From: Natronorubrum sediminis
Lineage (GTDB): Archaea; Halobacteriota; Halobacteria; Halobacteriales; Natrialbaceae
Assembly: GCF_900108095.1 (NCBI RefSeq)
Contig: NZ_FNWL01000003.1
Coordinates: 112,501-176,500, forward strand
Direction of reading: 5' to 3'
Length of the DNA: 64,000 nt
The position numbers and the translations under genes are program-made. The notes beneath the pieces are model-generated. The model saw only the letters and a list, made by a program, of their open reading frames with translations, had not been told where the DNA came from and did not search any database. Positions 1 through 64,000 of the stretch are shown piece by piece. Numbering within the stretch: the stretch's first letter is position 1; the number at the start of each line of letters is the position of its first letter.

Positions 1-187
1 AGTCGACGGCCTCGAGCGGGGTTGCCCGCCCCGCGAGCACGTCGTGGAGGTCGGGGCCGTGCCCGCGAGGGAGGTCCGCCGTCGAGAGGTCGGCGTCGAC
101 GACGACGGCGTCGAGTTCTCGAGCGAGGTTCAACGAGACGGTCGATTTGCCGACGCCACCTTTCCCGCCGGTGACGGCGACGATCAT
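1..187 (-). CDS. MinD/ParA-type P-loop ATPase (partial, N-terminus only)
   Basis: Translating the minus strand from the ATG at 187 gives a protein that opens MIVAVTGGKGGVGKST, the deviant Walker A (KGGVGKST) of the MinD/ParA/Mrp family. It continues with a strand ending VVVDADL, the usual second beta-strand motif. Only about 62 residues lie in the window and the rest is beyond base 1. Family members are ATP-driven dimers used in positioning or metal-cluster assembly, and which role applies here cannot be told. The start overlaps the stop of the upstream gene by 4 bases, so the two are probably translated together. Confidence 0.85.
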   Translation of the reverse strand, partial: MIVAVTGGKGGVGKSTVSLNLARELDAVVVDADLSTADLPRGHGPDLHDVLAGRATPLEAVD

Positions 188-555
188 GGCGCCGGTGGCA
201 ACACGTCGGTCGGTGGCGCCCACCCCTCGAGTGTGGCGAGCGTTTCCGCTGGTGTCGCACTTTCGTTGCCGGAACGTCGACACCGACGTTCGTCGCAGCG
301 TTCGAGTGGTGGCTCCGTCGGCTGGGCTGGACTTGCGAATCCGATTCCTCGAGTGCGTCCCGGTTTGATCGTTCCGTTCCACGTCTTCCCGTCCCACTCG
401 GGTGTGGTGATGCCGTCGCGTCGTGGCGGCCAGACCGGTCCCTCGAGTCGACTCTCGAGACGGACCGTCTGGGGCGTCGTCTGCGTGTTTCGAACGAGCG
501 CCGTCACGAACGTGACGCCATCTCGGCGCGTCACGTCGTAGTCGAGTGTGACCAT
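184..555 (-). CDS. Small haloarchaeal protein upstream of MinD-like ATPase
   Basis: This 123-residue soluble protein has no signal peptide or membrane segment. Its first 85 residues look like a beta-sandwich (VTLDYDVTRRDGVTFVTALV, then the RLEGPVWPPR and EWDGKTWNG motifs). The C-terminal tail is low in hydrophobic residues. I recall similar proteins next to MinD genes in other haloarchaea, but no function is known to me. The ATGA overlap with the downstream ATPase start at 187 supports one operon. The start at 555 is the first ATG of a frame with typical codon use. Confidence 0.75.
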   Translation of the reverse strand: MVTLDYDVTRRDGVTFVTALVRNTQTTPQTVRLESRLEGPVWPPRRDGITTPEWDGKTWNGTIKPGRTRGIGFASPAQPTEPPLERCDERRCRRSGNESATPAETLATLEGWAPPTDVLPPAP

Positions 556-739
556 GCCGATGGTTTCCGGCGGCTTTTCCTAAAAAGTCACACACGAACG
601 AGCGGACGATCACTGGTTTTCATCGACGACGGTACGTCCCGAAATACTCACGATAGCCGACGTAAAACTCTCTTCTGAGTAACAATCGATCGCGAAGCCT
701 CGAAACGGTTATCCCGTTCGGTAGTGCAGTTTCGGGCAT

Positions 740-1753
740 ATGATTCAGGTCGCCATCAACGGCTACGGCACGATCGGCAAACGCGTCGCGGACGCCGTTC
801 GAGCACAACCAGACATGGACGTTCTCGGCGTTGCCAAGACGCGACCCAACTTCGAGGCCGAGACGGCACTCGAGAAGGACTTCGACCTCTACGCAGCCAT
901 CGAAGAACGCGCCGACCAGTTCGCCGAAGCCGGACTCGAGATCGCGGGCCCCGTCGAGGACCTCGTCGACGCAGCCGATATCGTCGTCGACGCTACGCCC
1001 TCCGGAATCGGTGCCGAGAACAAGGCCCTCTACGAGGAGTACGACACGCCCGCACTCTACCAGGGTGGCGAGGACGCCGACCTCGTCGACACGAGTTTCA
1101 ACGCACGATCGAACTTCGCGGACGCCGTCGGTGCCGACCACGTCCGCGTCGTCTCTTGTAACACGACCGGCCTCTCCCGTGTGATCGCGCCCCTTCGCGA
1201 AGCCTACGGTGTCGAGAAGGTCCGGGCGACGCTCGTCCGCCGCGGTGGCGATCCCGGACAGACCGATCGCGGCCCGATCAACGACATTCTGCCGAATCCG
1301 GTGACGATCCCCTCCCATCACGGTCCCGACGTGGAGACCATCTTCGATGACCTCGACATCGACACGCTCGGGATGAAAGTCCCCGCGACGCTGATGCACA
1401 TGCACAGCCTCAACGTCACCCTCGAGGCCGAGGTCGACGCTGCAGACGTTCGCGAACTGCTGGCCGAGGAGTCGCGTCTGTTCTTGATCCCCGAGACGAT
1501 GGCCATCGACGGCAGCGGGAAACTCAAGGAGTACGCGATGGACGTCGGTCGCCCGCGCGCCGACATCTGGGAGAACTGCATCTGGGAGGAATCCATCTCG
1601 ACCGTCGGGCGCGACCTCTACCTCTTCCAAGGGATCCACCAGGAGAGCGACGTCGTCCCCGAGAACGTCGACGCGATCCGTGCGGTCCTTGGCGAAGCCG
1701 ACGCCGAAGAGAGCATCGAGTTGACCAACGAAACGATGGGTGTCGGGCTGTAA
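740..1753 (+). CDS. gap: Type II glyceraldehyde-3-phosphate dehydrogenase (archaeal)
   Basis: The 337-residue product has the length and order of archaeal class II GAPDH. A Rossmann motif [10 protein letters not shown] lies at residues 7-16, the catalytic cysteine C140 is in SCNTTGLSR, and a phosphate-binding RRGGDPGQ segment follows. The enzyme oxidises glyceraldehyde 3-phosphate to 1,3-bisphosphoglycerate with NAD(P) and runs mainly in the gluconeogenic direction in archaea. It stands alone, with 184 bases upstream and Hsp20 downstream. A TTATCC element at about 710 is a possible TATA box. The class II assignment is firm, but cofactor preference cannot be read. Confidence 0.96.
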
Positions 1754-1872
1754 TCGACGGCTTTCCGATCTCTACTCGAGAGTTTCGCCGCCGTTACGGT
1801 CGGTGATTTCGTTCACCCCGAACAACTAGTGACGACAGAAAGTTTTTGCCTCGCGGTCTACTATCTCCTCGT

Positions 1873-2274
1873 ATGCGCCGAGACGACCGCGACGAACCCT
1901 TCGATGATCTGTTTCGCGAGATCGAGCGGATGATGAACGAGATGATGAACGGTGCAGATGGGAACGTCGATTTCGCCTCCTCGGGTGACGTCGACAACGG
2001 CTTCGGCATGGACACGCACGTCGACATCCACGAAACCGACGAGGAGATCCGCGTCATCGCAGACCTTCCCGGCGTCGAGAAACACAACATCGACCTCGAG
2101 TGTGATGGCAAGTCACTGACCATCTCCGCCTCGAGCGACCACCGTGAGTACGACGAACGCGTCTCGCTCCCACAGCGCGTCAACGAACACTCCGCCGCCG
2201 CGACCTACAACAACGGCGTCCTCGAGGTCGTCTTCGATCTCGCAGAACAGTCGTCCGGAATCAGTCTCGAATAA
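1873..2274 (+). CDS. Hsp20/alpha-crystallin family small heat-shock protein
   Basis: The 133-residue protein has a short acidic N-terminal arm with repeated MMNEMMN and then an alpha-crystallin domain. The domain starts at THVDIHETDEEIRVIADLPG and ends near NGVLEVVFDLAE, which matches the conserved (A/N)GVL signature. Small heat-shock proteins bind unfolding clients without ATP as oligomers in the cytoplasm. The C-terminal I-x-I/V anchoring motif is weak here. I chose the ATG at 1873 over an in-frame TTG at 1846 because the family begins just before the acidic arm. Confidence 0.9.
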   Translation: MRRDDRDEPFDDLFREIERMMNEMMNGADGNVDFASSGDVDNGFGMDTHVDIHETDEEIRVIADLPGVEKHNIDLECDGKSLTISASSDHREYDERVSLPQRVNEHSAAATYNNGVLEVVFDLAEQSSGISLE

Positions 2275-2373
2275 CGACGCTCGCGGTCGCGTGTCGCCGT
2301 TTTTGTCGACTCGTTCGCTCACGCACACTTCGTCTCACAGCACAGTCGCCGCCTCCGGTTCGATCGTTCTCGT

Positions 2374-3249
2374 TCAGTTCCGATCGGCAGCGTTTCGAAT
2401 CGCCGCTGCGAGTCGATCGTAGAAGTCCGGTTCGTACTTCGTCTCCTCGTCGATCGTCGGCCGCGCGTTCGTCTCGTTGACCACCAGTTTCTCGCCCGTC
2501 TCGAGCAAATCGACCCCGAGGAAGGGAATCTCGAGTTCCCTCGCGACGGATTCGGCGAGGTCTCGCCAGACGTGGGGCAGGTCGACGCCGGTAGCCACTG
2601 CACCGCGGTGGACGTTGTGCTTCCACTGGCCCTCCGAAACGGCGTCCTCAGGGAGTCGCCGTTCGACGGCACCCACGTACTCGCCCTCGAGGACCATCAC
2701 CCGATAGTCGGTCGCGTCGGGGAGGTACTCCTGAACGAGGAAGGACCGATCACCCGTCGCGCGGTAATCGTGGACCAGCGAGAGGTAATCACAGATGCCA
2801 AGAAACGAATCGAGGTCGTGAGCTTTCGCGACGCCGACGCCTCGCGTCGTCGAGTTCGGTTTGACGACGACCGGTGGCTCGAACCGTTCGAACGCGTCGG
2901 TTAGTTCCTCCGCTCCGACCTCGTTCGAGACGTAGACCGACTTCGGCACCGGCAGATCGGCTCGCTCGAGGCGCGCGAGCACCTCGGCTTTGTTCCGCGA
3001 GGTGAGGACCGTTTCGTGATCGTTGAGCCACGGCACCTCGAGCAAGGCGTCTGCGACTCCCCCTTCCATCAGTCGACCGGGGTAGACGAAGCCGACGTCG
3101 TACTCCTCGCCCGACCACGGCGCGTTCTCTCCCAGCGAAACGACGCGTTCACTCGCGGGCACGTGGTGAACTTGTATTCCCCGTTCGGCCAACGGCTCGC
3201 GCATCCGTTGGAATGTCTCCTGATCGTTGGCGACCGCGAGATCGATCAT
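2374..3249 (-). CDS. ATP-grasp ligase, RimK family
   Basis: The 291-residue protein has ATP-grasp architecture: an N-terminal pre-ATP domain (to about residue 100), the PPVVVKPNSTTRGVGV nucleotide loop near 124-139, and YRVMVLEGEYVGAV. It closes with the metal-binding FLGVDLLE...VVNETNARPT motif near 245-268. RimK-type enzymes ligate an amino acid, usually glutamate, to the carboxylate of a protein or small molecule. The substrate is unknown because there is no partner gene: its neighbours are Hsp20 (convergent) and a divergent carrier. It is distinct from ArgX in the arginine cluster of this window. Confidence 0.85.
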   Translation of the reverse strand: MIDLAVANDQETFQRMREPLAERGIQVHHVPASERVVSLGENAPWSGEEYDVGFVYPGRLMEGGVADALLEVPWLNDHETVLTSRNKAEVLARLERADLPVPKSVYVSNEVGAEELTDAFERFEPPVVVKPNSTTRGVGVAKAHDLDSFLGICDYLSLVHDYRATGDRSFLVQEYLPDATDYRVMVLEGEYVGAVERRLPEDAVSEGQWKHNVHRGAVATGVDLPHVWRDLAESVARELEIPFLGVDLLETGEKLVVNETNARPTIDEETKYEPDFYDRLAAAIRNAADRN

Positions 3250-3396
3250 ACTCGAGTGTGGGGTGGAGACGGGTAAAAAGGTGCCTCGAAGGAGCCTCGA
3301 AGGTACCTCGAAGGTGGTGAGGAGTACAGTGTCGCCGTCGAGTAACGAATGACATATACTGATCGTTTACATACATTCGACTATCGTGGGAGACGA

Positions 3397-4242
3397 ATGG
3401 TAGCGGTCCCCGTCGATGCGATTGTGGATGTCGCGACGACCGTTTTCGTTCTGTCGACGATGCTCGCGATGGGGTTCGAACTCGCGCCCGCTCAGTTAGT
3501 GAACGCGCTCAGGAAGCGACGGCTTCTGGCGAAGTCGCTGTTGGTAAATCTCGCCCTCGTCCCACTGGCTGCGTACGCTATCGTTTGGATCATCCCGATG
3601 AGTACGGGACATGCGATCGGTATCCTGCTAATAGCCATGGCACCGGGCGCTCCCTTCGGGCCGAAGATCGCGGAGATCTCCGAGAGTGATATCGCGTTTG
3701 CAAGCGGGCTCATGGCCGTGTTAGGAATACTCTCCGTCGTCTCGGTTCCGATAACGGCCGCGCTGCTCATCCCCGGCGACGCCGCAGCCGACCCCGTCGG
3801 GATCGCTCAGTTAGTTATCGCCGTCCAACTCGTTCCGCTGGTCGTCGGACTCGCCATCGACATCCGGTACGAATCCGTTTCCGGCCGCCTGTATCCACCG
3901 ACTCAGCGACTTTCTGATTATTCGTTCGCTTTCTTGCTCGTCTTGTTGGTGGTCGTCTACATCGACGACATGCTCAGTCTCGTCGGCACCGGGACGCTAT
4001 TGGCCTCGAGTCTGATCGTCGTCGTCGCACTCCTGGCCGGGTACGTCCTCGGCGGACCGACTCGCGATACACGTGAAGTGCTGGCGACGACGACCGCCGC
4101 TCGAAATGCGGCACTCGCGTTGTTCATCGCGACGACGAGCTTTTCGGACCCGAACGTCCTCACGATGGTTCTCGCCTTCTCCTTTATCGGCGTCCTCGTT
4201 CCCGTGTTCGTCGCTGGCGCGTGGCGACGCCGTCCTCGATAG
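3397..4242 (+). CDS. BASS-type (bile acid:Na+ symporter-like) membrane carrier
   Basis: About 281 residues carry eight to ten hydrophobic segments. The APGAPFGPKIAE motif near residue 85 matches the crossover region of the bile acid/sodium symporter and arsenite/pantoate carrier superfamily. These carriers import organic anions with sodium at the cell membrane, but the substrate here is not predictable. The ATG at 3397 fits a TTTACATA box at about 3367 and near-leaderless transcription. A longer frame from 3349 would add 16 non-hydrophobic residues. The gene stands alone between divergent and convergent neighbours. Confidence 0.78.
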   Translation: MVAVPVDAIVDVATTVFVLSTMLAMGFELAPAQLVNALRKRRLLAKSLLVNLALVPLAAYAIVWIIPMSTGHAIGILLIAMAPGAPFGPKIAEISESDIAFASGLMAVLGILSVVSVPITAALLIPGDAAADPVGIAQLVIAVQLVPLVVGLAIDIRYESVSGRLYPPTQRLSDYSFAFLLVLLVVVYIDDMLSLVGTGTLLASSLIVVVALLAGYVLGGPTRDTREVLATTTAARNAALALFIATTSFSDPNVLTMVLAFSFIGVLVPVFVAGAWRRRPR

Positions 4243-4387
4243 CCGCTTTCGTCCCGAGGGACCAACCGGTATAGAATTCGATAGGTAGACAGACGATCAG
4301 CGCAGACGGTCGTCACTGAGCGTCGAAAGATACCTGATCGCACGACGAGTGTGCGAACAGTGTACAAATCGTGTCGGTTGCGCGATA

Positions 4388-4918
4388 TTACGCGATGAGT
4401 TGCTCTTCGCCCTTCTCGACGACGACGCGACACGGCGGCGAGATCTTGTTGTAGGCGCGTCGGAGCGCGTCCTTGGCGAACTCGGCGTCGTCGACGTCAC
4501 ACCAGATCGTGAAGATACGTTCGCCGGCGTCGATTCGTGCTGCGGTGCCGACGATCTTCCCGAAGGACTGGCGCATCCCGTCGGAAACACGGTCTGCACC
4601 CGCACCCGTCGCCTGCTTGTTCTCACGGATGACGTGGTGGGGGAACTTTCGGAGAATCATCTTGTAGTTGTGCTCTCCGGCGTTTTTCAGCATGTGACGG
4701 TTAGCCGAGAGACGCGAGGCCTCGAGGCTGCCGTGGCGAATCTGGACTTCTTCCTCGGTGACGAGGCTGATCTGGACCGGATATTCTTCCGGGTCGGCAC
4801 GGACGTCGCCCATCTTGTGCTGTGCGATCTTCGAACCAGGGATCCCAGTAATGTACTCCCGGCGGGTGTACGCCGGCTTACTGATTTCCCGATACATTGA
4901 GGCGGGTTTGTCGGACAT
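4388..4918 (-). CDS. rpl10e: 50S ribosomal protein L10e (uL16)
   Basis: The 176-residue protein begins [20 protein letters not shown] and continues with GIPGSKI and [16 protein letters not shown], which are diagnostic of archaeal/eukaryotic L10e, the counterpart of bacterial L16. It sits at the peptidyl-transferase/A-site tRNA corridor of the large subunit. It is encoded away from other ribosomal genes, as is usual in haloarchaea. A CCTTTATCC box at 4956-4964 upstream suggests its own promoter and a leader of roughly 15 bases. Length and sequence are complete. Confidence 0.97.
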
Positions 4919-4955
4919 GGTTGTGATTACTTACGAAAACGCAGGCCTACCGTGC

Positions 4956-4964
4956 GGATAAAGG
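4956..4964 (-). promoter_or_regulatory. TATA box of L10e
   Basis: The minus strand reads CCTTTATCC about 40 bases before the rpl10e ATG at 4918, in the haloarchaeal TATA style. Transcription would start near 4933. Confidence 0.5.
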
Positions 4965-5080
4965 CTTCGAACCACGCTCTGGGTATGTCGGGCGGTCTCG
5001 TACTGACGTTCTCCCCTCGAGTACGTCTTCGGTCGACCAGCCTGCGTAACTACTCACAGCAAACGGCGTTCTGGCGGCGC

Positions 5081-5100
5081 GTTTAAGGCCTTTCCGGAGG
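5081..5100 (+). promoter_or_regulatory. TATA-like box and Shine-Dalgarno before the site-2 protease
   Basis: GTTTAAGG at 5081-5088 resembles a TATA box, and GGAGG at 5096-5100 lies 11 bases before the ATG at 5112. The two are too close for both to act unless the transcript starts near 5105. The presence of both is the reason for choosing 5112 rather than the out-of-frame ATG at 5105. Confidence 0.4.
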
Positions 5101-5111
5101 TACCATGGGGC

Positions 5112-6293
5112 ATGATGAAGAGCTTCCGGATCGGCTCGCTGTTCGGGATCCCGATCAGGTTGGATCTGACGTTCTTACTGGTGTTGCCGCTGTTCGCCTA
5201 CCTCATCGGTGCCCAGATCGACCCAGTGGTTGAACTTCTCAACTTGAGCATGGGTGCTGGTATCGACAGCGATGCCTTGACCGCCGAGTGGTGGCTGCCG
5301 TACGTCGTCGGCCTCGCTGCGGCGATCGGCCTGTTCGCCGGCGTCGTCTTACACGAACTCGGCCACTCGCTGACGGCCCAACGGTACGGTTTTCCGATCG
5401 ACTCGATTACGCTCTGGCTGTTCGGTGGCATCGCCGCGCTCTCGGAGATGCCAGAAGACTGGCGAAAGGAGTTCACCATCGCCATCGCCGGACCGATCGT
5501 CTCCGTGCTTGTCGGCATCGGTTCCTACGTTCTCTTTATCCTCACGCCGGAAACGTTCGACAGCACGCGATTCGTTCTCGGCTATCTGGCCGTGTTGAAC
5601 GTCGCGTTAGCCATTTTCAACATGATCCCGGCGTTTCCGATGGACGGCGGTCGCATCCTCCGGGCGTTACTCGCTCGCAGCCAACCCTACGCGAAGGCGA
5701 CCCAGCAGGCGGCGTCCATCGGGAAGATGTTCGCGATTTTCATGGGGCTGTTCGGACTGCTCCAATTCAACATCATCCTCATCGGCGTCGCCTTCTTCGT
5801 CTACATCGCCGCCTCGAGTGAAGCCCAACAGGTGACGATGAAGGCTGCCTTCCAGGACGTGACCGTTGGCGACATCATGACGCCAGTTCGGGACCTGCAC
5901 ACGGTCGAACCGCAGACGTCGGTGGCGACGTTGATCCAGCGAATGTTCACCGAACGTCACACGGGCTATCCGGTCATCGACACGAACGGGTTCGACTCCG
6001 GCCGACTCGTGGGTCTCGTTACGCTGTCGGACGCCCGCGAGATCAAACCGGTCGAACGCGACGCCTACACGGTCGAGGAAGTGATGACGAGCGATCTCAA
6101 GACGATTTCTCCCGACTCCGACGCGATGACGGCGATCGACCAGATGCGCGAGGACAACATCGGCCGCCTACTCGTCGTCGAAAACGGCGACCTCGTCGGT
6201 CTCATCTCGAGGTCTGACGTGATGACGGCCTTCGATATCGTCCAGAAGAGCGGTTCGGTCAACCCGGCGGGCCAGCCGTGGATGGCAGACTGA
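5112..6293 (+). CDS. Site-2 protease family (M50) zinc metalloprotease with two CBS domains
   Basis: The 393-residue integral membrane protein has the zinc site HELGHS at residues 81-86 and the second site NMIPAFPMDGGR near 167-178, flanked by about six membrane segments. Two CBS domains fill the C-terminal part (about 250-380), with the VGDIMTPVRDL and VEEVMTSDLKTI openings. Such proteases cut transmembrane helices of anchored regulators, and CBS domains bind adenosine nucleotides, so proteolysis may follow energy state. No substrate gene is adjacent. The domain order matches the common archaeal S2P-CBS type. Confidence 0.93.
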   Translation: MMKSFRIGSLFGIPIRLDLTFLLVLPLFAYLIGAQIDPVVELLNLSMGAGIDSDALTAEWWLPYVVGLAAAIGLFAGVVLHELGHSLTAQRYGFPIDSITLWLFGGIAALSEMPEDWRKEFTIAIAGPIVSVLVGIGSYVLFILTPETFDSTRFVLGYLAVLNVALAIFNMIPAFPMDGGRILRALLARSQPYAKATQQAASIGKMFAIFMGLFGLLQFNIILIGVAFFVYIAASSEAQQVTMKAAFQDVTVGDIMTPVRDLHTVEPQTSVATLIQRMFTERHTGYPVIDTNGFDSGRLVGLVTLSDAREIKPVERDAYTVEEVMTSDLKTISPDSDAMTAIDQMREDNIGRLLVVENGDLVGLISRSDVMTAFDIVQKSGSVNPAGQPWMAD

Positions 6294-6473
6294 CTCGTTA
6301 CGGTGACGTTCGTCCCGTCTGCTGGCTCGAGTGACCTGAATCAGATACGACACAACGACAGCAAATCGACCCTTCACGGTAGATTCCCGCTCACAGTCGG
6401 GCGTGGGTACCGTTTTCAAGCGTGAGTACCGCTTTCAACATTCTTAACCGCGGCCGGGGCTGATACTGCGCCG

Positions 6474-7559
6474 ATGCCACCGGCAATCGAGACCGCCGAT
6501 CTCGTGAAGGAATACGGCGATCTGCGGGCTCTACAGGAACTGTCGTTGACCGTCGAGGAGGGGGAATTCTTCGGGCTGCTCGGACCGAACGGCGCCGGGA
6601 AGACGACGTTCATCAACACGCTGGTCGGGTTGGTTCGAAAGACCGGCGGCGAGGCGCGCGTCTTCGGCTACGACGTCGAAACCGAGTACCAGCAGGCTCG
6701 AGACGCGATCGGAGTGGCTCCCCAGGAGTTCAACGTCGACCGATTCTTCCCCATCAAGGAGGTCCTCCAGCACAAAGCCGGCTACCACGGGATTCCCGAG
6801 GAGGAGGCCGCCGAGCGAGCCGACGAGGTGCTCAAACGCGTGGGGATCTACGACAAGCGAAACGAGCGCTTCGACTGGCTTTCGGGCGGGATGAAACGCC
6901 GCCTGCTGCTCGCTCGCGCGCTCGTCACCGATCCCGACCTCCTGATCCTGGACGAACCGACGGCCGGTGTCGACGTCCAGTTGCGCCACGACCTCTGGGA
7001 TCTCGTCACCGAACTCAACGAAGAGGGAACGACCATCCTCTTGACGACCCACTACATCGAGGAAGCCGAACGCCTCTGTGACCGCGTCGCGATCATGAAC
7101 GAGGGCCGGAAGGTAACCGTCGCGACGCCGGACGACCTGAAAACGCGCGGAACGGATACGATCTCGGTTCGTCTCGAGTCCTCTATCACCTCGTCCGCGG
7201 CGGCCGATCTCGAGTCCGAACTCGCGGCCTACGCACACGGCGTCGAGCCCTCCCCAGCCGGTGACGGTCTCGACGTTCGCGTCGACGACGGCGGTTCGAG
7301 CGCGCCGCGACTCTTGAACGATCTCGAGGCGCGAGGGTACGAAATCGCCGATCTCGAGATCTCGCGAACGTCGCTCGAGGAGATTTTCGTCGACCTGACC
7401 CGAAGCGAGGATCGGACCGTCACGCGCTCGTCGGCGTCGGACGCCGAAGACGCCGTAGACGATGTGGACAACGAAAACGACGAAACCGAAGCGATGGAAG
7501 CGGACACAGGGGATGAAACCGCAGAACCGAGCGAGCCAGAGCAAGGAGGTGTCGTCTGA
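6474..7559 (+). CDS. ABC transporter ATP-binding protein (ABC-2 type exporter)
   Basis: The 361-residue ATPase has Walker A GPNGAGKTT at 37-45, the signature LSGGMKRR near 134, Walker B LLILDEPTAGVD near 152-163 and the switch histidine in LLTTHYIEEAE. The ATPase core ends near 300. A 50-60 residue acidic tail follows with no recognisable domain. The DrrA/CcmA-like architecture suggests export of a lipid, drug or polysaccharide. Its stop (7557-7559) shares one base with the ATG of the permease gene, so the two are translationally coupled partners. Confidence 0.94.
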   Translation: MPPAIETADLVKEYGDLRALQELSLTVEEGEFFGLLGPNGAGKTTFINTLVGLVRKTGGEARVFGYDVETEYQQARDAIGVAPQEFNVDRFFPIKEVLQHKAGYHGIPEEEAAERADEVLKRVGIYDKRNERFDWLSGGMKRRLLLARALVTDPDLLILDEPTAGVDVQLRHDLWDLVTELNEEGTTILLTTHYIEEAERLCDRVAIMNEGRKVTVATPDDLKTRGTDTISVRLESSITSSAAADLESELAAYAHGVEPSPAGDGLDVRVDDGGSSAPRLLNDLEARGYEIADLEISRTSLEEIFVDLTRSEDRTVTRSSASDAEDAVDDVDNENDETEAMEADTGDETAEPSEPEQGGVV

Positions 7560-8359
7560 TGTTTTCCGTCGGCTTTCGCGCGCTCTTCAAGCGAGAACTG
7601 TTGCGGTTCATCCGTCGCCCGAAGAACACGTTCATGCCGCCGGCGATCACGAACGTGCTCTACTTCGCCGTCTTCGGGCTCATTCTGGGCGGTCGAATCG
7701 AGGAACCGGTCGATGGAATCGGCTACATCCTCTTTCTCGTCCCCGGACTCGTCGTGTTGGGAACGATCTCGAACTCGTTCGAGAACGCCTCGTTCTCCAT
7801 CTTCCACGGTCGGTGGAACGAGTACATCCACGAGACGCTCACCTCGCCGCTTTCCTACGCCGAGATGGTCGTCGCCTACGTCGGCGCGAGCGCCGTTCGC
7901 GGCCTGATCGTCGGCGTCATCGTCGCCGTCATCGGCCGGGTGTTCGTCCCCATCTCGATCGAACACGGGCTCTTTCTCGTGGTCACGATGATGGTCATCG
8001 CCGCCCTCTTCGCCGGATTCGGAATCATCGGCGGCCTCGTGGCACGCGATTTCGACGATCTGACGGTGATGAACCAGTTCATCTTGCGCCCGCTCGTGTT
8101 CTTCGGTGCGGTCTTCTACTCACTCGAGATGTTCGATTACGCCTGGCAGGTGTACCTCTCGCTGTTGAATCCGATGGTGTACATGGTCGATAGCGTTCGA
8201 TACGGACTGATTGGGCACTCGGACATGCACTCCGTCGCGCCGGCCGCCTACGCGGAGTTCGCGCCGTACGCGTCGCTCGCCGTGTTGAGCACCCTCACCG
8301 CCGTCGTCATCGCGCTCGACGTCTACCTGTTCAAAATCGGATACGGACTGACGGACTGA
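7559..8359 (+). CDS. ABC-2 type transporter permease
   Basis: The 266-residue membrane protein has six hydrophobic segments, in the order typical of ABC-2 permeases: an N-terminal amphipathic FKRELLRFIRRPKNT stretch, then FLVPGLVVLGTISNSFENASFSI. The conserved NPM motif before the last helices reads LSLLNPMVYMVDSVRYG. It would form a homodimer with two copies of the ATPase encoded directly upstream. The substrate is unknown. The start overlaps the ATPase stop by one base. Confidence 0.93.
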   Translation: MFSVGFRALFKRELLRFIRRPKNTFMPPAITNVLYFAVFGLILGGRIEEPVDGIGYILFLVPGLVVLGTISNSFENASFSIFHGRWNEYIHETLTSPLSYAEMVVAYVGASAVRGLIVGVIVAVIGRVFVPISIEHGLFLVVTMMVIAALFAGFGIIGGLVARDFDDLTVMNQFILRPLVFFGAVFYSLEMFDYAWQVYLSLLNPMVYMVDSVRYGLIGHSDMHSVAPAAYAEFAPYASLAVLSTLTAVVIALDVYLFKIGYGLTD

Positions 8360-8410
8360 CGGATTGATGGACTGACTGTCTGACAGACTGACGGATTAAC
8401 CAACTGACGA
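8344..8410 (+). repeat. Degenerate 8-bp tandem repeat (ACTGACGG-like)
   Basis: The repeat begins within the last codons of the permease gene and runs into the gap before the oxidoreductase. The sequence repeats a CTGACGGA-type octamer about eight times, with drift such as ATTGATGG and TCTGACAG. It lies between convergent genes and may simply be slippage-prone spacer. Confidence 0.7.
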
Positions 8411-8454
8411 ACCGATAAATTCGAACCGGCGAATCCGGGCCGCCGTTGTCCGCG

Positions 8455-9471
8455 TTATCGCTCGTACTCGGCTACCTGCACCACTTGCTTCCCGATATTC
8501 TCACCCTCGAACAGGCCGAGGAACGCGTCCGGAGCGTTCTCGAAGCCCTCGACGACGTTCTCGCGGTAGCGCACGTCGTCGTTCTGGATGAACGTCGAGA
8601 GTCGCCCGAGCGCTTCGCCCCAACGGGGCTGATAGTCGCTGACGAGCAGTCCCTCGACCGTCGCTCGCGTTTCGATGAGTTTCGTGAGCTTTCGCGGGCC
8701 GGTCGGCACCGACGTCTCGTTGTAGAGGGCGATCTGCCCGCAGACGGCAACGCGAGCGTCGAGATTCAGTCGAGGCCAGACGGCGTCCGTAATCGGGCCG
8801 CCAACGTTGTCGAAGTAGACGTCGACGCCGTTCGGACAGGCCTCGTCGATCGCACCGGAGAGATCGTTGGTTTCCTTGTAGTTGATCGCCGCGTCGAAGC
8901 CGAGATCCTCTGTGAGCCAGTCGACTTTCGCCTCGCTGCCGGCCGTGCCGACGACGCGTGCGCCCGAGAGTTTGGCGAGTTGGCCGACGACGGAGCCGAC
9001 GGCACCCGCCGCGGCGGAGACGACGACGGTGTCGCCGGGGATCGGATCACAGACGTCGTTGAGCCCCCAGTACGCCGTGACGCCGGGCATGCCGAGGACG
9101 CCGAGGGCCGTCGAAATCGGTCCGTGGTCCGGATTCACCGGCTGGAGTTCGTCCGCGCTCGCAACGGCGTGTTCGGCCCAGTAGAGGTCCCCCGTGACCA
9201 CGTCGCCTTCCTCGAAGGCGCTAGCGTTCGACTCGAGGACTTCGCCGACGACGTTCGCCTTCATGGGGTCGCCGACATCCCACGGCTCGGCGTAGGACTC
9301 CGCATCGCGCATCCGACCGCGCATATAGGGGTCGACGGACTGGTAGAGCGTCCGCACGAGCACTTCGTTCGCGTCGGGTTCGGGTCGGTCGACGGTGACG
9401 AGTTCGAAGTTTTCGTGCGTCGGCTCTCCGACGGGACGACTCGCGAGCTGCCACTGTCTGGTTTCTGCCAT
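8455..9471 (-). CDS. NADP-dependent oxidoreductase, MDR superfamily (PTGR/CurA-like)
   Basis: The 338-residue protein lacks the zinc ligands of alcohol dehydrogenases. It has the nucleotide-binding AAAGAVGSVVGQLAKLSGARVVG segment near 150-172 and the SVDPYMRGRM motif near 45-54, both typical of leukotriene-B4 dehydrogenase/CurA-like double-bond reductases. These reduce alpha,beta-unsaturated ketones with NADPH in the cytoplasm. The gene is transcribed alone, and 254 bases separate it from the divergent carbonic anhydrase gene. The physiological substrate is unknown. Confidence 0.9.
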   Translation of the reverse strand: MAETRQWQLASRPVGEPTHENFELVTVDRPEPDANEVLVRTLYQSVDPYMRGRMRDAESYAEPWDVGDPMKANVVGEVLESNASAFEEGDVVTGDLYWAEHAVASADELQPVNPDHGPISTALGVLGMPGVTAYWGLNDVCDPIPGDTVVVSAAAGAVGSVVGQLAKLSGARVVGTAGSEAKVDWLTEDLGFDAAINYKETNDLSGAIDEACPNGVDVYFDNVGGPITDAVWPRLNLDARVAVCGQIALYNETSVPTGPRKLTKLIETRATVEGLLVSDYQPRWGEALGRLSTFIQNDDVRYRENVVEGFENAPDAFLGLFEGENIGKQVVQVAEYER

Positions 9472-9725
9472 ACGCCGGTGAAAGGCGGGCTAGTAAGTGA
9501 CTATTTGGGTCCCGGAACCAGTTAGTGACGGTAATTTCCGACCGTCGATGCAGGCTGCTCGATCAATTCTTCCCTCTCTCACCAACCGTCTGGCCAGTTC
9601 GACGCCCAGGTGCGCCTCGTGGCCACCAACTGGTCGGACGGGTCGACGCCCCGTCGCGTCTCGTGGCCGTCGCAAATTCGGACCGAACAGAAACCGTTTT
9701 GCTGGGGATCCGTCACTAGCACCGT

Positions 9726-10433
9726 ATGGACGCGGAACACGACGTACTCGAGGAGTTGCTCGCTGGAAATGAGCGCCACGTCACGGGACTTCCCGAGGAG
9801 TACTTCGGGACGGTACAAACCGGGCAAGAGCCGGACGTCGTCACGATTTGTTGTTCCGACTCGCGGGTTCCACAGGAACGGATGTGGGGGACGGACGGGC
9901 CGGGAACGGTCTTCACCCCGAGCAACATCGGCAATCAGGTCTGGGACGACGACGCCGGCGAGCGGATCGTCGACGGCGGCCTCCTGTACCCGATCCACCA
10001 CACCGGCACGGACGCCGTCGCCGTCGTCGGTCACACGGGCTGTGGGGCGGTCACCGCAGCCTACAACGCTGCGACGGGGGGTGACCTTCCCGGCCCGGCG
10101 GGCGTCTCCAAGTGGGTCGAGCTACTCGTTCCGGTCGTCGAGGAGGCCCTCGAGAGCGGCCTGATCGACACCGATGCGGACGAGAGTCAGATCATCAATC
10201 AACTCGTCGAGTACAACGTCGAGTATCAGACGCAGTTCTTACGAGCCGCGGACGACGACGTCGTTCCCGCCGACCTCGACATCTACGGCTTCGTCTACGA
10301 CTTTCAGGGCGTCTACGGCGACGAGCACGGTCGCGCGTATCTCGTCACCGTCAACGGCGAAACCGACCCCGACGTGATCGCCGACGATGTCCCCGACTCC
10401 TACGACGCGACGGTTCGGAGTTTGCTTCACTAA
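9726..10433 (+). CDS. Beta-class carbonic anhydrase
   Basis: The 235-residue enzyme shows the beta-class zinc site: CCSDSR at 42-47 (zinc cysteine, catalytic Asp-Arg pair) and GHTGCGA with H103 and C106. It interconverts CO2 and bicarbonate in the cytoplasm, supplying carboxylases and buffering pH. It is a single gene between a divergent oxidoreductase and a small membrane protein. The length is normal for the family and all metal ligands are present. Confidence 0.94.
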   Translation: MDAEHDVLEELLAGNERHVTGLPEEYFGTVQTGQEPDVVTICCSDSRVPQERMWGTDGPGTVFTPSNIGNQVWDDDAGERIVDGGLLYPIHHTGTDAVAVVGHTGCGAVTAAYNAATGGDLPGPAGVSKWVELLVPVVEEALESGLIDTDADESQIINQLVEYNVEYQTQFLRAADDDVVPADLDIYGFVYDFQGVYGDEHGRAYLVTVNGETDPDVIADDVPDSYDATVRSLLH

Positions 10434-10562
10434 CGACCATCACTCAGCGAGTCGGTGACACAGCGCGTTCGACGCTGACGGTGACTACGCGAGCGCAACC
10501 CTCCAAGGCTTTCGAGGTATGAACCCGGTAGGGTTTTGCGCTTCGCAGTAAATTGTCGACGT

Positions 10563-10781
10563 ATGCGGAAGTTCCTCGAGTCCGATACGGGATTTTACTA
10601 CGCTATCGGATTCTTCATCATCGCGATCTTCGTCGTCGCGTTAGCCGTGCTCGTGGTGATTTCGCCGGTCTCTCTGGGCGCCGTCGAACTCGTCGGGTTC
10701 GTCGGTGGGTTCGTCCTCTTCATGCTCGTGTACTTCGTCGCGATTTCGGTGCACCGACTCGAGGGCCGCAACGAGACGTAG
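10563..10781 (+). CDS. Small membrane protein, two transmembrane helices
   Basis: The 72-residue product has hydrophobic segments at about 14-37 and 42-62 and a short charged C-terminal tail (HRLEGRNET). The ATG at 10563 lies directly before a typical MRKFLESD start. No family is recognised. Two helices with a tight loop suggest a hairpin in the cell membrane. It lies between the carbonic anhydrase and cold-shock genes, with no sign of shared function. Confidence 0.7.
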   Translation: MRKFLESDTGFYYAIGFFIIAIFVVALAVLVVISPVSLGAVELVGFVGGFVLFMLVYFVAISVHRLEGRNET

Positions 10782-10854
10782 CACTGGCGTAGCGAATTTT
10801 CGAGGGACGTGTGTCGTACGTGCCGTTATGGATGATATTGGCAGATCCGATGGG

Positions 10855-10860
10855 TTTATC
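10855..10860 (+). promoter_or_regulatory. TATA box of cold-shock gene
   Basis: TTTATC, preceded by a purine-rich BRE-like GATGGG, lies 28-33 bases before the ATG at 10888. This fits a transcript with a very short leader. Confidence 0.5.
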
Positions 10861-10887
10861 AGTATTGCCCGCCTCTCTTCACAGGCA

Positions 10888-11082
10888 ATGGCGAAAGGAA
10901 CCGTTGATTTCTTCAACGACACTGGCGGCTACGGATTCATCGAAACTGAGGACGCGGACGACGACGTGTTCTTCCACATGGAAGACATCGGCGGCCCGGA
11001 CCTTGAGGAAGGACAGGAGCTCGAGTTCGAAATCGAGCAGGCCCCAAAAGGCCCACGCGCGACGAACGTCGAGCGCCTGTAA
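10888..11082 (+). CDS. cspA: Cold-shock domain protein (CspA family)
   Basis: The 64-residue single-domain protein begins MAKGTVDFFNDTGGYGFIET. RNP1 is the KGxVxFFNxxxGYGFI region and RNP2 is DVFFHMED. It binds single-stranded RNA or DNA and prevents secondary structure. The usual KWFN is replaced by DFFN, as is common in haloarchaea. I chose the ATG at 10888 because it gives the exact family length. It has its own TATA box. Confidence 0.95.
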   Translation: MAKGTVDFFNDTGGYGFIETEDADDDVFFHMEDIGGPDLEEGQELEFEIEQAPKGPRATNVERL

Positions 11083-11215
11083 GGCGAATTCGCGGAGGTA
11101 TCGGCACTTCAGAACTGTATTTTACACCCCTGAGCGACGGCGCCGTCGCTCGCGATTCGATTACCCGGTTCTCGACTCGATGAACGTTTAGTACCACCAG
11201 CGCGTACGTCCCGGT

Positions 11216-11617
11216 ATGACCGACGCGACCGCAAACACCGAGGACAGAGCAGGTGCCGAGCCGTTGGTTCGGCGCGGCGACGAAATCGACTACGCAGCCG
11301 TCGACGCAGCGGACGGCCTCGAGAAGGGTGTCTTGATCGCCGACGAACACGGCGCACCGAACTTCGCGATCCGTCGATTCGTCCTCGAGGCGGGCGCGGA
11401 GGTACCCGAGCACACGAACGATGTCGAACACGAGCAGTACGTTCTCGAGGGCGAGTACACGGTCGGGGTCGGAGACGAGGAGTACACGGTCGAAGCGGGC
11501 GACTCGCTCTTGATTCCCGCGGGAACGGTCCACTGGTACCGTAACGAGGGCGACGACCCGGGTGCGTTCCTCTGTGCCGTTCCCAACGGTGACGACGAGA
11601 TCGAGTTGCTCGAGTAA
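11216..11617 (+). CDS. Cupin-domain protein
   Basis: The 133-residue protein has one cupin fold. Motif 1 is EHTNDVEHEQYVLEGE with H/H/E-type ligands, and motif 2 is DSLLIPAGTVHWYRN with the last histidine. The barrel covers about 55-125. Small cupins are metal-dependent dioxygenases, isomerases or sensors, and the reaction here cannot be named. It is followed after about 107 bases by the quinone reductase-prenyltransferase fusion, possibly in the same transcript. Confidence 0.88.
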   Translation: MTDATANTEDRAGAEPLVRRGDEIDYAAVDAADGLEKGVLIADEHGAPNFAIRRFVLEAGAEVPEHTNDVEHEQYVLEGEYTVGVGDEEYTVEAGDSLLIPAGTVHWYRNEGDDPGAFLCAVPNGDDEIELLE

Positions 11618-11724
11618 CGACCGAGCAGCGAGTTGGGACGTTGCCTGCAGGTCGGTCGTTTCGCGTGGGGCAACTGTTCGAAGAGGACAACGTTATTTCT
11701 CGGGCCAGTGACGAACGAGACGAC

Positions 11725-13248
11725 GTGAACGTTCTCGTTATTCTGGGACATCCTCGAAACGAAAGTTTTGGCGGTGCACTGGCCGAGACGTATCGCGAGG
11801 GCTGCGTCCAGGCGGGCGTGAACGTTCGCTCGCTCGCCGTCAGCGACCTCGAGTTCGACCCCGACGTCCACACCGAGTGTCCGAGCGACCAGCCACTCGA
11901 GGACGACCTGGTGACAGCCCAGCGAGACATCGAGTGGGCGGATCACCTCGTCTTCGTCTACCCGAACTGGTGGGGTACGATGCCCGCGCAGCTTAAGGGC
12001 TTTTTCGACCGCGTCTTCGAACCCGGCTTCGCGTTCGCGGAGTACGAGGAGGGCGAGGGCGCGGGTCACGTGGAACTGCTGGACGACAAAACCGCCGAGT
12101 TGATCGTCACGATGGACATGCCGCCGTGGGTCTATCGTTGGGTCTACCGCCAGCCCGGGACGAACGCGCTCAAGCGCGCAACCCTCGGGTACGCGGGTAT
12201 CGAGACGACGCGGGTGACCGAGATCGGTCCGATCGAGGACTCCTCGCTCGAAGAGCGCAACGAGTGGCTCGCGGACGTCGAGGAGTTGGGGCGCTCGCTG
12301 ACGACGGGCCCGAAATCGAGGGCCACTCGAGCGAGACAGCGACTGACGACGTGGCTCGGCGCGCTCAGACTGCAGTTCTATCCGATGGCGTGGCTCGCGT
12401 ACACGATCGGCGCACTGGCCGCAGCGGACTCGAGTGCGGTCTTCAGTTCGCCAGCCTACTGGCTCGGACTCGGATTTCTGTGCTTCCTTGAGGCAGCGAC
12501 CGTGCTCACGAACGAGTATTTCGACTACGAGACGGATCGCGAGAATACGTTCGCCGGACCGTTTACGGGTGGCTCGCAGGTGCTGGTCGATAACAGAGTG
12601 TCGTTCGAGGAGATACGGCAAGGAATCGCCCTCACGCTCGGACTCGGCGGGCTGTTCGGAATCGCGACGGTCCTCACGACAGCGGGGTCGCCGATCGCGC
12701 TCTCGAGTGCGATGGTCGTCCTCACAGCGTTGGCACTTGGCTACACGGCACCGCCGCTGAAGCTGTCGTATCGAACCCTGGGTGAGGCGACGGTCGCCTG
12801 GACGCACAGTATCGGCGTGTTGATGATCGGTTTTCTCGTCATTGGCGGATCGTGGCACGTTCCGGAACCGTGGCTGCTCGGTGTTCCTTTCTTGCTCTCC
12901 GTCCTGCCATCGATCACGCTTGCCGGCGTCCCCGATTACGCGGCCGACCGGGCGGCCGGAAAGCAGACGATCGCCGTTCGCTTCGGACTCGCGGGCGTCC
13001 GGGCTGTTGCGATGGGAACGGCGCTGTTGGCTGCGCTGGTCGGACTCGTCTGGTACGGACGCGGTGTGGCTTCTCACGCGTACGGGCCAGTGATTTCACT
13101 GAGTCTCGGCCACGCCCTCGCGCTCTGTTGGCTGATCCACCGTCGATTGGACGGTACGGCTGGCTCCCAACGCATCGACGGCCTCATGCTCGCTTCCTTG
13201 AGCTACATCAGCTGGTTTGCTCTCATACCGCTTCTGGGACTCCTATAG
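11725..13248 (+). CDS. Fusion of flavodoxin-fold NAD(P)H:quinone reductase and UbiA prenyltransferase
   Basis: From a GTG at 11725 the product is 507 residues. Residues 1-195 form an MdaB/NQO1-type flavodoxin-fold oxidoreductase, with VNVLVILGHPRNESFG at the FMN/FAD loop and VYPNWWGTMPAQLKGFFDRV from about residue 78. From about 215 on there are eight or nine membrane helices of a UbiA/MenA prenyltransferase. Its first aspartate motif NEYFDYETD starts at 263 and the second DYAADRAAGK at 404. UbiA enzymes add isoprenoid chains to aromatic or glycerol acceptors. The frame is continuous with no stop, so this is a genuine single polypeptide. A longer frame to 11641 would need TTG and is less likely. 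Confidence 0.87.
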   Translation: MNVLVILGHPRNESFGGALAETYREGCVQAGVNVRSLAVSDLEFDPDVHTECPSDQPLEDDLVTAQRDIEWADHLVFVYPNWWGTMPAQLKGFFDRVFEPGFAFAEYEEGEGAGHVELLDDKTAELIVTMDMPPWVYRWVYRQPGTNALKRATLGYAGIETTRVTEIGPIEDSSLEERNEWLADVEELGRSLTTGPKSRATRARQRLTTWLGALRLQFYPMAWLAYTIGALAAADSSAVFSSPAYWLGLGFLCFLEAATVLTNEYFDYETDRENTFAGPFTGGSQVLVDNRVSFEEIRQGIALTLGLGGLFGIATVLTTAGSPIALSSAMVVLTALALGYTAPPLKLSYRTLGEATVAWTHSIGVLMIGFLVIGGSWHVPEPWLLGVPFLLSVLPSITLAGVPDYAADRAAGKQTIAVRFGLAGVRAVAMGTALLAALVGLVWYGRGVASHAYGPVISLSLGHALALCWLIHRRLDGTAGSQRIDGLMLASLSYISWFALIPLLGLL

Positions 13249-13350
13249 GCCGCTTGTCTATACTCCGTCCATTACATCCTCTGTCAATCCGAAACGGACA
13301 GTCCACTCCTGTTCGAACGGCCCCTATTGATGCATGGTGGCAATGGTCGT

Positions 13351-15462
13351 ATGAAGTCCGAATCGCTCAAGTACGCGACGCTACTACCTGCTGTCGTGTC
13401 GAAGCAGGTCCAGGATGTCGAGACGATCTTCTGTCACGAGGTCGGCAACGACTACCTGATCGTCGTCCAGCGTGACGGAAAGCGATTGTTCCGGGCGAAA
13501 CTCGGACTCTCGGAAACCTCGGCCGGTCCCCGTCCGGCGAAGTTCCGGCTCAAAGACGGCTCGAGCGAAGAGCCTCGCCAACCCGACGAGTTCGTCGAAC
13601 TCGCCCGCCGAGCGAAGCGAATCCGAATTTCAGAGCAGACGTCGTCCTCGGGCCGCCAGGACCTCACCGAGATGTTCGGCGGCTACCAACTCGAGGACAA
13701 AGTCAAGGCCGTCCGGACCTGCCGTTACTGTGCGTCTGCGGGGCGATACTCGCCGATCACGACGGAGACGGCGATCAAAGACGACAACGACTGGATCTGT
13801 ACGGACTGCGCTCGCCAGGAACTCGAGCGCCAACTCAGCTACTCCGGTGGCGGCGAGGTCAGCGGTGCCGCCAAAGACCGACTTGAGGACCTCATGCTCG
13901 AGGTTCAGGAGTTAGATCGGATCATCAACCTGCTGAAGGGGCAACTCGATCCCGATTTGACGAAGTTTGATACCATCTCGGCGACGACCGACGAGGTCGA
14001 CCCCGTCCGCGTGGACTCACTCGATTTGCACCCGGACTTACAGGGGCTGCTCGAGGATCGATTCGAGACGCTACTGCCGGTTCAGAGTCTCGCGGTTGAG
14101 AACGGACTGTTCGATGGTGACGACCAGATGGTCGTCTCGGCGACCGCGACCGGGAAGACCCTCGTCGGCGAGATGACTGGCCTCAACCGCGTTCTCAACG
14201 GAAAAGGGAAGATGCTCTTTCTCGTCCCCCTCGTCGCGCTGGCCAACCAGAAACACGAGGACTTCGAGGACGAGTACGGCCACCTCGTCGACGTCTCGAT
14301 TCGCGTGGGTGCGAGTCGCATTTCGGACAACGGGAACCAGTTCGATCCGAACGCCGACGTCATCGTCGGCACCTACGAGGGGATCGATCACGCCCTGCGA
14401 ACGGGCAAGGACATGGGCGACATCGGCACCGTCGTCATCGACGAGGTTCACACCCTCAAAGAAGAAGAGCGCGGCCACCGACTCGACGGCCTCATCTCAC
14501 GGCTCAAATATACGTGTGAAACACGAGCGAAGCGCCGAGACGATTACGGCGGCGCACAGTGGGTCTACCTCTCCGCAACTGTCGGCAACCCCGAACAGTT
14601 AGCGAGTGCCCTCGAGTCGACGCTCATCGAATTTGAGGAACGACCCGTTCCTATCGAGCGCCACGTCACATTTGCCGACGGCCAAGAGAAGGTTCGCATC
14701 GAGAACAAACTCGTTAGACGCGAGTTCGACACCGAGTCCTCGAAGGGGTATCGCGGGCAGACGATCATCTTCACGAACTCCCGCAGACGGTGTCACGAAA
14801 TCTCGCGGAAACTGGATTACTCCGCCGCGCCCTACCACGCCGGATTGGACTACAAGCGCCGGAAACAAGTCGAGCGTCAGTTCGGCGAGCAGGACCTCGC
14901 GGCCGTCGTGACGACCGCTGCACTTGCTGCCGGGGTCGACTTCCCGGCCTCGCAGGTCGTCTTCGACTCGCTCGCGATGGGTATCGAGTGGCTCTCCGTC
15001 CAGGAGTTCCACCAGATGCTCGGGCGCGCGGGTCGTCCCGATTACCACGACGAGGGGAAAGTGTACGTCCTCGTCGAACCCGACACCGCCTACCACAACT
15101 CGATGGAGATGTCGGAAGACGAAGTCGCGTTCAAACTGCTGAAAGGCGACATGGAGTCGGTGATGACCCACTACGACGAAGGGGCGGCCGTCGAGGAGAC
15201 GCTCGCGAACATCACCGTCGGCGGGAAGGCCGCGAAGGGACTCAACGACCGCATGCTCGGCGACGTCCCGACGAAACACGCTATCGGCAAACTCCTCCAG
15301 TACGAGTTCATCGATGGCTTCGAGCCCACGCCACTCGGCCGGGTCATCACCGAACACTTCTTAGAGCCCGGCGAAGCGTTCTCGCTCGTCGACGGCATAC
15401 GAAAGGACGCCCACCCCTACGAACTGATCGCGGAGCTCGAACTTCGCGAGACGGAACTCTAA
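13351..15462 (+). CDS. Superfamily 2 (Ski2-like) DEAD/DEAH-type helicase
   Basis: The 703-residue protein has an N-terminal region with a zinc ribbon (CRYCASAGRY...WICTDCARQ, near 127-155). A two-domain helicase core follows: motif I SATATGKT near 267, motif II VIDEVHTL and motif III YLSATVG. The remaining core motifs are IIFTNSRRRCHEISR and motif VI HQMLGRAGRPDY. This arrangement is Ski2/Hel308-like, but with a haloarchaeal N-terminus. It probably unwinds nucleic acids with ATP, and whether DNA or RNA is unknown. The ATG at 13351 is preferred to the one at 13327 because conserved sequence begins there. Confidence 0.88.
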   Translation: MKSESLKYATLLPAVVSKQVQDVETIFCHEVGNDYLIVVQRDGKRLFRAKLGLSETSAGPRPAKFRLKDGSSEEPRQPDEFVELARRAKRIRISEQTSSSGRQDLTEMFGGYQLEDKVKAVRTCRYCASAGRYSPITTETAIKDDNDWICTDCARQELERQLSYSGGGEVSGAAKDRLEDLMLEVQELDRIINLLKGQLDPDLTKFDTISATTDEVDPVRVDSLDLHPDLQGLLEDRFETLLPVQSLAVENGLFDGDDQMVVSATATGKTLVGEMTGLNRVLNGKGKMLFLVPLVALANQKHEDFEDEYGHLVDVSIRVGASRISDNGNQFDPNADVIVGTYEGIDHALRTGKDMGDIGTVVIDEVHTLKEEERGHRLDGLISRLKYTCETRAKRRDDYGGAQWVYLSATVGNPEQLASALESTLIEFEERPVPIERHVTFADGQEKVRIENKLVRREFDTESSKGYRGQTIIFTNSRRRCHEISRKLDYSAAPYHAGLDYKRRKQVERQFGEQDLAAVVTTAALAAGVDFPASQVVFDSLAMGIEWLSVQEFHQMLGRAGRPDYHDEGKVYVLVEPDTAYHNSMEMSEDEVAFKLLKGDMESVMTHYDEGAAVEETLANITVGGKAAKGLNDRMLGDVPTKHAIGKLLQYEFIDGFEPTPLGRVITEHFLEPGEAFSLVDGIRKDAHPYELIAELELRETEL

Positions 15463-15505
15463 GCGAGGACTCGAGCGGCCCGCGAAAAATCGTGTGACGC
15501 GATAC

Positions 15506-15760
15506 TTATGGGACGAACGCGACGCCCAGCAGTGCCAACAGGATGACGGCGCCCGCGCCGACGACGCCGCCGAGAGCGACGATGACGAGCACGAGCGGCG
15601 TCACCGCGATGGGGAGCCCGAACACCGCACTGGTCAAGAACAAGACGAGCAACCCGACCACCGCGTTGACGATGAAGGGGGCGATTGCACGGACGATCGT
15701 CGCCGCCGCGAGGACGCCTACGAGAACGAGGATCAACAGTAGTATCTCGAGGCCAGTCAT
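15506..15760 (-). CDS. BofA-like small membrane protein
   Basis: The 84-residue product is almost entirely hydrophobic, with three membrane segments. A central stretch FIVNAVVGLLVLFL followed by a glycine-rich GGVVGAGAVILLALLG end matches the pro-sigma-K processing inhibitor BofA fold. Archaea have no sigma-K, so its role is not the Bacillus one; it could modulate a membrane protease. The ATG at 15760 sits close to the first hydrophobic segment, while the longer frame to 16000 crosses a tRNA gene and is rejected. It converges with the helicase gene. Confidence 0.8.
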   Translation of the reverse strand: MTGLEILLLILVLVGVLAAATIVRAIAPFIVNAVVGLLVLFLTSAVFGLPIAVTPLVLVIVALGGVVGAGAVILLALLGVAFVP

Positions 15761-15815
15761 GGGACCTGTTAATTCCACCTCGATCGGTAAAACCGTTCGG
15801 CTCGGAACGAAACCC

Positions 15816-15821
15816 TTTATG
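15816..15821 (+). promoter_or_regulatory. TATA box of tRNA-Pro
   Basis: TTTATG lies 26-31 bases before the first base of the tRNA, the usual archaeal spacing. Confidence 0.5.
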
Positions 15822-15846
15822 CAATGCGGCGGAAAGGTGGAGGTAC

Positions 15847-15919
15847 GGGATCGTGGGTTAGCTTGGTATACTTCGGGCCTTGGGTGCCCGTGACCCCGGT
15901 TCAAATCCGGGCGATCCCA
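15847..15919 (+). tRNA. tRNA-Pro, anticodon TGG
   Basis: The 73-base sequence folds as a tRNA. The acceptor stem GGGATCG pairs with CGATCCC, and the anticodon stem CGGGC/GCCCG carries loop CTTGGGT with anticodon TGG. The T-arm is CCCGG-TTCAAAT-CCGGG and the discriminator is A. There is no intron and no encoded CCA. It reads proline codons CCA and CCG. A TATA box lies about 27 bases upstream. Confidence 0.96.
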
Positions 15920-16123
15920 TACTTCTGTTGCGAACAACGTTGTGAGTCCCGACTCTGTGTTGGTCGTCGGGGATGGCCTCGAGTTTTGAGGCTGGGACAC
16001 GTCCGATCACGTCGTCCATCTCGAGGAGGTGGTGTATTGCGGGGGCTGCCTATACCATCAAAAAATCGACTATATTCTCCAAAACTGGCCATCTTCATAA
16101 GTACCCTCCGTTACTCTGCATTT

Positions 16124-16786
16124 ATGACAGCATTTCACAGACGTGGAAAGACGCTCCTCAAGCGGTGGTTGATCAACGGCATCGCGATCACGATTCCGCT
16201 CGTGATCACGATTTTGGTGCTAGTCGTCGTCCTCAACTTCGTCCTGAACATCTTGTCTCCGGTCGTCCAGGGAATCGTCTATGTCCTTCCGAACGACCCA
16301 CCGACGGTTGTCGTTGAACTCGTGACACTGTTGTCCCTGATTGGGTTCTTTTTGCTGGTCGGGATCATCGCCGAGTACACCCCCGGCAGATACATCTCAC
16401 AGCGCTTAGACGCGACGATGGAAACGATTCCGGGCGTGAGTACGGTCTACGAGAGCGTCCGTCGAGCGAGTAATATGCTGATCGACGACGATACGGAGCA
16501 GTTTCAGGACGTAAAAATCGTCGAGTTCCCGCACAAAGATGCGTATATGCTCGGTTTTCTTACGGCAAATACGCCGCACGCGATCGAAGACCGAGTCGAC
16601 AACGGGACGCTCGTCACGATCATGGTTCCGCTTGGCCCGAATCCAACAACGAACGGATTCATTATGCACATGCCCGCTGAACACGTCTACGACGTCGATA
16701 TCACCGTCGAGGAAGCGATTCGATCGATCGCAACGCTCGGCGTCGACTCGAGCGACCTCGGGAAGACAGATGGCCCGAATGAGTGA
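16124..16786 (+). CDS. DUF502-family membrane protein
   Basis: The 220-residue protein has two N-terminal membrane segments (about 20-45 and 62-85). A soluble DUF502 domain follows, with the family hallmarks GRYISQRLDATMETIPGVSTVYESVR and LVTIMVPLGPNPTTNGFIMHMP. The family is widespread and membrane-bound but has no assigned biochemical role. A TTCATAAGTA element at about 16094 lies 30 bases before the ATG, which sits at the predicted transcription start. The neighbours, tRNA-Pro and mcm, give no functional hint. Confidence 0.93.
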   Translation: MTAFHRRGKTLLKRWLINGIAITIPLVITILVLVVVLNFVLNILSPVVQGIVYVLPNDPPTVVVELVTLLSLIGFFLLVGIIAEYTPGRYISQRLDATMETIPGVSTVYESVRRASNMLIDDDTEQFQDVKIVEFPHKDAYMLGFLTANTPHAIEDRVDNGTLVTIMVPLGPNPTTNGFIMHMPAEHVYDVDITVEEAIRSIATLGVDSSDLGKTDGPNE

Positions 16787-17020
16787 AGACTTGAACGTAA
16801 TCCGTACTGTCCGTCTCAGCCAATACAAATCGGGCATACATACATATGGGTGCTGTCCCGATTGGAACTGTGGCGATGGTGACTGGAGGGGAACAGGGGA
16901 CAGGAACACGGCGTGTGCGCCCCAGCATCCTGCTGGTGGCGATCGGTGAACGAACGGTTCGGATTTCCGATTCGTTCTCTGGTAGCGTTCGACGATCAGT
17001 TTCGCTCTGCTTTACCACCA

Positions 17021-17026
17021 TTTATA
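17021..17026 (+). promoter_or_regulatory. TATA box of mcm
   Basis: TTTATA lies 27-32 bases before the ATG at 17053, predicting a leaderless or nearly leaderless mcm transcript. Confidence 0.6.
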
Positions 17027-17052
17027 CCCGGTGGCGAACCTAGGAGTGTCTA

Positions 17053-19155
17053 ATGGCGCAAGCGGGAAATTCGGAACTCGTCGACGCATTCGAGCAGTTC
17101 TTCCGCAACTACTACGACAACCAGATCAAGCAACTCGCCCAGCGGTATCCGAACGAACAGCGCTCGCTTCACGTCGACTGGCAGGATCTCTACCGATACG
17201 ATCCCGACCTCGCAGACGACTTTCTCAATCAGCCCGAACAGCTTCAGCGCTACGCCGAAGAAGCGCTTCGACTGTACGACCTCCCCATCGATGTGAGCCT
17301 CGGCCAGGCACACGTCCGGGTCAAGAACCTTCCCGACACCGAAACCCCAGAAATCCGTGACATTCGTGCGCGGGATATGAACTCGCTCGTACAGGTTCAC
17401 GGTATCGTCCGAAAGGCAACGGACGTCCGTCCGAAGATCGAGGAAGCCGCCTTCGAGTGCCAACTCTGTGGCACGCTCTCGAGAATTCCCCAATCCAGCG
17501 GCGACTTTCAGGAACCCCACGAGTGCCAGGGCTGTGAACGGCAGGGTCCCTTCCGCGTCAACTTCGATCAATCGGAGTTCATCGACTCCCAGAAGCTTCG
17601 GATGCAAGAGAGCCCAGAGGGACTGCGCGGCGGCGAGACGCCACAGTCACTCGACGTCCACATCGAAGACGACATCACCGGCGAAGTCACGCCCGGCGAT
17701 CACGTCTCCGCCACCGGCGTCCTCAGACTCGAGCAACAGGGCGACCAACAGGAGAAATCGCCCGTCTTCGACTTCTACATGGAAGGCATGTCCGTCGACA
17801 TCGACGAAGAGCAGTTCGAGGACATGGACATCACCGATGAGGACAAAGAAGAGATCGTCCGCCTCTCCTCGAGCGACGGAATCTACGAGAAGATGATCGC
17901 CTCCATCGCGCCCTCGATCTACGGCTACGATCAGGAGAAACTCGCGATGATCCTCCAGTTGTTCTCGGGCGTCACGAAGCAGTTACCCGACGGCTCGCGG
18001 ATCCGTGGTGACCTGCACATGCTCCTTATCGGTGATCCAGGTACTGGTAAATCGCAGATGCTGGGCTACATCCAGAACATCGCGCCTCGAGCGGTCTACA
18101 CCTCGGGGAAGGGTTCCTCGTCTGCAGGACTGACCGCGGCTGCCGTACGCGACGACTTCGGTGACGGCCAGCAGTGGACGCTCGAGGCCGGGGCGCTCGT
18201 CCTCGCCGATCAGGGAATTGCAGCAGTCGACGAACTCGATAAAATGCGCAGTGAGGACAGGAGTGCTATGCACGAGGCCTTAGAGCAACAGAAAATCTCG
18301 GTCTCCAAGGCCGGAATTAACGCGACGCTCAAGTCGCGGTGCTCGCTACTCGGCGCGGCGAACCCCAAGTACGGCCGGTTCGATCACTACGAACCCATCA
18401 GTGAGCAGATCGACCTCGAGCCGGCGCTCATCTCGCGATTCGACCTGATCTTTACCGTCACGGACCAGCCGGACGAAGAGAAAGACCGAAATCTCGCTGA
18501 ACACATCATCACCACCAACTACGCGGGCGAGTTGACCACCCAGCGCGAGCAGATGACGTCGATGGACGTCTCGACCGAGGAAATCGAGGAGATGACGGAG
18601 CAAGTCGACCCCGAAATAGACGCGGAACTCCTGCGAAAGTACATCGCATACTCCAAGCAAAACTGTCACCCCCGCATGACGGAGGCTGCTCGAGCGGCAA
18701 TTCGAGACTTCTACGTCGATCTCCGTTCGAAGGGAACCGACGAAGACGCACCGATTCCGGTGACGGCACGAAAACTCGAGGCCCTCGTCCGATTGTCGGA
18801 GGCCAGCGCCCGCGTTCGACTCTCGGATACGGTCGAGGAATCGGACGCGAATCGCGTCATCGAGATCGTTCGCTCGTGTCTTCAGGACATCGGTGTCGAT
18901 CCCGAAACCGGCGAGTTCGACGCGGACATCGTCGAGGCCGGAACCTCGAAGTCCCAACGCGATCGGATCAAGAATCTCAAACAGCTTATCAGCGACATCG
19001 AAGAGGAGTACGACGACGGCGCACCGGTTGATATCGTCTTAGAGCGCGCCGAAGAGGTTGGAATGGACCACTCGAAGGCAGAACACGAAATCGAGAAACT
19101 CAAACAGAAAGGCGAGGTCTACGAGCCGAGTACGAACACTCTCCGGACGACCTAA
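17053..19155 (+). CDS. mcm: Replicative helicase MCM
   Basis: The 700-residue protein has the N-terminal OB/zinc domain (CQLCG ... CQGCERQG, about 139-165). The AAA+ core carries Walker A GDPGTGKS from residue 327, Walker B/sensor region AAVDELDKM near 390 and the arginine finger segment SRFDLIF near 462. A C-terminal winged helix ends the protein. As a homohexamer it unwinds DNA at replication forks. Haloarchaeal mcm genes often carry inteins, but this one has none because the Walker A and SRF regions are uninterrupted. Confidence 0.98.
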   Translation: MAQAGNSELVDAFEQFFRNYYDNQIKQLAQRYPNEQRSLHVDWQDLYRYDPDLADDFLNQPEQLQRYAEEALRLYDLPIDVSLGQAHVRVKNLPDTETPEIRDIRARDMNSLVQVHGIVRKATDVRPKIEEAAFECQLCGTLSRIPQSSGDFQEPHECQGCERQGPFRVNFDQSEFIDSQKLRMQESPEGLRGGETPQSLDVHIEDDITGEVTPGDHVSATGVLRLEQQGDQQEKSPVFDFYMEGMSVDIDEEQFEDMDITDEDKEEIVRLSSSDGIYEKMIASIAPSIYGYDQEKLAMILQLFSGVTKQLPDGSRIRGDLHMLLIGDPGTGKSQMLGYIQNIAPRAVYTSGKGSSSAGLTAAAVRDDFGDGQQWTLEAGALVLADQGIAAVDELDKMRSEDRSAMHEALEQQKISVSKAGINATLKSRCSLLGAANPKYGRFDHYEPISEQIDLEPALISRFDLIFTVTDQPDEEKDRNLAEHIITTNYAGELTTQREQMTSMDVSTEEIEEMTEQVDPEIDAELLRKYIAYSKQNCHPRMTEAARAAIRDFYVDLRSKGTDEDAPIPVTARKLEALVRLSEASARVRLSDTVEESDANRVIEIVRSCLQDIGVDPETGEFDADIVEAGTSKSQRDRIKNLKQLISDIEEEYDDGAPVDIVLERAEEVGMDHSKAEHEIEKLKQKGEVYEPSTNTLRTT

Positions 19156-19223
19156 CGGCTGGCGAGTGCTCGGACTCGAAAGTGGGTTCGTACGCAGAAA
19201 ATCATCGAATACTCGAGTGCGCG

Positions 19224-20123
19224 TTACAAGTCGTCGATGAGCGTGACTGTCGACCGGATCGTTGCCGGCGCGACGTCGGCAACGTCGGCTGCCTGGGCTT
19301 GCGTGACGGTCGGCCACTCGTCGCGTTCGCCGGCAGCTTTGTACAGACAGGCTGCGGCGACACCGCTTGGATTTCGCCCGCTCATGACTTCCGCCTCGAG
19401 CAATGCGGAGGCGTGTGCGTTGGCTCGCTGTTCGACGGCGCTCTCGAGGTCGAGTTTCGATGCGTACCGAGGCAAATACTGGGTCGGCTCGATCGGACCG
19501 GTTGGAAGTCCCAGTTCACGATTCAACGCGTCGTAGGCGACCTGCAGTTCGTCGCTGTCAGCGCGGGAAACGGCCGTGACTTCGTCGACCGTTCGTGCCA
19601 GTGAGCACGTTCGACAGATCGCGTACATCGATGCAGCGGCGAACCCCTCGAGAGAGCGTCCCTGAAAGAGTCCCTCCGATTGGGCTGATTTGAAGAGCGT
19701 ACAGGCCTGTTCTTTGGCACTCTTGGGAAGCGAAAGCGACGCGGTGATCCGACGAATTTCGCTAAAGCCGTAGACCTGGTTGCGTTTCGCTTTCGTCGAA
19801 ATTCGGGCGCGATTGTGCTCTCGACGAAGGCGAGCGATCTGTCGTCGCTTTCGGCCGGTCAGTCGAGCCCGGTAGCTGGCATTCGATCCAGTCCCGAACC
19901 CGATTTCGGTCGATAGCCCACGGTCGTGTCTCGAGCGCGTCAGGGGTGCTCCGGTTCGTCGTCGGTCGGTTTCTTCGTCGTCGAACGATCGCCACTCCGG
20001 CCCCCGGTCGATCGTATCCTCCGCGGATACGAGTCCGCAATCTTCACAAACCGTTTCTGTTCCGTTGGTTCGTAATCTACCGTCACACTCGGGGCAGACG
20101 GCAGTTGAATCGGCAATCTGCAT
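19224..20123 (-). CDS. tfb: Transcription initiation factor B (TFB paralogue)
   Basis: The 299-residue protein has an N-terminal zinc ribbon CPECDGRL...VCEDCGLV (10-29), a B-reader-like stretch around GPEWRSFDDEETDRRRTGAPLT, and two cyclin-like repeats. The second repeat ends VADVAPATIRSTVTLIDDL. TFB recruits RNA polymerase to TATA/TBP. At 299 residues, with a variable linker, it looks like one of the multiple specialised TFBs of haloarchaea rather than the most conserved housekeeping copy; this is inference. An inverted repeat between its TATA box and start suggests regulation. Confidence 0.94.
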   Translation of the reverse strand: MQIADSTAVCPECDGRLRTNGTETVCEDCGLVSAEDTIDRGPEWRSFDDEETDRRRTGAPLTRSRHDRGLSTEIGFGTGSNASYRARLTGRKRRQIARLRREHNRARISTKAKRNQVYGFSEIRRITASLSLPKSAKEQACTLFKSAQSEGLFQGRSLEGFAAASMYAICRTCSLARTVDEVTAVSRADSDELQVAYDALNRELGLPTGPIEPTQYLPRYASKLDLESAVEQRANAHASALLEAEVMSGRNPSGVAAACLYKAAGERDEWPTVTQAQAADVADVAPATIRSTVTLIDDL

Positions 20124-20146
20124 TATTGTGTCGTACGTGATGAATT

Positions 20147-20170
20147 ACTAACTTGTTAGTATTTAAAATA
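20147..20170 (-). promoter_or_regulatory. TATA box and palindromic operator candidate of tfb
   Basis: ACTAAC-TT-GTTAGT (20147-20160) is a perfect 6-bp inverted repeat. On the minus strand it lies directly downstream of an AT-rich TTTAAATA box (about 20161-20168), between that box and the ATG at 20123. A protein bound there would block initiation, so it may be a repressor or autoregulatory site. Confidence 0.45.
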
Positions 20171-20320
20171 TTGGAAATTGAAGGGAATACTACTTGCCGG
20201 ATGCAGGTTCGCTCGCAAACGAGTCTTCCGTTCGCTGGTCGAACGACGTTGTTGGACGATTCGACTAACAGTGTGGATTCCAGAACAGAATCGTGCTCGA
20301 GGATTGTGCCGTCTGGTCGC

Positions 20321-21586
20321 TTACGCGTCGTCGCTCAACGTCTCGAGCACACCGTCGATATCGCCGGGAACCGGTTCGGGGTCGCCGCCTGCAGCGGCTG
20401 CAGCGTCCGGATCCTTGAGCAGGTGACCGGTGGTGAGACAGGCGACGCGTTCGTCGGCGTCGACGATACCCGCGTTTCGAAGTTTCCGGAGTCCGGCGAC
20501 GGAGGCGGCGGAGGCTGGCTCGACACCGATGCCCTCGCCGGCGAGGTCACGTTGAGCGGCCGTAATTTCTTCGTCGGAAACCGAGACCGCCGTTCCGTCT
20601 GTCTCGCGAATGCCTGGTAGCGCTTTCGGCGCGTTGACCGGGTTCCCAATCCGAATCGCGGTCGCGCGCGTTTCGACGTCGTCCCACCGTCGGACTTCGT
20701 CCGCACCGTTTTCGATCGCTTCGACCATCGGCGCTGCCCCCTCGGCTTGCACGCCGGTTAGCTTCGGCACGTCTGCTTCCGCGAGTTCGCCCGCCTGGAC
20801 GAGTTCGCGGAAGGCCTTGTACAGCGCGGACGTGTTTCCAGCGTTGCCGACTGGCAGGACGATTCGATCCGGAACGGTGTCGTAATCCGCGAGGAACCCT
20901 TCGAGAATCTCGAGTCCGATCGTCTTCTGGCCCTCGAGTCGGAACGGGTTCAGCGAGTTCAAGAGGTATGCCTCGCCTCGACTGGCCAGTTCCTGGACGA
21001 AGTCGAGGCAGGTATCAAAGTTGTCGTCGACCTCGAGAATGCGAGCGCCGTGCAGGCTGGCCTGAGCGATTTTCCCCGCGGCGACCTTGCCGGCGGGGAG
21101 GAGCACGAGCGTCTCCATTCCCCCGCGAGAGCCGTAGGCCGCGAGTGCGGCGCTCGTGTTGCCCGTCGACGCGCAGGCGAGGCGACCGACGCCGAGTTCC
21201 TTCGCGACGCGAACGCCGACCGTCATTCCGCGGTCTTTGAACGAACCGGTCGGGTTCATCCCCTCGTGTTTGATTCGCAGCGCCTCGACGCCGATGTCGT
21301 CTTCGAGCCGTGGCACTTCGTACAGCGGCGTGTCGCCTTCCTGGATCGAGACTCCCTCGTCGAATGGGAGCGCGTCGGCGTAGCGCCAGACGCCTCGTCC
21401 CTCGAAATCGTCGAACGTCGGCAACTCGTCGTAGCGAACTTCGAGCAGGCCGTCACACTCATCACAGGTGTAACGGATGTCGTCGAATGGGGCGAACGTT
21501 TCGCCACACTCGATACACTCGAGCCAGACGCCATCGTCGGCGTTGGCGGGTACTGCCGGTTGATCAGCGGAGAGGCTGAGACTCAT
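20321..21586 (-). CDS. thrC: Threonine synthase
   Basis: The 421-residue PLP enzyme has an N-terminal zinc-ribbon-like segment CIECGETF...YTCDECDG and then the PLP lysine motif HEGMNPTGSFKDRGM near 100-114. The glycine-rich phosphate loop is LPVGNAGNTSALY. It converts O-phosphohomoserine to threonine. The conserved protein starts at the ATG at 21586, while an upstream frame to 21661 is proline-rich noise. It is transcribed alone, separated from tfb by about 200 bases. Confidence 0.93.
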   Translation of the reverse strand: MSLSLSADQPAVPANADDGVWLECIECGETFAPFDDIRYTCDECDGLLEVRYDELPTFDDFEGRGVWRYADALPFDEGVSIQEGDTPLYEVPRLEDDIGVEALRIKHEGMNPTGSFKDRGMTVGVRVAKELGVGRLACASTGNTSAALAAYGSRGGMETLVLLPAGKVAAGKIAQASLHGARILEVDDNFDTCLDFVQELASRGEAYLLNSLNPFRLEGQKTIGLEILEGFLADYDTVPDRIVLPVGNAGNTSALYKAFRELVQAGELAEADVPKLTGVQAEGAAPMVEAIENGADEVRRWDDVETRATAIRIGNPVNAPKALPGIRETDGTAVSVSDEEITAAQRDLAGEGIGVEPASAASVAGLRKLRNAGIVDADERVACLTTGHLLKDPDAAAAAGGDPEPVPGDIDGVLETLSDDA

Positions 21587-21975
21587 TATCGCTCGAGAGG
21601 GGGGCGAGGGGGAAAAAGGACGTGGGTTCGTGGGGCGTGGGGAGTAAACGGCAGCGTCCACGACGAACCCGTCCGGGTGATCGGTGCGTTATTTTCGCGT
21701 CGATTCAGCGAGTCGAGACCGCTCACGCTACGACGAGGATAAGGAGTGCCGCCGGCACGATCATCATCAGTAGCGTGGCGAGCAGTGCTTTGAACCACAT
21801 GGTCTCGACTGCCCGGTCCCGATCCGTTCGTATAATGTTCTGTCAGTGTCTCAAATTGCGAAAGTAACTCGCCTCGAGAAACTCGGAATTTACTCGAGTA
21901 GGGCTTGCCTTGTACCTCGAGAGAGTTCACCAGTCAACATTCATCTGGCGACAACCGCCGCTCGTGGCGAATCGG
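21587..21975 (-). other. Intergenic region between thrC and argF
   Basis: These 389 bases hold the thrC promoter region and one plausible 25-codon membrane peptide gene (21723-21800). Apart from that, no coding frame, RNA gene or repeat is seen. Confidence 0.6.
21723..21800 (-). CDS. Candidate 25-residue transmembrane microprotein
   Basis: The minus strand from the ATG at 21800 encodes MWFKALLATLLMMIVPAALL plus five more residues and a TGA. It is a single hydrophobic helix with a positively charged N-terminus. It is too short for ordinary gene finders. The codon use is normal for this genome and the peptide is uninterrupted, but a chance frame cannot be excluded. No Shine-Dalgarno is evident. 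Confidence 0.4.
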   Translation of the reverse strand: MWFKALLATLLMMIVPAALLILVVA

Positions 21976-22896
21976 TCACTCGAGTAGCCAACTCAACAAC
22001 GCCTTCTGTGCGTGCAGCCGATTTTCGGCCTGATCGAAGACGACCGATCGGTCGCTCTCGACGACGTTGTCGGTGATCTCTTCGCCGCGGTGGGCGGGTA
22101 GACAGTGCATAACGGAGGCGTCAGGGGCGTGCTCGAGCAAACTCGAACAGACCTGAAAGCCCTCGAAGGCGTCCATTCGGACGTCTCGTTCGTCCTCCTG
22201 GCCCATGCTGATCCAGACGTCGGTGTAAATGACGTCGACGTCCGAGACAGCATCGACGGGATCGCTCGTGACCGTCGGGTCACCGCCGAGTTCGCGCGCT
22301 CGCTCGAGGACGGTCTCGTCGACGCCGTAGCCATCGGGCGTCGCGACCGTCAAGTCGATGCCGGCGAGCGCACAGCCGAGGACGAACGACTGGGCGACGT
22401 TGTTGCCGTCGCCGACCCACGCTGCCGAGACGTCCTCGAAGCCGCCTTCTTGCTCGCGGATCGTCAACAGATCGGCGAGCGTCTGGCAGGGGTGGGCGTC
22501 GTCGGTCAGCCCGTTGACGACCGGAACAGAGGCGTACTCTGCGAACACTTCGATGTTCTCGTGTTTGAAAACGCGAGCCATCACGGCGTCGACGTACCGC
22601 GAGAGCGTCCGCGAGGTGTCTTTGAGCGGTTCGCCTCGCCCGAGCTGGATGTCGTCCTCGCCGAGGAAGACGGCGTGGCCGCCGAGTTGGGTCATCCCCG
22701 TTTCGAAGGAGACGCGAGTCCGCGTACTCGGCTTCTGGAAGATCATGCCTAGGGTCTGGCCAGCCAGATCTTCGTGGTTCTCGCCGCGTTCCTGAGCGCG
22801 CTTGTACGTCGCTGCGCGTTCGAGGACCGTCTCGAGTTCGACCTGTGAGAGGTCGGTGATCTCGAGGAAGTGACGGACGTCAGTGGTTGTGGCCAT
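21976..22896 (-). CDS. argF: Ornithine carbamoyltransferase
   Basis: The 306-residue enzyme has the carbamoyl-phosphate motif STRTRVSFE near 57-65, the DDAHPCQTLADLLT segment and the ornithine-binding HCLPAHRGEEI. It transfers carbamoyl to ornithine, giving citrulline, ahead of the argG/argH steps encoded upstream. The ATG at 22896 shares one base with the TGA of the preceding lysK/argE gene, and this coupling decides the start over a GTG at 22899. It is the last gene of the arginine operon. Confidence 0.96.
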   Translation of the reverse strand: MATTTDVRHFLEITDLSQVELETVLERAATYKRAQERGENHEDLAGQTLGMIFQKPSTRTRVSFETGMTQLGGHAVFLGEDDIQLGRGEPLKDTSRTLSRYVDAVMARVFKHENIEVFAEYASVPVVNGLTDDAHPCQTLADLLTIREQEGGFEDVSAAWVGDGNNVAQSFVLGCALAGIDLTVATPDGYGVDETVLERARELGGDPTVTSDPVDAVSDVDVIYTDVWISMGQEDERDVRMDAFEGFQVCSSLLEHAPDASVMHCLPAHRGEEITDNVVESDRSVVFDQAENRLHAQKALLSWLLE

Positions 22897-24005
22897 CACT
22901 CCTCACCTCCGCGAAGCGTTGTCGAAACCTCTTCTAAGACCGCAACGGAGCGGTCGAATTCCGCAAGCGAGAGTCGTTCGTCCGGTGCGTGATCGAGGTC
23001 CGAGTTGCCGGGGCCGTAGGTAACCATCTGACAGTCCCACTCGCCGGCATAGAGGTTCATGTCGCTGGTCCCAGTCTTGCGGATCAGCCGCGGATCACAG
23101 CCTTCTTTTCGGATCGCCGCGCGAAACGCGCGGGCGACCTCGGTTCGGGGACTCTCCATGACCGGTGGAATCGGTTCGGCCCAGGAGACGGTCCCGATCT
23201 CGAGGCCGGCTTCGGCTGTCTCGCGGACCGCTTCAGCGTCCAGTGACGGCGGAATCCGCAACTGAACGTCGAGGGTCGCTTCGACTGAAAGCCCGTCTTC
23301 GCTGATCCCGCCGTCGATATCGACGGGTTTGGCGGTGACGCGTTCGAAGACGGCCGTGTACTCGTCGTCCTCGAAGGCCGCTTCGACGCCGTTCCACCAG
23401 TTCGTCGCGTGTTGGATCGCATTCGGTTCCGGCCGTGAGGTGTGGCCGGATTCGCTGGTCGCGACGTAGGTGCCTGCGAGAAAGCCACGATAGCCGAGGG
23501 TGATGCCCGTCGACCCGCTCGGTTCGCCGTTGACGACGGCATCGGGTTCCGCTCGGTCCTCGATGAGGTGGCGCGCCCCGCGCGAACTGGTCTCCTCGCC
23601 GACGACGCCGACGAAGGAGACGCCGGTTCGAACGGCTGCTACGGCCATCGCGGCCAACGGACCGGTGGCGTCGACGCTGCCACGACCCCAGAGGACGTCT
23701 TCGCCGAGTTCGTCGGCAACATCTTGCTCGAGGTCGTTCTCGTCCGCTGGCTCGACTTCGACCGGAATTTCGCCGGGCACGGTATCGACGTGTGAGGTCA
23801 ACAGCACGGAATCGTCTGCCGGTGCCCGTACGTTGCCGACCTCGTCAAGCCACGCTTCCCGGCCGTAGCTCTCGAAGAACTCGACGAGAACCTCAGCCGC
23901 GTCGGTTTCTGCATCCGATGGTGACGGTGTCGATACGAGATCGATCAGGAGTTGGCGGGCGTCCGCGTCCGAAACGTCGGTCTGGTCGGTCATGCTCGCG
24001 TTCAT
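22896..24005 (-). CDS. argE: [LysW]-ornithine (lysine) hydrolase, M20 family
   Basis: The 369-residue metallopeptidase-like protein has the M20 metal motifs SHVDTVPGE, GRGSVDATGPLAAM and VGEETSSRGARHL, with a GNSDLDHAPDE C-terminal site. In the carrier-protein pathway it releases ornithine from the LysW carrier (LysK-type) rather than hydrolysing acetylornithine, which I infer from lysW in this cluster. The ATG at 24005 overlaps the argD stop in an ATGA, and the stop overlaps argF, so it sits in a coupled operon. Confidence 0.92.
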   Translation of the reverse strand: MNASMTDQTDVSDADARQLLIDLVSTPSPSDAETDAAEVLVEFFESYGREAWLDEVGNVRAPADDSVLLTSHVDTVPGEIPVEVEPADENDLEQDVADELGEDVLWGRGSVDATGPLAAMAVAAVRTGVSFVGVVGEETSSRGARHLIEDRAEPDAVVNGEPSGSTGITLGYRGFLAGTYVATSESGHTSRPEPNAIQHATNWWNGVEAAFEDDEYTAVFERVTAKPVDIDGGISEDGLSVEATLDVQLRIPPSLDAEAVRETAEAGLEIGTVSWAEPIPPVMESPRTEVARAFRAAIRKEGCDPRLIRKTGTSDMNLYAGEWDCQMVTYGPGNSDLDHAPDERLSLAEFDRSVAVLEEVSTTLRGGEE

Positions 24006-25150
24006 GATTCCTCGTCGGAGCCGATAACTGCCGTGAGCGCGGTGACGAGTTGGTCTGCTTCTGCCTCGTCGATCACGAGTGGCGGCAACAGCCGCAACAC
24101 GGTTCGACCCGCGGGCAAGGCAAGCACCTGATGATTCATCGCCAGATCACGTGCCGCGCGGTTCGCGCCGCGTTTTAGCTCGAGGCCGATAAGCAGGCCC
24201 TCACCACGGATCTCACGCACGTCCTCACCGAGTGCGGCCTCGAGTTCGGTCGTGAGATAGTCGCCCATCTCGGCGGCGTGGGCGGGCCACTCCTCCTCGA
24301 CGAGCGTCGAGATGGTTGCATGGACTGCGGCGGTAACGACGGGCCCGCCGCTGAACGTGGCGTTGTGGGATGCTGTGCCGTCTGCGATCCAGTCCTGGAC
24401 CGCAACCGCACCGATTGGCAGCCCATTGCCGAGCCCTTTCGCGGTCGTGAGAATGTCGGGCGTGACACCTGCACCTTCACAGGCCCACATTTGTCCCGTC
24501 CGGCCCATGCCGGTCTGGACCTCGTCGAAGACGAGCGCTGCACCGATGTCCTCGGTACAGTCACGAGCCGTCTCGAGGTAGCCCGCCGGTGGGACGTTGA
24601 TCCCCCCTTCGCCCTGAATCGGCTCCAAGATCACCGCGGCGGTCTCGTCGTCCACAGCCTCCGCGAGTTCCTCGCTCTCGCCGTAGGGGACGAACTCGAT
24701 GTCGCCGACGAGCGGTTCGTATGGCTCTTTGTACTTGTCTTTCCACGTCGCTGCGAGTGCACCCATCGTCCGTCCGTGAAACGAACGAGTCGCGGCGATG
24801 ATCTTCGAGTTGCCCGTCGCCGAGCGGGCGAACTTCAGTGCGGCCTCGTTGGATTCGGTCCCGGAGTTACAGAACCACGCCTGCTCGAGGCCGTCGGGTG
24901 TCGAGGCCACGAACGCGGCGTAGGCGTCTTCTCGAGACTGAACTGGGAACGAGGAGTCGACGAACGTCAGGTCTTCGACCTGTGTCGTGACGGCGTCGAC
25001 GACCGCTGGATGGGAGTGGCCGAGGGGCGTACACGCGAAACTCGCGCCAGCATCGAGGTACTCCGTTCCGTCTGCGGTGTACAGCGAGACGCCCTCGCCG
25101 CGTTCGATTCCGATCGGCTTACTGCCGGAAATGAAATCATCGTCGCTCAT
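24002..25150 (-). CDS. argD: [LysW]-glutamate semialdehyde / acetylornithine-type aminotransferase
   Basis: The 382-residue class III PLP aminotransferase has the substrate motif NSGTESNEAALKFAR, the cofactor-binding FDEVQTGMGRTG and the PLP lysine in TTAKGLGNGLPIGA. It converts the carrier-bound semialdehyde to carrier-bound ornithine using glutamate. The start overlaps the argB stop by 4 bases (ATGA) and the stop overlaps the argE start likewise. Context with lysW favours a carrier-linked substrate over free N-acetyl substrates. Confidence 0.94.
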   Translation of the reverse strand: MSDDDFISGSKPIGIERGEGVSLYTADGTEYLDAGASFACTPLGHSHPAVVDAVTTQVEDLTFVDSSFPVQSREDAYAAFVASTPDGLEQAWFCNSGTESNEAALKFARSATGNSKIIAATRSFHGRTMGALAATWKDKYKEPYEPLVGDIEFVPYGESEELAEAVDDETAAVILEPIQGEGGINVPPAGYLETARDCTEDIGAALVFDEVQTGMGRTGQMWACEGAGVTPDILTTAKGLGNGLPIGAVAVQDWIADGTASHNATFSGGPVVTAAVHATISTLVEEEWPAHAAEMGDYLTTELEAALGEDVREIRGEGLLIGLELKRGANRAARDLAMNHQVLALPAGRTVLRLLPPLVIDEAEADQLVTALTAVIGSDEES

Positions 25151-26007
25151 TTTGCAGTCTCCGTTTCCATTTCGTCTGCGAGTGCGCCGGACTCGAGCGT
25201 CGTGCCCTCGCCTGCGAGCGCGTTCGTGATCGGTGCGTCTGCGTTTGCGGTCGCGACGATCACCGAGGACGCGCCGCCCTCGAGTGCCTCCTCGGCGGCC
25301 ATGACTTTCTTGGTCATGAAGCCTTCTGCAGCCGATTTGACCTGCTCGAATTCGTCGGGGGTTGCAGCCGAATCGATCTTGGTCGACTCGTCGTCGGGAT
25401 CCTCGTAGATCCCGGATACGTCAGTAAGGACGACGAGGTCTGCCTCGAGTGCGCCAGCAATCGCTGCCGCAGCGCGATCAGCGTCGGCGTTGACTGCCGT
25501 GTAGCCTCCGTTCTTTTCCTTCCCGAGTACAGGAACGGAGACGACGGGGGTGTAACCGCCCGCGAGGACGGTCTCGAGCAAGTCGGCGTTGACAGACTCG
25601 ATCTTCCCCGAGTGGTCGCCGCGTTTGATCTTCTTCTTGCCGTCTTCTTTCACGCGGACGGCTGACTTGCGTTTCCCCTCGAGCAGCTTGCCGTCCGTAC
25701 CCGAGAGGCCGACGGCGTCGACGCCCTCGTTTTGCAGGCTCTCGACCAGATCGGTGTTGAGTTTGCCGGGCATGACCATCTTGAACACGTCCATCGTGTC
25801 CGCGTCGGTAAAGCGTCCGACGACGCCGCCGGGGGTCTCGACGTAGGTGGGTTCTTGGCCGAGTTCTTCTAAGGTCTCGTCGACGGCAGTCGACCCGCCG
25901 TGGGTCAACACCACGTCCTCGCCGTCTGCGACGAGGCTCGCGATGTCCGCCAGTGCGCCTTCGGGATCGACGGCACGTGCGCCGCCGAGCTTGACGACCA
26001 CGGTCAC
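25147..26007 (-). CDS. argB: [LysW]-glutamate (aminoadipate) kinase
   Basis: This amino-acid kinase of about 286 residues has the N-terminal VVVKLGGARAVDPEGAL, a glycine-rich LTHGGSTAVDETL loop and the C-terminal LVVLTDVSGIYEDPDD motif. It phosphorylates the gamma-carboxylate of the LysW-bound glutamate. Two GTG starts are possible. I prefer 26007, which has GGAGG ten bases upstream, over 26016, where that sequence would touch the start codon. The stop overlaps argD (ATGA). It is about 56 bases downstream of argC. Confidence 0.94.
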   Translation of the reverse strand: MTVVVKLGGARAVDPEGALADIASLVADGEDVVLTHGGSTAVDETLEELGQEPTYVETPGGVVGRFTDADTMDVFKMVMPGKLNTDLVESLQNEGVDAVGLSGTDGKLLEGKRKSAVRVKEDGKKKIKRGDHSGKIESVNADLLETVLAGGYTPVVSVPVLGKEKNGGYTAVNADADRAAAAIAGALEADLVVLTDVSGIYEDPDDESTKIDSAATPDEFEQVKSAAEGFMTKKVMAAEEALEGGASSVIVATANADAPITNALAGEGTTLESGALADEMETETAK

Positions 26008-26063
26008 TCCGGACACCTCCGTTCCCTGCTTCCGATCGCGTTCGCTCTCGAAAAGACCGTCAT

Positions 26064-27137
26064 CTACGGTGCCCCCACTGGATGGAGTCCCGCGAACTCG
26101 AGTCCGGCCGTCTCCTCGAGCCCGAGTGCGATGTTGGCTGCGTGGACGGCCTGTCCCGCGGAGCCCTTCATCATGTTGTCGATGGCCGAGAAGACGACGA
26201 TCCGTTTGTTCGAGGGATCGAGTTCGAAGCCGACCTCGGCGAGGTTCGTCCCGGCGACCGATTTGGGTTCGGGATACCGATAGACGCCGGAGCCGCCTGC
26301 GGCCATGCGGACGAACGGTTCGTCCTCGTAACAGCCGCGGTAGGCTTTCCAGAGGTCTCCCTTCGAGACGGGACCCGAGGGGAAGACGTGACTCGTCGCG
26401 CTCGCGCCGCGGATCATGTCCACGGCGTGGCAGGTGAAGGAGACGCTCGTGCCGAGGAACTGTTCGATTTCGGCTTCGTGGCGGTGTCCCGTCGGTGCGT
26501 ACGGACGGACGACGCCCGAGCGTTCGGGATGACTCGAGGCCTCGCCGCCGCCTGCTCCGCCTTCCGAGGAGCCAACTTTGACGTCGACGACGACCTGCTC
26601 GTCTCCCTCCAAAATGCCGTGTTCGAACAGCGGGTACAGCCCGAGAATCGTCGCCGTGGCGTTACAGCCGCCGCCGGCGATCAGTTCTGCGCCCGCGAGG
26701 TTCTCGCGGTTGATCTCGGGCAGGGCGTACTCGGCCTTTTCGAGGTACTCCGGCGCGTCATGGCCGTCGTACCACTCCTCGTACTGTGCTTCCGTCTCGA
26801 GGCGGAAGTCAGCCGAGAGGTCGACGACGGTGTCGGCGATGTCGAAGAACTCGTCGATCTGTCCCATGGAGACGCCGTGGGGCGTCGCGGCGAACAGAAC
26901 GTCGACGGACTCGAGGTCGTCGGGTTCCGTAAAACGGAGATCCGCTCCGCGCAGTGGTGGGTGGACCGAGCCGACGCTCTTGCCGGCTTTCGATCGACTG
27001 GTGACCTCGGCGATTTCGATGGTCGGGTGGCCGGCGAGCAGGCGAAGCAGTTCGCCGCCCGTAAAGCCCGACCCACCGATGACGCTCGCGGTGAGCGCCT
27101 CGACGCTCTCGGCGTCTGTCTCGGCTTCGATCGCCAT
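26064..27137 (-). CDS. argC: [LysW]-glutamyl-phosphate reductase (ArgC/LysY type)
   Basis: The 357-residue dehydrogenase has an N-terminal Rossmann motif SVIGGSGFTGGELLRLL, a catalytic cysteine in GGGCNATATILGLYPL near 190, and a conserved GHRHEAEIEQFLG segment near 227. It reduces the carrier-bound gamma-glutamyl phosphate to the semialdehyde with NADPH. Its ATG at 27137 shares a base with the argX TGA. The annotation as carrier-linked rests on lysW and argX in the same cluster. Confidence 0.94.
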   Translation of the reverse strand: MAIEAETDAESVEALTASVIGGSGFTGGELLRLLAGHPTIEIAEVTSRSKAGKSVGSVHPPLRGADLRFTEPDDLESVDVLFAATPHGVSMGQIDEFFDIADTVVDLSADFRLETEAQYEEWYDGHDAPEYLEKAEYALPEINRENLAGAELIAGGGCNATATILGLYPLFEHGILEGDEQVVVDVKVGSSEGGAGGGEASSHPERSGVVRPYAPTGHRHEAEIEQFLGTSVSFTCHAVDMIRGASATSHVFPSGPVSKGDLWKAYRGCYEDEPFVRMAAGGSGVYRYPEPKSVAGTNLAEVGFELDPSNKRIVVFSAIDNMMKGSAGQAVHAANIALGLEETAGLEFAGLHPVGAP

Positions 27138-28012
27138 CAGGCGCTCACCTCGAGTTCGTCAGCCTCGGCGGCCGCTTTCTCCTCGAGCCAGTCGACGACG
27201 GTGCCGGCGATGTCGGTCTCGACAGCGCCGTCGAGGGCTTTGAACTCGACCGTGTGGTTGACTTCGTGAACGGTGTATCCTTCTTCAGTCTCCATCAGAT
27301 CGATACCGAGTAAGCCGCCGCCGACGGCGTCACTCGCCTTCTGGACGAGTTCTCGAGCCTCGTCGTCGAGTTCGAAAACGTCCGTCTCGGCTCCTTTCGC
27401 GGCGTTGGTAATCCAGTGATCCGAGGAGCGAACCATCGCGGCGATGGGCTCGCCGTCGGTCGCGACGACGCGGATGTCCCGACCCGGTTTCTCGACGAAC
27501 TCCTGGACGTAGAACACCTTGTGCTCGTAGTGACCGAGCGTCGCCTTGTGCTCGAGGATCGCCTCGGCAGCGTCCGGCGAGTCGATCTTGGCCATCAGTC
27601 GACCCCAAGACCCGACGACGGGTTTGAGGACGCAGGGATAGCCAAAGTCCTCGATAGCCTCCATCGCGCTCTCTTTGGTGAACGCGACTTTCGTCTCCGG
27701 CGTCGGAACGCCGGCTTGCTCGAGTGCGAGGCTGTTTTTCACCTTGTCCGCGCAGATGTCCGCCGTCTCGTGGCTGTTGACGACGGGAATGTCGTAGGCC
27801 TCGAAGAACTGCGTGGCGTAGAGGCTTCGACTCGTGGCGAGACAGCGATCGACGACGATGTCGAGGTCCGCGAACGAGTCGGGTGCCTCGCTGATGTCGA
27901 AGTCGTGTTTCCGGACGTCGATCTTTTCGATCTCGTGATCGCGCTCGCGAAGCTCGTTGAGCAGGAGCTTCTCGTCTTTTCGAATACGGGAGTAGAGTAT
28001 TCCTACCTTCAT
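27137..28012 (-). CDS. argX: Glutamate-LysW ligase ArgX (LysX family ATP-grasp)
   Basis: The 291-residue ATP-grasp enzyme begins MKVGILYSRIRKDEKLL and has the FGYPCVLKPVVGSWGRLMAKI nucleotide loop and the terminal EVNHTVEFKAL metal-site motif. It joins the amino group of glutamate to the C-terminal glutamate of LysW, starting arginine synthesis on a protein carrier. I chose the ATG at 28012, preceded by GGGTGG, over the GTG at 28021. The carrier gene lysW lies 58 bases upstream. Confidence 0.94.
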   Translation of the reverse strand: MKVGILYSRIRKDEKLLLNELRERDHEIEKIDVRKHDFDISEAPDSFADLDIVVDRCLATSRSLYATQFFEAYDIPVVNSHETADICADKVKNSLALEQAGVPTPETKVAFTKESAMEAIEDFGYPCVLKPVVGSWGRLMAKIDSPDAAEAILEHKATLGHYEHKVFYVQEFVEKPGRDIRVVATDGEPIAAMVRSSDHWITNAAKGAETDVFELDDEARELVQKASDAVGGGLLGIDLMETEEGYTVHEVNHTVEFKALDGAVETDIAGTVVDWLEEKAAAEADELEVSA

Positions 28013-28070
28013 GCGAACCACCCGTGATCAGGGCGTGCAGGGAGTACTGTGGTTGTGACCGTCTGCAAGG

Positions 28071-28235
28071 TCACTCACCCCAGTCCTCTTCGAGCTCGGG
28101 GGCTCGCTCGAGGACTGGCGGCTCGGTGTCGACGACTTCCAGTTCGGCTCCGCACGTGGTACAGTCAACGATCTCTCCAACTTCCAGATCGTCGTGCAGG
28201 GACACTTCTGCCCCACACTCGACGCATTCGGTCAT
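28071..28235 (-). CDS. lysW: Amino-acid carrier protein LysW
   Basis: The 54-residue acidic protein starts MTECVECGAEV and has a four-cysteine zinc site (C4, C7, C25, C28). It ends in EDWGE, the conserved C-terminal motif whose last glutamate carries the substrate through a gamma-amide link. It protects and presents the growing glutamate-derived chain to ArgX, ArgB, ArgC, ArgD and ArgE. It is the first gene of the operon, directly behind a TTTAA-type TATA box. Its small size makes it easy to miss. Confidence 0.95.
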   Translation of the reverse strand: MTECVECGAEVSLHDDLEVGEIVDCTTCGAELEVVDTEPPVLERAPELEEDWGE

Positions 28236-28261
28236 TGTACCTGCAACTGAGAGCCCAGATC

Positions 28262-28269
28262 CCTTAAAC
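28262..28269 (-). promoter_or_regulatory. TATA box of the lysW-arg operon
   Basis: The minus strand reads GGTTTAAG about 27-34 bases before the lysW ATG at 28235, predicting a very short leader for the seven-gene transcript. Confidence 0.5.
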
Positions 28270-28430
28270 CCTTCGAACTTAACAGCAAAGTTATATTATC
28301 TGTACCGGTCGCTAACGGACAGAGAAAAGCGCCTCACCGCGAATCCAATTTGACATATCATGTGGTAGGTAGCTTGTCCCCGGGCGGGGACGGCCGTGGT
28401 AACTCCGGCAAGAACGACCGACTGCTCCCC

Positions 28431-29903
28431 TCAAACATAGCCGTTCACCTCCTCGCGAAGGTCGGTGTGTGCCTCCTCGAGTACGCCACTCGTCTCCTCG
28501 AGTGTCACTTCGTCAGCCGCGAGCGTCTCGCGGGCGGACTCGAGTTGGGCCGTTACTGTGGCGGGAGCAGGCCCACCCCGCGAGTCGCGACTCGCGACGC
28601 TTTCGGCCGGATCGAGGGCGGCTTCGACGGCCGCCGGATCGACAACCGACTCGAGTGGCTCACCGAGGACATCCTCGGCTGCCGACTCGAGGGCGTCGTA
28701 GTCCGCACCGGTTTCGGCGGCGATGGCCACCAGTTCGTGGGCCGTTCGGAACGGCAATCCGTTCGCCGCGAGCACGTCGGCGACGCCGGTCGCCGTCGAG
28801 AATCCCTCGCCGGCTTCGGCGGCCAGCGTCTGCTCGTTCCACTCGGCCGTCACAATCGCCCCCGCGGCGACCTCGCTGGCGTCCGTCACGGCGTCGACGG
28901 TCTCCCAGGCGTGGGTCGTCGCCCGCTGAAGGTCGCGATTGTACGCTCGAGGGAGTCCCTTGAGCGTCGCCGTCAACCCCTGGACCGACCCTGCCGCGTC
29001 CCCCGCGACCGCACGAACCAACTCGAGCGTATCCGGGTTCTTCTTCTGGGGCATGATCGACGACGTCGAAGAGTAGTCGTCCGATAGCTCCACGAAGCCG
29101 CGATTCGCGAAGATGATCACGTCCTCCGCCAGTCCCGACAGCGTCGTCGCGTGCGTCGACAGCGCCTGCGTCGTCTCGAGCAAGAAATCCCGACTCGAGG
29201 AGGCGTCCATCGAATTCTCGACGACCGAGTCGAACCCGAGCAGTTCAGCCGTGCGCTCGCGGTCGATGTCGAACGTCGTGCCCGCGAAGGCCGCGCCACC
29301 GAGGGGTGACTCGTTGATTCTGCCGTAGGCCTCGAGCAGTCGCTGGGTATCGCGGCGGACGGCTCCCTCGTAAGAGCACGCCCAGTGTGCGACGGTGATC
29401 GGCTGGGCGGGCTGGAGGTGGGTGTAGCCGGGCATGATCGTCTCCGTGTTCGCCTCGGCGACCTCGACGAGTGCCTCGCGCAGCGCGAGCGTCGTTTCGA
29501 TCGCAGCGAGGACGTCCTCGCGCAGGCGATAGCGAATGCACGCGGCGACCTCGTCGTTTCTCGAGCGCGCGGTGTGCATCTTTCCGCCGTTGTCGCCGAT
29601 GCGTTCGATCACGGCCGTCTCGATGGCTTCGTGAACGTCCTCGCCGTCGGGCAGCGAGTCGTGGCCGTCGACTTCGATCGCATCCAGCGCCGTCAGAATT
29701 TCGCCGGCGACGTCGTCGTCGACGATCCCTCGCTCGGCGAGCATGACGACGTGGGCGCGATCGACCGCGAGGTCGGCCTGGAAGATCCGTTCGTCCGCTG
29801 CAAGCGAGGAGAGGAACCCTCGAGCGGGGCCGCCGCTGAAGCGATCTCGTCGAACGACCGACTCGTTTTCTCCGGTCCCGTCGGGGGTGCTCTCCTCGGT
29901 CAT
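28431..29903 (-). CDS. argH: Argininosuccinate lyase
   Basis: The 490-residue fumarase-superfamily enzyme has HTARSRNDEVAACIRY near 108, MPGYTHLQPAQPITVAHW near 157, and the signature SSIMPQKKNPDTLELVR near 281. It splits argininosuccinate into arginine and fumarate, the last step of arginine synthesis. It starts 2 bases after the argG stop, so argG-argH form one transcript. A gap of about 195 bases then leads to lysW in the same direction. Confidence 0.96.
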   Translation of the reverse strand: MTEESTPDGTGENESVVRRDRFSGGPARGFLSSLAADERIFQADLAVDRAHVVMLAERGIVDDDVAGEILTALDAIEVDGHDSLPDGEDVHEAIETAVIERIGDNGGKMHTARSRNDEVAACIRYRLREDVLAAIETTLALREALVEVAEANTETIMPGYTHLQPAQPITVAHWACSYEGAVRRDTQRLLEAYGRINESPLGGAAFAGTTFDIDRERTAELLGFDSVVENSMDASSSRDFLLETTQALSTHATTLSGLAEDVIIFANRGFVELSDDYSSTSSIMPQKKNPDTLELVRAVAGDAAGSVQGLTATLKGLPRAYNRDLQRATTHAWETVDAVTDASEVAAGAIVTAEWNEQTLAAEAGEGFSTATGVADVLAANGLPFRTAHELVAIAAETGADYDALESAAEDVLGEPLESVVDPAAVEAALDPAESVASRDSRGGPAPATVTAQLESARETLAADEVTLEETSGVLEEAHTDLREEVNGYV

Positions 29904-29905
29904 GA

Positions 29906-31141
29906 TTACTCGTCCTCGTCGGCGTCGCCGCCATCCGTCGCGAGTTCGACTTCCTCGTCCGTATCGTCGTCGATCACCGAGTTCGCGAGACGGCGCTGGA
30001 AGCCGTGGTACTTCGCGACGCCCGTGGCGTCTTCCTGGTCGATCTTGCCGACCGTCTCCGTGTCGAAGGAGGCGTGTTCGGCCGAGTACGCCGCGTACTC
30101 GCTGTCACGTCCAACCGCACGAGCCTGGCCGCCCTCGAAGCGAATCGTGACGGTCCCGGTCACGCGCTGTTGGGTCTCGTCGATGAAGCCCTCGAGTGCG
30201 CTTACGAGGGGTGCGTCGACCAGTCCTTCGTAGCCCTTCTTCGACCAGCGCTGGTCGATGAGCTGTTTGAACTCGCGTTCTTCTTGGGTAAGGACGAGCC
30301 CCTCGAGGGCCTCGTGGGCGTTGAGCAGCGTCGTCGCGGCCGGGTGCTCGTAGTTCTCGCGAACTTTCAGGCCGAGCATGCGGTCTTCCATCGAGTCGGT
30401 ACGGCCGACGCCGTACGCGCCAGCGACCTCGTTCAGGTGTTGAACGAGCTCGACCGGCTCGTACTCGACGCCGTCGACGGCGACGGGGTAGCCCTCCTCG
30501 AATGCGATTTCGATCTCCTGGGTGTCACCCGTCGGGGCCTGCGTCCAGTTGTAGATCTCTTCGCCCGGAACGTAGCTCGGGTCCTCGAGTTCGGAGCCCT
30601 CGACCGAGCGACTCCAGATGTTCGTGTCGACTGACCACTTGCCGCCGTCGCCACCCTCGACGGGCAGGTCCTTTTCCTCGGCGTACTCGTTTTCCCACTC
30701 GCGCGTGAGCCCGAGTTCGCGGACGGGCGCGATAACCTCGAGATCGGAGTCGCGCCAGACGGCTTCGAAGCGAAGCTGGTCGTTTCCTTTGCCCGTACAG
30801 CCGTGGGCGATGCCGGTACAGCCCTGTTCCTCAGCGACCTCGAGAATCGCGTTCGCGATTACGGGGCGTGCGAGCGCCGTTCCGAGCGGATAGCCCTGGT
30901 ACGTCGCGTTCGCGCGGACGCTGTCGAGACACAGCTGTGCAAATTCGTCTTTCGCGTCGACGACGTAGTGTTCGAGGCCGAGCGCTTCGGCGGTTTCTTC
31001 GGCTTCGTCGAATTCGGACGCCGGTTGGCCCACGTCGACCGTGACGCCGATGACGTCGTCGTATCCATATTCTTCCTCGAGCAGCGGGACACAGACAGTC
31101 GTGTCCAGTCCACCCGAGAACGCAAGTGCCACGCGTGTCAT
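29906..31141 (-). CDS. argG: Argininosuccinate synthase
   Basis: The 411-residue enzyme has the N-type ATP pyrophosphatase loop AFSGGLDTTV near 7-16, TGIAHGCTGKGNDQLRFE near 117 and the YNWTQAPTGDTQ and EGYPVAVDG segments. It condenses citrulline and aspartate using ATP. It is followed directly by argH and is the first gene of that pair. The tail after about 395 is an acidic haloadaptive extension. Confidence 0.97.
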   Translation of the reverse strand: MTRVALAFSGGLDTTVCVPLLEEEYGYDDVIGVTVDVGQPASEFDEAEETAEALGLEHYVVDAKDEFAQLCLDSVRANATYQGYPLGTALARPVIANAILEVAEEQGCTGIAHGCTGKGNDQLRFEAVWRDSDLEVIAPVRELGLTREWENEYAEEKDLPVEGGDGGKWSVDTNIWSRSVEGSELEDPSYVPGEEIYNWTQAPTGDTQEIEIAFEEGYPVAVDGVEYEPVELVQHLNEVAGAYGVGRTDSMEDRMLGLKVRENYEHPAATTLLNAHEALEGLVLTQEEREFKQLIDQRWSKKGYEGLVDAPLVSALEGFIDETQQRVTGTVTIRFEGGQARAVGRDSEYAAYSAEHASFDTETVGKIDQEDATGVAKYHGFQRRLANSVIDDDTDEEVELATDGGDADEDE

Positions 31142-31602
31142 ATCGTGTTCGAGGGAAACGCCAGGAGAGACTTAAGCACATTGGTTTCAAATCCGAAAAA
31201 TAGCGAGAGAGATGCTACTAACCAAGAATTCGGGGTTTGCTGATCGTGTTGAACGGTGAAATGAACCGGTCTCGGGAGGTAAAGTAGTAGTCGGGCTCAA
31301 CGGCCCGGCCGCCGTCGTCGTGGTCGCCGCGGCGAGACGGTCCCGTCGGTACCGAAAAGGGTGAGCGCGGTACCGATGGTGGGACGCATACCCAAGGCTA
31401 TGCGAGCGATCGATATTAAAACCTGCTACATGGCGATCTAACACGTTTCCGTGGTGAGAGCGATTGTGATCAGAGTCGTGGCCAGCGGTGTGATCAGCGA
31501 GTTCGGACAAACACAGTGATCAGCGGGTTTGGGTCAGCCCGGTCGCCGTACTCGTTCCCTCTCGAGGTGTGGTGAACGTTCCTCCAAAATAGCGGGCGTA
31601 GG
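31142..31602. other. Intergenic region upstream of argG
   Basis: Apart from the argG promoter these 461 bases show no convincing gene. GGTACCGA occurs twice, 22 bases apart, near 31350-31380. A minus-strand frame at 31187-31510 has an unlikely histidine-rich composition and is not supported. Confidence 0.5.
31171..31176 (-). promoter_or_regulatory. TATA-like box of argG
   Basis: CTTAAG lies 30-35 bases before the argG ATG at 31141 on the minus strand. Confidence 0.4.
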
Positions 31603-32697
31603 TTACAGCGGTTCGTCTCCGTCTTCGTCGTCCGGGATCGCCAGCACGTTTTCCCGGCCGATGCGGAAGACTTCGATCTCGTCGTCTTCGCGGAGGCTGC
31701 CGACGACCTGACTCGTCTTCGCCTCGGTCCACTCGAGTTCGGCGACGACTTCCTGCTGTTTAATCCGTCCACCTCGGTTCTCGAGTAACTGCAGGACGCG
31801 TTCTTCGTTGCTGAGGAGTTCGGGTGGTGGGCCGCCGGTGTCGTTCGACGTGGTCGCCCCACCTGCCGGCGGCGGTGAGACGCCGCTGGTGTCGGCGGCG
31901 GAACTCGAGTCGTTGCCGTGTCTGAGCCACCAGCCGACCGCACCACCGGTCGCAAGCAAGCCGAGGGCGGCGACGACGGCAAGCCAGCGCGTCGGCAACT
32001 CGTCATCGTCGTCCGTTGTCGTGGCCTCCTCGCCGTCGTCTTCGATGAAGACGACTCGCGGCTCGTCGTCGCCGAACTCGGTTTCCTCACCGTCCCATTC
32101 GACCGAGTCGGTTTCGGAACCGTCCGGTGACGGCTGTGCGTCGTCGAGGACGTAGTCGTCGGGGGCATTGATCTGCAACGACGTATCGTCCACGAGTGTC
32201 AGCCCCGAGAGTTCGGAGCCGGCTTCGATCTCGTCGACCATGACGGTTGCGAAGGAATCCCACTCAAAGGTGAACTCCACGTGGCCGATGTGTCTCGGAG
32301 CCGAGTTTTCTTCGACCGAGACGTTTTCGTTCGAGATGACTTCTTCCTCGAGGTCGTCACCGTTTCGTGTCTCGTTCCAATCGGCTATCTCCGCGTCGGT
32401 GTAGGATTCCGGGTCGGATTCGATCTCTTCGCGAAGCTCATCGAACGCCTCCTCGGAGTTGTTCTCGTCCTCGAGGTGATAGCGGTAGTCGACTTCGAAC
32501 GTCGCCGTCTCGTCTTTCGCGAGGTGGACGTTGATGTGTACCTCGTCGGCGTCCTCGAGTTCCTGACGCTCTTCTGACTCTTGGATCGCTGCGCCAGTGT
32601 CTGCAACAGCACCAGCAGACGCGCCCAGCACCAACGCAACTGCACCTCCGGCAACCACGAGCACCCAGAACAGGGCCCAAAGCCCCTTCGCTTCCAT
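31603..32697 (-). CDS. Membrane-anchored winged-helix transcription regulator with extracytoplasmic domain
   Basis: The product is about 364 residues. It begins with a signal or membrane segment (to about 30) and has an acidic external domain of about 200 residues. A second membrane segment follows (LAVVAALGLLATGGAVGWWL, about 237-256), then a Pro/Gly linker and a C-terminal winged helix (about 295-355) with RIKQQEVVAELEWTEAKTSQ. Haloarchaea have many such one-component membrane regulators with winged-helix tails. The external domain would sense an envelope signal and the inner end would bind DNA. The target is unknown and the gene stands alone. An in-frame ATG at 32703 is an alternative start. 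Confidence 0.82.
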   Translation of the reverse strand: MEAKGLWALFWVLVVAGGAVALVLGASAGAVADTGAAIQESEERQELEDADEVHINVHLAKDETATFEVDYRYHLEDENNSEEAFDELREEIESDPESYTDAEIADWNETRNGDDLEEEVISNENVSVEENSAPRHIGHVEFTFEWDSFATVMVDEIEAGSELSGLTLVDDTSLQINAPDDYVLDDAQPSPDGSETDSVEWDGEETEFGDDEPRVVFIEDDGEEATTTDDDDELPTRWLAVVAALGLLATGGAVGWWLRHGNDSSSAADTSGVSPPPAGGATTSNDTGGPPPELLSNEERVLQLLENRGGRIKQQEVVAELEWTEAKTSQVVGSLREDDEIEVFRIGRENVLAIPDDEDGDEPL

Positions 32698-32783
32698 TAC
32701 CATGTCTTGTTGTATCCGTCTAAATAGGTCTTTCCGACCGGCCTAACGATGAACTTTTGAAACGTTCGTCCGTATCGACGATC

Positions 32784-32969
32784 ATGACCGATACCCGCGG
32801 CGAACTCGAGGTCGAAACGCTACTCAAAATCGTCCTGGCTTTGGTGGCCGTCTTGCTCGCACTCCAGATCATCGGGACAGTTGTCAGCTGGATCGCAAAT
32901 CTGCTGACGCCGCTGTTGCTCTTGGCCATCGGATTGGTCATCGTCCTGTGGCTCTACGATAGCATCTAA
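32784..32969 (+). CDS. Small two-helix membrane protein
   Basis: The 61-residue protein begins MTDTRGELEVETLLKIVLAL and has two hydrophobic segments (about 14-33 and 37-58) ending in LWLYDSI. It is a common haloarchaeal small-protein type with no known function. It diverges from the membrane-anchored regulator gene and is followed closely by the LigT-like gene. Confidence 0.75.
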   Translation: MTDTRGELEVETLLKIVLALVAVLLALQIIGTVVSWIANLLTPLLLLAIGLVIVLWLYDSI

Positions 32970-33019
32970 GTCGGCCGAAGCGTCACACTGATAGGTCGAT
33001 TCCCCCTATCGCAACTGTC

Positions 33020-33520
33020 GTGTACAGCGTCAACGTCCCGGTTCCCGGCCGCGTCCGCACGATCGCCAACGAGCTTTACCCCGACCTCGTCGGCTTCGAG
33101 CACGTCCGCGAGGAACACTCGTGTCTCCTCAAACGCCTCGGCGAGGCCGACCACGTCGCCCAACTCCAACACCGAGCGCATCGCGCACTCGAGGGAACTC
33201 CCGCCGTCGAAGCGCGGATTACGGGTATCGAGTACTTCGCGGAGCCGCCACTGGGCTCCGCACCCGTCGTCTACTTCGCCGTCGAGAGCCCCGGCCTCGA
33301 GTCGATTCACGCCAACTTGGCGGAGACGTTCGACCCCGTCGACGACCTCGAGGGCGACGACTACGTCCCCCACGTCACGCTCGCGCGCGGCGGTGACCTC
33401 GAGACGGCGAAGCGACTCGCCGGGCGAGAGATCGAGCCAATCCGGTGGACGGTCAGCGAACTCGAGTTCTGGGACGGAACGTACAAGCTCCCAGTGAGCA
33501 GAATTTCGTTGCCCGCGTGA
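33020..33520 (+). CDS. thpR: RNA 2',3'-cyclic phosphodiesterase / LigT-like 2H phosphoesterase
   Basis: The 166-residue protein of the 2H superfamily has its second catalytic motif HVTLARG at about 119-125. The first is probably in EEHSCLLKRLG near 35-45, where the usual HxTL is altered to HSCL. Family members hydrolyse 2',3'-cyclic phosphates on RNA or ligate tRNA halves in vitro. It starts with GTG at 33020 and is convergent with the XPD gene. The first motif makes the exact activity less certain than the fold. Confidence 0.85.
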   Translation: MYSVNVPVPGRVRTIANELYPDLVGFEHVREEHSCLLKRLGEADHVAQLQHRAHRALEGTPAVEARITGIEYFAEPPLGSAPVVYFAVESPGLESIHANLAETFDPVDDLEGDDYVPHVTLARGGDLETAKRLAGREIEPIRWTVSELEFWDGTYKLPVSRISLPA

Positions 33521-33545
33521 GCGTCCCTCGATCGGTTTCGAGTAC

Positions 33546-35696
33546 CTACGGCGCGGGCGTCTCGCCGTCGTAGGCGCCGTGATCGCCGTAGAAGTTGAGC
33601 ATCGCGAACTTGAGTTTCTCGGGGGCGATGTCGAGGAGTTCCTCGCGTTCTTCGTGCGGAAAGGTGCCGTTGACGCTGTACTTGCCGAGATCCGACTTCG
33701 CCGAGCGCGAGTAGCGGCGATCGAGCAGCGCTCGAACGCCGACGTCCTCCGGCGAGCGGATGACCCGTCCCAGCGCCTGTCTGGTCTTGCGAACCGTTGG
33801 AATCTCGACGGCGTAGCGCCAGCCCGTTTCGGTCCCCTCGAACGCCGCGTCGTAGGCCTCCTGGACGGCCTCCGCGCGGTCGTCCAGATGCGGGTAGGGG
33901 ACGCCGACGACGAGCACCGTATTGGCGTCGTCGCCGTCGAAACTCACGCCCTCCGCGAGGGTCCCCCAGAGTGACGTACACAGAACGGCCCCCTCGTCCG
34001 CGACGAACTGCTGTCGCACTTCCTCGACCGAGGTTCCCGACTTGTCGAGGTAGACCGGCCGATCCGAGCGTCGCTCGAGTCGTTCCGCGTAGCGATTCGC
34101 CTCGCCGTAGTTGGGGAAGAACGCGAGCGTGTTGCCGGGGGTCATCCGCGTCGCGTCGTGAATCGTCTCGGCGACCGCCTCCTGAACGTCGGGATCGTCC
34201 CGATCAGAGGAGAACAGCGGCGGCGTCTCGACAGCGTACGTTCGCCGCCGATCCTCGGGAAACTGCAAGCCGTACGCCATCGTCACCGCCTCCTCGAGGC
34301 CGAGGACGTTCTCTGTGACGTCGAAGGGCTGGAGCGTCGCGCTCATCAGGACGGTCGAGTAGACGTCGTCGAACAGGCGTCCGGTCACCTGGCGGGGCAG
34401 ACACGAGTAGAGTTCTGCGCGGCCGTAGACCTCGTCCGTCCCGGCGTCTCGAGTCACCGAGACGACCGGGTAGAGCCCTTCTTTCGAGCTCTCGTTCATC
34501 CACGCGCTGACGAACGCGGCGGCCTGCAGGGTCTGACACTCCGTGCGGGTGGCCGTCTCGCCCTCGCGGTAGGCTTCCTCGTACTCCTCGTCGAGTTCCT
34601 GACCGAGTCTCATCGCCGCCTCGAGGTCGTCTTCGATGCCCTGGCCGGCGTAGCGCTGGAGGAACTCGAGGGTCAGCTCGTCGCGTCGACCCTCGTTCGC
34701 GACGGGAACGTCTTCCCAGTTCTCGCCGATTCGCTCGCGCTCGCCGAAGCCAAAGGAGTCCTCGTAGGTCTCGACGAGCGCGCGGTGAAACGCCGAGAGG
34801 ACGTTCGCGGCGTCGTCCGATCGGGGGTCGTCCGTGTCGGCGAGTTCGTCGAGTGCGGAGTCGATGGTCCGTTCCGAGCAGGTTCGAGTGGCGTGCTCGC
34901 GGGCCGCGTCTTCGACGTTGTGGGCCTCGTCGAAGACGGCGATCACGTCCTCCGGGTCACGGCCGAGCCACCGGAAGAACTGCTCGCGAATCGTCGAATC
35001 GAGGAGATGGTGGTAGTTACAGACGACGAGGTCGACGCCTTCGATCCCCTCTTTCAGGAGTTCGTACCCACAGAACTGGCGTTGCTCCGCGTACTCGTAA
35101 ATCTCGTCGGGCGTCCGCACGTCGTCGAAGAGCCACGCGAAGAAGTCGTCCGTGTTTTCGGTTAGATTGTTCCGGTAGTACTCACAGACGTTCTGGTCTT
35201 CGAGGTCGTCGAGTCGCTCCTCGAGATCCTCGAGTTCGTCCATGACGGCGCTACGGGCGTCAGCAGCCCCGCCATCGCCGTCTTGACTTTCCGCCAAGAG
35301 TTCCTGTTGGCGGCGCTCGAGTTGCCGTTTGTCGCGTTCGGTGTCGACGACGCTGCGCGTGTTGTCCCGAAGCGCCTGACACTCCTCGTAGCCGACGTCG
35401 ATGTGACACATCGACGATTTGCCTTTGAAGACGATCGCGCGAATGTCCTCTTCGCGCGTAATCGCCCGCGCCTCGGCGACGAACTGGCGCATCTGCTGGT
35501 GGACGTTCGTCGTGATGACGACCGTCTTGTCCTGCTCGCGAGCCACCTCGAGGGCGGGTGCGAGCGACGAGAGGGTTTTGCCGGTCCCGCAGGCACCTTC
35601 GAAGAGCACGTCCTGTCCGCGAGTGATCGCGTTGTGGATGCGATCCATCGCTTCCCGCTGGTTCTCGTAGGGCTCCTCGTAGGGGAAAAAGCGCAT
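33546..35696 (-). CDS. XPD/Rad3-like (DinG-type) DNA helicase
   Basis: The 716-residue SF2 helicase begins MRFFPYEEPYENQREAMDRI. Motif I is EGACGTGKT near 33-41. Cysteines in MCHID, EECQA, NVCEY and QFCGYE can ligate the 4Fe-4S cluster. The DEAH box is VFDEAHNVEDAA and motif VI is RQALGRVIRSPEDVG. It unwinds DNA 5' to 3' in repair. The ATG at 35696 matches the family start, while the frame continues upstream to 35798 without similarity. Confidence 0.94.
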   Translation of the reverse strand: MRFFPYEEPYENQREAMDRIHNAITRGQDVLFEGACGTGKTLSSLAPALEVAREQDKTVVITTNVHQQMRQFVAEARAITREEDIRAIVFKGKSSMCHIDVGYEECQALRDNTRSVVDTERDKRQLERRQQELLAESQDGDGGAADARSAVMDELEDLEERLDDLEDQNVCEYYRNNLTENTDDFFAWLFDDVRTPDEIYEYAEQRQFCGYELLKEGIEGVDLVVCNYHHLLDSTIREQFFRWLGRDPEDVIAVFDEAHNVEDAAREHATRTCSERTIDSALDELADTDDPRSDDAANVLSAFHRALVETYEDSFGFGERERIGENWEDVPVANEGRRDELTLEFLQRYAGQGIEDDLEAAMRLGQELDEEYEEAYREGETATRTECQTLQAAAFVSAWMNESSKEGLYPVVSVTRDAGTDEVYGRAELYSCLPRQVTGRLFDDVYSTVLMSATLQPFDVTENVLGLEEAVTMAYGLQFPEDRRRTYAVETPPLFSSDRDDPDVQEAVAETIHDATRMTPGNTLAFFPNYGEANRYAERLERRSDRPVYLDKSGTSVEEVRQQFVADEGAVLCTSLWGTLAEGVSFDGDDANTVLVVGVPYPHLDDRAEAVQEAYDAAFEGTETGWRYAVEIPTVRKTRQALGRVIRSPEDVGVRALLDRRYSRSAKSDLGKYSVNGTFPHEEREELLDIAPEKLKFAMLNFYGDHGAYDGETPAP

Positions 35697-35875
35697 GTAC
35701 CCGGCTGTCTCGGACACGTTAGTTGAGTTGTTCCCGATACGATAAAAGGATTCGTCTCGGTGTCGGTCTCTGCTCCGTGAGCTGTGTACACGCTCCACAC
35801 GGCTGGACCAGTAGTCATCATCGGCTGGCGTACGCGCGCTACAGGGCCAAAGGGATCGAGGGCTTCGCCTCGAGT

Positions 35876-36292
35876 ATGGCTATCCCCGGGTACGATTCGA
35901 GCAGCGTCGCCGAGTACACACTCGAGCACGCCGGTGCGACCGTCGCCGTCGTCGCCGGTGTCGTCCCCGACGCGTTCGACCTCGAGAAGAGCGGCCGCGA
36001 CCCGCCGGTCGACGGACTCGCGGCTCCGGTCGACCTCGTCGGCGTCGACGAGTTGAAGGCGGTCGAAGCGATCAGCATCGAACTCGTCTACGATCCCTCC
36101 AGACTCCCGCCGGGTGCGAGCCCGACCGACGTGTCGGTCGCCGTCGAGATGGCTGAGGGCTGGACGCCGCTCGAGTCGACCGTCGACCTCGAGTCGACGA
36201 CGGTGACGGCGACTTTGAACGAACACCCGCCCGGCTCGACGGTGGTTGCAGGGTACGACGACAGTGACGACAGCGACGTTCCGTCTGCGTAA
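35876..36292 (+). CDS. Hypothetical acidic protein
   Basis: The 138-residue protein from the ATG at 35876 is rich in Val, Asp, Ser and Pro and is predicted to be mostly beta strand (AISIELVYDPSRLPPGASPT). It has no signal peptide and no membrane segment. I do not recognise a family. Codon use is typical of the genome. It lies divergent from the XPD gene and about 110 bases before the phosphodiesterase gene. Confidence 0.6.
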   Translation: MAIPGYDSSSVAEYTLEHAGATVAVVAGVVPDAFDLEKSGRDPPVDGLAAPVDLVGVDELKAVEAISIELVYDPSRLPPGASPTDVSVAVEMAEGWTPLESTVDLESTTVTATLNEHPPGSTVVAGYDDSDDSDVPSA

Positions 36293-36405
36293 CTTCGTTC
36301 CGCCGTTGTCACGGTCGGCACGTGACGACCGACGACGAACGATTCCGTCGAGCGGTAGCGTCCGATGACGAAAGGACCGTTAGCGCGGAGTCAGTAGCCA
36401 CTGGC

Positions 36406-36942
36406 ATGATCGCGATTTTTTCGGATACGCACAGTACCAGCGGGCACGAACTCACGGGCGACGCACTCGACGCGGCCCGCAAAGCAGACGCCGTCGTCCA
36501 CGCGGGTGATTTCACGAGCGACGCAGCACTCGAGGCCTTTCAATCGGAGTGTGACCACCTGTTTCCGGTCCACGGAAACGCGGACGACCCGTCCGTCAAA
36601 GACCGGCTTCCAACGGCTCGCGTCGTCGAGGCAGACGGAATCCGCATCGCGCTCACGCACCGTCGAGAGGGCGGTCAGACTGGGCTGGCAATGTTCGGCC
36701 GCTCGCACGACGCCGACGTGGTCGTCTCCGGTCACACGCACCGACCGACGGTGATCGAGACCGACGATGTCTTGCTGTTAAATCCCGGCAGTCACGCCGA
36801 CCCGCGCGGCAATCGGCCGGGGTTCGCCGTCCTCGAGTCTCGAGTAGCCGACGACGCGAACGATTCCGCGACGCAGATTGAAGGGGAGATCCGAACGCCG
36901 GAGGGCACGCGACTCGCGTCGATCGACTACTCGAACGAGTGA
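36406..36942 (+). CDS. YfcE/MJ0936-type metallophosphoesterase
   Basis: The 178-residue protein has the calcineurin-like metal motifs FSDTHS (5-10), AVVHAGDFTS, PVHGNADD and SGHTHRPT, in the right order for the MJ0936/YfcE family. These hydrolyse phosphodiesters such as 2',3'-cyclic or aryl phosphates with Mn or Ni. The ATG at 36406 gives the canonical MIAIFSDTH start. It appears monocistronic and its physiological substrate is unknown. Confidence 0.92.
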   Translation: MIAIFSDTHSTSGHELTGDALDAARKADAVVHAGDFTSDAALEAFQSECDHLFPVHGNADDPSVKDRLPTARVVEADGIRIALTHRREGGQTGLAMFGRSHDADVVVSGHTHRPTVIETDDVLLLNPGSHADPRGNRPGFAVLESRVADDANDSATQIEGEIRTPEGTRLASIDYSNE

Positions 36943-37533
36943 CGAGGACCGTCTTCGGTCGTCGGAACCCATGATCAGTAGTCGAAGCACGTGACCTGAC
37001 GATTCTCACGGAACATAGCTCTCTCGAGGCTCAGTCGAAACGAGAGTCCGTTTTCGATTCGGCCTCGAGATGTCTCGTGACGTCAACGGGGCGACCGCCG
37101 GGCTGAGAGGCGGTTCGTAAGGGGCTCCTGGAGGGTGTCCGGAGAGTGTTTGGAGGGCGTTCGGATGGACGATCGGAAGGTGATCGGCGTGGAGGTAGTG
37201 GGTTGGTGCGAGTAGCGGGAACCTCGAGACTGCGATACCCCAGACCCGGCACAACCCGCTGGAACTGACGTGCTGAGGCACCTGTGGAGGGGACTCCAAC
37301 GAGTTGATGGCCCCGACCGGCGGGGTGGAATCACCGGATCGGGACAGATCGCACTTCGTTGGCGATCCCGATATAGGCGGCGTAAGGTGAAAACGGCGTT
37401 TTAGCTACGGTACGTCCGGCGAACAGGAGACTCCGTCGACACGAGTCGACCGTCTTCCGATCACGAGTCATGATTCCGGACGCCGCCGCTTCGGTCGAAA
37501 CGGTTTTGCATACTGACACGGTATCGATCGATT
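36943..37533. other. Gene-free GC-rich region with a strong hairpin
   Basis: These 591 bases contain no credible protein gene. A hairpin at 37338-37372 pairs ATCGG with CCGAT and GATCGC with GCGATC, with a small bulge, around a 9-base loop. Other short stems (CCCCG/CGGGG near 37310-37325) are visible. RNase P and SRP RNA consensus boxes were looked for and are absent. It may hold an unannotated structured RNA. Confidence 0.4.
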
Positions 37534-37659
37534 ATGCTGGGTTTCCTCCCCGACGACCCCGTTATCCTCGCGATCGTAGTGATCTTGCTGTCGCTCGTGT
37601 TCTTCTCGTATCTCCTCTTGCGAAAGACGATCCTCGAGTTCCGCGAAGGAATGCAGTAG
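37534..37659 (+). CDS. 41-residue membrane microprotein (DUF7859-like)
   Basis: From the ATG at 37534 the frame encodes MLGFLPDDPVILAIVVILLS and ends LRKTILEFREGMQ. There is one membrane helix (about 10-28) followed by a basic amphipathic tail. I recall near-identical layouts (FxPDDPxx...VFFxYLxxRxTxxxFKEGM) as a conserved haloarchaeal tiny protein. It is convergent with the threonine aldolase gene, and its function is unknown. Confidence 0.7.
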   Translation: MLGFLPDDPVILAIVVILLSLVFFSYLLLRKTILEFREGMQ

Positions 37660-37711
37660 ACGGCTGTCTTCTCCTCTTCCAATCGGTTCGAATCGCTGTT
37701 CCGAGCGCGTT

Positions 37712-38734
37712 CTACGCCGTATTGAGGGCCGATTCGACTCCCTCGAGCGCCTGCTCGATATCGGCGTCTGACACGTCGCGGTGTGTACAGAAGCGAACCG
37801 TCGTCGGGCCAAACGGCGAGGCTACCACGCCATGGTCGCGACAGCGCTCGAGGAGTGCATTCGGCTCGAGTCCAGTTTCAGCCACGTCGACGAGCACGAT
37901 GTTCGTCTCCGGTTCTTGTACGTCGAATCCCTCGAGCGTCGACAGCCCCGCTGCGAGTTCGCGTGCGCGTCGATGATCCGTCTCGAGGTCGGCTCTGTTC
38001 TCGAGCGCTTCCAACCCGGGCGCGGCGATGATTCCGGCTTGACGCATGCCGCCGCCGAGGAGTTTGCGGGTTCGCCGGGCCCGTGCGACGAACGCCTCGT
38101 CCCCGGCTAGTACGGACCCGACGGGTGCGCCCAGCCCCTTCGAGAGACAGTACATCACCGAGTCGACAGGGGAAGTGAGGTCGCTGGCGGAAACGTCGAG
38201 CGCCGCGGCGGCGTTGAACAGGCGCGCCCCGTCGACGTGGACGGGCACGTCGCGTTCGTGGGCCGCGTCGGCCGCCGCTGCGATCCGTTCGGGTTCGACG
38301 GCGAGTCCGCCTCGAGCGTTGTGCGTGTTCTCGAGCCAGAGTAGCCCCGTTCCCGGGCGGTGGAGGTCTTCTTCGACGTACTCGTCTGCCACCTGTTCGG
38401 GGGCGGGGACGCCGCGGTCGGCCTCGAGCATCCGAACCTGGAGGCCGGCGTGTTGGGCGAGGCCGCCGAGTTCGTACTTGACGACGTGGCTCTCCTTGTC
38501 CGCGAGGAGTTCCTGGCCTCGCTCGGTGTGGACGCGCGCAGCGATCTGATTGCCCATCGTCCCCGAGGGGACGTAGAGGGCGGCTTCCATGCCGACCAAC
38601 TCGGCGGCGCGGGCCTCAAGTTCGGCCACCGTCGGATCTTCTTCGTACACGTCGTCGCCGACCTCGGCCGCTCGAGCGGCCTCGCGCATCGACTCGTCGG
38701 GTTTCGTCACGGTATCGGAGCGAAGGTCGATCAT
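37712..38734 (-). CDS. ltaE: Low-specificity L-threonine aldolase
   Basis: The 340-residue fold-type I PLP enzyme starts MIDLRSDTVTKPDESMREA and has ENTHNARGG, VHVDGARLFNAAAAL and the PLP lysine in CLSKGLGAPVGSVLAG. It splits threonine or allo-threonine into glycine and acetaldehyde. Length and motifs are complete. It stands alone between two small membrane-protein genes. Confidence 0.94.
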   Translation of the reverse strand: MIDLRSDTVTKPDESMREAARAAEVGDDVYEEDPTVAELEARAAELVGMEAALYVPSGTMGNQIAARVHTERGQELLADKESHVVKYELGGLAQHAGLQVRMLEADRGVPAPEQVADEYVEEDLHRPGTGLLWLENTHNARGGLAVEPERIAAAADAAHERDVPVHVDGARLFNAAAALDVSASDLTSPVDSVMYCLSKGLGAPVGSVLAGDEAFVARARRTRKLLGGGMRQAGIIAAPGLEALENRADLETDHRRARELAAGLSTLEGFDVQEPETNIVLVDVAETGLEPNALLERCRDHGVVASPFGPTTVRFCTHRDVSDADIEQALEGVESALNTA

Positions 38735-38890
38735 GCCTCGAGATCCGAACTCGGTGGTGAAATAGGCGACGACCGTCTTCCACGATTCGACTCGAGTTCG
38801 AGCAACGATTTCTCGACGTAGAACCGTCGACAGCTACCGCAAACACATCGAACCACCAACCTTTTTGACGCGATCACCCAGTTCGAACGT

Positions 38891-39100
38891 ATGGCCGATC
38901 GAACCGATCCCGGGGTCCGTCTCGTCTCTGCGCTTCGCCTCGCAGCGGTCGTCTTGCTCGCGGTGGGGTTCAGCGGCTGGCTGCTCGACGACGGCGGCGA
39001 GGTGAGCCTCGAGTCGCCGTTCACCCTCGCGTTCGCTGGCGGCGTCGCGTGTGCGTTCGTGTCGATCTACCTCGGGATTTTTCTGGCGAATCGGGAGTAG
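38891..39100 (+). CDS. Small two-helix membrane protein
   Basis: The 69-residue protein has two hydrophobic segments (about 15-31 and 44-64) and an acidic loop DDGGEVSLESP between them. A CCTTTTTGAC element at about 38858 could act as a promoter. No family is recognised. It reads toward the aminopeptidase gene 70 bases further on and may share its transcript. Confidence 0.72.
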   Translation: MADRTDPGVRLVSALRLAAVVLLAVGFSGWLLDDGGEVSLESPFTLAFAGGVACAFVSIYLGIFLANRE

Positions 39101-39170
39101 TTCTCGCAGGTAGTCTCGCGGATGGTTTCGATTCGAAAACGGTATCCCAGCGCCGAGAGACGTGTGTCGC

Positions 39171-40265
39171 ATGGACGCACGCATCCGCGAACACGCCGAA
39201 ATCATCGCGAACCACTCCGTCGATTTGCAGGAAGGCGACAACGTCATCGTCGACGCCCACCCCGTCGCCGAGGACCTGGTCGTCGCGCTTCACGAAGTGA
39301 TCGGCGACGCCGGCGCGAACCCGATTACCACGAGCCAGCGGACGGGTGCCCGCCAGCGACGCGCGTTCCTCCGCGCCGGTGACGACGAGTACGAGACACC
39401 GGAACACGAACTCGCCTTGATCCAGAACACCGACGTCTACATCGCGATTCGGGCTGGCGACAACGCGACCCAGACCGCCGACGTCGACCCAGAGACGCAG
39501 GCAGCCTACCAGCAAGCCCACCGTCCGATTCTCGAGGAGCGACTCTCGACGCGGTGGTGTCTCACGCAGTATCCGGCCCCGGCCAACGCCCAACTCGCCG
39601 AGATGAGCACGGAAGGCTACGAGAATTTCGTCTGGGACGCCGTCAACAAAGACTGGGACGAACAGCGCGCCCACCAGGCCAACATGGTCGAGATCATGGA
39701 TCCCGCCGAAGAGATTCGCATCAAAAGCGGCGAGACGACCGACGTGACGATGTCGATCGACGCCAATCCGACACTCAACGACCACGGCGAACACAACCTC
39801 CCCGGCGGCGAGGTCTTCACCGCCCCCGAACCCGACAGCGTCGAGGGCGAGGTGCTGTTCGACATGCCGCTGTACCATCAGGGTCGTGAGATCACGGACG
39901 TCTACCTCGAGTTCGAGGGCGGCGAAGTCGTCCAGCACTCGGCAGCGAAAAACGAGGACGTGCTGACCGAAGTCCTGAACACGGACGAAGGTGCCCGCCG
40001 ACTCGGCGAACTCGGCATCGGCATGAACCGAGATATCGATCAGTTCACGTACAACATGCTCTTCGACGAGAAGATGGGCGATACGGTCCACATGGCGGTC
40101 GGTCGCGCCTACGATGATACCGTCGCCGAAGGCAACGAACAGAACGATTCCGCCGTCCACGTCGACATGATCGTCGATATGAGTGACGACTCGTTCATTG
40201 AAGTCGACGGCGAGGTCGTCCAGCGCAACGGGACGTTCCGATTCGAGGACGGCTTCGAGGAATAG
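39171..40265 (+). CDS. M29-family aminopeptidase
   Basis: The 364-residue protein matches thermophilic aminopeptidase T/M29 enzymes. It has an N-terminal domain with HSVDLQEGDNVIVDAHP, then the metal-binding NLPGGEVFTAPEPDSVEGEV segment near 206. Late conserved residues are LGELGIGMNRDIDQF and DSAVHVDMIVDM. These dimetal exopeptidases remove N-terminal amino acids in the cytoplasm. I chose the ATG at 39171 as the family start over 39162. Confidence 0.92.
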   Translation: MDARIREHAEIIANHSVDLQEGDNVIVDAHPVAEDLVVALHEVIGDAGANPITTSQRTGARQRRAFLRAGDDEYETPEHELALIQNTDVYIAIRAGDNATQTADVDPETQAAYQQAHRPILEERLSTRWCLTQYPAPANAQLAEMSTEGYENFVWDAVNKDWDEQRAHQANMVEIMDPAEEIRIKSGETTDVTMSIDANPTLNDHGEHNLPGGEVFTAPEPDSVEGEVLFDMPLYHQGREITDVYLEFEGGEVVQHSAAKNEDVLTEVLNTDEGARRLGELGIGMNRDIDQFTYNMLFDEKMGDTVHMAVGRAYDDTVAEGNEQNDSAVHVDMIVDMSDDSFIEVDGEVVQRNGTFRFEDGFEE

Positions 40266-40298
40266 TCTCCGAGACTCACGTCGGTTGTCGCAGCGCGT

Positions 40299-40339
40299 TC
40301 TCGAGTCTGCAATCGTCTCGAGTCTGCAATCGTCTCGAG
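40299..40339 (+). repeat. 17-bp tandem repeat, 2.4 copies
   Basis: TCTCGAGTCTGCAATCG is present twice in exact tandem at 40299-40332, followed by a partial third copy. It lies in the gap after the aminopeptidase gene and upstream of the UspA gene. Confidence 0.9.
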
Positions 40340-40399
40340 GAGCGCGAGTGCCACGCTCGTCGACCGGATTTATGCTGCGCGAGCGAGTATCGATGGGTG

Positions 40400-40816
40400 A
40401 TGACAGTCCTCGTCGCGTACGACGGTTCGGAACCGGCACAGAAGGCAGTGAAGCGAGCGTTCGACGAGCACGGAGACGAGGAACTCGTCTTATTGCGCGT
40501 CGTCGAACTCGCCGACGGGTACACGGAAGCGGGAATCAAGGCGGTACAGGACGTGCTCGGGGACCGACGAGAGTCGGCGGCGGAAGAACTCCGCGCGGAC
40601 CTCCCGGACCTCGTCGACACCGATTCGGTCGACTTCCGAACGGAAGTCGCCACCGGTAACCCGGCTCGAGAGATTGTTTCCGCCGCCGAGGAGTACGACG
40701 TCGACCAGATCGTGATCGGAAGCCACGGCCGCTCGGGCGTCTCTCGCGTCTTGCTGGGGAGCGTCGCCGAGTCGGTCGTTCGCCGCTCGCCGGTCTCCGT
40801 GACGGTCGTTCGATAG
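40400..40816 (+). CDS. Universal stress protein, UspA family
   Basis: The 138-residue single-domain protein starts MTVLVAYDGSEPAQKAVKRA and ends with the ATP-binding signature GSHGRSGVSRVLLGSVAESVVRRSPVSV, that is the G-2x-G-9x-G(S/T) loop. It binds ATP and acts in stress tolerance by an unclear mechanism. The ATG at 40400 is preferred to the GTG directly before it. It is convergent with the cupredoxin pair. Confidence 0.93.
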   Translation: MTVLVAYDGSEPAQKAVKRAFDEHGDEELVLLRVVELADGYTEAGIKAVQDVLGDRRESAAEELRADLPDLVDTDSVDFRTEVATGNPAREIVSAAEEYDVDQIVIGSHGRSGVSRVLLGSVAESVVRRSPVSVTVVR

Positions 40817-40838
40817 GCTGTGCGCAGGGAGTTCGAGT

Positions 40839-40997
40839 TCACCGCTCTTCGTCTTCGTTCTCGCCCTCGTCCTCGGAGTACTCGAGTTCGACACTTTCGT
40901 CGGAGAGGACGACCCACCAGAGCCACCATCCGAGCAGGTACAACAGGATGGCAATGCCGGCGAACGCCAACATCGGCTCGTACGGCGGCGTCGTCAT
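40839..40997 (-). CDS. 52-residue single-helix membrane protein downstream of cupredoxin
   Basis: From the ATG at 40997 the frame reads MTTPPYEPMLAFAGIAILLY, continues with a tryptophan-rich helix end (GWWLWWVVLSDE) and closes in an acidic tail. There is one membrane segment (about 9-31). It starts 12 bases after the cupredoxin stop on the same strand, so the two are probably co-transcribed and may form an envelope redox or assembly module. No family is recognised. Confidence 0.7.
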   Translation of the reverse strand: MTTPPYEPMLAFAGIAILLYLLGWWLWWVVLSDESVELEYSEDEGENEDEER

Positions 40998-41009
40998 CGT
41001 CGCGAGCGG

Positions 41010-41510
41010 TTACGTCTTCTCCGAGACGATCACGACGTCGCCTCGCTGCCCGTCTCGTTGGTACTCACACCGATATGTTTCCATCTCGGCCGTCGCTCGG
41101 AACGCGAGCGACTCGGTCTCTCCGACTGTCTCGTTACCGTCGCTCGAGTAGTCCGAGACGACTTCCTCGTCGGCGTCCCAGAAGGCGATGTTGTGGTGGA
41201 CGCCGTCCATATTCTCCCAGACGAGTTCGTACTCACTCCCCTCGCGGAGCACGAGCGTCGGATTCTCGACGCGGTCGATAGCCGTCGGCTCGACGCCGAC
41301 CCAGCCCCCGACGTAGCCGTCGAATCGGATCGTTTCGACGCCCGCCCAGGCCTCGGGGTCGGTCTCGCCCTCAAGTTCTTCGGCTGCGTCGACGACCGGC
41401 TCCGGGTCGTCTTCGGCGTCGTCTTCACCCAGACAGCCGGCGACGGACGCAGTCCATAGCCCCGCGAGCCCTCCGAGTACCGCTCGTCGGCCCGTGTGCT
41501 GCGGTGTCAC
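41010..41510 (-). CDS. Cupredoxin-like lipoprotein with degenerate copper site
   Basis: The 166-residue protein has a GTG start at 41510, a twin-arginine TGRRAVLGG signal and a lipobox ending in SVAGC (Cys about 26). A plastocyanin/halocyanin-type domain follows. One histidine ligand region is present (GVHHNIAF). The C-terminal loop reads YRCEYQRDGQRG, so the cysteine remains but the usual His and Met positions are Gln and Gln/Arg. It is probably exported folded, lipid-anchored and outside the cell. Type 1 copper binding is doubtful. Confidence 0.85.
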   Translation of the reverse strand: MTPQHTGRRAVLGGLAGLWTASVAGCLGEDDAEDDPEPVVDAAEELEGETDPEAWAGVETIRFDGYVGGWVGVEPTAIDRVENPTLVLREGSEYELVWENMDGVHHNIAFWDADEEVVSDYSSDGNETVGETESLAFRATAEMETYRCEYQRDGQRGDVVIVSEKT

Positions 41511-41581
41511 TACCGGACGTACACCATCGAACGGGATAAGTCGCCGTTCACGCGCTAAAAACAGTCGACTCGAGCGAAACG

Positions 41582-42274
41582 TCACTCCGGGACGAGCGCC
41601 GCGACCATCTTCGAGACCGTCGCGAGTTCGTCGTCGTTGATGCCGTGGCCCATCCCTTCGTAGAGTCGCTTGGTCACGTCGGCGTTCATCGCCTCGAGCA
41701 CGTCTGCCGTCTCGTGGACCCGTCGTTCGGGAATGTGGGGATCGACGTCGCTACAGCCAAGGAAGACAGGGGTCTCCTCGAGGTCGGCGTCGTCGCTCGT
41801 GTACGCCTCCGGGTCGATCTGCTCGCCGATGAGCCCCCCGCTGAGGGCGGCGAGGCCGCCGTATCGTCGCGGGTTTCGGGCGACGAACTCGCTGGCGAGA
41901 CACGCACCCTGCGAAAAGCCGATCAACATGATGCGCTCGCATGGAACGCCGGCGTCGGTCGCCTCGCCGATCGCGTCCGCAATCGCCTGGAGTCCCGACG
42001 ATCGTCCCGGTTCGTTCTGCTCGACGGGTGCGAGAAACGAGTTCGGATACCACGTCTGGCGGGCCGCCTGCGGGGCGAGAACGGCGACGCCCTCCTCGTG
42101 AACCTCGTTCGCGAGTTGAACCATTCCGCGTGCGCTCGCGCCGCGACCGTGCGTGAGAACTAATGCTGCCTCTGCGTCCTCGAGTGGTGTCCCGTCGGTA
42201 ACGAGTGGCTGATTTTGGTGTGGCCCGTTTTCGCGGCCCTCCTGCGGTCCGTCGCCGTCGGACCTGCCCCCCAT
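41582..42274 (-). CDS. Alpha/beta hydrolase (phospholipase/carboxylesterase family)
   Basis: The 230-residue serine hydrolase has the oxyanion region LVLTHGRGASARGM, nucleophile elbow GFSQGAC, acid in CSDVDPHIP and catalytic His in GMGHGIND. The size and order match carboxylesterase YpfH/MhqD-like enzymes. The ATG at 42274 shares a base with the TGA of the VOC gene, so the two are coupled. Together with the FAD protein upstream it resembles bacterial quinone-detoxification operons. Confidence 0.92.
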   Translation of the reverse strand: MGGRSDGDGPQEGRENGPHQNQPLVTDGTPLEDAEAALVLTHGRGASARGMVQLANEVHEEGVAVLAPQAARQTWYPNSFLAPVEQNEPGRSSGLQAIADAIGEATDAGVPCERIMLIGFSQGACLASEFVARNPRRYGGLAALSGGLIGEQIDPEAYTSDDADLEETPVFLGCSDVDPHIPERRVHETADVLEAMNADVTKRLYEGMGHGINDDELATVSKMVAALVPE

Positions 42275-42894
42275 CACTCGACCCCACCGGTGCCGGCGCT
42301 GGCCTCGGGGAGGTCGTACTCGACGACCTCGAGGCCGAGTGCCTCGATCGCTCCCCGGAGGTGCTCGTCTTTCGCGTAGTCGGCACCATCGTCTTCGCGG
42401 AGTTCCTGGGCCTTCGCGAGTACCTCGCCGCGTCGGTCGTCGGGAATCTCGTACTTGTCCGTCGAGAGTTCGATGACGAGGCCGTTGTTGTCGTGCGTGT
42501 AGATCGAGTGGAAGATTCCCCGGTCGAAGACGTTGTAGCGGTAACCCGCGTCCTCGAGGGCGTCCATCGTCTCCTCGTACTCGTCGGGTTCGATGCGGAA
42601 ACAGAGGTGATGGACGGCCCCGACACCGCCGCGTTGGCCCTTCGCGGACGGTCGATCGTCGCTCACGAAGAATGTGAGGATCCGACCGTCGCCCGTGTCG
42701 AAGAACAGGTGGGTCTGGGACGGATCGTCGAGGTTGGGCTGGCGGAGTACGAGGGGCATCCCGAGGAGGTCTTGGTAGAACTCGACGGTTTCCGCTTCGT
42801 TGCTTCCCCAGATGGTGATGTGGTCGGTTCCGGCTGCGTGAACGGGGCTGTCTGGTAGTTCGGGCGTGACTGGTGTCTGTGAGTCGTTTGACAT
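42274..42894 (-). CDS. VOC-family (glyoxalase/extradiol dioxygenase-like) protein
   Basis: The 206-residue metalloprotein has one complete VOC module. The ligands are likely the His in GTDHITIW, the His in GAVHHLCFR and the Glu in GLVIELSTD, giving a 2-His-1-Glu metal site. A C-terminal helical extension follows. Its relatives include ring-cleaving dioxygenases of the MhqO type, though those usually have two modules. The start at 42894 lies 49 bases after the FAD-protein gene, and the stop overlaps the hydrolase start. Confidence 0.88.
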   Translation of the reverse strand: MSNDSQTPVTPELPDSPVHAAGTDHITIWGSNEAETVEFYQDLLGMPLVLRQPNLDDPSQTHLFFDTGDGRILTFFVSDDRPSAKGQRGGVGAVHHLCFRIEPDEYEETMDALEDAGYRYNVFDRGIFHSIYTHDNNGLVIELSTDKYEIPDDRRGEVLAKAQELREDDGADYAKDEHLRGAIEALGLEVVEYDLPEASAGTGGVE

Positions 42895-42943
42895 GGGTCG
42901 GTATGGGTGGAGTGGTGTAGGTAGGTCGGTCGGGTGAATATCG

Positions 42944-43564
42944 CTACTCTGCGAGTACGTCGCCGAAGACGCGCTCGGCGTCGGCGGGCACGTCGAAGTC
43001 GTGATAGTGGTCGCCGCGGACGGCCGAGAGGATGTTGAGCGCCGCGGCAGCGCCGTCGCCGACGGAGATAGCGGCTTGCCACTCCTCTGGTCGGACCATC
43101 GCGCCGGTCGCGTAGACGCCCGAGACGCTCGTCTCCATGTCGACGTCCACGTCGACCACGTCGGCGTCGGTGAACGCACAGCCGAGGTCGTCTGCGATGT
43201 CGCGGTTCGCACCCGTCGCCAGGATTACGTAGTCGGCGTCGTACTCCCCGTCCTCGGTCTCGACCGTGAAGCCATCGGCCTCGTCGCTCACGGCAGTGAC
43301 TGGCTCTTCCTGTCGTCGGTCGACGCCGAAGTCGTCGACTTGCTGGCGCGCCGTTTCCATGAACTCGCTGCCGCCGACGGAGCCGATGCCGAGGTAGTTG
43401 AACAGGTGGGCCTTGTGCATCCACGTCTCGTCCGCGTCGAACACCGTCGTCTCGAGGCCGTTTTTCGCCGTAAAGAGTGCGGCGCTCAATCCGGCAGGAC
43501 CGCCGCCGCCGACGATCACCGATTCATCGAACTCGTTATCGTTCTCGGAGGAACCGTTGCTCAT
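42944..43564 (-). CDS. Short FAD-dependent oxidoreductase (thioredoxin-reductase-like fold)
   Basis: The 206-residue protein has the FAD-binding SVIVGGGGPAGLSAALF near 16-32, the YVILATGAN motif near 111 and a C-terminal SVSGVYATGAMV flavin motif. The NAD(P) domain and the CxxC of true thioredoxin reductases are missing, so it is a one-domain variant known in haloarchaea. It needs a partner or an unusual electron donor. It is first in an operon with VOC and hydrolase genes. Confidence 0.87.
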   Translation of the reverse strand: MSNGSSENDNEFDESVIVGGGGPAGLSAALFTAKNGLETTVFDADETWMHKAHLFNYLGIGSVGGSEFMETARQQVDDFGVDRRQEEPVTAVSDEADGFTVETEDGEYDADYVILATGANRDIADDLGCAFTDADVVDVDVDMETSVSGVYATGAMVRPEEWQAAISVGDGAAAALNILSAVRGDHYHDFDVPADAERVFGDVLAE

Positions 43565-43904
43565 CTGTAGTTACACATTGTTACCGCACGCACATGAACC
43601 CACTAGAGACACCAGACCAACCCCGTTACACGAGTGTTAGTGGGCCACCAGCGTGTTACGGCGAACGTCGGTTCACTCGAGGGAGGATTCTCTTCGATTG
43701 ATTGGTTGTATATGTGGAATAGAAGCCCTCTACTCCCGATTTAGTCCCTGCGTTCGCAGGCTCAATCAATTCACGTGACTGCGCGCTATCGTCTACTCCA
43801 CAGCAGAGACCTGACGCCTTCAGGTCTACACACGAAGGCAGCCGCCGTCCACTAGCACCGTTCGGCCCAGTGACAGGCCACTCGAGGGCCAATCTACGCA
43901 CACC
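43565..43904. other. Intergenic region with repeated GTTACAC-type motifs
   Basis: This 340-base gap separates divergent genes. GTTACAC occurs near 43570 and 43624 and GTGTTAC near 43650, which could be regulator sites for the FAD/VOC/hydrolase operon. No gene is seen. Confidence 0.35.
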
Positions 43905-45008
43905 ATGCCAACGGAGACATCCATGAACACCAGCCTCGAGGTAGAGTACTGGGTTATCGACGACGATGGTAACCTGGTGCCACCCGGCTCACTGCTCGAC
44001 GTATCCCCACAGCTCGATCCCGAGTTCGTCGAGCCGATGCTCGAGATCAAAACAACCCCGTGTCAGTCGATGGCCGAACTCCGCGCGGAGTTTCGCCGTC
44101 TCATCAGCACCGTCGTCGATGCAGCCCACGACCAGCAAAAGCGTCTCGTCCCCCTTTCGACGCCGCTACACGCCGGTCCCGAATCCATTCCTTACCGCGA
44201 CAAACGAGGAAGCGACCTCCAGCGTCAGATCGTCGGCCCGACGTTCGAGGACGCCCGCGTCTGTGCGGGCACGCACGTTCACTTCGAACGCTCGAGCGTC
44301 GTCGACCAGTTGAACACGCTGACGGCGATCGACCCCGCGTTCGTGCTCGTGAACAGTTCCTCTCACTACCGCGGCGAACACCTCCTAGAGTGCGCCCGTC
44401 CCTACCTCTACCGACGCTCGTGTTACGACCCGTGTCCCCAGCAGGGCCAACTGTGGTCGTACGTCGACAGCGTCGAGGAGTGGGAACAGCGCCTCGAAGA
44501 CGCCTACGAGTGCTTTCGCGAACGCGCACTCGAGCGCGGCGTCGACCCGGCGGCGTTCGACGACGCGTTCGACCCGTTCGACGCCGTCTGGACGCCGGTT
44601 CGGCTCCGAAAAGCGATGCCAACTGTCGAGTGGCGTTCGCCCGACGCCGCCTTGCCGAGTCAGATTCTACGGCTCACCGAGACCGTCCGCTCGCTCGTCT
44701 CACACGCCGATGCCCACGGAACCGTCGTCGCGTCCGACGAGCACCGGTCGGCGAAGACCGACGACCGACTGTCCCTCCCCTCGTTCGACACCGTGGAATC
44801 GGTCACCGACGCGGCCATCCACGACGGACTCGAGGATCCGTCCGTTCGGAACTACCTTCGCGAACTCGGCTTCACTCCCTCCGCGCACGACCCGCTCGCG
44901 AATCGGCTGCCGGCGTCTCGACTCACCGAGCGACAGGCGAAACAACTCCGACTCGAGGCCGCGAGCCAACTCGAAGCCGACCTCGAGCGGACGCCCGCTC
45001 GGGTATAG
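43905..45008 (+). CDS. Glutamate-cysteine ligase family (GCS2) protein
   Basis: The 367-residue protein has the GCS2 metal/ATP motifs in order: SLEVEYWVID near 9-18, CAGTHVHFE near 121-129 and WTPVRLRKAMPTVEWRSPD near 227-245. Family members join glutamate to cysteine or other amines; haloarchaea use gamma-glutamylcysteine as a thiol buffer. The LEVEYW opening differs from the usual GIEEEF, so this may be a paralogue with another amine. It is convergent with the MFS gene. Confidence 0.85.
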   Translation: MPTETSMNTSLEVEYWVIDDDGNLVPPGSLLDVSPQLDPEFVEPMLEIKTTPCQSMAELRAEFRRLISTVVDAAHDQQKRLVPLSTPLHAGPESIPYRDKRGSDLQRQIVGPTFEDARVCAGTHVHFERSSVVDQLNTLTAIDPAFVLVNSSSHYRGEHLLECARPYLYRRSCYDPCPQQGQLWSYVDSVEEWEQRLEDAYECFRERALERGVDPAAFDDAFDPFDAVWTPVRLRKAMPTVEWRSPDAALPSQILRLTETVRSLVSHADAHGTVVASDEHRSAKTDDRLSLPSFDTVESVTDAAIHDGLEDPSVRNYLRELGFTPSAHDPLANRLPASRLTERQAKQLRLEAASQLEADLERTPARV

Positions 45009-45025
45009 GCCTCCGTGTTGTCGAC

Positions 45026-46183
45026 TCAGTTTGGTAAGCGATCCGCTCGTTCGAGCACTGCGAGGCCGATAACCGTCACGCCGAGGAAGAGGGCGGCGAT
45101 TCGGAACACGGTGTCGTAGGCGTAGCCGTGTTCGACGAAGACGCCCAATACGACCGAGCCGAGCGCCTGTGTGAGCATCCATACGGAGCTGAATACGGCG
45201 TAGGCGCTCCCTCTCGAGGAGTCCGGCAGCGTATCGAGGAGGAACGTGTCCGTGGCCGGAAAGAGCGCGTGGATCACGAAGCCGACGATACTCGAGATGA
45301 GGACCAATCCGAGGAAGCTCTCGACGACCGTCAACACGAGGACGCTGAGCGCGAACGTTCCGACGATCCCGAGCAGGTACGGAACCCGCGGCAGCTTGTC
45401 GGCTAGATCTCCGCCGAAGTAGAAGGCGGGAATTCCGGCGGCGAAGACGATCGAGAGCATCAGTCCCGACGCCTGCGAGGAGAGTCCTTTCGATTGCATG
45501 TACAGTTCGTAGAAGTTGAACACGCCCTGCCAGATGAACGACGCCGCGCCGACGATTGCCAGCGCGGTGACGATGAGTCGCCACTCCGAAAGCGCACCGG
45601 CCACGAAGTTTCGATCGTCGACCCCCGCTCTCGGGAGTTCGGTTCTGACCGCGGCGAGTCCGGTGTACACCGTCACGAGTGCCGTCCCGAAGGCGATCGC
45701 CCACAGCGAGAGTCGCCAGTCGACGACGAGCGTGAGCGTCACGAGCGGGGCCGCGATCACGGCGGCGATCTGGCTGGCAGCGCCGTGGATGCCGATGACG
45801 CGGCCCACACGTCCGGGATACAACTCGCTCAAAAACGGGTTCGCGGAGACGAAGTAGACGCCGGAGGCGATCCCCATCAAGAACGCGCCGACCATCAGGT
45901 GGTGGATCGTCGTCGCCGTGGCGGCGAACGCCGCCGCAGCCGTCAGAATCGCACCGGAGCCGATCACCACGGTGTGTCGAGGAAGCTTCGTCAGGAGCCA
46001 CCCCGTCGGGAGTCGCGGCGACGCGCTCCCGATCCACGTCAGCGTCACGAGGAGCCCGGCAGTCGCCTCACCGATCGCAAACTCGGCGATGATGACGTCA
46101 AGCAGCGGTGCGAAGATAATTCTCGCGAGGTTGAGCAAAAAGACGAGACCACACAGCGAGGCGAAGAGTCGGGCGCGGCTCAC
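45026..46183 (-). CDS. Major facilitator superfamily transporter
   Basis: The 385-residue protein has about twelve membrane helices. The intracellular loop between helices 2 and 3 reads GWLLTKLPRHTV, a variant of MFS motif A, and GVYFVSANPFLSELYPGRVGRVIGIHGAA matches the helix 4-5 region of MFS antiporters. The substrate is unknown. It converges with the GCS2 gene and marks the left border of the accessory island. Confidence 0.9.
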   Translation of the reverse strand: MSRARLFASLCGLVFLLNLARIIFAPLLDVIIAEFAIGEATAGLLVTLTWIGSASPRLPTGWLLTKLPRHTVVIGSGAILTAAAAFAATATTIHHLMVGAFLMGIASGVYFVSANPFLSELYPGRVGRVIGIHGAASQIAAVIAAPLVTLTLVVDWRLSLWAIAFGTALVTVYTGLAAVRTELPRAGVDDRNFVAGALSEWRLIVTALAIVGAASFIWQGVFNFYELYMQSKGLSSQASGLMLSIVFAAGIPAFYFGGDLADKLPRVPYLLGIVGTFALSVLVLTVVESFLGLVLISSIVGFVIHALFPATDTFLLDTLPDSSRGSAYAVFSSVWMLTQALGSVVLGVFVEHGYAYDTVFRIAALFLGVTVIGLAVLERADRLPN

Positions 46184-46816
46184 GAGCGCTCTTTCTAGTA
46201 CACGCTCTCAAACGTTCCGAAATTCGACCACTACTCGTGGCGGAGTGAAACCGACGCTCAACGCGCTCGAGTCCCTCGAGTGTCGGACGGAGGACCCGCT
46301 AGTCGAACGTGAGTAACAGTGAGGACGAGTGACCGTCCGCGGTCGTAGCGGGGTCGCGGTGGTCAGAACTGTGTTCGTCGTTGCACAGATGATCGCGGAA
46401 GCAGCCAGCACGCGTGGCCACAGCCAGTGTATGCCGTGGGATTCGGGGGTCGAAACGACCTGTCTGCATGCTATTTATTCACATCACCTCGACCAATACG
46501 TGTGTGCGTCCAATAATAAGCTTTCACCCTCCGGCAATCAGTCTCTTTATTCGCAGAAAGGGGATGGAATGGGCATAATACATCGAGAATATGTTCTGAA
46601 ACTCACTTTTTGGAGCTTCGTGTTGATGGGTTTTGCTCGAGTCTTCCCTTTCAGTGCTGTCGCTCGCGAATTATCCGCGACAAGAAGAGCACAATGAGAT
46701 GTGAACGATACCATCGGCTCGTTCAAATCTCCTCTCAACTCCACATCAGCAGGGCCGCAACGCGGTAGCGTGCCTTTCGTATCACGGGTTCAGGATAAAA
46801 TGGATTTCTCGCGTAC

Positions 46817-46848
46817 TCACCACCGTTTCAGAAACACGCCGGTGGTGA
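46817..46848. repeat. Perfect 9-bp inverted repeat, 14-base spacer
   Basis: TCACCACCG at 46817-46825 is matched by CGGTGGTGA at 46840-46848. It could be a transcription end, an operator or an element end. Confidence 0.7.
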
Positions 46849-47143
46849 TCACTGCGGGGACGAACACTAATCAACACTATCCTGTCTTCGGTGACCGCAT
46901 TCGTTTTTCTCGACGGTAATCGATTGTTCGACGGAAACTGATACCCCTCGAGTGTTCAATGTCTTGGCACTCTCTCGGCGCTACTCGAGGGTGAGATCGT
47001 CGCGCTCGAGGACCTGGCGTGTGGCTGCACTCAGGTGGGCCACGTCGTCGCAGGCGCTCACCACTGCTCGAGTCTTGGTAAGTCGTAGAAGCGGGGTGCG
47101 CGTTCAATAGCGTCCATTCAGTGTGCATAGTCGCCGTCGGTTC

Positions 47144-47179
47144 GGATTCCCTTGCCCGTACACACGGGCCCTCGAATCC
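47144..47179. repeat. Two-step hairpin (6 bp + 6 bp)
   Basis: GGATTC (47144-47149) pairs with GAATCC (47174-47179) and inside it GCCCGT pairs with ACGGGC around an ACAC loop, with symmetric four-base internal loops. Confidence 0.7.
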
Positions 47180-47279
47180 TCGTGTTTTGGCTCACTCACT
47201 CGCGCCCATAGTCGATAATCGGGGGTCTTCTATCAGTCAACTCGAGTGGTCGACGGTCCCGTCGGGTCGATCGGCGCAC

Positions 47280-47316
47280 AATATGCACACGGCGTTCTCG
47301 GTCTCGTGTGCATATT
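47280..47316. repeat. Perfect 12-bp inverted repeat, 13-base spacer
   Basis: AATATGCACACG at 47280-47291 is the exact reverse complement of CGTGTGCATATT at 47305-47316. It lies about 125 bases beyond the stop of the AT-rich coiled-coil gene. Confidence 0.85.
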
Positions 47317-47441
47317 CGGGGAAGGAGATTTGTCGACGTGCAACCCCAGGGAGTGATGAGTCAGAGATAGAAATAATAAGCCGGTGAATGGTTTTTGCTG
47401 ATTGGAACTTATTGTATAAGACAACGTACCTATCGATAATA

Positions 47442-48353
47442 CTATTCTGAGCGTTCTAGAACATCTGTGAGTTTTGGTCTATCACTCGAAGAGTTAGTAC
47501 CTAAAATGCGGCTTGGGTTTTCATCTAAGGTATTAATCAGTGACTCATCAAGATTCTCAGATGCTGTTTCATCGCCTTTCTCAGTGAACTCTTTCTTATA
47601 TCCTTGGTATGACTTTGCCAAAACTTCCTTATGTGCATATTCTTCCATGAGTCGCTTATTTTTCCGATATTCACTTGAGCCGAATGCTGCCAACCAAGCA
47701 AAGGCAATAAAGAATGGAATTCTCGCTATGACATTAGATGCTGCTGCTTCCACGCTACTGGGATCATCTAATGCCCAAACAGCTGTTAAAACAAACCCCA
47801 CTATGCCGATGATAAATATGGAAACAAAAACTATTTGCGGTCGAATATACCTCTGCTTCTGATCTGCGAAGGCTTTTGTGAGTCCTACACTCGCTGCGCC
47901 AGGCAACAAGGATTCTATTTTTTCGTACGTATTTTCAAATCTATCCTTCTGATCTTCCATATATTGGTCGATTTCTTCTTCTTTTGTATCAAGCCGTTTA
48001 TTAAGTCCGCCAGTTCGGTTTCCATCTTCATTCTCTTCCCCGAATACCATGGTAAAGAATTTATCAATTTCATCTTTCTTCACCTCGGTTGACGTTAACA
48101 GCTCGTCTAACGTCTGTTCTATATCCTCAATTTCATCCCGGGAATCTTCAATATCATCCTTTAACTCTTCAATCGTTTTTGAATTCTCTTCCGACTCTTC
48201 GGCAAAGTTGGCTGCTTCGGACTCGTGTTCTTCTATCTTGTCCAAGTAATCTTTGTTCTCTTCCAATTTAGAGTCTACTGATTCAAATTTCGTCTCTAAA
48301 TCTTCAAACACCGACTGGAGATCAGTTATTCTTTCCCGATTAGATTTGCCCAT
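47442..48353 (-). CDS. Coiled-coil membrane protein, AT-rich, unknown function
   Basis: The 303-residue protein starts MGKSNRERITDLQSVFEDLE. It has about 145 residues of Glu/Lys/Asp-rich coiled coil and then SLLPGAASVGLTKAFADQK near 148-166. Two membrane segments follow (about 173-193 and 209-227) and a charged cytoplasmic tail. The DNA is far more AT-rich than the flanks, with TTA, ATA and AGA codons, so recent acquisition is likely. I do not recognise a named family. The architecture of a long coiled coil joined to paired helices is seen in membrane effectors of phage-defence or signalling loci, but no partner enzyme is present. Confidence 0.85.
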   Translation of the reverse strand: MGKSNRERITDLQSVFEDLETKFESVDSKLEENKDYLDKIEEHESEAANFAEESEENSKTIEELKDDIEDSRDEIEDIEQTLDELLTSTEVKKDEIDKFFTMVFGEENEDGNRTGGLNKRLDTKEEEIDQYMEDQKDRFENTYEKIESLLPGAASVGLTKAFADQKQRYIRPQIVFVSIFIIGIVGFVLTAVWALDDPSSVEAAASNVIARIPFFIAFAWLAAFGSSEYRKNKRLMEEYAHKEVLAKSYQGYKKEFTEKGDETASENLDESLINTLDENPSRILGTNSSSDRPKLTDVLERSE

Positions 48354-48509
48354 AGGAGCTTTAGTTATACAATTATCTTAAAACTCTCTATACTTTGACT
48401 CTTGGTCTAAGCCATACCATGAGACGCCGAAGTCTCTCACGAAGGCTTCTCGCCCTCGTGTTCATGTCTGAGAAGTTGATTCTCTGAACGTGCGACCAAC
48501 GGGAGACAT

Positions 48510-49208
48510 TCACTGAGCCCTTTTAGAAAATTCCTCTTTTAATAAATTAATATAGTCATCTAAAGATTCGACCTCTGATGCCATATCCATTGCATTCGTG
48601 TATCTATTGTCGCCGAATATCTTTCTAATTAAAGCCATACCAAAGAGCAGAGGAATTACTAATACCTTATTGCAAACAATCTTCTGCCATTTCACAGCGA
48701 CATCTAAATCACCTGTTTTCACTTCGCCGACTCCAGAGTATGCAATTCGGTTCAAGAGAGCAACCCTAACCAAAACAAAGAATGGTAACAACAACAAGAG
48801 TGCCTCTATACCCCATCCATGGAAGGTACTGCTTAGCACAGAGATATTCATTGTACCAGCAAATATGACCAAAATACCGATTACAAAGGTGAAAAGAAGC
48901 TCGCCATGTTCATGCTGTCTTTCACCTTCTGATTTTATTTCTCTAAGCTCTTGATCTACACTATCCACATCCCATTTGACTGCATCATTTGAGACAGCTT
49001 GAACAATATCAGATCGTACCCCCTCCAACTGAAGATTATCCAAAACACTTCCGAAATATGAGTTAATATTGACATTCCCTACTTTACTTATCAAACCCGA
49101 TAGCCATAGTAAAAATACCAGCGGAATTAGTGTGAGCAAAAGTGGTATGGAGACTACGATAACAGCCAGAATAAGGATGACAAGAGTGACATAATCGATT
49201 TTCATCAT
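48510..49208 (-). CDS. Polytopic membrane protein, AT-rich, unknown function
   Basis: The 232-residue protein has hydrophobic segments at about 8-40, 103-121 and 134-152 and a weaker one near 182-197. A soluble loop (45-100) is rich in Asp, Glu and Ser. The AT-rich promoter-like TTTGTATAAAATATAA lies just upstream of the ATG. It is read in the same direction as the coiled-coil gene about 156 bases downstream and shares its foreign base composition, so the two probably arrived together. No family is recognised. Confidence 0.8.
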   Translation of the reverse strand: MMKIDYVTLVILILAVIVVSIPLLLTLIPLVFLLWLSGLISKVGNVNINSYFGSVLDNLQLEGVRSDIVQAVSNDAVKWDVDSVDQELREIKSEGERQHEHGELLFTFVIGILVIFAGTMNISVLSSTFHGWGIEALLLLLPFFVLVRVALLNRIAYSGVGEVKTGDLDVAVKWQKIVCNKVLVIPLLFGMALIRKIFGDNRYTNAMDMASEVESLDDYINLLKEEFSKRAQ

Positions 49209-49407
49209 GTATCCAATATTATATTTTATACAAATAGCTGTTTTGGCTGGGCTTCTATGTGGTGTTCGACCTTGCTTAGACGTTAAGCGATTCTCCTATT
49301 GAATCTGGAACAGTGATAAAATAAATTTCCACCTTTTTCTGCTGTGCCAGTACGTGAGTTGTGCAGTAGAAGCGGTGGTGAATTTGTGACCTCGATTTCA
49401 ACCACAG

Positions 49408-49569
49408 CTACTCGAGTTGACGAATTGCATCACTCACTGTGAGTCCGTGCCGATCCGCAATCTCGGCTGCCAACTCCAGAGCCCACTCCTCTTTCAGAGT
49501 GCCCCTATACTCCTGAGCAAGTGAAACGAGGGCATAGACGATTAACAGATCATCTTGTGGATGGCGCAT
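49408..49569 (-). CDS. 53-residue haloarchaeal orphan protein (pair member)
   Basis: From the ATG at 49569 the product opens MRHPQDDLLIVYALVSLAQE and ends HGLTVSDAIRQLE, a compact acidic helical protein. It resembles small proteins that accompany the next gene upstream in haloarchaeal mobile regions; this is recollection, not a search. It sits 77 bases downstream of that gene on the same strand. GC is typical of the host, unlike the neighbouring AT-rich genes. Confidence 0.6.
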   Translation of the reverse strand: MRHPQDDLLIVYALVSLAQEYRGTLKEEWALELAAEIADRHGLTVSDAIRQLE

Positions 49570-49646
49570 GACACCCACGGTTGGCCTCGGATTCAGTAAT
49601 AAACTCTCTGACGAACAGCTACTACTCGTGAAAACCGAGGGTCGCG

Positions 49647-49922
49647 TTACGCTGGAGTCGTATTCACCTGCTCTTCTACCGCACTCACCCCTTCCTCGAG
49701 CGCAACAATCCAACACTCCTGGGCGAGCATGATTGAAATGAGGTGCGCGTTCATCGGGTCCGTACTATTTTGAATGCCGCCAGCATCCGCGAAATTTCGT
49801 ACCTGCCCAAAGAGGCACTCGAGGTGAGGTTTGTACTGCTGGCGGAGTACTCTGTGATACGGAGACCACTCGTGTTCGAATTCTCTGAGTGTATCTCGGT
49901 CTGTAGGGTGTGTTTTGCCCAT
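49647..49922 (-). CDS. 91-residue haloarchaeal orphan protein (DUF8156-like)
   Basis: From the ATG at 49922 the protein opens MGKTHPTDRDTLREFEHEWS and continues with YHRVLRQQYKPHLECLFGQV and NSTDPMNAHLISIMLAQECW. I recall a frequent haloarchaeal small family with the layout MGRTNPTYRD...RRQYQPHFDRLF...NPTDP...LFSMLLAQE. It appears soluble and helical with no known function. It forms a pair with the 53-residue gene downstream. Confidence 0.65.
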   Translation of the reverse strand: MGKTHPTDRDTLREFEHEWSPYHRVLRQQYKPHLECLFGQVRNFADAGGIQNSTDPMNAHLISIMLAQECWIVALEEGVSAVEEQVNTTPA

Positions 49923-50710
49923 ACGAGATCCAGCGAAGGGGAGCAGATAAGCAACGGAGAGCGGTCTCCGGAATTCCGATACCGTTCTGGAAACCACCGT
50001 TTCCTGTTCATCAGGTAGTGACAGGGGGTAATGAACGGGAATCGGTGGTGTAGAGAATGCCGGGAATGAACCGACATCAGTGCCTCATCCGCTGGTGGGT
50101 GAATCGGATGGATTGGTCGAGAGCTGGTGCCAATGATGTGAGGTCATATTGGCCCGGATCTCAACCAATGGCGGGATCGTCGGATGCCCCAGGTCGGACA
50201 GACTGTCAAGACAGTTTTCCACCCCGCCATGAATTACTTCGTCCTCAACATGGTAAGCTAGACACCTAACTAGTAATGCATAGGACGCTCCACTCACTAT
50301 TTCGATTGGTTGAGCGTGCCACTGTTTTGAGTAGCACCTCCGTTTTCTGTCGATCAAGTGGAGACCAGCGAGCGTCCGCCACTCCTCACGATACTTCCGG
50401 ACACGAAGCGATACATCGCCCTCACAATCGCAGCAAAAGCGCTCCTCGAGTCACCTATCTCTGGTCGGGATTTTATTCTCACGTGCGTTCGCCGGAAAAT
50501 CACGGGCACGATGGGAGTATGAACCATGCCCGAGAACCTGCGCGAAGCGCAGAAGCTCGGTCTGATTCAAATCCCTGTGCCGTTACTGCTCACAATGTTC
50601 ACAGATAACGGGCACGATGGGATTATGAACCACGGTCGCAGCAAGCTGCTCCCTGATTCAAATCCCCTGCGTGCTGCGTTCAGCACGCCTCGCAGTGCTC
50701 GGCGGCTTTA
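49923..50710. other. Region between orphan pair and tRNA-Arg, with tRNA-derived repeats
   Basis: No convincing gene is present in these 788 bases. A minus-strand frame at 50085-50357 could encode 90 residues but resembles nothing I know. The right third carries the degenerate tRNA 3'-end copies described separately. Confidence 0.5.
50503..50672. repeat. Degenerate copies of the tRNA-Arg 3' end (attachment-site-like) in alternating orientation
   Basis: CGGGCACGATGGGA followed by a TATGAACC-type end occurs at 50503-50526 and 50609-50632, copying the tRNA-Arg acceptor and T-arm on the same strand (real tRNA from 50711). Opposite-strand partial copies with GATTCAAATCCC lie at 50564-50575 and 50655-50666. 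Spacing is 106 and 102 bases. The pattern fits repeated site-specific integration at this tRNA or tRNA-derived palindromes. Confidence 0.75.
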
Positions 50711-50785
50711 CGGGCACGATGGGATTTGAACCCACGACCGTCGGATTAGAAGTCCGACGCTCTTTCCGGACTGAGCTACGTGCCC
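50711..50785 (-). tRNA. tRNA-Arg, anticodon TCT
   Basis: The minus strand folds as a tRNA. Acceptor GGGCACG pairs with CGTGCCC, and the anticodon stem TCGGA/TCCGA carries loop CTTCTAA with anticodon TCT. The T-arm is GTGGG-TTCAAAT-CCCAT and the discriminator is G. No intron is present. It reads AGA/AGG arginine codons, which are rare in the host but used in the adjoining AT-rich genes. Its 3' end faces the accessory island. Confidence 0.95.
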
Positions 50786-50810
50786 TCGAGTACGAATCCA
50801 CGATCAATCG

Positions 50811-50817
50811 GTATAAG
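50811..50817 (-). promoter_or_regulatory. TATA box of tRNA-Arg
   Basis: CTTATAC on the minus strand lies 26-32 bases before the first base of the tRNA. Confidence 0.55.
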
Positions 50818-50980
50818 CAGTGTGGATTGAACCTGCAGGGGTGGCTACACGCGTCTCGTGGCCAGAGACTCGAGTATCGTCGACACGATTCTCGTCCGGA
50901 TCGAGCCGATCGCAGTCGCTCGAGAGAACGTGCGCGTGCGAAAAATAAACAGTCAATAGCCGTGACCTCGGTCAGCCCGC

Positions 50981-51436
50981 TTATAGACCCTCTTCGTCGT
51001 CTTCGTCGTCTTCGTCGTCTTCGTCGTCTTCGTCACCGTTCATGCCATCGTCTTCTTCTGCGCCCATGCCGCCTTCGTCGTCTTCGTCATCGGCGTCTGC
51101 ATCCGCGTCGGCATCCTCGTCTTCGTCGTCTTCCATGCCGTTGTCTTCGTCATCGTCGGCATCCGCATCCTCGTCATCGTCGTCGTCCATTGGGTCATCG
51201 TCATCATCCATCTCGTCGTCATCATCATCCATCTCATCGTCTTCGTCGTCCATCTCATCGTCTTCGTCGTCCATCGCGTCGTCGTCCATCCCGTCTTCAT
51301 CGTCGGCATCGGGTTCGCCATCGTCAGCCGGCTCTTCTTCTTCTTCATCGTCGTCCATACAGCCAGCAACTGCCGCAATCATCCCGACGCCGAGGGCTTT
51401 CGTGAATCGACGTCGATCGAGGGTTGGTGCTTTCAT
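50981..51436 (-). CDS. Hyper-acidic Tat lipoprotein with methionine heptads
   Basis: The 151-residue protein starts MKAPTLDRRRFTKALGVGMI with a twin-arginine motif and lipobox AVAGC (C26). The remaining 125 residues are almost only Asp, Glu, Met, Ala and Gly. M55, M62, M69, M76 and M83 recur exactly every seven residues inside Asp/Glu runs. It would be a lipid-anchored, highly negative, probably disordered extracellular brush. The DNA mirrors this as short GTC/TTC-type tandem repeats, so copy number may vary. No function is known to me. Confidence 0.85.
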   Translation of the reverse strand: MKAPTLDRRRFTKALGVGMIAAVAGCMDDDEEEEEPADDGEPDADDEDGMDDDAMDDEDDEMDDEDDEMDDDDDEMDDDDDPMDDDDDEDADADDDEDNGMEDDEDEDADADADADDEDDEGGMGAEEDDGMNGDEDDEDDEDDEDDEEGL

Positions 51437-51795
51437 AACGCGCGTCTGGAGCATCCAGCGATTGGCAAATAATGGGGACCGTCCGTTGAATTTGATACTC
51501 TCGAATTTGGATGAATTATCGCAGTTAACCCGAGATAACCTCGCCGTTGCGAACTCACGCGTTGTTTTGCGCTGTAGAATTCATTCGTCCTCGCGGACGC
51601 CCCTCCCCGATATTCTGCTTGCAACTCACACCGTGTCCACCCCGACGTGGTACTCGGCAAATCGTCCGTGAGCGCACTCGAGGAGTGGCTTTTTTCCGCA
51701 TTTGCTACTCGTACAACGGTTGTTCTCGGCGAGGAAGGTCGCGGCCGAAGCGACGAACACAGCGCTTATGCACGTCTCGGCGGTAGATGCTCTCG
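51437..51795. other. Divergent promoter region between acidic lipoprotein and kinase-like gene
   Basis: These 359 bases show no gene or RNA. A CGCTTATG element near 51761-51768 lies about 28-35 bases before the downstream ATG at 51796 and may be its TATA box. Confidence 0.45.
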
Positions 51796-52368
51796 ATGCA
51801 CGTCATCGGAACGGTGGGGCTCCCCGGCAGCGGGAAGGGCGAGGCAGCCACCGTCGCACGCGAGAACGGAATTCCGGTGGTGACGATGGGCGACGTCGTC
51901 AGACAGGAAACCGCCGATCGCGGGCTCGATCCCTCGAAAGACCACGGTAGCGTCGCGAAGGCACTCCGCGAGGAACACGGCCCGGCAGCGATCGCCGAAC
52001 GCTCGCTGCCGATGATCGCCGACCGACTCGAGGATCACGAGACGGTGCTGGTCGACGGCATTCGCTCGGATACCGAAGTCGACGTCTTCGAATCGGAGTT
52101 CGGCGACGCGTTCACGCTCGTGAGTATCGAAGCGCCCTTCGAGGTTCGTGCCGAGCGAATCGACGCCCGCGGTCGCGACCTCGGCGAGGACGACGGCGGG
52201 GAAGCCCTCGCTACTCGCGACGAGCGCGAACGCGGTTTCGGGATGGACGACGCGATGGCTCGCGCCGACGTCGTCATCGACAACACCGACTCGCTCGAGG
52301 CGTATCACGACCGAATCGAGCGGATTATCCACCAGCAGACGCACGATACGGAGGCCCACCACTCATGA
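51796..52368 (+). CDS. Adenylate-kinase-like P-loop NTPase (UPF0200 family)
   Basis: The 190-residue protein has Walker A GLPGSGKGE near 8-16, then VVTMGDVVRQE and VLVDGIRSDTEVDVF, the layout of UPF0200 / dephospho-CoA-kinase-like enzymes. These transfer phosphate between nucleotides or small molecules, and the substrate is unproven. I chose the second ATG (51796) since MHVIGTVGLPGSGKG is the family start. Its stop overlaps the next start in ATGA, so it is coupled to the UPF0201 gene. Confidence 0.9.
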   Translation: MHVIGTVGLPGSGKGEAATVARENGIPVVTMGDVVRQETADRGLDPSKDHGSVAKALREEHGPAAIAERSLPMIADRLEDHETVLVDGIRSDTEVDVFESEFGDAFTLVSIEAPFEVRAERIDARGRDLGEDDGGEALATRDERERGFGMDDAMARADVVIDNTDSLEAYHDRIERIIHQQTHDTEAHHS

Positions 52369-52778
52369 CCGATATCTACCGCGTCGACGTCGAGATCACG
52401 GCCCCGGTGTACGATACCGAAGTGACGAGTCGCGTCACCGATGCCATCGTGAACATCTTTCCCAACGCCGATCTCGAGGAAGGATTCGGCGAGATTAGCG
52501 CCAGCGCACACTCGATGGATCACTTCTCGGAACTGCTCCACCGACAGGAAATCTTAGACACCGCACGCGGCGAATTCTTCGGAAGCCGGGAGGGAGACAC
52601 GTTCTCCTTCGCACTCAAGAAACAGGCCGCATTCGAGGATCGGATCAATTTCTCGGTCGGTGAACCGGACGAACTCGGCGAGATTGCCGTCCGCGTTCGC
52701 GTCGAAGAACCCACGCTCGAGGAGTACGTCGACCACATCGCCCCACCGACGGAAGACGGGCGACCGATCGATCCCTGA
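52365..52778 (+). CDS. UPF0201 family RNA-binding-like protein
   Basis: The 137-residue protein has the UPF0201 pattern: an N-terminal VDVEITAPVYDTEVTSRVTDAIVNIFP beta-alpha unit, then FGEISASAHSMDHFSELLHRQEILDTARG and a C-terminal INFSVGEPDELGEI. The fold is RNA-binding-like (L5-like), but no ligand is established. The 4-base overlap with the kinase-like gene is common in archaea and implies a linked role. Confidence 0.9.
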   Translation: MTDIYRVDVEITAPVYDTEVTSRVTDAIVNIFPNADLEEGFGEISASAHSMDHFSELLHRQEILDTARGEFFGSREGDTFSFALKKQAAFEDRINFSVGEPDELGEIAVRVRVEEPTLEEYVDHIAPPTEDGRPIDP

Positions 52779-52800
52779 GTTTCTCGCTGTGTGACTCGAG

Positions 52801-53175
52801 TCAGGAGTGGCTGTGTACGCACGACGTTCTCGCTCGATAACCCTGCCAGCCACAGTACAGCGAGCCGAGGGTGAAGATGACGACGGCACCCGCATACTGC
52901 GAGGCGGGGGCACTCGCGTACGCGACCGCGGCGAAACCGGTCATTCCACCCGTGAACGCGAGTCCGGTCACGTGGGTCATGCTCGCCTCGAAGAGTGCCG
53001 CGAGGAGCAACACCACCGCGGCGTAGACTCCTCCCAGCCCCATGCTAATCTGGTCGATCCCGCCGTCTTGAATCGAGTTGTGGAGTAACAACACCTGCAA
53101 CACGACCAATAATCCGAACACGACGACGAGCGGGCGATTTCGGGAGGCACGACCCACCGTTGACCGACCTGACAT
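52801..53175 (-). CDS. Four-helix membrane protein, unknown function
   Basis: The 124-residue protein has hydrophobic segments near 16-33, 46-63, 67-87 and 91-109, with a histidine-ended tail TSCVHSHS. Codon use is normal. It converges with the UPF0201 gene. No family is recognised. Confidence 0.72.
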   Translation of the reverse strand: MSGRSTVGRASRNRPLVVVFGLLVVLQVLLLHNSIQDGGIDQISMGLGGVYAAVVLLLAALFEASMTHVTGLAFTGGMTGFAAVAYASAPASQYAGAVVIFTLGSLYCGWQGYRARTSCVHSHS

Positions 53176-53395
53176 ACTGTTCCACTATTTCTGTCGTGGA
53201 GTTAATTCTTTCTCGAGTGTTCGGAGCTGAATCGAACGCTTCCGAACAGGGATTCGTGCCCGCGGTGAGGTCAGTTACTCGCCTCGACTTAGTGCCAATC
53301 GAACGGTTTCGACGAGAAAAACGATCGAATTTGCTCGAATTGTACTGGCTAAAACGATCGGTACGTGCGATACCAAGGGCCGTGTGCGCTTTCGA

Positions 53396-54787
53396 TTAGC
53401 CGAACGGCCCCATTCCGCCCATGCCACCACCGCCGCCACCGCCGCCTTGCATCTGCTTCATCATCCGCTGCATCTCCTGTTCGGAGCCCATGCCCTGGAA
53501 CTGCTTGATGGTCTTTTCCATCATCTTGTACTGCTGGAGTAACTCCCGGACCTTCTCCTCCTCGGTGCCCGACCCGCGGGCGATGCGTTCGATCTGGTTC
53601 GCGCCGATGGCCTTCGGATACTCCTTTTCGGCGTCGGTCATCGAGTCCATGATGACGCTGAAGGTTCGCATCCGCTCTTGGGTGACGTCCATCGCGTCGT
53701 CGGGCAACTGGTCTTTGATCCCGCCGCCGAAGCCGGGGATCATGTCCATCACCTGATCGAGGGGACCCATGTTGTTCATGGCCTCCATCTGCTTTTGCAT
53801 GTCGTTCAGGGTGAACTGACCCTGAAGCATGTCCTCTGGCTCCCAATCTTCCTCGTCCATCTCGGTCTGTTGCATCGCGCGCTCGACGCGCTCCGTGAGC
53901 TGTCCGAGGTCGCCCATGCCGAGCAGTCGGGAGATGAAGCCGTCCGGTTCGAAGCGCTCGATGTCTTGGACCTCTTCACCGGTCCCGAGGAAGGCGATCG
54001 ACGAATCGGTCTGGTCGACCGCAGTCAGCGCGCCACCACCCTTCGCAGTACCGTCGAGTTTCGTAATGACGACGCCGTCGATACCGATCGACTCGTCGAA
54101 CTGCTGGGCCTGGTCCTTCGCACCCTGCCCGATTGCCGCGTCGAGGACGAGCAACGAGGTGTCTGGTTCGACGACGCCTTCGATCTGTTCGATCTCGTCG
54201 ATTAGATCGTCCTCGAGCGCGTGGCGACCGGCCGTGTCCACGATGTGGACGTCGGCTTCGCTGGTCTCCTCGAGTCCCTTTCGAGCGATTTCGACGGGAT
54301 CCTCGGCGTCAGGGTTGCCGTAGAAGTCGACCTCGGCGCGCTGGGTCATCTCCTTTGCCTGATCGTACGCACCGGGCCGGAAGGTGTCGGTCTGGATCAC
54401 GGCGGGACGGAGCCCCTTCGTCGAGAACCACCAGGCCATCTTCGCCGCGGAGGTCGTCTTCCCCGACCCCTGCAGTCCGGCGAGGAGAATCGTCTGTTCC
54501 TCGAGGGGCAGCTCCGTCGATTCGCCGATGAGGGCTACCAGTTCCTCGTAGACGATGCTGAGGACGAAGTCCCGCGCCGGCGTGCCAGCCGGTGGCTCTT
54601 CCTCGAGCGATCGCTCTTTGATGTTGTCCGACAGCTCCATCACGAGCGAGACGTCGACGTCGGCCGAAAGCAAGGAGCGTTGAATCTCCTTGACGATCTC
54701 CTCGATGTCCTCCTCGCTGAGTCGTGACTTCCCGCGGAGTTTGTCGAGGGTACCCCGCAGAGAACTCCCGAGATCGTCGAGTACCAT
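53396..54787 (-). CDS. srp54: Signal recognition particle protein SRP54
   Basis: The 463-residue GTPase has an N domain, then the G domain with [15 protein letters not shown] near 103 and the DTAGR and [13 protein letters not shown] motifs. The methionine-rich M domain (about 300-440) ends in a glycine/methionine tail. It binds signal sequences and 7S RNA and delivers ribosomes to the receptor FtsY. The 7S RNA gene is not in this window. A CTTTAAC box lies upstream. Confidence 0.97.
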
Positions 54788-54811
54788 TTGCCACGACTAC
54801 GGGGCGACGGT

Positions 54812-54818
54812 GTTAAAG
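54812..54818 (-). promoter_or_regulatory. TATA box of srp54
   Basis: CTTTAAC on the minus strand is 25-31 bases before the ATG at 54787, predicting a leaderless transcript. Confidence 0.5.
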
Positions 54819-54848
54819 GCTTTTTCTACGGTCGACAGCGGGGTCCGG

Positions 54849-55310
54849 TCACTCCTCGGCCGTCGTCGACTCGTCCCACCGCTGTTCGACTCGTGTTTCG
54901 ACGGCAGCCAACACGACCGACAGAACGTCTCTCGGGTGCAACGACGGCAACTCGAGGCCGGTCGTGTCGTTCCCAGCAGGCGGCTGGTGGAAGTGAAGCC
55001 TGTCGTCGTGCGCGTTCGGATGGCGATCCCAGCGACACTCCCATCGTACGTCACTCGCCATCGATTCGACGTAGTGAAACGAAAAATCCCCCGTCGTAAA
55101 CCAGCGACAATCGAGCCTACTCGCCGTCACCTCCGACGGATACTGCTCGTCGTTGAGGCGCACACGAAGCTCCCGAGGTTCGTCGCTATTTGGATCGAAC
55201 ACAGTCTCCTCGACGATGGGTTCGGCCGAGAACTGGCGCTCGAGCAATCGAAGCGTCCGACGGTCGGGTGGGCCGGTCGTCGGCTGGTCCCCACTTGCAG
55301 GAGCCGTCAT
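54849..55310 (-). CDS. TumE-like small protein (possible toxin)
   Basis: The 153-residue soluble protein has a central stretch FSFHYVESMASDVRWECRWD followed by a His/Asn-rich RHPNAHDDRLHFHQPP loop. This is reminiscent of the TumE/DUF6516 toxin-like family, where a WD...H..FH signature is common. Its ATG at 55310 directly follows the TAA of the HTH gene with no gap. I infer a toxin-antitoxin or regulator-effector pair. Active-site residues are not established. Confidence 0.7.
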   Translation of the reverse strand: MTAPASGDQPTTGPPDRRTLRLLERQFSAEPIVEETVFDPNSDEPRELRVRLNDEQYPSEVTASRLDCRWFTTGDFSFHYVESMASDVRWECRWDRHPNAHDDRLHFHQPPAGNDTTGLELPSLHPRDVLSVVLAAVETRVEQRWDESTTAEE

Positions 55311-55847
55311 TTAGGCCGGAATGAGGTGTCCATCGTTCTGTGAAATCTGGCGTGCGAGTTCGTAGAGGCGGATGTCCCGTTCCAGTGCGTGCCACTCGCT
55401 GAGTCGGTCCATTCGTTCGTGGACGCGCTCGTGGTCGGCGCGATCGAAGACCGAGACTGCCGACGGGTCGTCCGTTCCGAACTGGTCGACGAACTCCTCG
55501 CGACGCGCCTCTAACTCGCCGACGCGGTCGATAAGTTCGTCGACTGGCCGATCCTCGGCCAACCGATTTGCTTCTTGCCACTCGAGATAGCTGTCGTTGC
55601 GCTGGTACTGGGCGGGTTGGACGTCGTGGTCCGCGCGCACGATGCCCATTTCGGCGAGTCGATCGAGGTGTTTTTTCGCCGCGTTCGGCGAACACGCGGC
55701 GATCGACGCGATTTCGGCGTACGACGTCGACTCCGTCACCCCGAGCACAGTATCGTAGACGCGGTCAAACGTATCCGTTCGCTCGCGCCACCGGTCGCGG
55801 ACCTCGTCGACGGCATCTTGATCCGGCACTGGATCGAAATCGGTCAT
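55311..55847 (-). CDS. Winged-helix regulator (DUF7342-like), paired with TumE-like protein
   Basis: The 178-residue protein has an N-terminal winged helix (about 25-75, YAEIASIAACSPNAAKKHLDRLAEMGIV). A charged helical C-terminal half follows that may dimerise (about 85-170). Such proteins are numerous in haloarchaea and are often followed at once by the TumE-like partner, as here with TAA-ATG adjacency. It is likely the antitoxin or repressor of the pair. I chose the ATG at 55847 over 55862. Confidence 0.8.
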   Translation of the reverse strand: MTDFDPVPDQDAVDEVRDRWRERTDTFDRVYDTVLGVTESTSYAEIASIAACSPNAAKKHLDRLAEMGIVRADHDVQPAQYQRNDSYLEWQEANRLAEDRPVDELIDRVGELEARREEFVDQFGTDDPSAVSVFDRADHERVHERMDRLSEWHALERDIRLYELARQISQNDGHLIPA

Positions 55848-55971
55848 AGTCGTCGTACGCACTCGAGACTAATATGTGTTCACAGTCGCAAATATTTGTG
55901 AGCAGTGTCTCTGCTGACACAGGCGCACTGTCGTCGATGCGTATTTCAGCCGTCCAGACCAACGCCTTCCT

Positions 55972-56193
55972 ATGAGTAACGACGCAGATATCGACCCCTC
56001 GAGCTACGAGGGACTCGAGGATGCGGAAGTCACGATGCGCGAGAACGACCACGGCTTGCACATCGCCGACGACGAGGTGACGGGCGTCTCGAGCCAGGGG
56101 CCGACGCCCGAAACGGCCCTCGAGAACCTCGCGGAGGCTGTCAAGTCCTACCGGGAAGCGACGAACGACGATCCGGGAGACGACTGGCTCTAG
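55972..56193 (+). CDS. HicB-like small protein without visible HicA
   Basis: The 73-residue acidic protein ends with TPETALENLAEAVKSYREA, which matches the HicB-type helix (G.T..EA..N...A). A degenerate HicB beta fold precedes it (VTMRENDHGLHIADDEVTGV). HicB antitoxins neutralise HicA mRNA interferases, but no HicA-sized gene is next to it. It may be an orphan or act on an unrelated partner. It diverges from the HTH/TumE-like pair. Confidence 0.7.
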   Translation: MSNDADIDPSSYEGLEDAEVTMRENDHGLHIADDEVTGVSSQGPTPETALENLAEAVKSYREATNDDPGDDWL

Positions 56194-56255
56194 ACGCTCG
56201 AGACCGGCCACCGCACGCTCGTGTTTTACGGACCCGTTCGTGGACAAATAGTGGT

Positions 56256-57776
56256 ATGGACGAGTACGATATCGTCGTCGTCGGCGGGGGCTCGGGCAGT
56301 CAGGTCGCGACGGCAGCGGCCGAAACGGGCCTCGAGGCGGCCGTTGTCGAACCCGGCCCGCTCGGGGGTACCTGTATCACTCGGGGTTGCGTGCCGTCGA
56401 AGGCACTGATTCATCGAGCAGACTTGCTCGAGGAGATTCGACACGCCGAGGCGTTTGGCATTCCAGCCGAAGTCGGGGGGATCGACTACGGCGCGATTAC
56501 GGACGCGATTCACGAGACGGTCTACGAGAAGGCGGATCGACAGGAAGCGAGCCTCGAGGACGCCGAAAACGTGACGCGCTACCGCGGCGAGGGTCGCTTC
56601 GTCGACGACCGAACGCTCGAGGTCGCGTTGAACGAGGACGCCGACGCCGCGGATTCTGCAGGCGAGACGATCGAAATTCACAGCGAGACGATCGTCCTCG
56701 CGGTCGGTAGTCGACCGATGGTGCCACCGATCGACGGCCTCGACGAGATGGATTTCCTCACGAGCGAGGACGCGCTCTTTCTGGACGACCGACCCGACTC
56801 GCTCGTGATCGTCGGCGGCGGCTACATCGGTGCCGAACTGGGGTACTTCTTCGGTGCGCTCGGCACGGAGGTGTCGATGATCGGTCGCAGCGAGACGCTG
56901 GTCCCGCGCGAGGACGACGATGTCAGCGAGTTCGTCACCGAGTCACTCGAGGACTACTGTGCGGTGTACGCCGGCTACGAGGCGAACGAGGTCGACCAGC
57001 GGGACGGACAACCGGTCGTCACTGCCGTCCCTGCCGGCGGCGACGGCGGCGATGACAGCGACGACGACGGCGGCGAATCGATCGAACTCGCGGCCGACGA
57101 CCTCCTGCTCGCGACCGGCCGCCGACCGAACACGGACACGCTGAACCTCGAGAACACGGACGTCGAAATGGACGACGAGGGCTACGTCGAGACGGACGAC
57201 CGTCTCGAGACCACCGCGGACGATATCTGGGCGCTCGGCGATATCGTCGGCGAGGAACCCTACAAGCACGCGGCGGACTACGAGACGAGAATCGTCACGG
57301 CGAACGTGCTTGGAGACGGTGCTACCGTGCGCGAGGACGGCGAGACGGGTTCGGCGTCGGTCGAAGGCGGCCGGACCGTCGATTACACCGCCATGCCCCA
57401 CGCGATTTTCACCGCGCCACAGGTTGCGAGCGTCGGCCAGACGACGGGGGAACTCGAGGAGTCGGGAACCGAGTACGAGTCGGCGAGGGTCTCCTTCGAC
57501 GCCGCGCCGCTGGGACTGATCCGCGAGGCAGAGGGCTTCGTCAAGGTGCTCGCGAGTCCAGCGGGCGAGATTCTGGGCTGTCACATCGTCGGCCCGGACG
57601 CGTCGACGCTGATTCAGGAGGTCGTCGTCGCGATGGACGCCGGCGACGGAACCGTCGACGACGTCGCCGACTCGGTGCACGTCCACCCGGCGCTCTCGGA
57701 AGTGGTGTACGCGGCGTTCGACGACCTCTCCTCGAGTCAGTTCTCGAGCGCGCCGGACTGGCGAGACGTGCGTTAG
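56256..57776 (+). CDS. Dihydrolipoyl-dehydrogenase-like pyridine nucleotide-disulfide oxidoreductase
   Basis: The 506-residue protein has the FAD loop VVVGGGSGSQVATAAA, the redox disulfide GGTCITRGCVPSKAL near 36-50 and an NAD loop VIVGGGYIGAELGYFFG. The second FAD motif is IWALGDIVGEEPYKHAA and the active-site base is in VHVHPALSEVV. An acidic insert GGDGGDDSDDDGG near 267-279 is unusual. No E2/E3 complex genes are nearby, so it may be a mercuric-reductase- or disulfide-reductase-like paralogue. It overlaps the convergent rhodanese gene by 4 bases. Confidence 0.9.
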   Translation: MDEYDIVVVGGGSGSQVATAAAETGLEAAVVEPGPLGGTCITRGCVPSKALIHRADLLEEIRHAEAFGIPAEVGGIDYGAITDAIHETVYEKADRQEASLEDAENVTRYRGEGRFVDDRTLEVALNEDADAADSAGETIEIHSETIVLAVGSRPMVPPIDGLDEMDFLTSEDALFLDDRPDSLVIVGGGYIGAELGYFFGALGTEVSMIGRSETLVPREDDDVSEFVTESLEDYCAVYAGYEANEVDQRDGQPVVTAVPAGGDGGDDSDDDGGESIELAADDLLLATGRRPNTDTLNLENTDVEMDDEGYVETDDRLETTADDIWALGDIVGEEPYKHAADYETRIVTANVLGDGATVREDGETGSASVEGGRTVDYTAMPHAIFTAPQVASVGQTTGELEESGTEYESARVSFDAAPLGLIREAEGFVKVLASPAGEILGCHIVGPDASTLIQEVVVAMDAGDGTVDDVADSVHVHPALSEVVYAAFDDLSSSQFSSAPDWRDVR

Positions 57777-58570
57777 TCGGCCGTCCCGGTTTCGACAGCG
57801 CCGTCGTTCGCCAGCCACTCCGTCAAACTCCCCTCGTAGAAGCTGACGTCATCGTAGCCCAGCGCGCGGAGGACGACGTAGGTGTGGCTGATCCGTCGGG
57901 CCGTGTTGCAATAGAGGATGATTTCGCGCCCGCGCGTGATGCCGGAGGACTCGAGTAAGTCCTCGAGTTCGGTCTCCGATTTCAGCCGGCGCGTCTCGTC
58001 GTCGACGACTTCGCGCCAGTTGAATCTGAGCGCACCGGGCAGTCGGGCTTCTTCGAACTCGGCTTGCTCTCGAGTGTCGACGAAGAGCGCGTCGCGTTCG
58101 AGGGCGTCTTCGACGTCCTCGAGACCGATCAGTGGACTCTCCTCGCGCGAGAGCGGGGTCGGTTCGTACTCGGTCGGCTCGATGTCTGGCGCTTCGCTTT
58201 CGGTTTCGTACTCGAGGTTCCACGCGCTGTAGTCGCCGTCGAGCAAGCGCACGTCGTCGTGGCCGTACTCGAGGGCGGTCAGGACGAATCGAGCCGCGAA
58301 CACACCGTGGGTGTCGTCGTAGGCGACGATCGTGTCCTCGGGCGAGATTCCAGCCTCGGAGAGCAGCGTCGCGAACGCGTCGGCGCCAGGGAGCGTTCCG
58401 CGATCGACGTCGGATTCGTCTCGGTAACGTTCGAACGGGACGTTCACGGCACTCGGAACGTGTCCGATGCCATCGTACTCCCAGGGATCTCGAACGTCGA
58501 CGACGCTGAGGTGAGGATCCTCGAGTCGATCTGCGAGCCACTCGGGGCCGACGACGAAGGTATCGTCCAT
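57773..58570 (-). CDS. Two-domain sulfurtransferase (rhodanese family), variant active loop
   Basis: The 265-residue protein has two rhodanese modules (about 10-120 and 150-260). The N-terminal module has DDTHG in place of a cysteine, as usual. The C-terminal active-site cysteine sits in LYCNTARRISHTY, which differs from CRIGERSS in the neighbouring paralogue. It transfers sulfane sulfur, from thiosulfate or mercaptopyruvate, to a thiol or cyanide. It is divergent from the second sulfurtransferase gene 281 bases away. Confidence 0.88.
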   Translation of the reverse strand: MDDTFVVGPEWLADRLEDPHLSVVDVRDPWEYDGIGHVPSAVNVPFERYRDESDVDRGTLPGADAFATLLSEAGISPEDTIVAYDDTHGVFAARFVLTALEYGHDDVRLLDGDYSAWNLEYETESEAPDIEPTEYEPTPLSREESPLIGLEDVEDALERDALFVDTREQAEFEEARLPGALRFNWREVVDDETRRLKSETELEDLLESSGITRGREIILYCNTARRISHTYVVLRALGYDDVSFYEGSLTEWLANDGAVETGTAD

Positions 58571-58851
58571 TGGCTGGTGGTTGCCGACTTACCTCCGAGA
58601 ACACTCCGATTCCGACACCATTCCCCTGAGTACCGAGGTGACGGCAATAATTGTGAGTACATGCCGATTTTCCGATTCGCCCATCCCGTCAGTTGACGGC
58701 CGGGGCTATAACTGACCGTCCGGGAATGCGCCGGCGGATCGGCACGAATTCGGCCGTTCGAGATAGCGGCAACAGTCACCGTTACGATCGACCGCCGTCC
58801 GAATTGTCCGCTTCGAGAGGCCCTATGACCCTCCCAGCCTACGTTTCGAGT

Positions 58852-59709
58852 ATGGCAACAGAATACGCCAACGACGTACTCGTCACGGCTGAGTGGGTCG
58901 ACGACCGACTCGAGGAGTTCCAGGACGACGATTCCGACCTGCGACTCGTCGAGGTCGACGTCGACACGGAGGCCTACGAGGACGAACACGCGCCGGGCGC
59001 GATCGGGTTCAACTGGGAGACCCAGTTGCAAGATCAGACCACGCGTGATATCCTGACGAAGGAGGACTTCGAGGACTTACTCGGCTCCCACGGCATCAGC
59101 GAGGACTCGACCGTCGTCCTCTACGGTGACAACTCCAACTGGTTCGCCGCCTACACCTACTGGCAGTTCAAGTACTACGGCCACGAGGACGTCTCCCTGC
59201 TCGACGGCGGCCGAGAGTACTGGCTCGAGAACGATTATCCGACGACGGACGAGGAGCCTGACTTCTCGGAGACCGAGTACGACGCCGCGGGTCCACGCGA
59301 GAGCATCCGCGCCTACCGCGAGGACGTCGAAAACGCGATCGATCGCGGCGTTCCGCTGGTCGACGTTCGCTCGCCAGAGGAGTTCAGCGGCGAGATCCTC
59401 GCCCCGCCGGGGCTCCAGGAGACCGCCCAGCGCGGCGGCCACATTCCTGGCGCGAAGAATATCTCGTGGGCGGCCGTGACGAACGACGACGGCACGTTCA
59501 AGGACTACGACGAACTCGAGGACCTCTACGCCGAGGAGGATATCGACGGCGACGAGACGACCGTCGCGTACTGCCGAATCGGCGAGCGCTCGTCGGTCGC
59601 GTGGTTCGCACTGCACGAACTGCTCGGCTACGAGGACACCGTCAACTACGACGGTTCGTGGACCGAGTGGGGTAACTTGGTCAACGCGCCGATCGAGAAA
59701 GGCGAATAA
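58852..59709 (+). CDS. Thiosulfate sulfurtransferase (two-domain rhodanese)
   Basis: The 285-residue protein has an inactive N-terminal rhodanese module with LYGDNSNWFAAY and an active C-terminal one with catalytic Cys in YCRIGERSS. PGAKNISW and GHIPGAK features are typical. It is of canonical length from the ATG at 58852 (MATEYANDVLVTAEWVDDRL); the frame further up to 58693 does not look conserved. It differs from the divergent paralogue mainly in the active loop. Confidence 0.92.
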   Translation: MATEYANDVLVTAEWVDDRLEEFQDDDSDLRLVEVDVDTEAYEDEHAPGAIGFNWETQLQDQTTRDILTKEDFEDLLGSHGISEDSTVVLYGDNSNWFAAYTYWQFKYYGHEDVSLLDGGREYWLENDYPTTDEEPDFSETEYDAAGPRESIRAYREDVENAIDRGVPLVDVRSPEEFSGEILAPPGLQETAQRGGHIPGAKNISWAAVTNDDGTFKDYDELEDLYAEEDIDGDETTVAYCRIGERSSVAWFALHELLGYEDTVNYDGSWTEWGNLVNAPIEKGE

Positions 59710-59855
59710 CACGACATCGCTCTCCTAACTGGCCCGTATTATCCGCTTTTTGAACGGTCGCTAGCCACACCTCGAGCTATTCGGGTCCGTTCGATCGGCC
59801 ATAAAAGAACGGTCCACACCGCGGTGGGAGCGACGCTAGTCGAGGGACAGACGTC

Positions 59856-61037
59856 TCAGTCGAGGTACTCCGACTCGAGGTCGGCGGGCGTGATGACGTC
59901 GACGTCGGCGTCGTCGATCGCCGAGAGGGCGTCTTCGATGTCGTCGACGGAGTCGCCCACGTTTCGGTAGGAGAGCGTGGCGATCAGGCGCTGCTCGGCG
60001 GCCCACTCGAGCAGTTGCTCGACGTCGTCGCCCTCTGGGTTGGTCGTGCGCGGGGCGAGGTGTGGGTTGCTGAGGTGGCCGTGGCCCGTGTAGCTACTCG
60101 TGAACGCCACGTCGGAGTACTCTTCGGCGAGTTCGACGGCGCTCTCGTCGTAGCGGTTGAGGCCGTAGGAGTAGTAGCCGGCGTCGAAGCCGTTGTCCTC
60201 GAGCCACTCGGCCGCGCTGGCGAGTTCGTCTTCCTGCCCACTCTCGTCGTGTTGGGTGAGGTTGGTTCCCGTCGCGCCGGCGCTCGCGATAGTCCAGCCG
60301 TCGTCCTGGAGGCTCTCGAGGTCGTCCTGTGAGAGTCGATCTTCGCCGCCGACGTAGTCGGTGGCGACGAACACGGTTCCGGGCACGTCGTACTCGGCGA
60401 GCAGCGGGGCAGCTTCGCTGGCGACGTCGTCGTAAGCCTCGGGGAACTGGACCATGACGGCTCCCGTCTCCGGACGCTCGACGAAGTGGTAGTCGTCACA
60501 CCATAGGGACAGTTCGCGGTCGCCGGCCCAGACGGAGATTTTCGTGTGGTCGATCGAACTCAGGTCCGGGTCGCCGTCGGTGTCGACGACGCCGAGGTTG
60601 TGGCGGGCGAACGGTCCCGCTTCGCGGACGCTACACTGGAGGAACAGTCGGTCGCCGTCGGTGTCCGTCAACTGGATCGTCGGGTTGACGTCGTGATCGC
60701 TCGCGAACGCCAGCGCGGGGAACTCGGTGGAGAGGTCCCGCGGGGTGTCGAACTCCCGCTTGATCATGACGCGTTCGCCGTCGCCGTCGGATTCCATCCG
60801 GGCGGACTGGGAGCCGGAGTAGACGCGATCTTCGTCGGCGCTGAGCGATCCTTCTTCGACCGTCCACTTGTCGAGGTCTTCGAAGTCGTCGAACGCACCC
60901 GGTTGTTCGTCCACGGGATCGGAGGACCCGTTGTCGTCACCGTTGGCGTCATCGTCGTCGCTTCCGGAGTCGGTCAGGGCGGAACAGCCGGCGACGGTGA
61001 CCGCCGCCGCTGTCGCGAGGTATGCTCGTCGTTTCAT
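59856..61037 (-). CDS. Lipoprotein with lectin-like and polysaccharide-deacetylase-like domains
   Basis: The 393-residue protein starts MKRRAYLATAAAVTVAGC with lipobox Cys18, then an acidic linker and a beta-rich lectin-like domain (about 48-190, FDDFEDLDKWTVEEGSLS). A NodB-like barrel follows from about 195. In the barrel the usual TFDDG motif reads QFPEAYDD, and the second metal motif is SAGATGTN, so the catalytic His pair appears lost. It is probably surface-bound and may bind rather than hydrolyse glycans. Confidence 0.82.
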   Translation of the reverse strand: MKRRAYLATAAAVTVAGCSALTDSGSDDDDANGDDNGSSDPVDEQPGAFDDFEDLDKWTVEEGSLSADEDRVYSGSQSARMESDGDGERVMIKREFDTPRDLSTEFPALAFASDHDVNPTIQLTDTDGDRLFLQCSVREAGPFARHNLGVVDTDGDPDLSSIDHTKISVWAGDRELSLWCDDYHFVERPETGAVMVQFPEAYDDVASEAAPLLAEYDVPGTVFVATDYVGGEDRLSQDDLESLQDDGWTIASAGATGTNLTQHDESGQEDELASAAEWLEDNGFDAGYYSYGLNRYDESAVELAEEYSDVAFTSSYTGHGHLSNPHLAPRTTNPEGDDVEQLLEWAAEQRLIATLSYRNVGDSVDDIEDALSAIDDADVDVITPADLESEYLD

Positions 61038-61232
61038 TCCAATCGAAGACTGTTCGCTACCGATGATTGTTATGACTGCTCTAGAGTCTCAGCTTCGTGA
61101 GTAACGGCTGCTTATCGACTCGAATGGGCTCCCTACCCTCCCCGTGAAACCGAGTGACTGTGGTCAGACGAGGGGGACTCGAGTAAGCGCGGTCGCGACA
61201 CATCTAACTCGCGGGCGAGCGAAGTTCCTGCT

Positions 61233-61865
61233 ATGACCGACGCTGGCGCGTTCGTCGATACCGTCCGTGAAGAAAACCAGACCGCCCTCTCCCGACTCGG
61301 TTCCTCGAAATCCCTCTACGCCGAGACCGGCGGCGACATCGACACCGAACCGGTTCTCCGTGCGACAGCGGACGCCGAATACGCGGCCTGGCAGACGTTC
61401 AGCGGGTGGGCCGAGGATGCGGCCGACGATACTCGGGAGGCTTTCGAAACCACGGCGACGGAAGAGCGAGAGCACTACGAAACCGTCCGCTCCCACCTCG
61501 GCACCGAAGACTACGACCCGGAAGAACTCCCTGCCCTCCACGAGTACCTCCGCGGCCTCGAGTCACCGGTCGAGCGCGTCGGCGGCTTGATCGGCCGCAT
61601 CGTCGCGAGCAAACGCTCGAAAGAACAGGTCGTCGGCTACTTCGTCGGCGACGCGGACCCGCAGACGGCGAGCGTCTTCCGCGAGTTCGGAGCCGATCTG
61701 GACGACCAACTCGAGCGCGCACAGGCCCTCGTCGAGTCCGTCTGCGACGACGAGTCAGATCGCGAGCGCGCACTCGAGGCCGCGACGGGTGCAATCGAGG
61801 CCGCCTACGGCGAGTACGTCGAAAATATGGAAGCACTGGGTGCGAATCCGAAGCCGGTCTGCTGA
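61233..61865 (+). CDS. Ferritin-like / rubrerythrin-type protein
   Basis: The 210-residue all-helical protein has metal-type motifs DAEYAAWQTF near 46-55 and EEREHYETVRSHLG near 76-89. Further helices end EYVENMEALGANPKPVC. It resembles the haloarchaeal rubrerythrin-domain family, but there is no rubredoxin module. It could bind a diiron site for peroxide reduction, or it could have lost it. The gene is alone. Confidence 0.8.
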   Translation: MTDAGAFVDTVREENQTALSRLGSSKSLYAETGGDIDTEPVLRATADAEYAAWQTFSGWAEDAADDTREAFETTATEEREHYETVRSHLGTEDYDPEELPALHEYLRGLESPVERVGGLIGRIVASKRSKEQVVGYFVGDADPQTASVFREFGADLDDQLERAQALVESVCDDESDRERALEAATGAIEAAYGEYVENMEALGANPKPVC

Positions 61866-61879
61866 GGAATCGATACGAC

Positions 61880-62152
61880 TCAGACGCCCTCGAGCGTCTC
61901 TCGATACGCGTGAATCGACTCGAGTGCCTCCGCGATCAGGTTCGCGACGGCGCCGCCTTCTTCGTCCGCAATCTCGGTGAGTACGTGTTCGTGACGCGCG
62001 AGTTTGCCGTGATCCGGTCCTCGGTCGGCGTCGGCGAGCGTTTCGAACTGTGACGATTGGTTTTCGAGGCGTTCTTTCGTATCCTCGCCCGACGCAGCGT
62101 CGGCTGCTTCTTCGAGTGTCGACGCAGCGTGCTCGAGGGTGGCTCGTGACAT
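61880..62152 (-). CDS. Small helical haloarchaeal protein (DUF7553-like)
   Basis: The 90-residue protein starts MSRATLEHAASTLEEAADAA and is all helix with repeated Glu/Ala and His pairs (KLARHEHVLTEIADEEG). It is a soluble small protein of a type common in haloarchaea with no function known to me. It converges with the ferritin-like gene, which ends 15 bases away. Confidence 0.78.
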   Translation of the reverse strand: MSRATLEHAASTLEEAADAASGEDTKERLENQSSQFETLADADRGPDHGKLARHEHVLTEIADEEGGAVANLIAEALESIHAYRETLEGV

Positions 62153-62255
62153 ACGATCCGATTCGCTCGTCGACGATAAAACAGTTTCACACCTGAAGGT
62201 CACGCTGGTACACCCGGATGATGAACCGCCGGTATGTGCCGGCTCTCTCGGTGTC

Positions 62256-63095
62256 TCACTCGAGGCGTTCGATCCGACCCTCGAGCGAGCGGTCAGCGAC
62301 CCCGTCGGCCGCCAATCCGGCGACCGTGTCGTGAAAATTCGTTCGATAACTCGCCGGTCCGGCGTACTCGCGTTCAGCGGCTCGCTCGCCCGCGATTCCG
62401 AAGGCAAGCGTCGCGTGGATGGCGGCAGTCGTCGGATCCTCGAGTGCGCCCCGGAAGACGGCGACGGTCGCGCCGAGCATACACCCGGTGCCGACGACCG
62501 CCGCGAGCATCTCGTGGCCGGCGCTGAGTCTGATCGCCCCGTCTGCGGTCGCGACGACGTCTTCGACGCCGCTGGCGACGACCGTCGTGTCGGTCGACTC
62601 GGCGAGTGACTGCGCCGCCGTCTCGATCTCGTCGTACTCGCCGACCGATTCGACACCTCGCACCTCGGCGTCGACGCCCGCGAGCGCGCTGATCTCGCCG
62701 TAGTTGCCCTTGATGACTGAGAAGCCGACGGTCTCGAGGAGCGACTCGGCGACCTCGCCTCGAGTCGGGGTCGAGCCGACGCCGACGGGGTCGAGGACGA
62801 TCGGAATGTCGTGTTCGGCTGCGGTCTCCGCCGCATCGTGCATCGCCTCGACTTTCCCCTGGGGTACCTGGCCGGTGTTGAAGAGGATCGCGGCCGCACC
62901 GGCGGCCATCTCGCCGGCGTCGCCGGGCGAGTCGGCCATCACCGGGAGCGCGTTCCAGTGAAGGGTGAGGTTCGCGACGTCGTTCATCGTCACGTCGTTC
63001 GTGAGGTGCTGGACGAGCGGTGAGGTTTCGTCGATCGCTCGCAGCGAGTCGCCGAGTTCGGCCTCGGTGACGCTCGAGGGAAGTGTGCTAGTCAT
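62256..63095 (-). CDS. thiM: Hydroxyethylthiazole kinase
   Basis: The 279-residue ribokinase-like enzyme has VQHLTNDVTMNDVANLTLHWNA near 28-49, LDPVGVGST near 116 and the catalytic AAVVGTGCMLGATVAVF loop near 212-228. It phosphorylates 4-methyl-5-hydroxyethylthiazole to supply thiazole phosphate for thiamine salvage. It starts 10 bases after thiE in the same direction, and the two form an operon. Confidence 0.94.
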   Translation of the reverse strand: MTSTLPSSVTEAELGDSLRAIDETSPLVQHLTNDVTMNDVANLTLHWNALPVMADSPGDAGEMAAGAAAILFNTGQVPQGKVEAMHDAAETAAEHDIPIVLDPVGVGSTPTRGEVAESLLETVGFSVIKGNYGEISALAGVDAEVRGVESVGEYDEIETAAQSLAESTDTTVVASGVEDVVATADGAIRLSAGHEMLAAVVGTGCMLGATVAVFRGALEDPTTAAIHATLAFGIAGERAAEREYAGPASYRTNFHDTVAGLAADGVADRSLEGRIERLE

Positions 63096-63105
63096 CGAAT
63101 CACAT

Positions 63106-63756
63106 TCAGTCCTCGACTGTCTTCGCCGTTTCGACCGCTTCAGCGAGTGCGGCCGTCGCTGCCGCCGGATCCGTGGCGGCCGTAATTTCGGAGATGACGG
63201 CGACCCCGGTGGCCCCCGACTCGACGACGGGGCCGGCGTTTTCGGCCGTGATTCCGCCGATTCCGACGACGGGAATCGAGACGCTGGCCACAATGTCGGC
63301 GACTCGCTCGGGGCCGACGCCGTCCTTCTCGGCGGCGACGTCCTTCGAGGTCGTGCCGTAGATCGTCCCGACCCCGAGGTAGTCCGCACCGGCTGCCTCG
63401 GCTTGCCGGGCCTCCTCGAGCGTCGAGGTCGAGCAGCCGACGACGGCGTCGGGACCGAGAAGATTGCGGACGGCGGCGACCGGGAGGTCCGATTGGCCGA
63501 CGTGGACGCCGTCGGCGTCGATCGCCCGTGCGATGTCGACCCGGTCGTTGATGATCAGGTCCACGCCCGCCTCGGCAGTCAGTTCGCGAAGTTCTCGCCC
63601 AAGTTCGTATCGGAATCGAGCGTCGGTGCCCTTTTCGCGGAGTTGAATCGCGTCGACGCCGCCGTCGATCGCCGCGCGAACGATCTCGAGGGTTGTCCGC
63701 CCCTCCGAGAGCGACGCGTCGGTCACGAGATAGGTGTGCCAGTTCGAGACAGTCAT
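63106..63756 (-). CDS. thiE: Thiamine-phosphate synthase
   Basis: The 216-residue TIM-barrel enzyme has YLVTDASLSEGRTTLEIV, GVDAIQLREKGTDAR, DLIINDRVDIARAIDADGVHVGQSD and the phosphate-site GVGTIYGTTSKD. It couples the pyrimidine diphosphate and thiazole phosphate to give thiamine phosphate. The ATG at 63756 gives the family start MTVSNWHTYLVTD. No thi-box riboswitch was recognised upstream. thiM follows at once. Confidence 0.95.
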   Translation of the reverse strand: MTVSNWHTYLVTDASLSEGRTTLEIVRAAIDGGVDAIQLREKGTDARFRYELGRELRELTAEAGVDLIINDRVDIARAIDADGVHVGQSDLPVAAVRNLLGPDAVVGCSTSTLEEARQAEAAGADYLGVGTIYGTTSKDVAAEKDGVGPERVADIVASVSIPVVGIGGITAENAGPVVESGATGVAVISEITAATDPAAATAALAEAVETAKTVED

Positions 63757-63839
63757 ATCGGTGCCTCTGTCCGCCGAGATAAAAGAGACGATGGTCCAGG
63801 TTCGAACCCGATAGACGCCCGATCGTTTCTCGAACTGCG

Positions 63840-64000
63840 TCACTCGAGCGCCGAGGTGGGGCGAGTCTCCGCGTCGAGAGCGCCGTGTTTCTCGACGATA
63901 GATCGTGGAATGTCTTCGAGTGCGTTGAGTTCGCGTTCGAAGAACTCGCGATTGGCACGCATCGTCTCCTCGTCCCACTCCCACCACTCGAGGGCGAGAA
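63840..64000 (-). CDS. Hexapeptide-repeat (xenobiotic-type) acyltransferase, C-terminal fragment
   Basis: The last 53 codons read through the window edge with LALEWWEWDEETMRANREFF and end PTSALE. The WWEWDEETMRANREFF segment matches the C-terminal helix of left-handed beta-helix acyltransferases of the CatB/VatD type, where WWDW is conserved. The catalytic part lies outside the window, so the assignment is tentative. Confidence 0.65.
   Translation of the reverse strand, partial: LALEWWEWDEETMRANREFFERELNALEDIPRSIVEKHGALDAETRPTSALE

Follow-up and report, generated by a model that had tools for sequence, protein, structure and literature searches.

The haloarchaeon Natronorubrum sediminis carries a gene for a 507-residue protein in which a flavodoxin domain of the NAD(P)H:quinone reductase type is joined to a membrane prenyltransferase of the UbiA superfamily. 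The gene lies in the window, i.e. the whole stretch of 64,000 nucleotides of contig NZ_FNWL01000003.1 that was analysed, and all coordinates without a locus name refer to it. The same fusion is conserved in haloarchaea and in several bacterial phyla. It is apparently an undescribed combination of two known kinds of enzyme, as no description of a UbiA-quinone reductase fusion was found in the open-access literature, which is not the whole literature. On balance, we lean towards the view that the protein is a single-chain reductive prenyltransferase, in which the NAD(P)H-driven reduction of a quinone would be followed by prenylation of the hydroquinone, and which would act beside the main prenyltransferase of the cell.

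Prenylation needs an electron-rich ring, and it is seldom known how cells offer oxidisable quinone head groups in their reduced form to membrane prenyltransferases. A natural fusion of a reductase with a transferase makes the coupling of these two reactions testable within one protein. In addition, the fusion directs attention to a prenylquinone product, as yet unassigned, of haloarchaea, Geothrix and proteobacteria of the ubiquinone type.

The two domains are encoded by one open reading frame

The features of the locus are listed below, with the basis of each assignment in brackets.

11216..11617, + strand: Cupin_2 gene upstream of the fusion (Pfam Cupin_2)
11693..11698, + strand: candidate archaeal TATA box TTATTT (a TTATATA-type box at similar spacing in syntenic Natrialbaceae loci)
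11725..13248, + strand: fusion gene, 507 amino acids, NAD(P)H:quinone-reductase-type flavodoxin domain plus UbiA-superfamily membrane prenyltransferase (frame, Pfam, relatives)
11725..12300, + strand: reductase domain, residues 1-192, Flavodoxin_2 fold (Pfam 1-172, Foldseek, conserved core)
12301..12360, + strand: basic linker, residues 193-212 (short, of near-constant length, net positive)
12361..13245, + strand: UbiA prenyltransferase domain, residues 213-507 (Pfam 227-482, AF2, Foldseek)
12511..12537, + strand: Asp motif I, N263xxxD267xxxD271, here N263-E-Y-F-D267-Y-E-T-D271 (invariant in the 35-protein alignment)
12742..12747, + strand: predicted catalytic pair Tyr340-Thr341, equivalent to Y139/S140 of AfUbiA and Y174/T175 of UBIAD1 (Y340 invariant, T341 in at least 90% of 35 proteins)
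12934..12948, + strand: Asp motif II, D404xxxD408, here D404-Y-A-A-D408 (D404 and D408 invariant)

In N. sediminis, one frame is open from the GTG at 11725 to the stop codon ending at 13248, with both domains inside it. Pfam detected Flavodoxin_2 at residues 1-172 (E 3e-34) and UbiA at residues 227-482 (E 1e-19) of the product, and the AF2 model of the full protein has a pLDDT of 88.3 and a pTM of 0.72. The original prediction, that a domain of the quinone reductase family and a UbiA prenyltransferase form one polypeptide in an uninterrupted frame, is borne out by the open frame, the Pfam matches and 35 two-domain relatives. The same end-to-end architecture, with linkers of near-equal length, is present in all 35 aligned proteins; the identical fusion in many independent genomes rules out a frameshift or a misassembly. 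Against three relatives, rough dN/dS is 0.09-0.19 in the reductase half and 0.16-0.26 in the UbiA half, so that purifying selection acts on both.

Because the frame is open that far upstream, an in-frame TTG at 11641 is a possible earlier start. It is the less likely one, given that the haloarchaeal relatives begin at a GTG/ATG-AAC matching 11725 and given the position of the TATA-like box, which in the syntenic Natrialbaceae precedes the start of the fusion by ~27-32 nt. The position of TTATTT is consistent with a leaderless transcript that would be made from a promoter of its own and would start near GTG 11725.

The N-terminal half has a Flavodoxin_2 fold

The reductase half scored 118.8 bits against PF02525 (gathering cut-off 27). 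Its best PDB matches in Foldseek were 3lcm (Smu.1420), NQO2 and 4r81 (the NQO of M. marburgensis), with E-values of 1e-8 to 4e-8, and the MdaB structures ranked below 3lcm, NQO2, 4gi5, 4r81 and NQO1. Hence, of the label "MdaB/NQO1-like" that had been given to this half, the Flavodoxin_2 family and the NQO-type fold stand, but MdaB is not the closest relative among solved reductases, being more distant than the three best matches.

The stand-alone NAD(P)H oxidoreductases of the Flavodoxin_2 family (3lcm Smu.1420, NQO2, 4r81 and the bacterial proteins at loci L050-L087) have the same fold and conserved core, and the bacterial ones are 44-53% identical to the N-terminal half of the fusion. At least 90% conservation in both the fused and the stand-alone sets was found at 43 positions, including YPxWWG..PA..KGF.DR and TMDxP. 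The stand-alone proteins differ in being single-domain, and phylogenetically the fused reductase halves split cleanly from them as a separate clade (100/99). The Flavodoxin_2 family also contains azoreductases, FMN reductases and the regulatory KefF, so that "quinone" is what we infer from the family.

KefF, a member of the Flavodoxin_2 superfamily, binds a membrane protein and regulates the KefC channel. By analogy, the reductase domain could sense the redox state and turn the prenyltransferase on or off accordingly, instead of supplying its reduced substrate. There is a weak match to the KefF model, but at 30.5 bits it is far from the cut-off of 210, and the core positions are conserved as in the stand-alone enzymes, which makes a sensor highly improbable.

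The C-terminal half retains the UbiA active site

PF01040 matched the fusion with 70.9 bits (gathering cut-off 34.2), and the UbiA half modelled alone by AF2 gave a pLDDT of 91.6 and a pTM of 0.90. A sequence search of the PDB with this half returned no match; only the fold search did, to AfUbiA (4tq3, E 4e-6), UBIAD1 (8djk, TM 0.77) and ApUbiA (4od4, TM 0.78). In AfUbiA, residues N68, D72, D76, Y139, S140, D198 and D202 bind Mg2+ or sit at the forming bond, and the equivalents of N263 and D267 are Mg2+ ligands (PMC4106721). These seven residues correspond to N263, D267, D271, Y340, T341, D404 and D408 of the fusion, all of which are invariant or nearly so. Both Asp motifs had been described as intact, and they are: N263, D267 and D271, as well as D404 and D408, do not vary among 35 sequences. 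K413 is as invariant as D404 and D408, and Asp motif I is also kept in three homologues that consist of the UbiA half only. The Asn upstream of Asp motif II that is typical of MenA is absent, with L-A-G-V-P-D replacing N-N-x-R-D.

The linker between the halves varies in length by ~3 residues or less, and its residues 195-209 carry a net charge of +1 to +6 in all 35 aligned sequences. In UbiA proteins the Asp motifs are on the cytoplasmic face of the membrane (PMC4106721). A basic linker ahead of TM1, read with the positive-inside rule, would make the reductase a cytoplasmic domain and thereby put it on the face at which the UbiA active site lies.

The fusion is found in haloarchaea and in three bacterial phyla

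In a genome scan, many Natrialbaceae proved to have the fusion over its full length, as did MAGs labelled Natronomonas and Halococcaceae. Bacteria with the fusion were Geothrix (Acidobacteriota), Litchfieldella, Pseudomonas duriflava, a Burkholderiaceae MAG and Lutibaculum (Pseudomonadota), and Gemmatimonadetes MAGs. Evenly sampled genomes gave matches in 23 of 292 members of the class Halobacteria, 22 of them Natrialbaceae; all 23 are fused, single-copy and without stops. The fusion was present in 5 of 369 Gammaproteobacteria and, at full length, in 2 of 289 Alphaproteobacteria, and close members were found in 10 of 247 Acidobacteriota. Pfam placed both domains in one chain in each of the 35 aligned relatives from haloarchaea, Acidobacteriota, Pseudomonadota and Gemmatimonadota. 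The phylogenetic spread, which had been named as a check of the fusion, thus extends over haloarchaea and several bacterial phyla. The part of the original prediction that looked to the haloarchaea in particular is not supported, as the family is broadly bacterial and the haloarchaeal branch is nested within it. The phage records searched contained no match.

Relatives with the halves unlinked and unrelated in occurrence had been named as evidence against a functional pairing. The halves largely occur together: besides the 23 fused proteins of the Halobacteria, no reductase sequence of the fused clade was found apart from a UbiA half in the bacteria sampled. However, three Holophagaceae MAGs have the UbiA half only (see below).

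Public annotation hides the fusion, since the sole annotated full-length copy that we saw is named "NAD(P)H-dependent oxidoreductase". It is that of plasmid NZ_CP121115.1 of Roseinatronobacter sp. S2 (L201), for which no more than this name is given; its neighbours on the plasmid are genes for a sigma-70 factor, PRC-barrel proteins, a catalase, a SOD, a ferritin-like protein and a cytochrome P450. In Natronolimnohabitans sp. A-GB9 (L042, 6001-7182), ~114 UbiA residues from TM1 to TM4, including Asp motif I, are deleted in frame while the reductase is intact. This is a candidate natural UbiA knock-out, or else an assembly artefact.

Origin, transfer and partial loss

Phylogenies of the UbiA half group the fused proteins in one clade (support 100/99 and 100/100), with MenA and MenA-like proteins as its sister group (99/97). 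Pairwise distances measured in one half follow those in the other (r = 0.94). A single clade for each half, together with these correlated distances, points to one fusion event and to a fusion that was kept intact across phyla, so the fusion probably arose once.

The haloarchaeal sequences form one clade beside the sequence of a soda-lake Gemmatimonadetes MAG, nested among bacterial ones. The archaeal branch lies within the bacterial branches, which excludes a haloarchaeal invention of the fusion; haloarchaea most likely acquired it from bacteria, with the binning of MAGs as a caveat. Within the Natrialbaceae, a shared site with the cupin gene upstream and a helicase gene downstream (L012, L013, L014, L019-L021, L024, L028) contrasts with other sites lacking these neighbours (L009-L011, L016-L018, L022), which indicates that the fusion has moved or was gained more than once.

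In the three Holophagaceae MAGs (L045, L047, L048), a UbiA half on its own occupies the position after ispE at which Geothrix has the fusion, and these proteins are nested in the fused clade. The reductase half was not found anywhere in the three genomes, and all UbiA motifs are retained. Thus, the reductase was lost and the transferase kept, which speaks against the UbiA half being a mere anchor. The reductase is dispensable in these Holophagaceae, and its loss with retention of the UbiA motifs suggests that it is the reductase that works for the transferase, rather than the other way round.

Gene neighbourhood

Clustering of the ORFs within 6 kb across lineages, complemented by manual inspection, revealed no neighbour common to different phyla. 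Within lineages, ispE, a gene of isoprenoid supply, is located directly upstream in every Holophagaceae locus examined, including that of Geothrix; in L045, the UbiA-only gene starts just ~120 bp after it. G888, a more basal genome of the Acidobacteriota, has an mqnC-like gene that ends ~77 bp before the fusion on the same strand; this gene scored 422 bits, just under the curated MqnC cut-off of 428, and the adjacency occurs in one genome. These neighbours are suggestive of a lineage-specific tie of the fusion to isoprenoid quinones.

The cupin gene shows mostly ~80-87% identity among syntenic Natrialbaceae, where it adjoins the fusion, and is absent at other locations of the fusion; it is probably not part of the fusion system. 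The cupin and helicase genes were considered as operon partners of the N. sediminis fusion and rejected, as theirs is a local synteny only. At two haloarchaeal loci (L207, 6771-8054; L023, 3934-5217), the fusion is immediately followed by a FAD_binding_3 (hydroxylase-like) gene in the same orientation, with 94% identity between the two copies.

The two domains might also act separately: the reductase would maintain the reduced state of mature membrane quinones, or of toxic free ones, and an unrelated prenyltransferase would serve simply as its membrane anchor. Flavodoxin_2 quinone reductases are detoxifying as a rule, and stress genes lie near some of the fusions: those for catalase, SOD and ferritin-like protein in Roseinatronobacter, DUF892 and YflT genes at L035, and a hemerythrin gene at L203. 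The idea of a stress island, suggested by the Roseinatronobacter plasmid, was discarded, because L035 and L203 echo it only weakly and most loci show nothing of the kind. The lack of stress genes at most loci, one specific pairing with a near-constant linker across several phyla, and fused-clade reductases that in the sampled bacteria do not occur apart from a UbiA half all count against separate action, which we regard as distinctly unlikely.

The fusion is distinct from known quinone prenyltransferases

MenA is the nearest characterised family of the UbiA half, with which it shares NxxxDxxxD, the catalytic Tyr, DxxxD and GK.T.AVR.G. The best score of the fusion against MenA models was nevertheless 38.6 bits (cut-off 264), and the other models gave 21-33 bits for cut-offs of 225-555. 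In the tree, the MenA references group on their own, and the fused clade is adjacent and outside. The second MenA motif, NNxRD, is missing, with A/S-x-x-PD in its place: P403 is invariant at the R position and there is no Asn. NNxRD is present in the MenA proteins of E. coli, haloarchaea and myxobacteria, although the reference cyanobacterial MenA also deviates from it. Moreover, unlike MenA, the fusion has a reductase and is found in genomes without MenB.

MenB exceeded its cut-off in 10 of the 21 fusion carriers tested (nine haloarchaea and one Gemmatimonadetes MAG). HPPD did so in five of the 21, none of them haloarchaeal, and a canonical ubiquinone UbiA in eight Pseudomonadota carriers. 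We therefore rejected three identities: MenA, because of the low model scores, the position outside the MenA clade, the missing NNxRD and the limited occurrence of MenB; homogentisate prenyltransferase, because HPPD is rare among the carriers and absent from the haloarchaeal ones; and ubiquinone UbiA, because the eight Pseudomonadota have a separate canonical one. Since the fusion occurs in makers of menaquinone and of ubiquinone, many of which lack MenB, HPPD or both, neither the dihydroxynaphthoate of the Men route nor homogentisate can be the common acceptor.

Besides the fusion, the N. sediminis genome has eight further matches to the UbiA family, including a MenA above the curated cut-off and a DGGGP synthase, and Geothrix has an MqnP-like protein. 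The presence of separate canonical prenyltransferases in most carriers examined indicates that the fusion adds to the main quinone prenyltransferase and does not replace it. Two of the other UbiA-family proteins of N. sediminis (L006 and L008; G000:C2:85310-85960 and C3:40483-40944) have very long branches and fall outside every reference group used.

These data bear on the possibility that the fusion is an extra MenA or MqnP, whose acceptor would be the ordinary dihydroxynaphthoate of menaquinone biosynthesis, with the reductase keeping this easily oxidised compound reduced in air. The sister relationship to MenA, menB above the curated cut-off in haloarchaea and in genome G300, and the mqnC-like neighbour in G888 would fit such a role. 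On the other hand, MenB was below the cut-off in the 11 other carriers tested, and seven of the eight Pseudomonadota with a canonical ubiquinone UbiA lack a strong MqnC match. The fusion scored 21-39 bits against MenA models and lacks NNxRD, and N. sediminis and Geothrix already have a MenA and an MqnP-like protein of their own, respectively. We consider this role unlikely.

Proposed reaction and comparison with known systems

In the reaction that we favour, reductive prenylation, the cytoplasmic domain, with its presumed flavin cofactor, would take a hydride from NAD(P)H as the probable donor. It would then reduce a free quinone, probably of the naphthoquinone type, to the hydroquinone. The UbiA active site, which is predicted to open on the flavin-domain side of the membrane, would transfer a polyprenyl chain to the ring, which reduction has made nucleophilic, and we infer that both active sites share one substrate. 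Physiologically, the protein might salvage, repair or remodel the head groups of quinones, or it might make a minor prenylquinol.

A precedent is UBIAD1, the vertebrate MK-4 synthase, which has the UbiA fold of the fusion (8djk, TM 0.77). In vitro, it makes no MK-4 from menadione without DTT, which is assumed to reduce menadione to the hydroquinone (PMC4398444). Coupling of reduction to prenylation is for this reason chemically sound, and the original proposal that the acceptor is reduced before prenylation is, by this analogy, plausible. UBIAD1 has no reductase domain; in the fusion, the reductant that menadione use needs would be built in. Two observations weigh against reductive prenylation, namely that the ubiquinone-type carriers have no obvious source of naphthoquinone and that the UbiA-only transferase of the Holophagaceae manages without a tethered reductase.

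The acceptor might also not be a quinone at all: a phenazine, a flavin or some further redox-active heterocycle could be prenylated while reduced. The UbiA-type Mpz10 can prenylate phenazines and the soluble PpzP prenylates reduced phenazine (PMC4044012), and no quinone-pathway gene is common to all carriers. The kinship to MenA and the mqnC-like and ispE neighbours point the other way, and a non-quinone acceptor seems very unlikely to us.

Returning to reductive prenylation of a quinone, a more specific version can be put forward tentatively, as a possibility that we consider doubtful. The fusion would then represent a new, single-chain and NAD(P)H-driven type of enzyme that captures free quinones devoid of a side chain and converts them into membrane prenylquinols. 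Archaea that use menaquinone and bacteria that use ubiquinone would thereby have a salvage or remodelling process independent of the Men, Mqn and Ubi pathways, and its product would be an undescribed lipid.

NDC1/QR2 of phylloquinone synthesis in plants and cyanobacteria provides an example of a quinone reductase as a dedicated step beside MenA, as proposed here; however, it is a protein separate from MenA and reduces after prenylation, before methylation (PMC8133638). The closest described proteins of the type "redox enzyme plus UbiA" are the IspH-UbiA "Rosetta stone" fusions of sulfate reducers, in which a redox enzyme is likewise N-terminal to a UbiA-type domain and whose genomes have a separate UbiA/MenA (PMC4746011). 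In those proteins, the partner IspH makes the prenyl donor, whereas the reductase of the present fusion would prepare the acceptor.

N. sediminis has a second fused UbiA protein (L001, G000:C1:500977-501723), in which a CtaA-like N-terminal membrane region precedes a domain of heme O synthase (CtaB).
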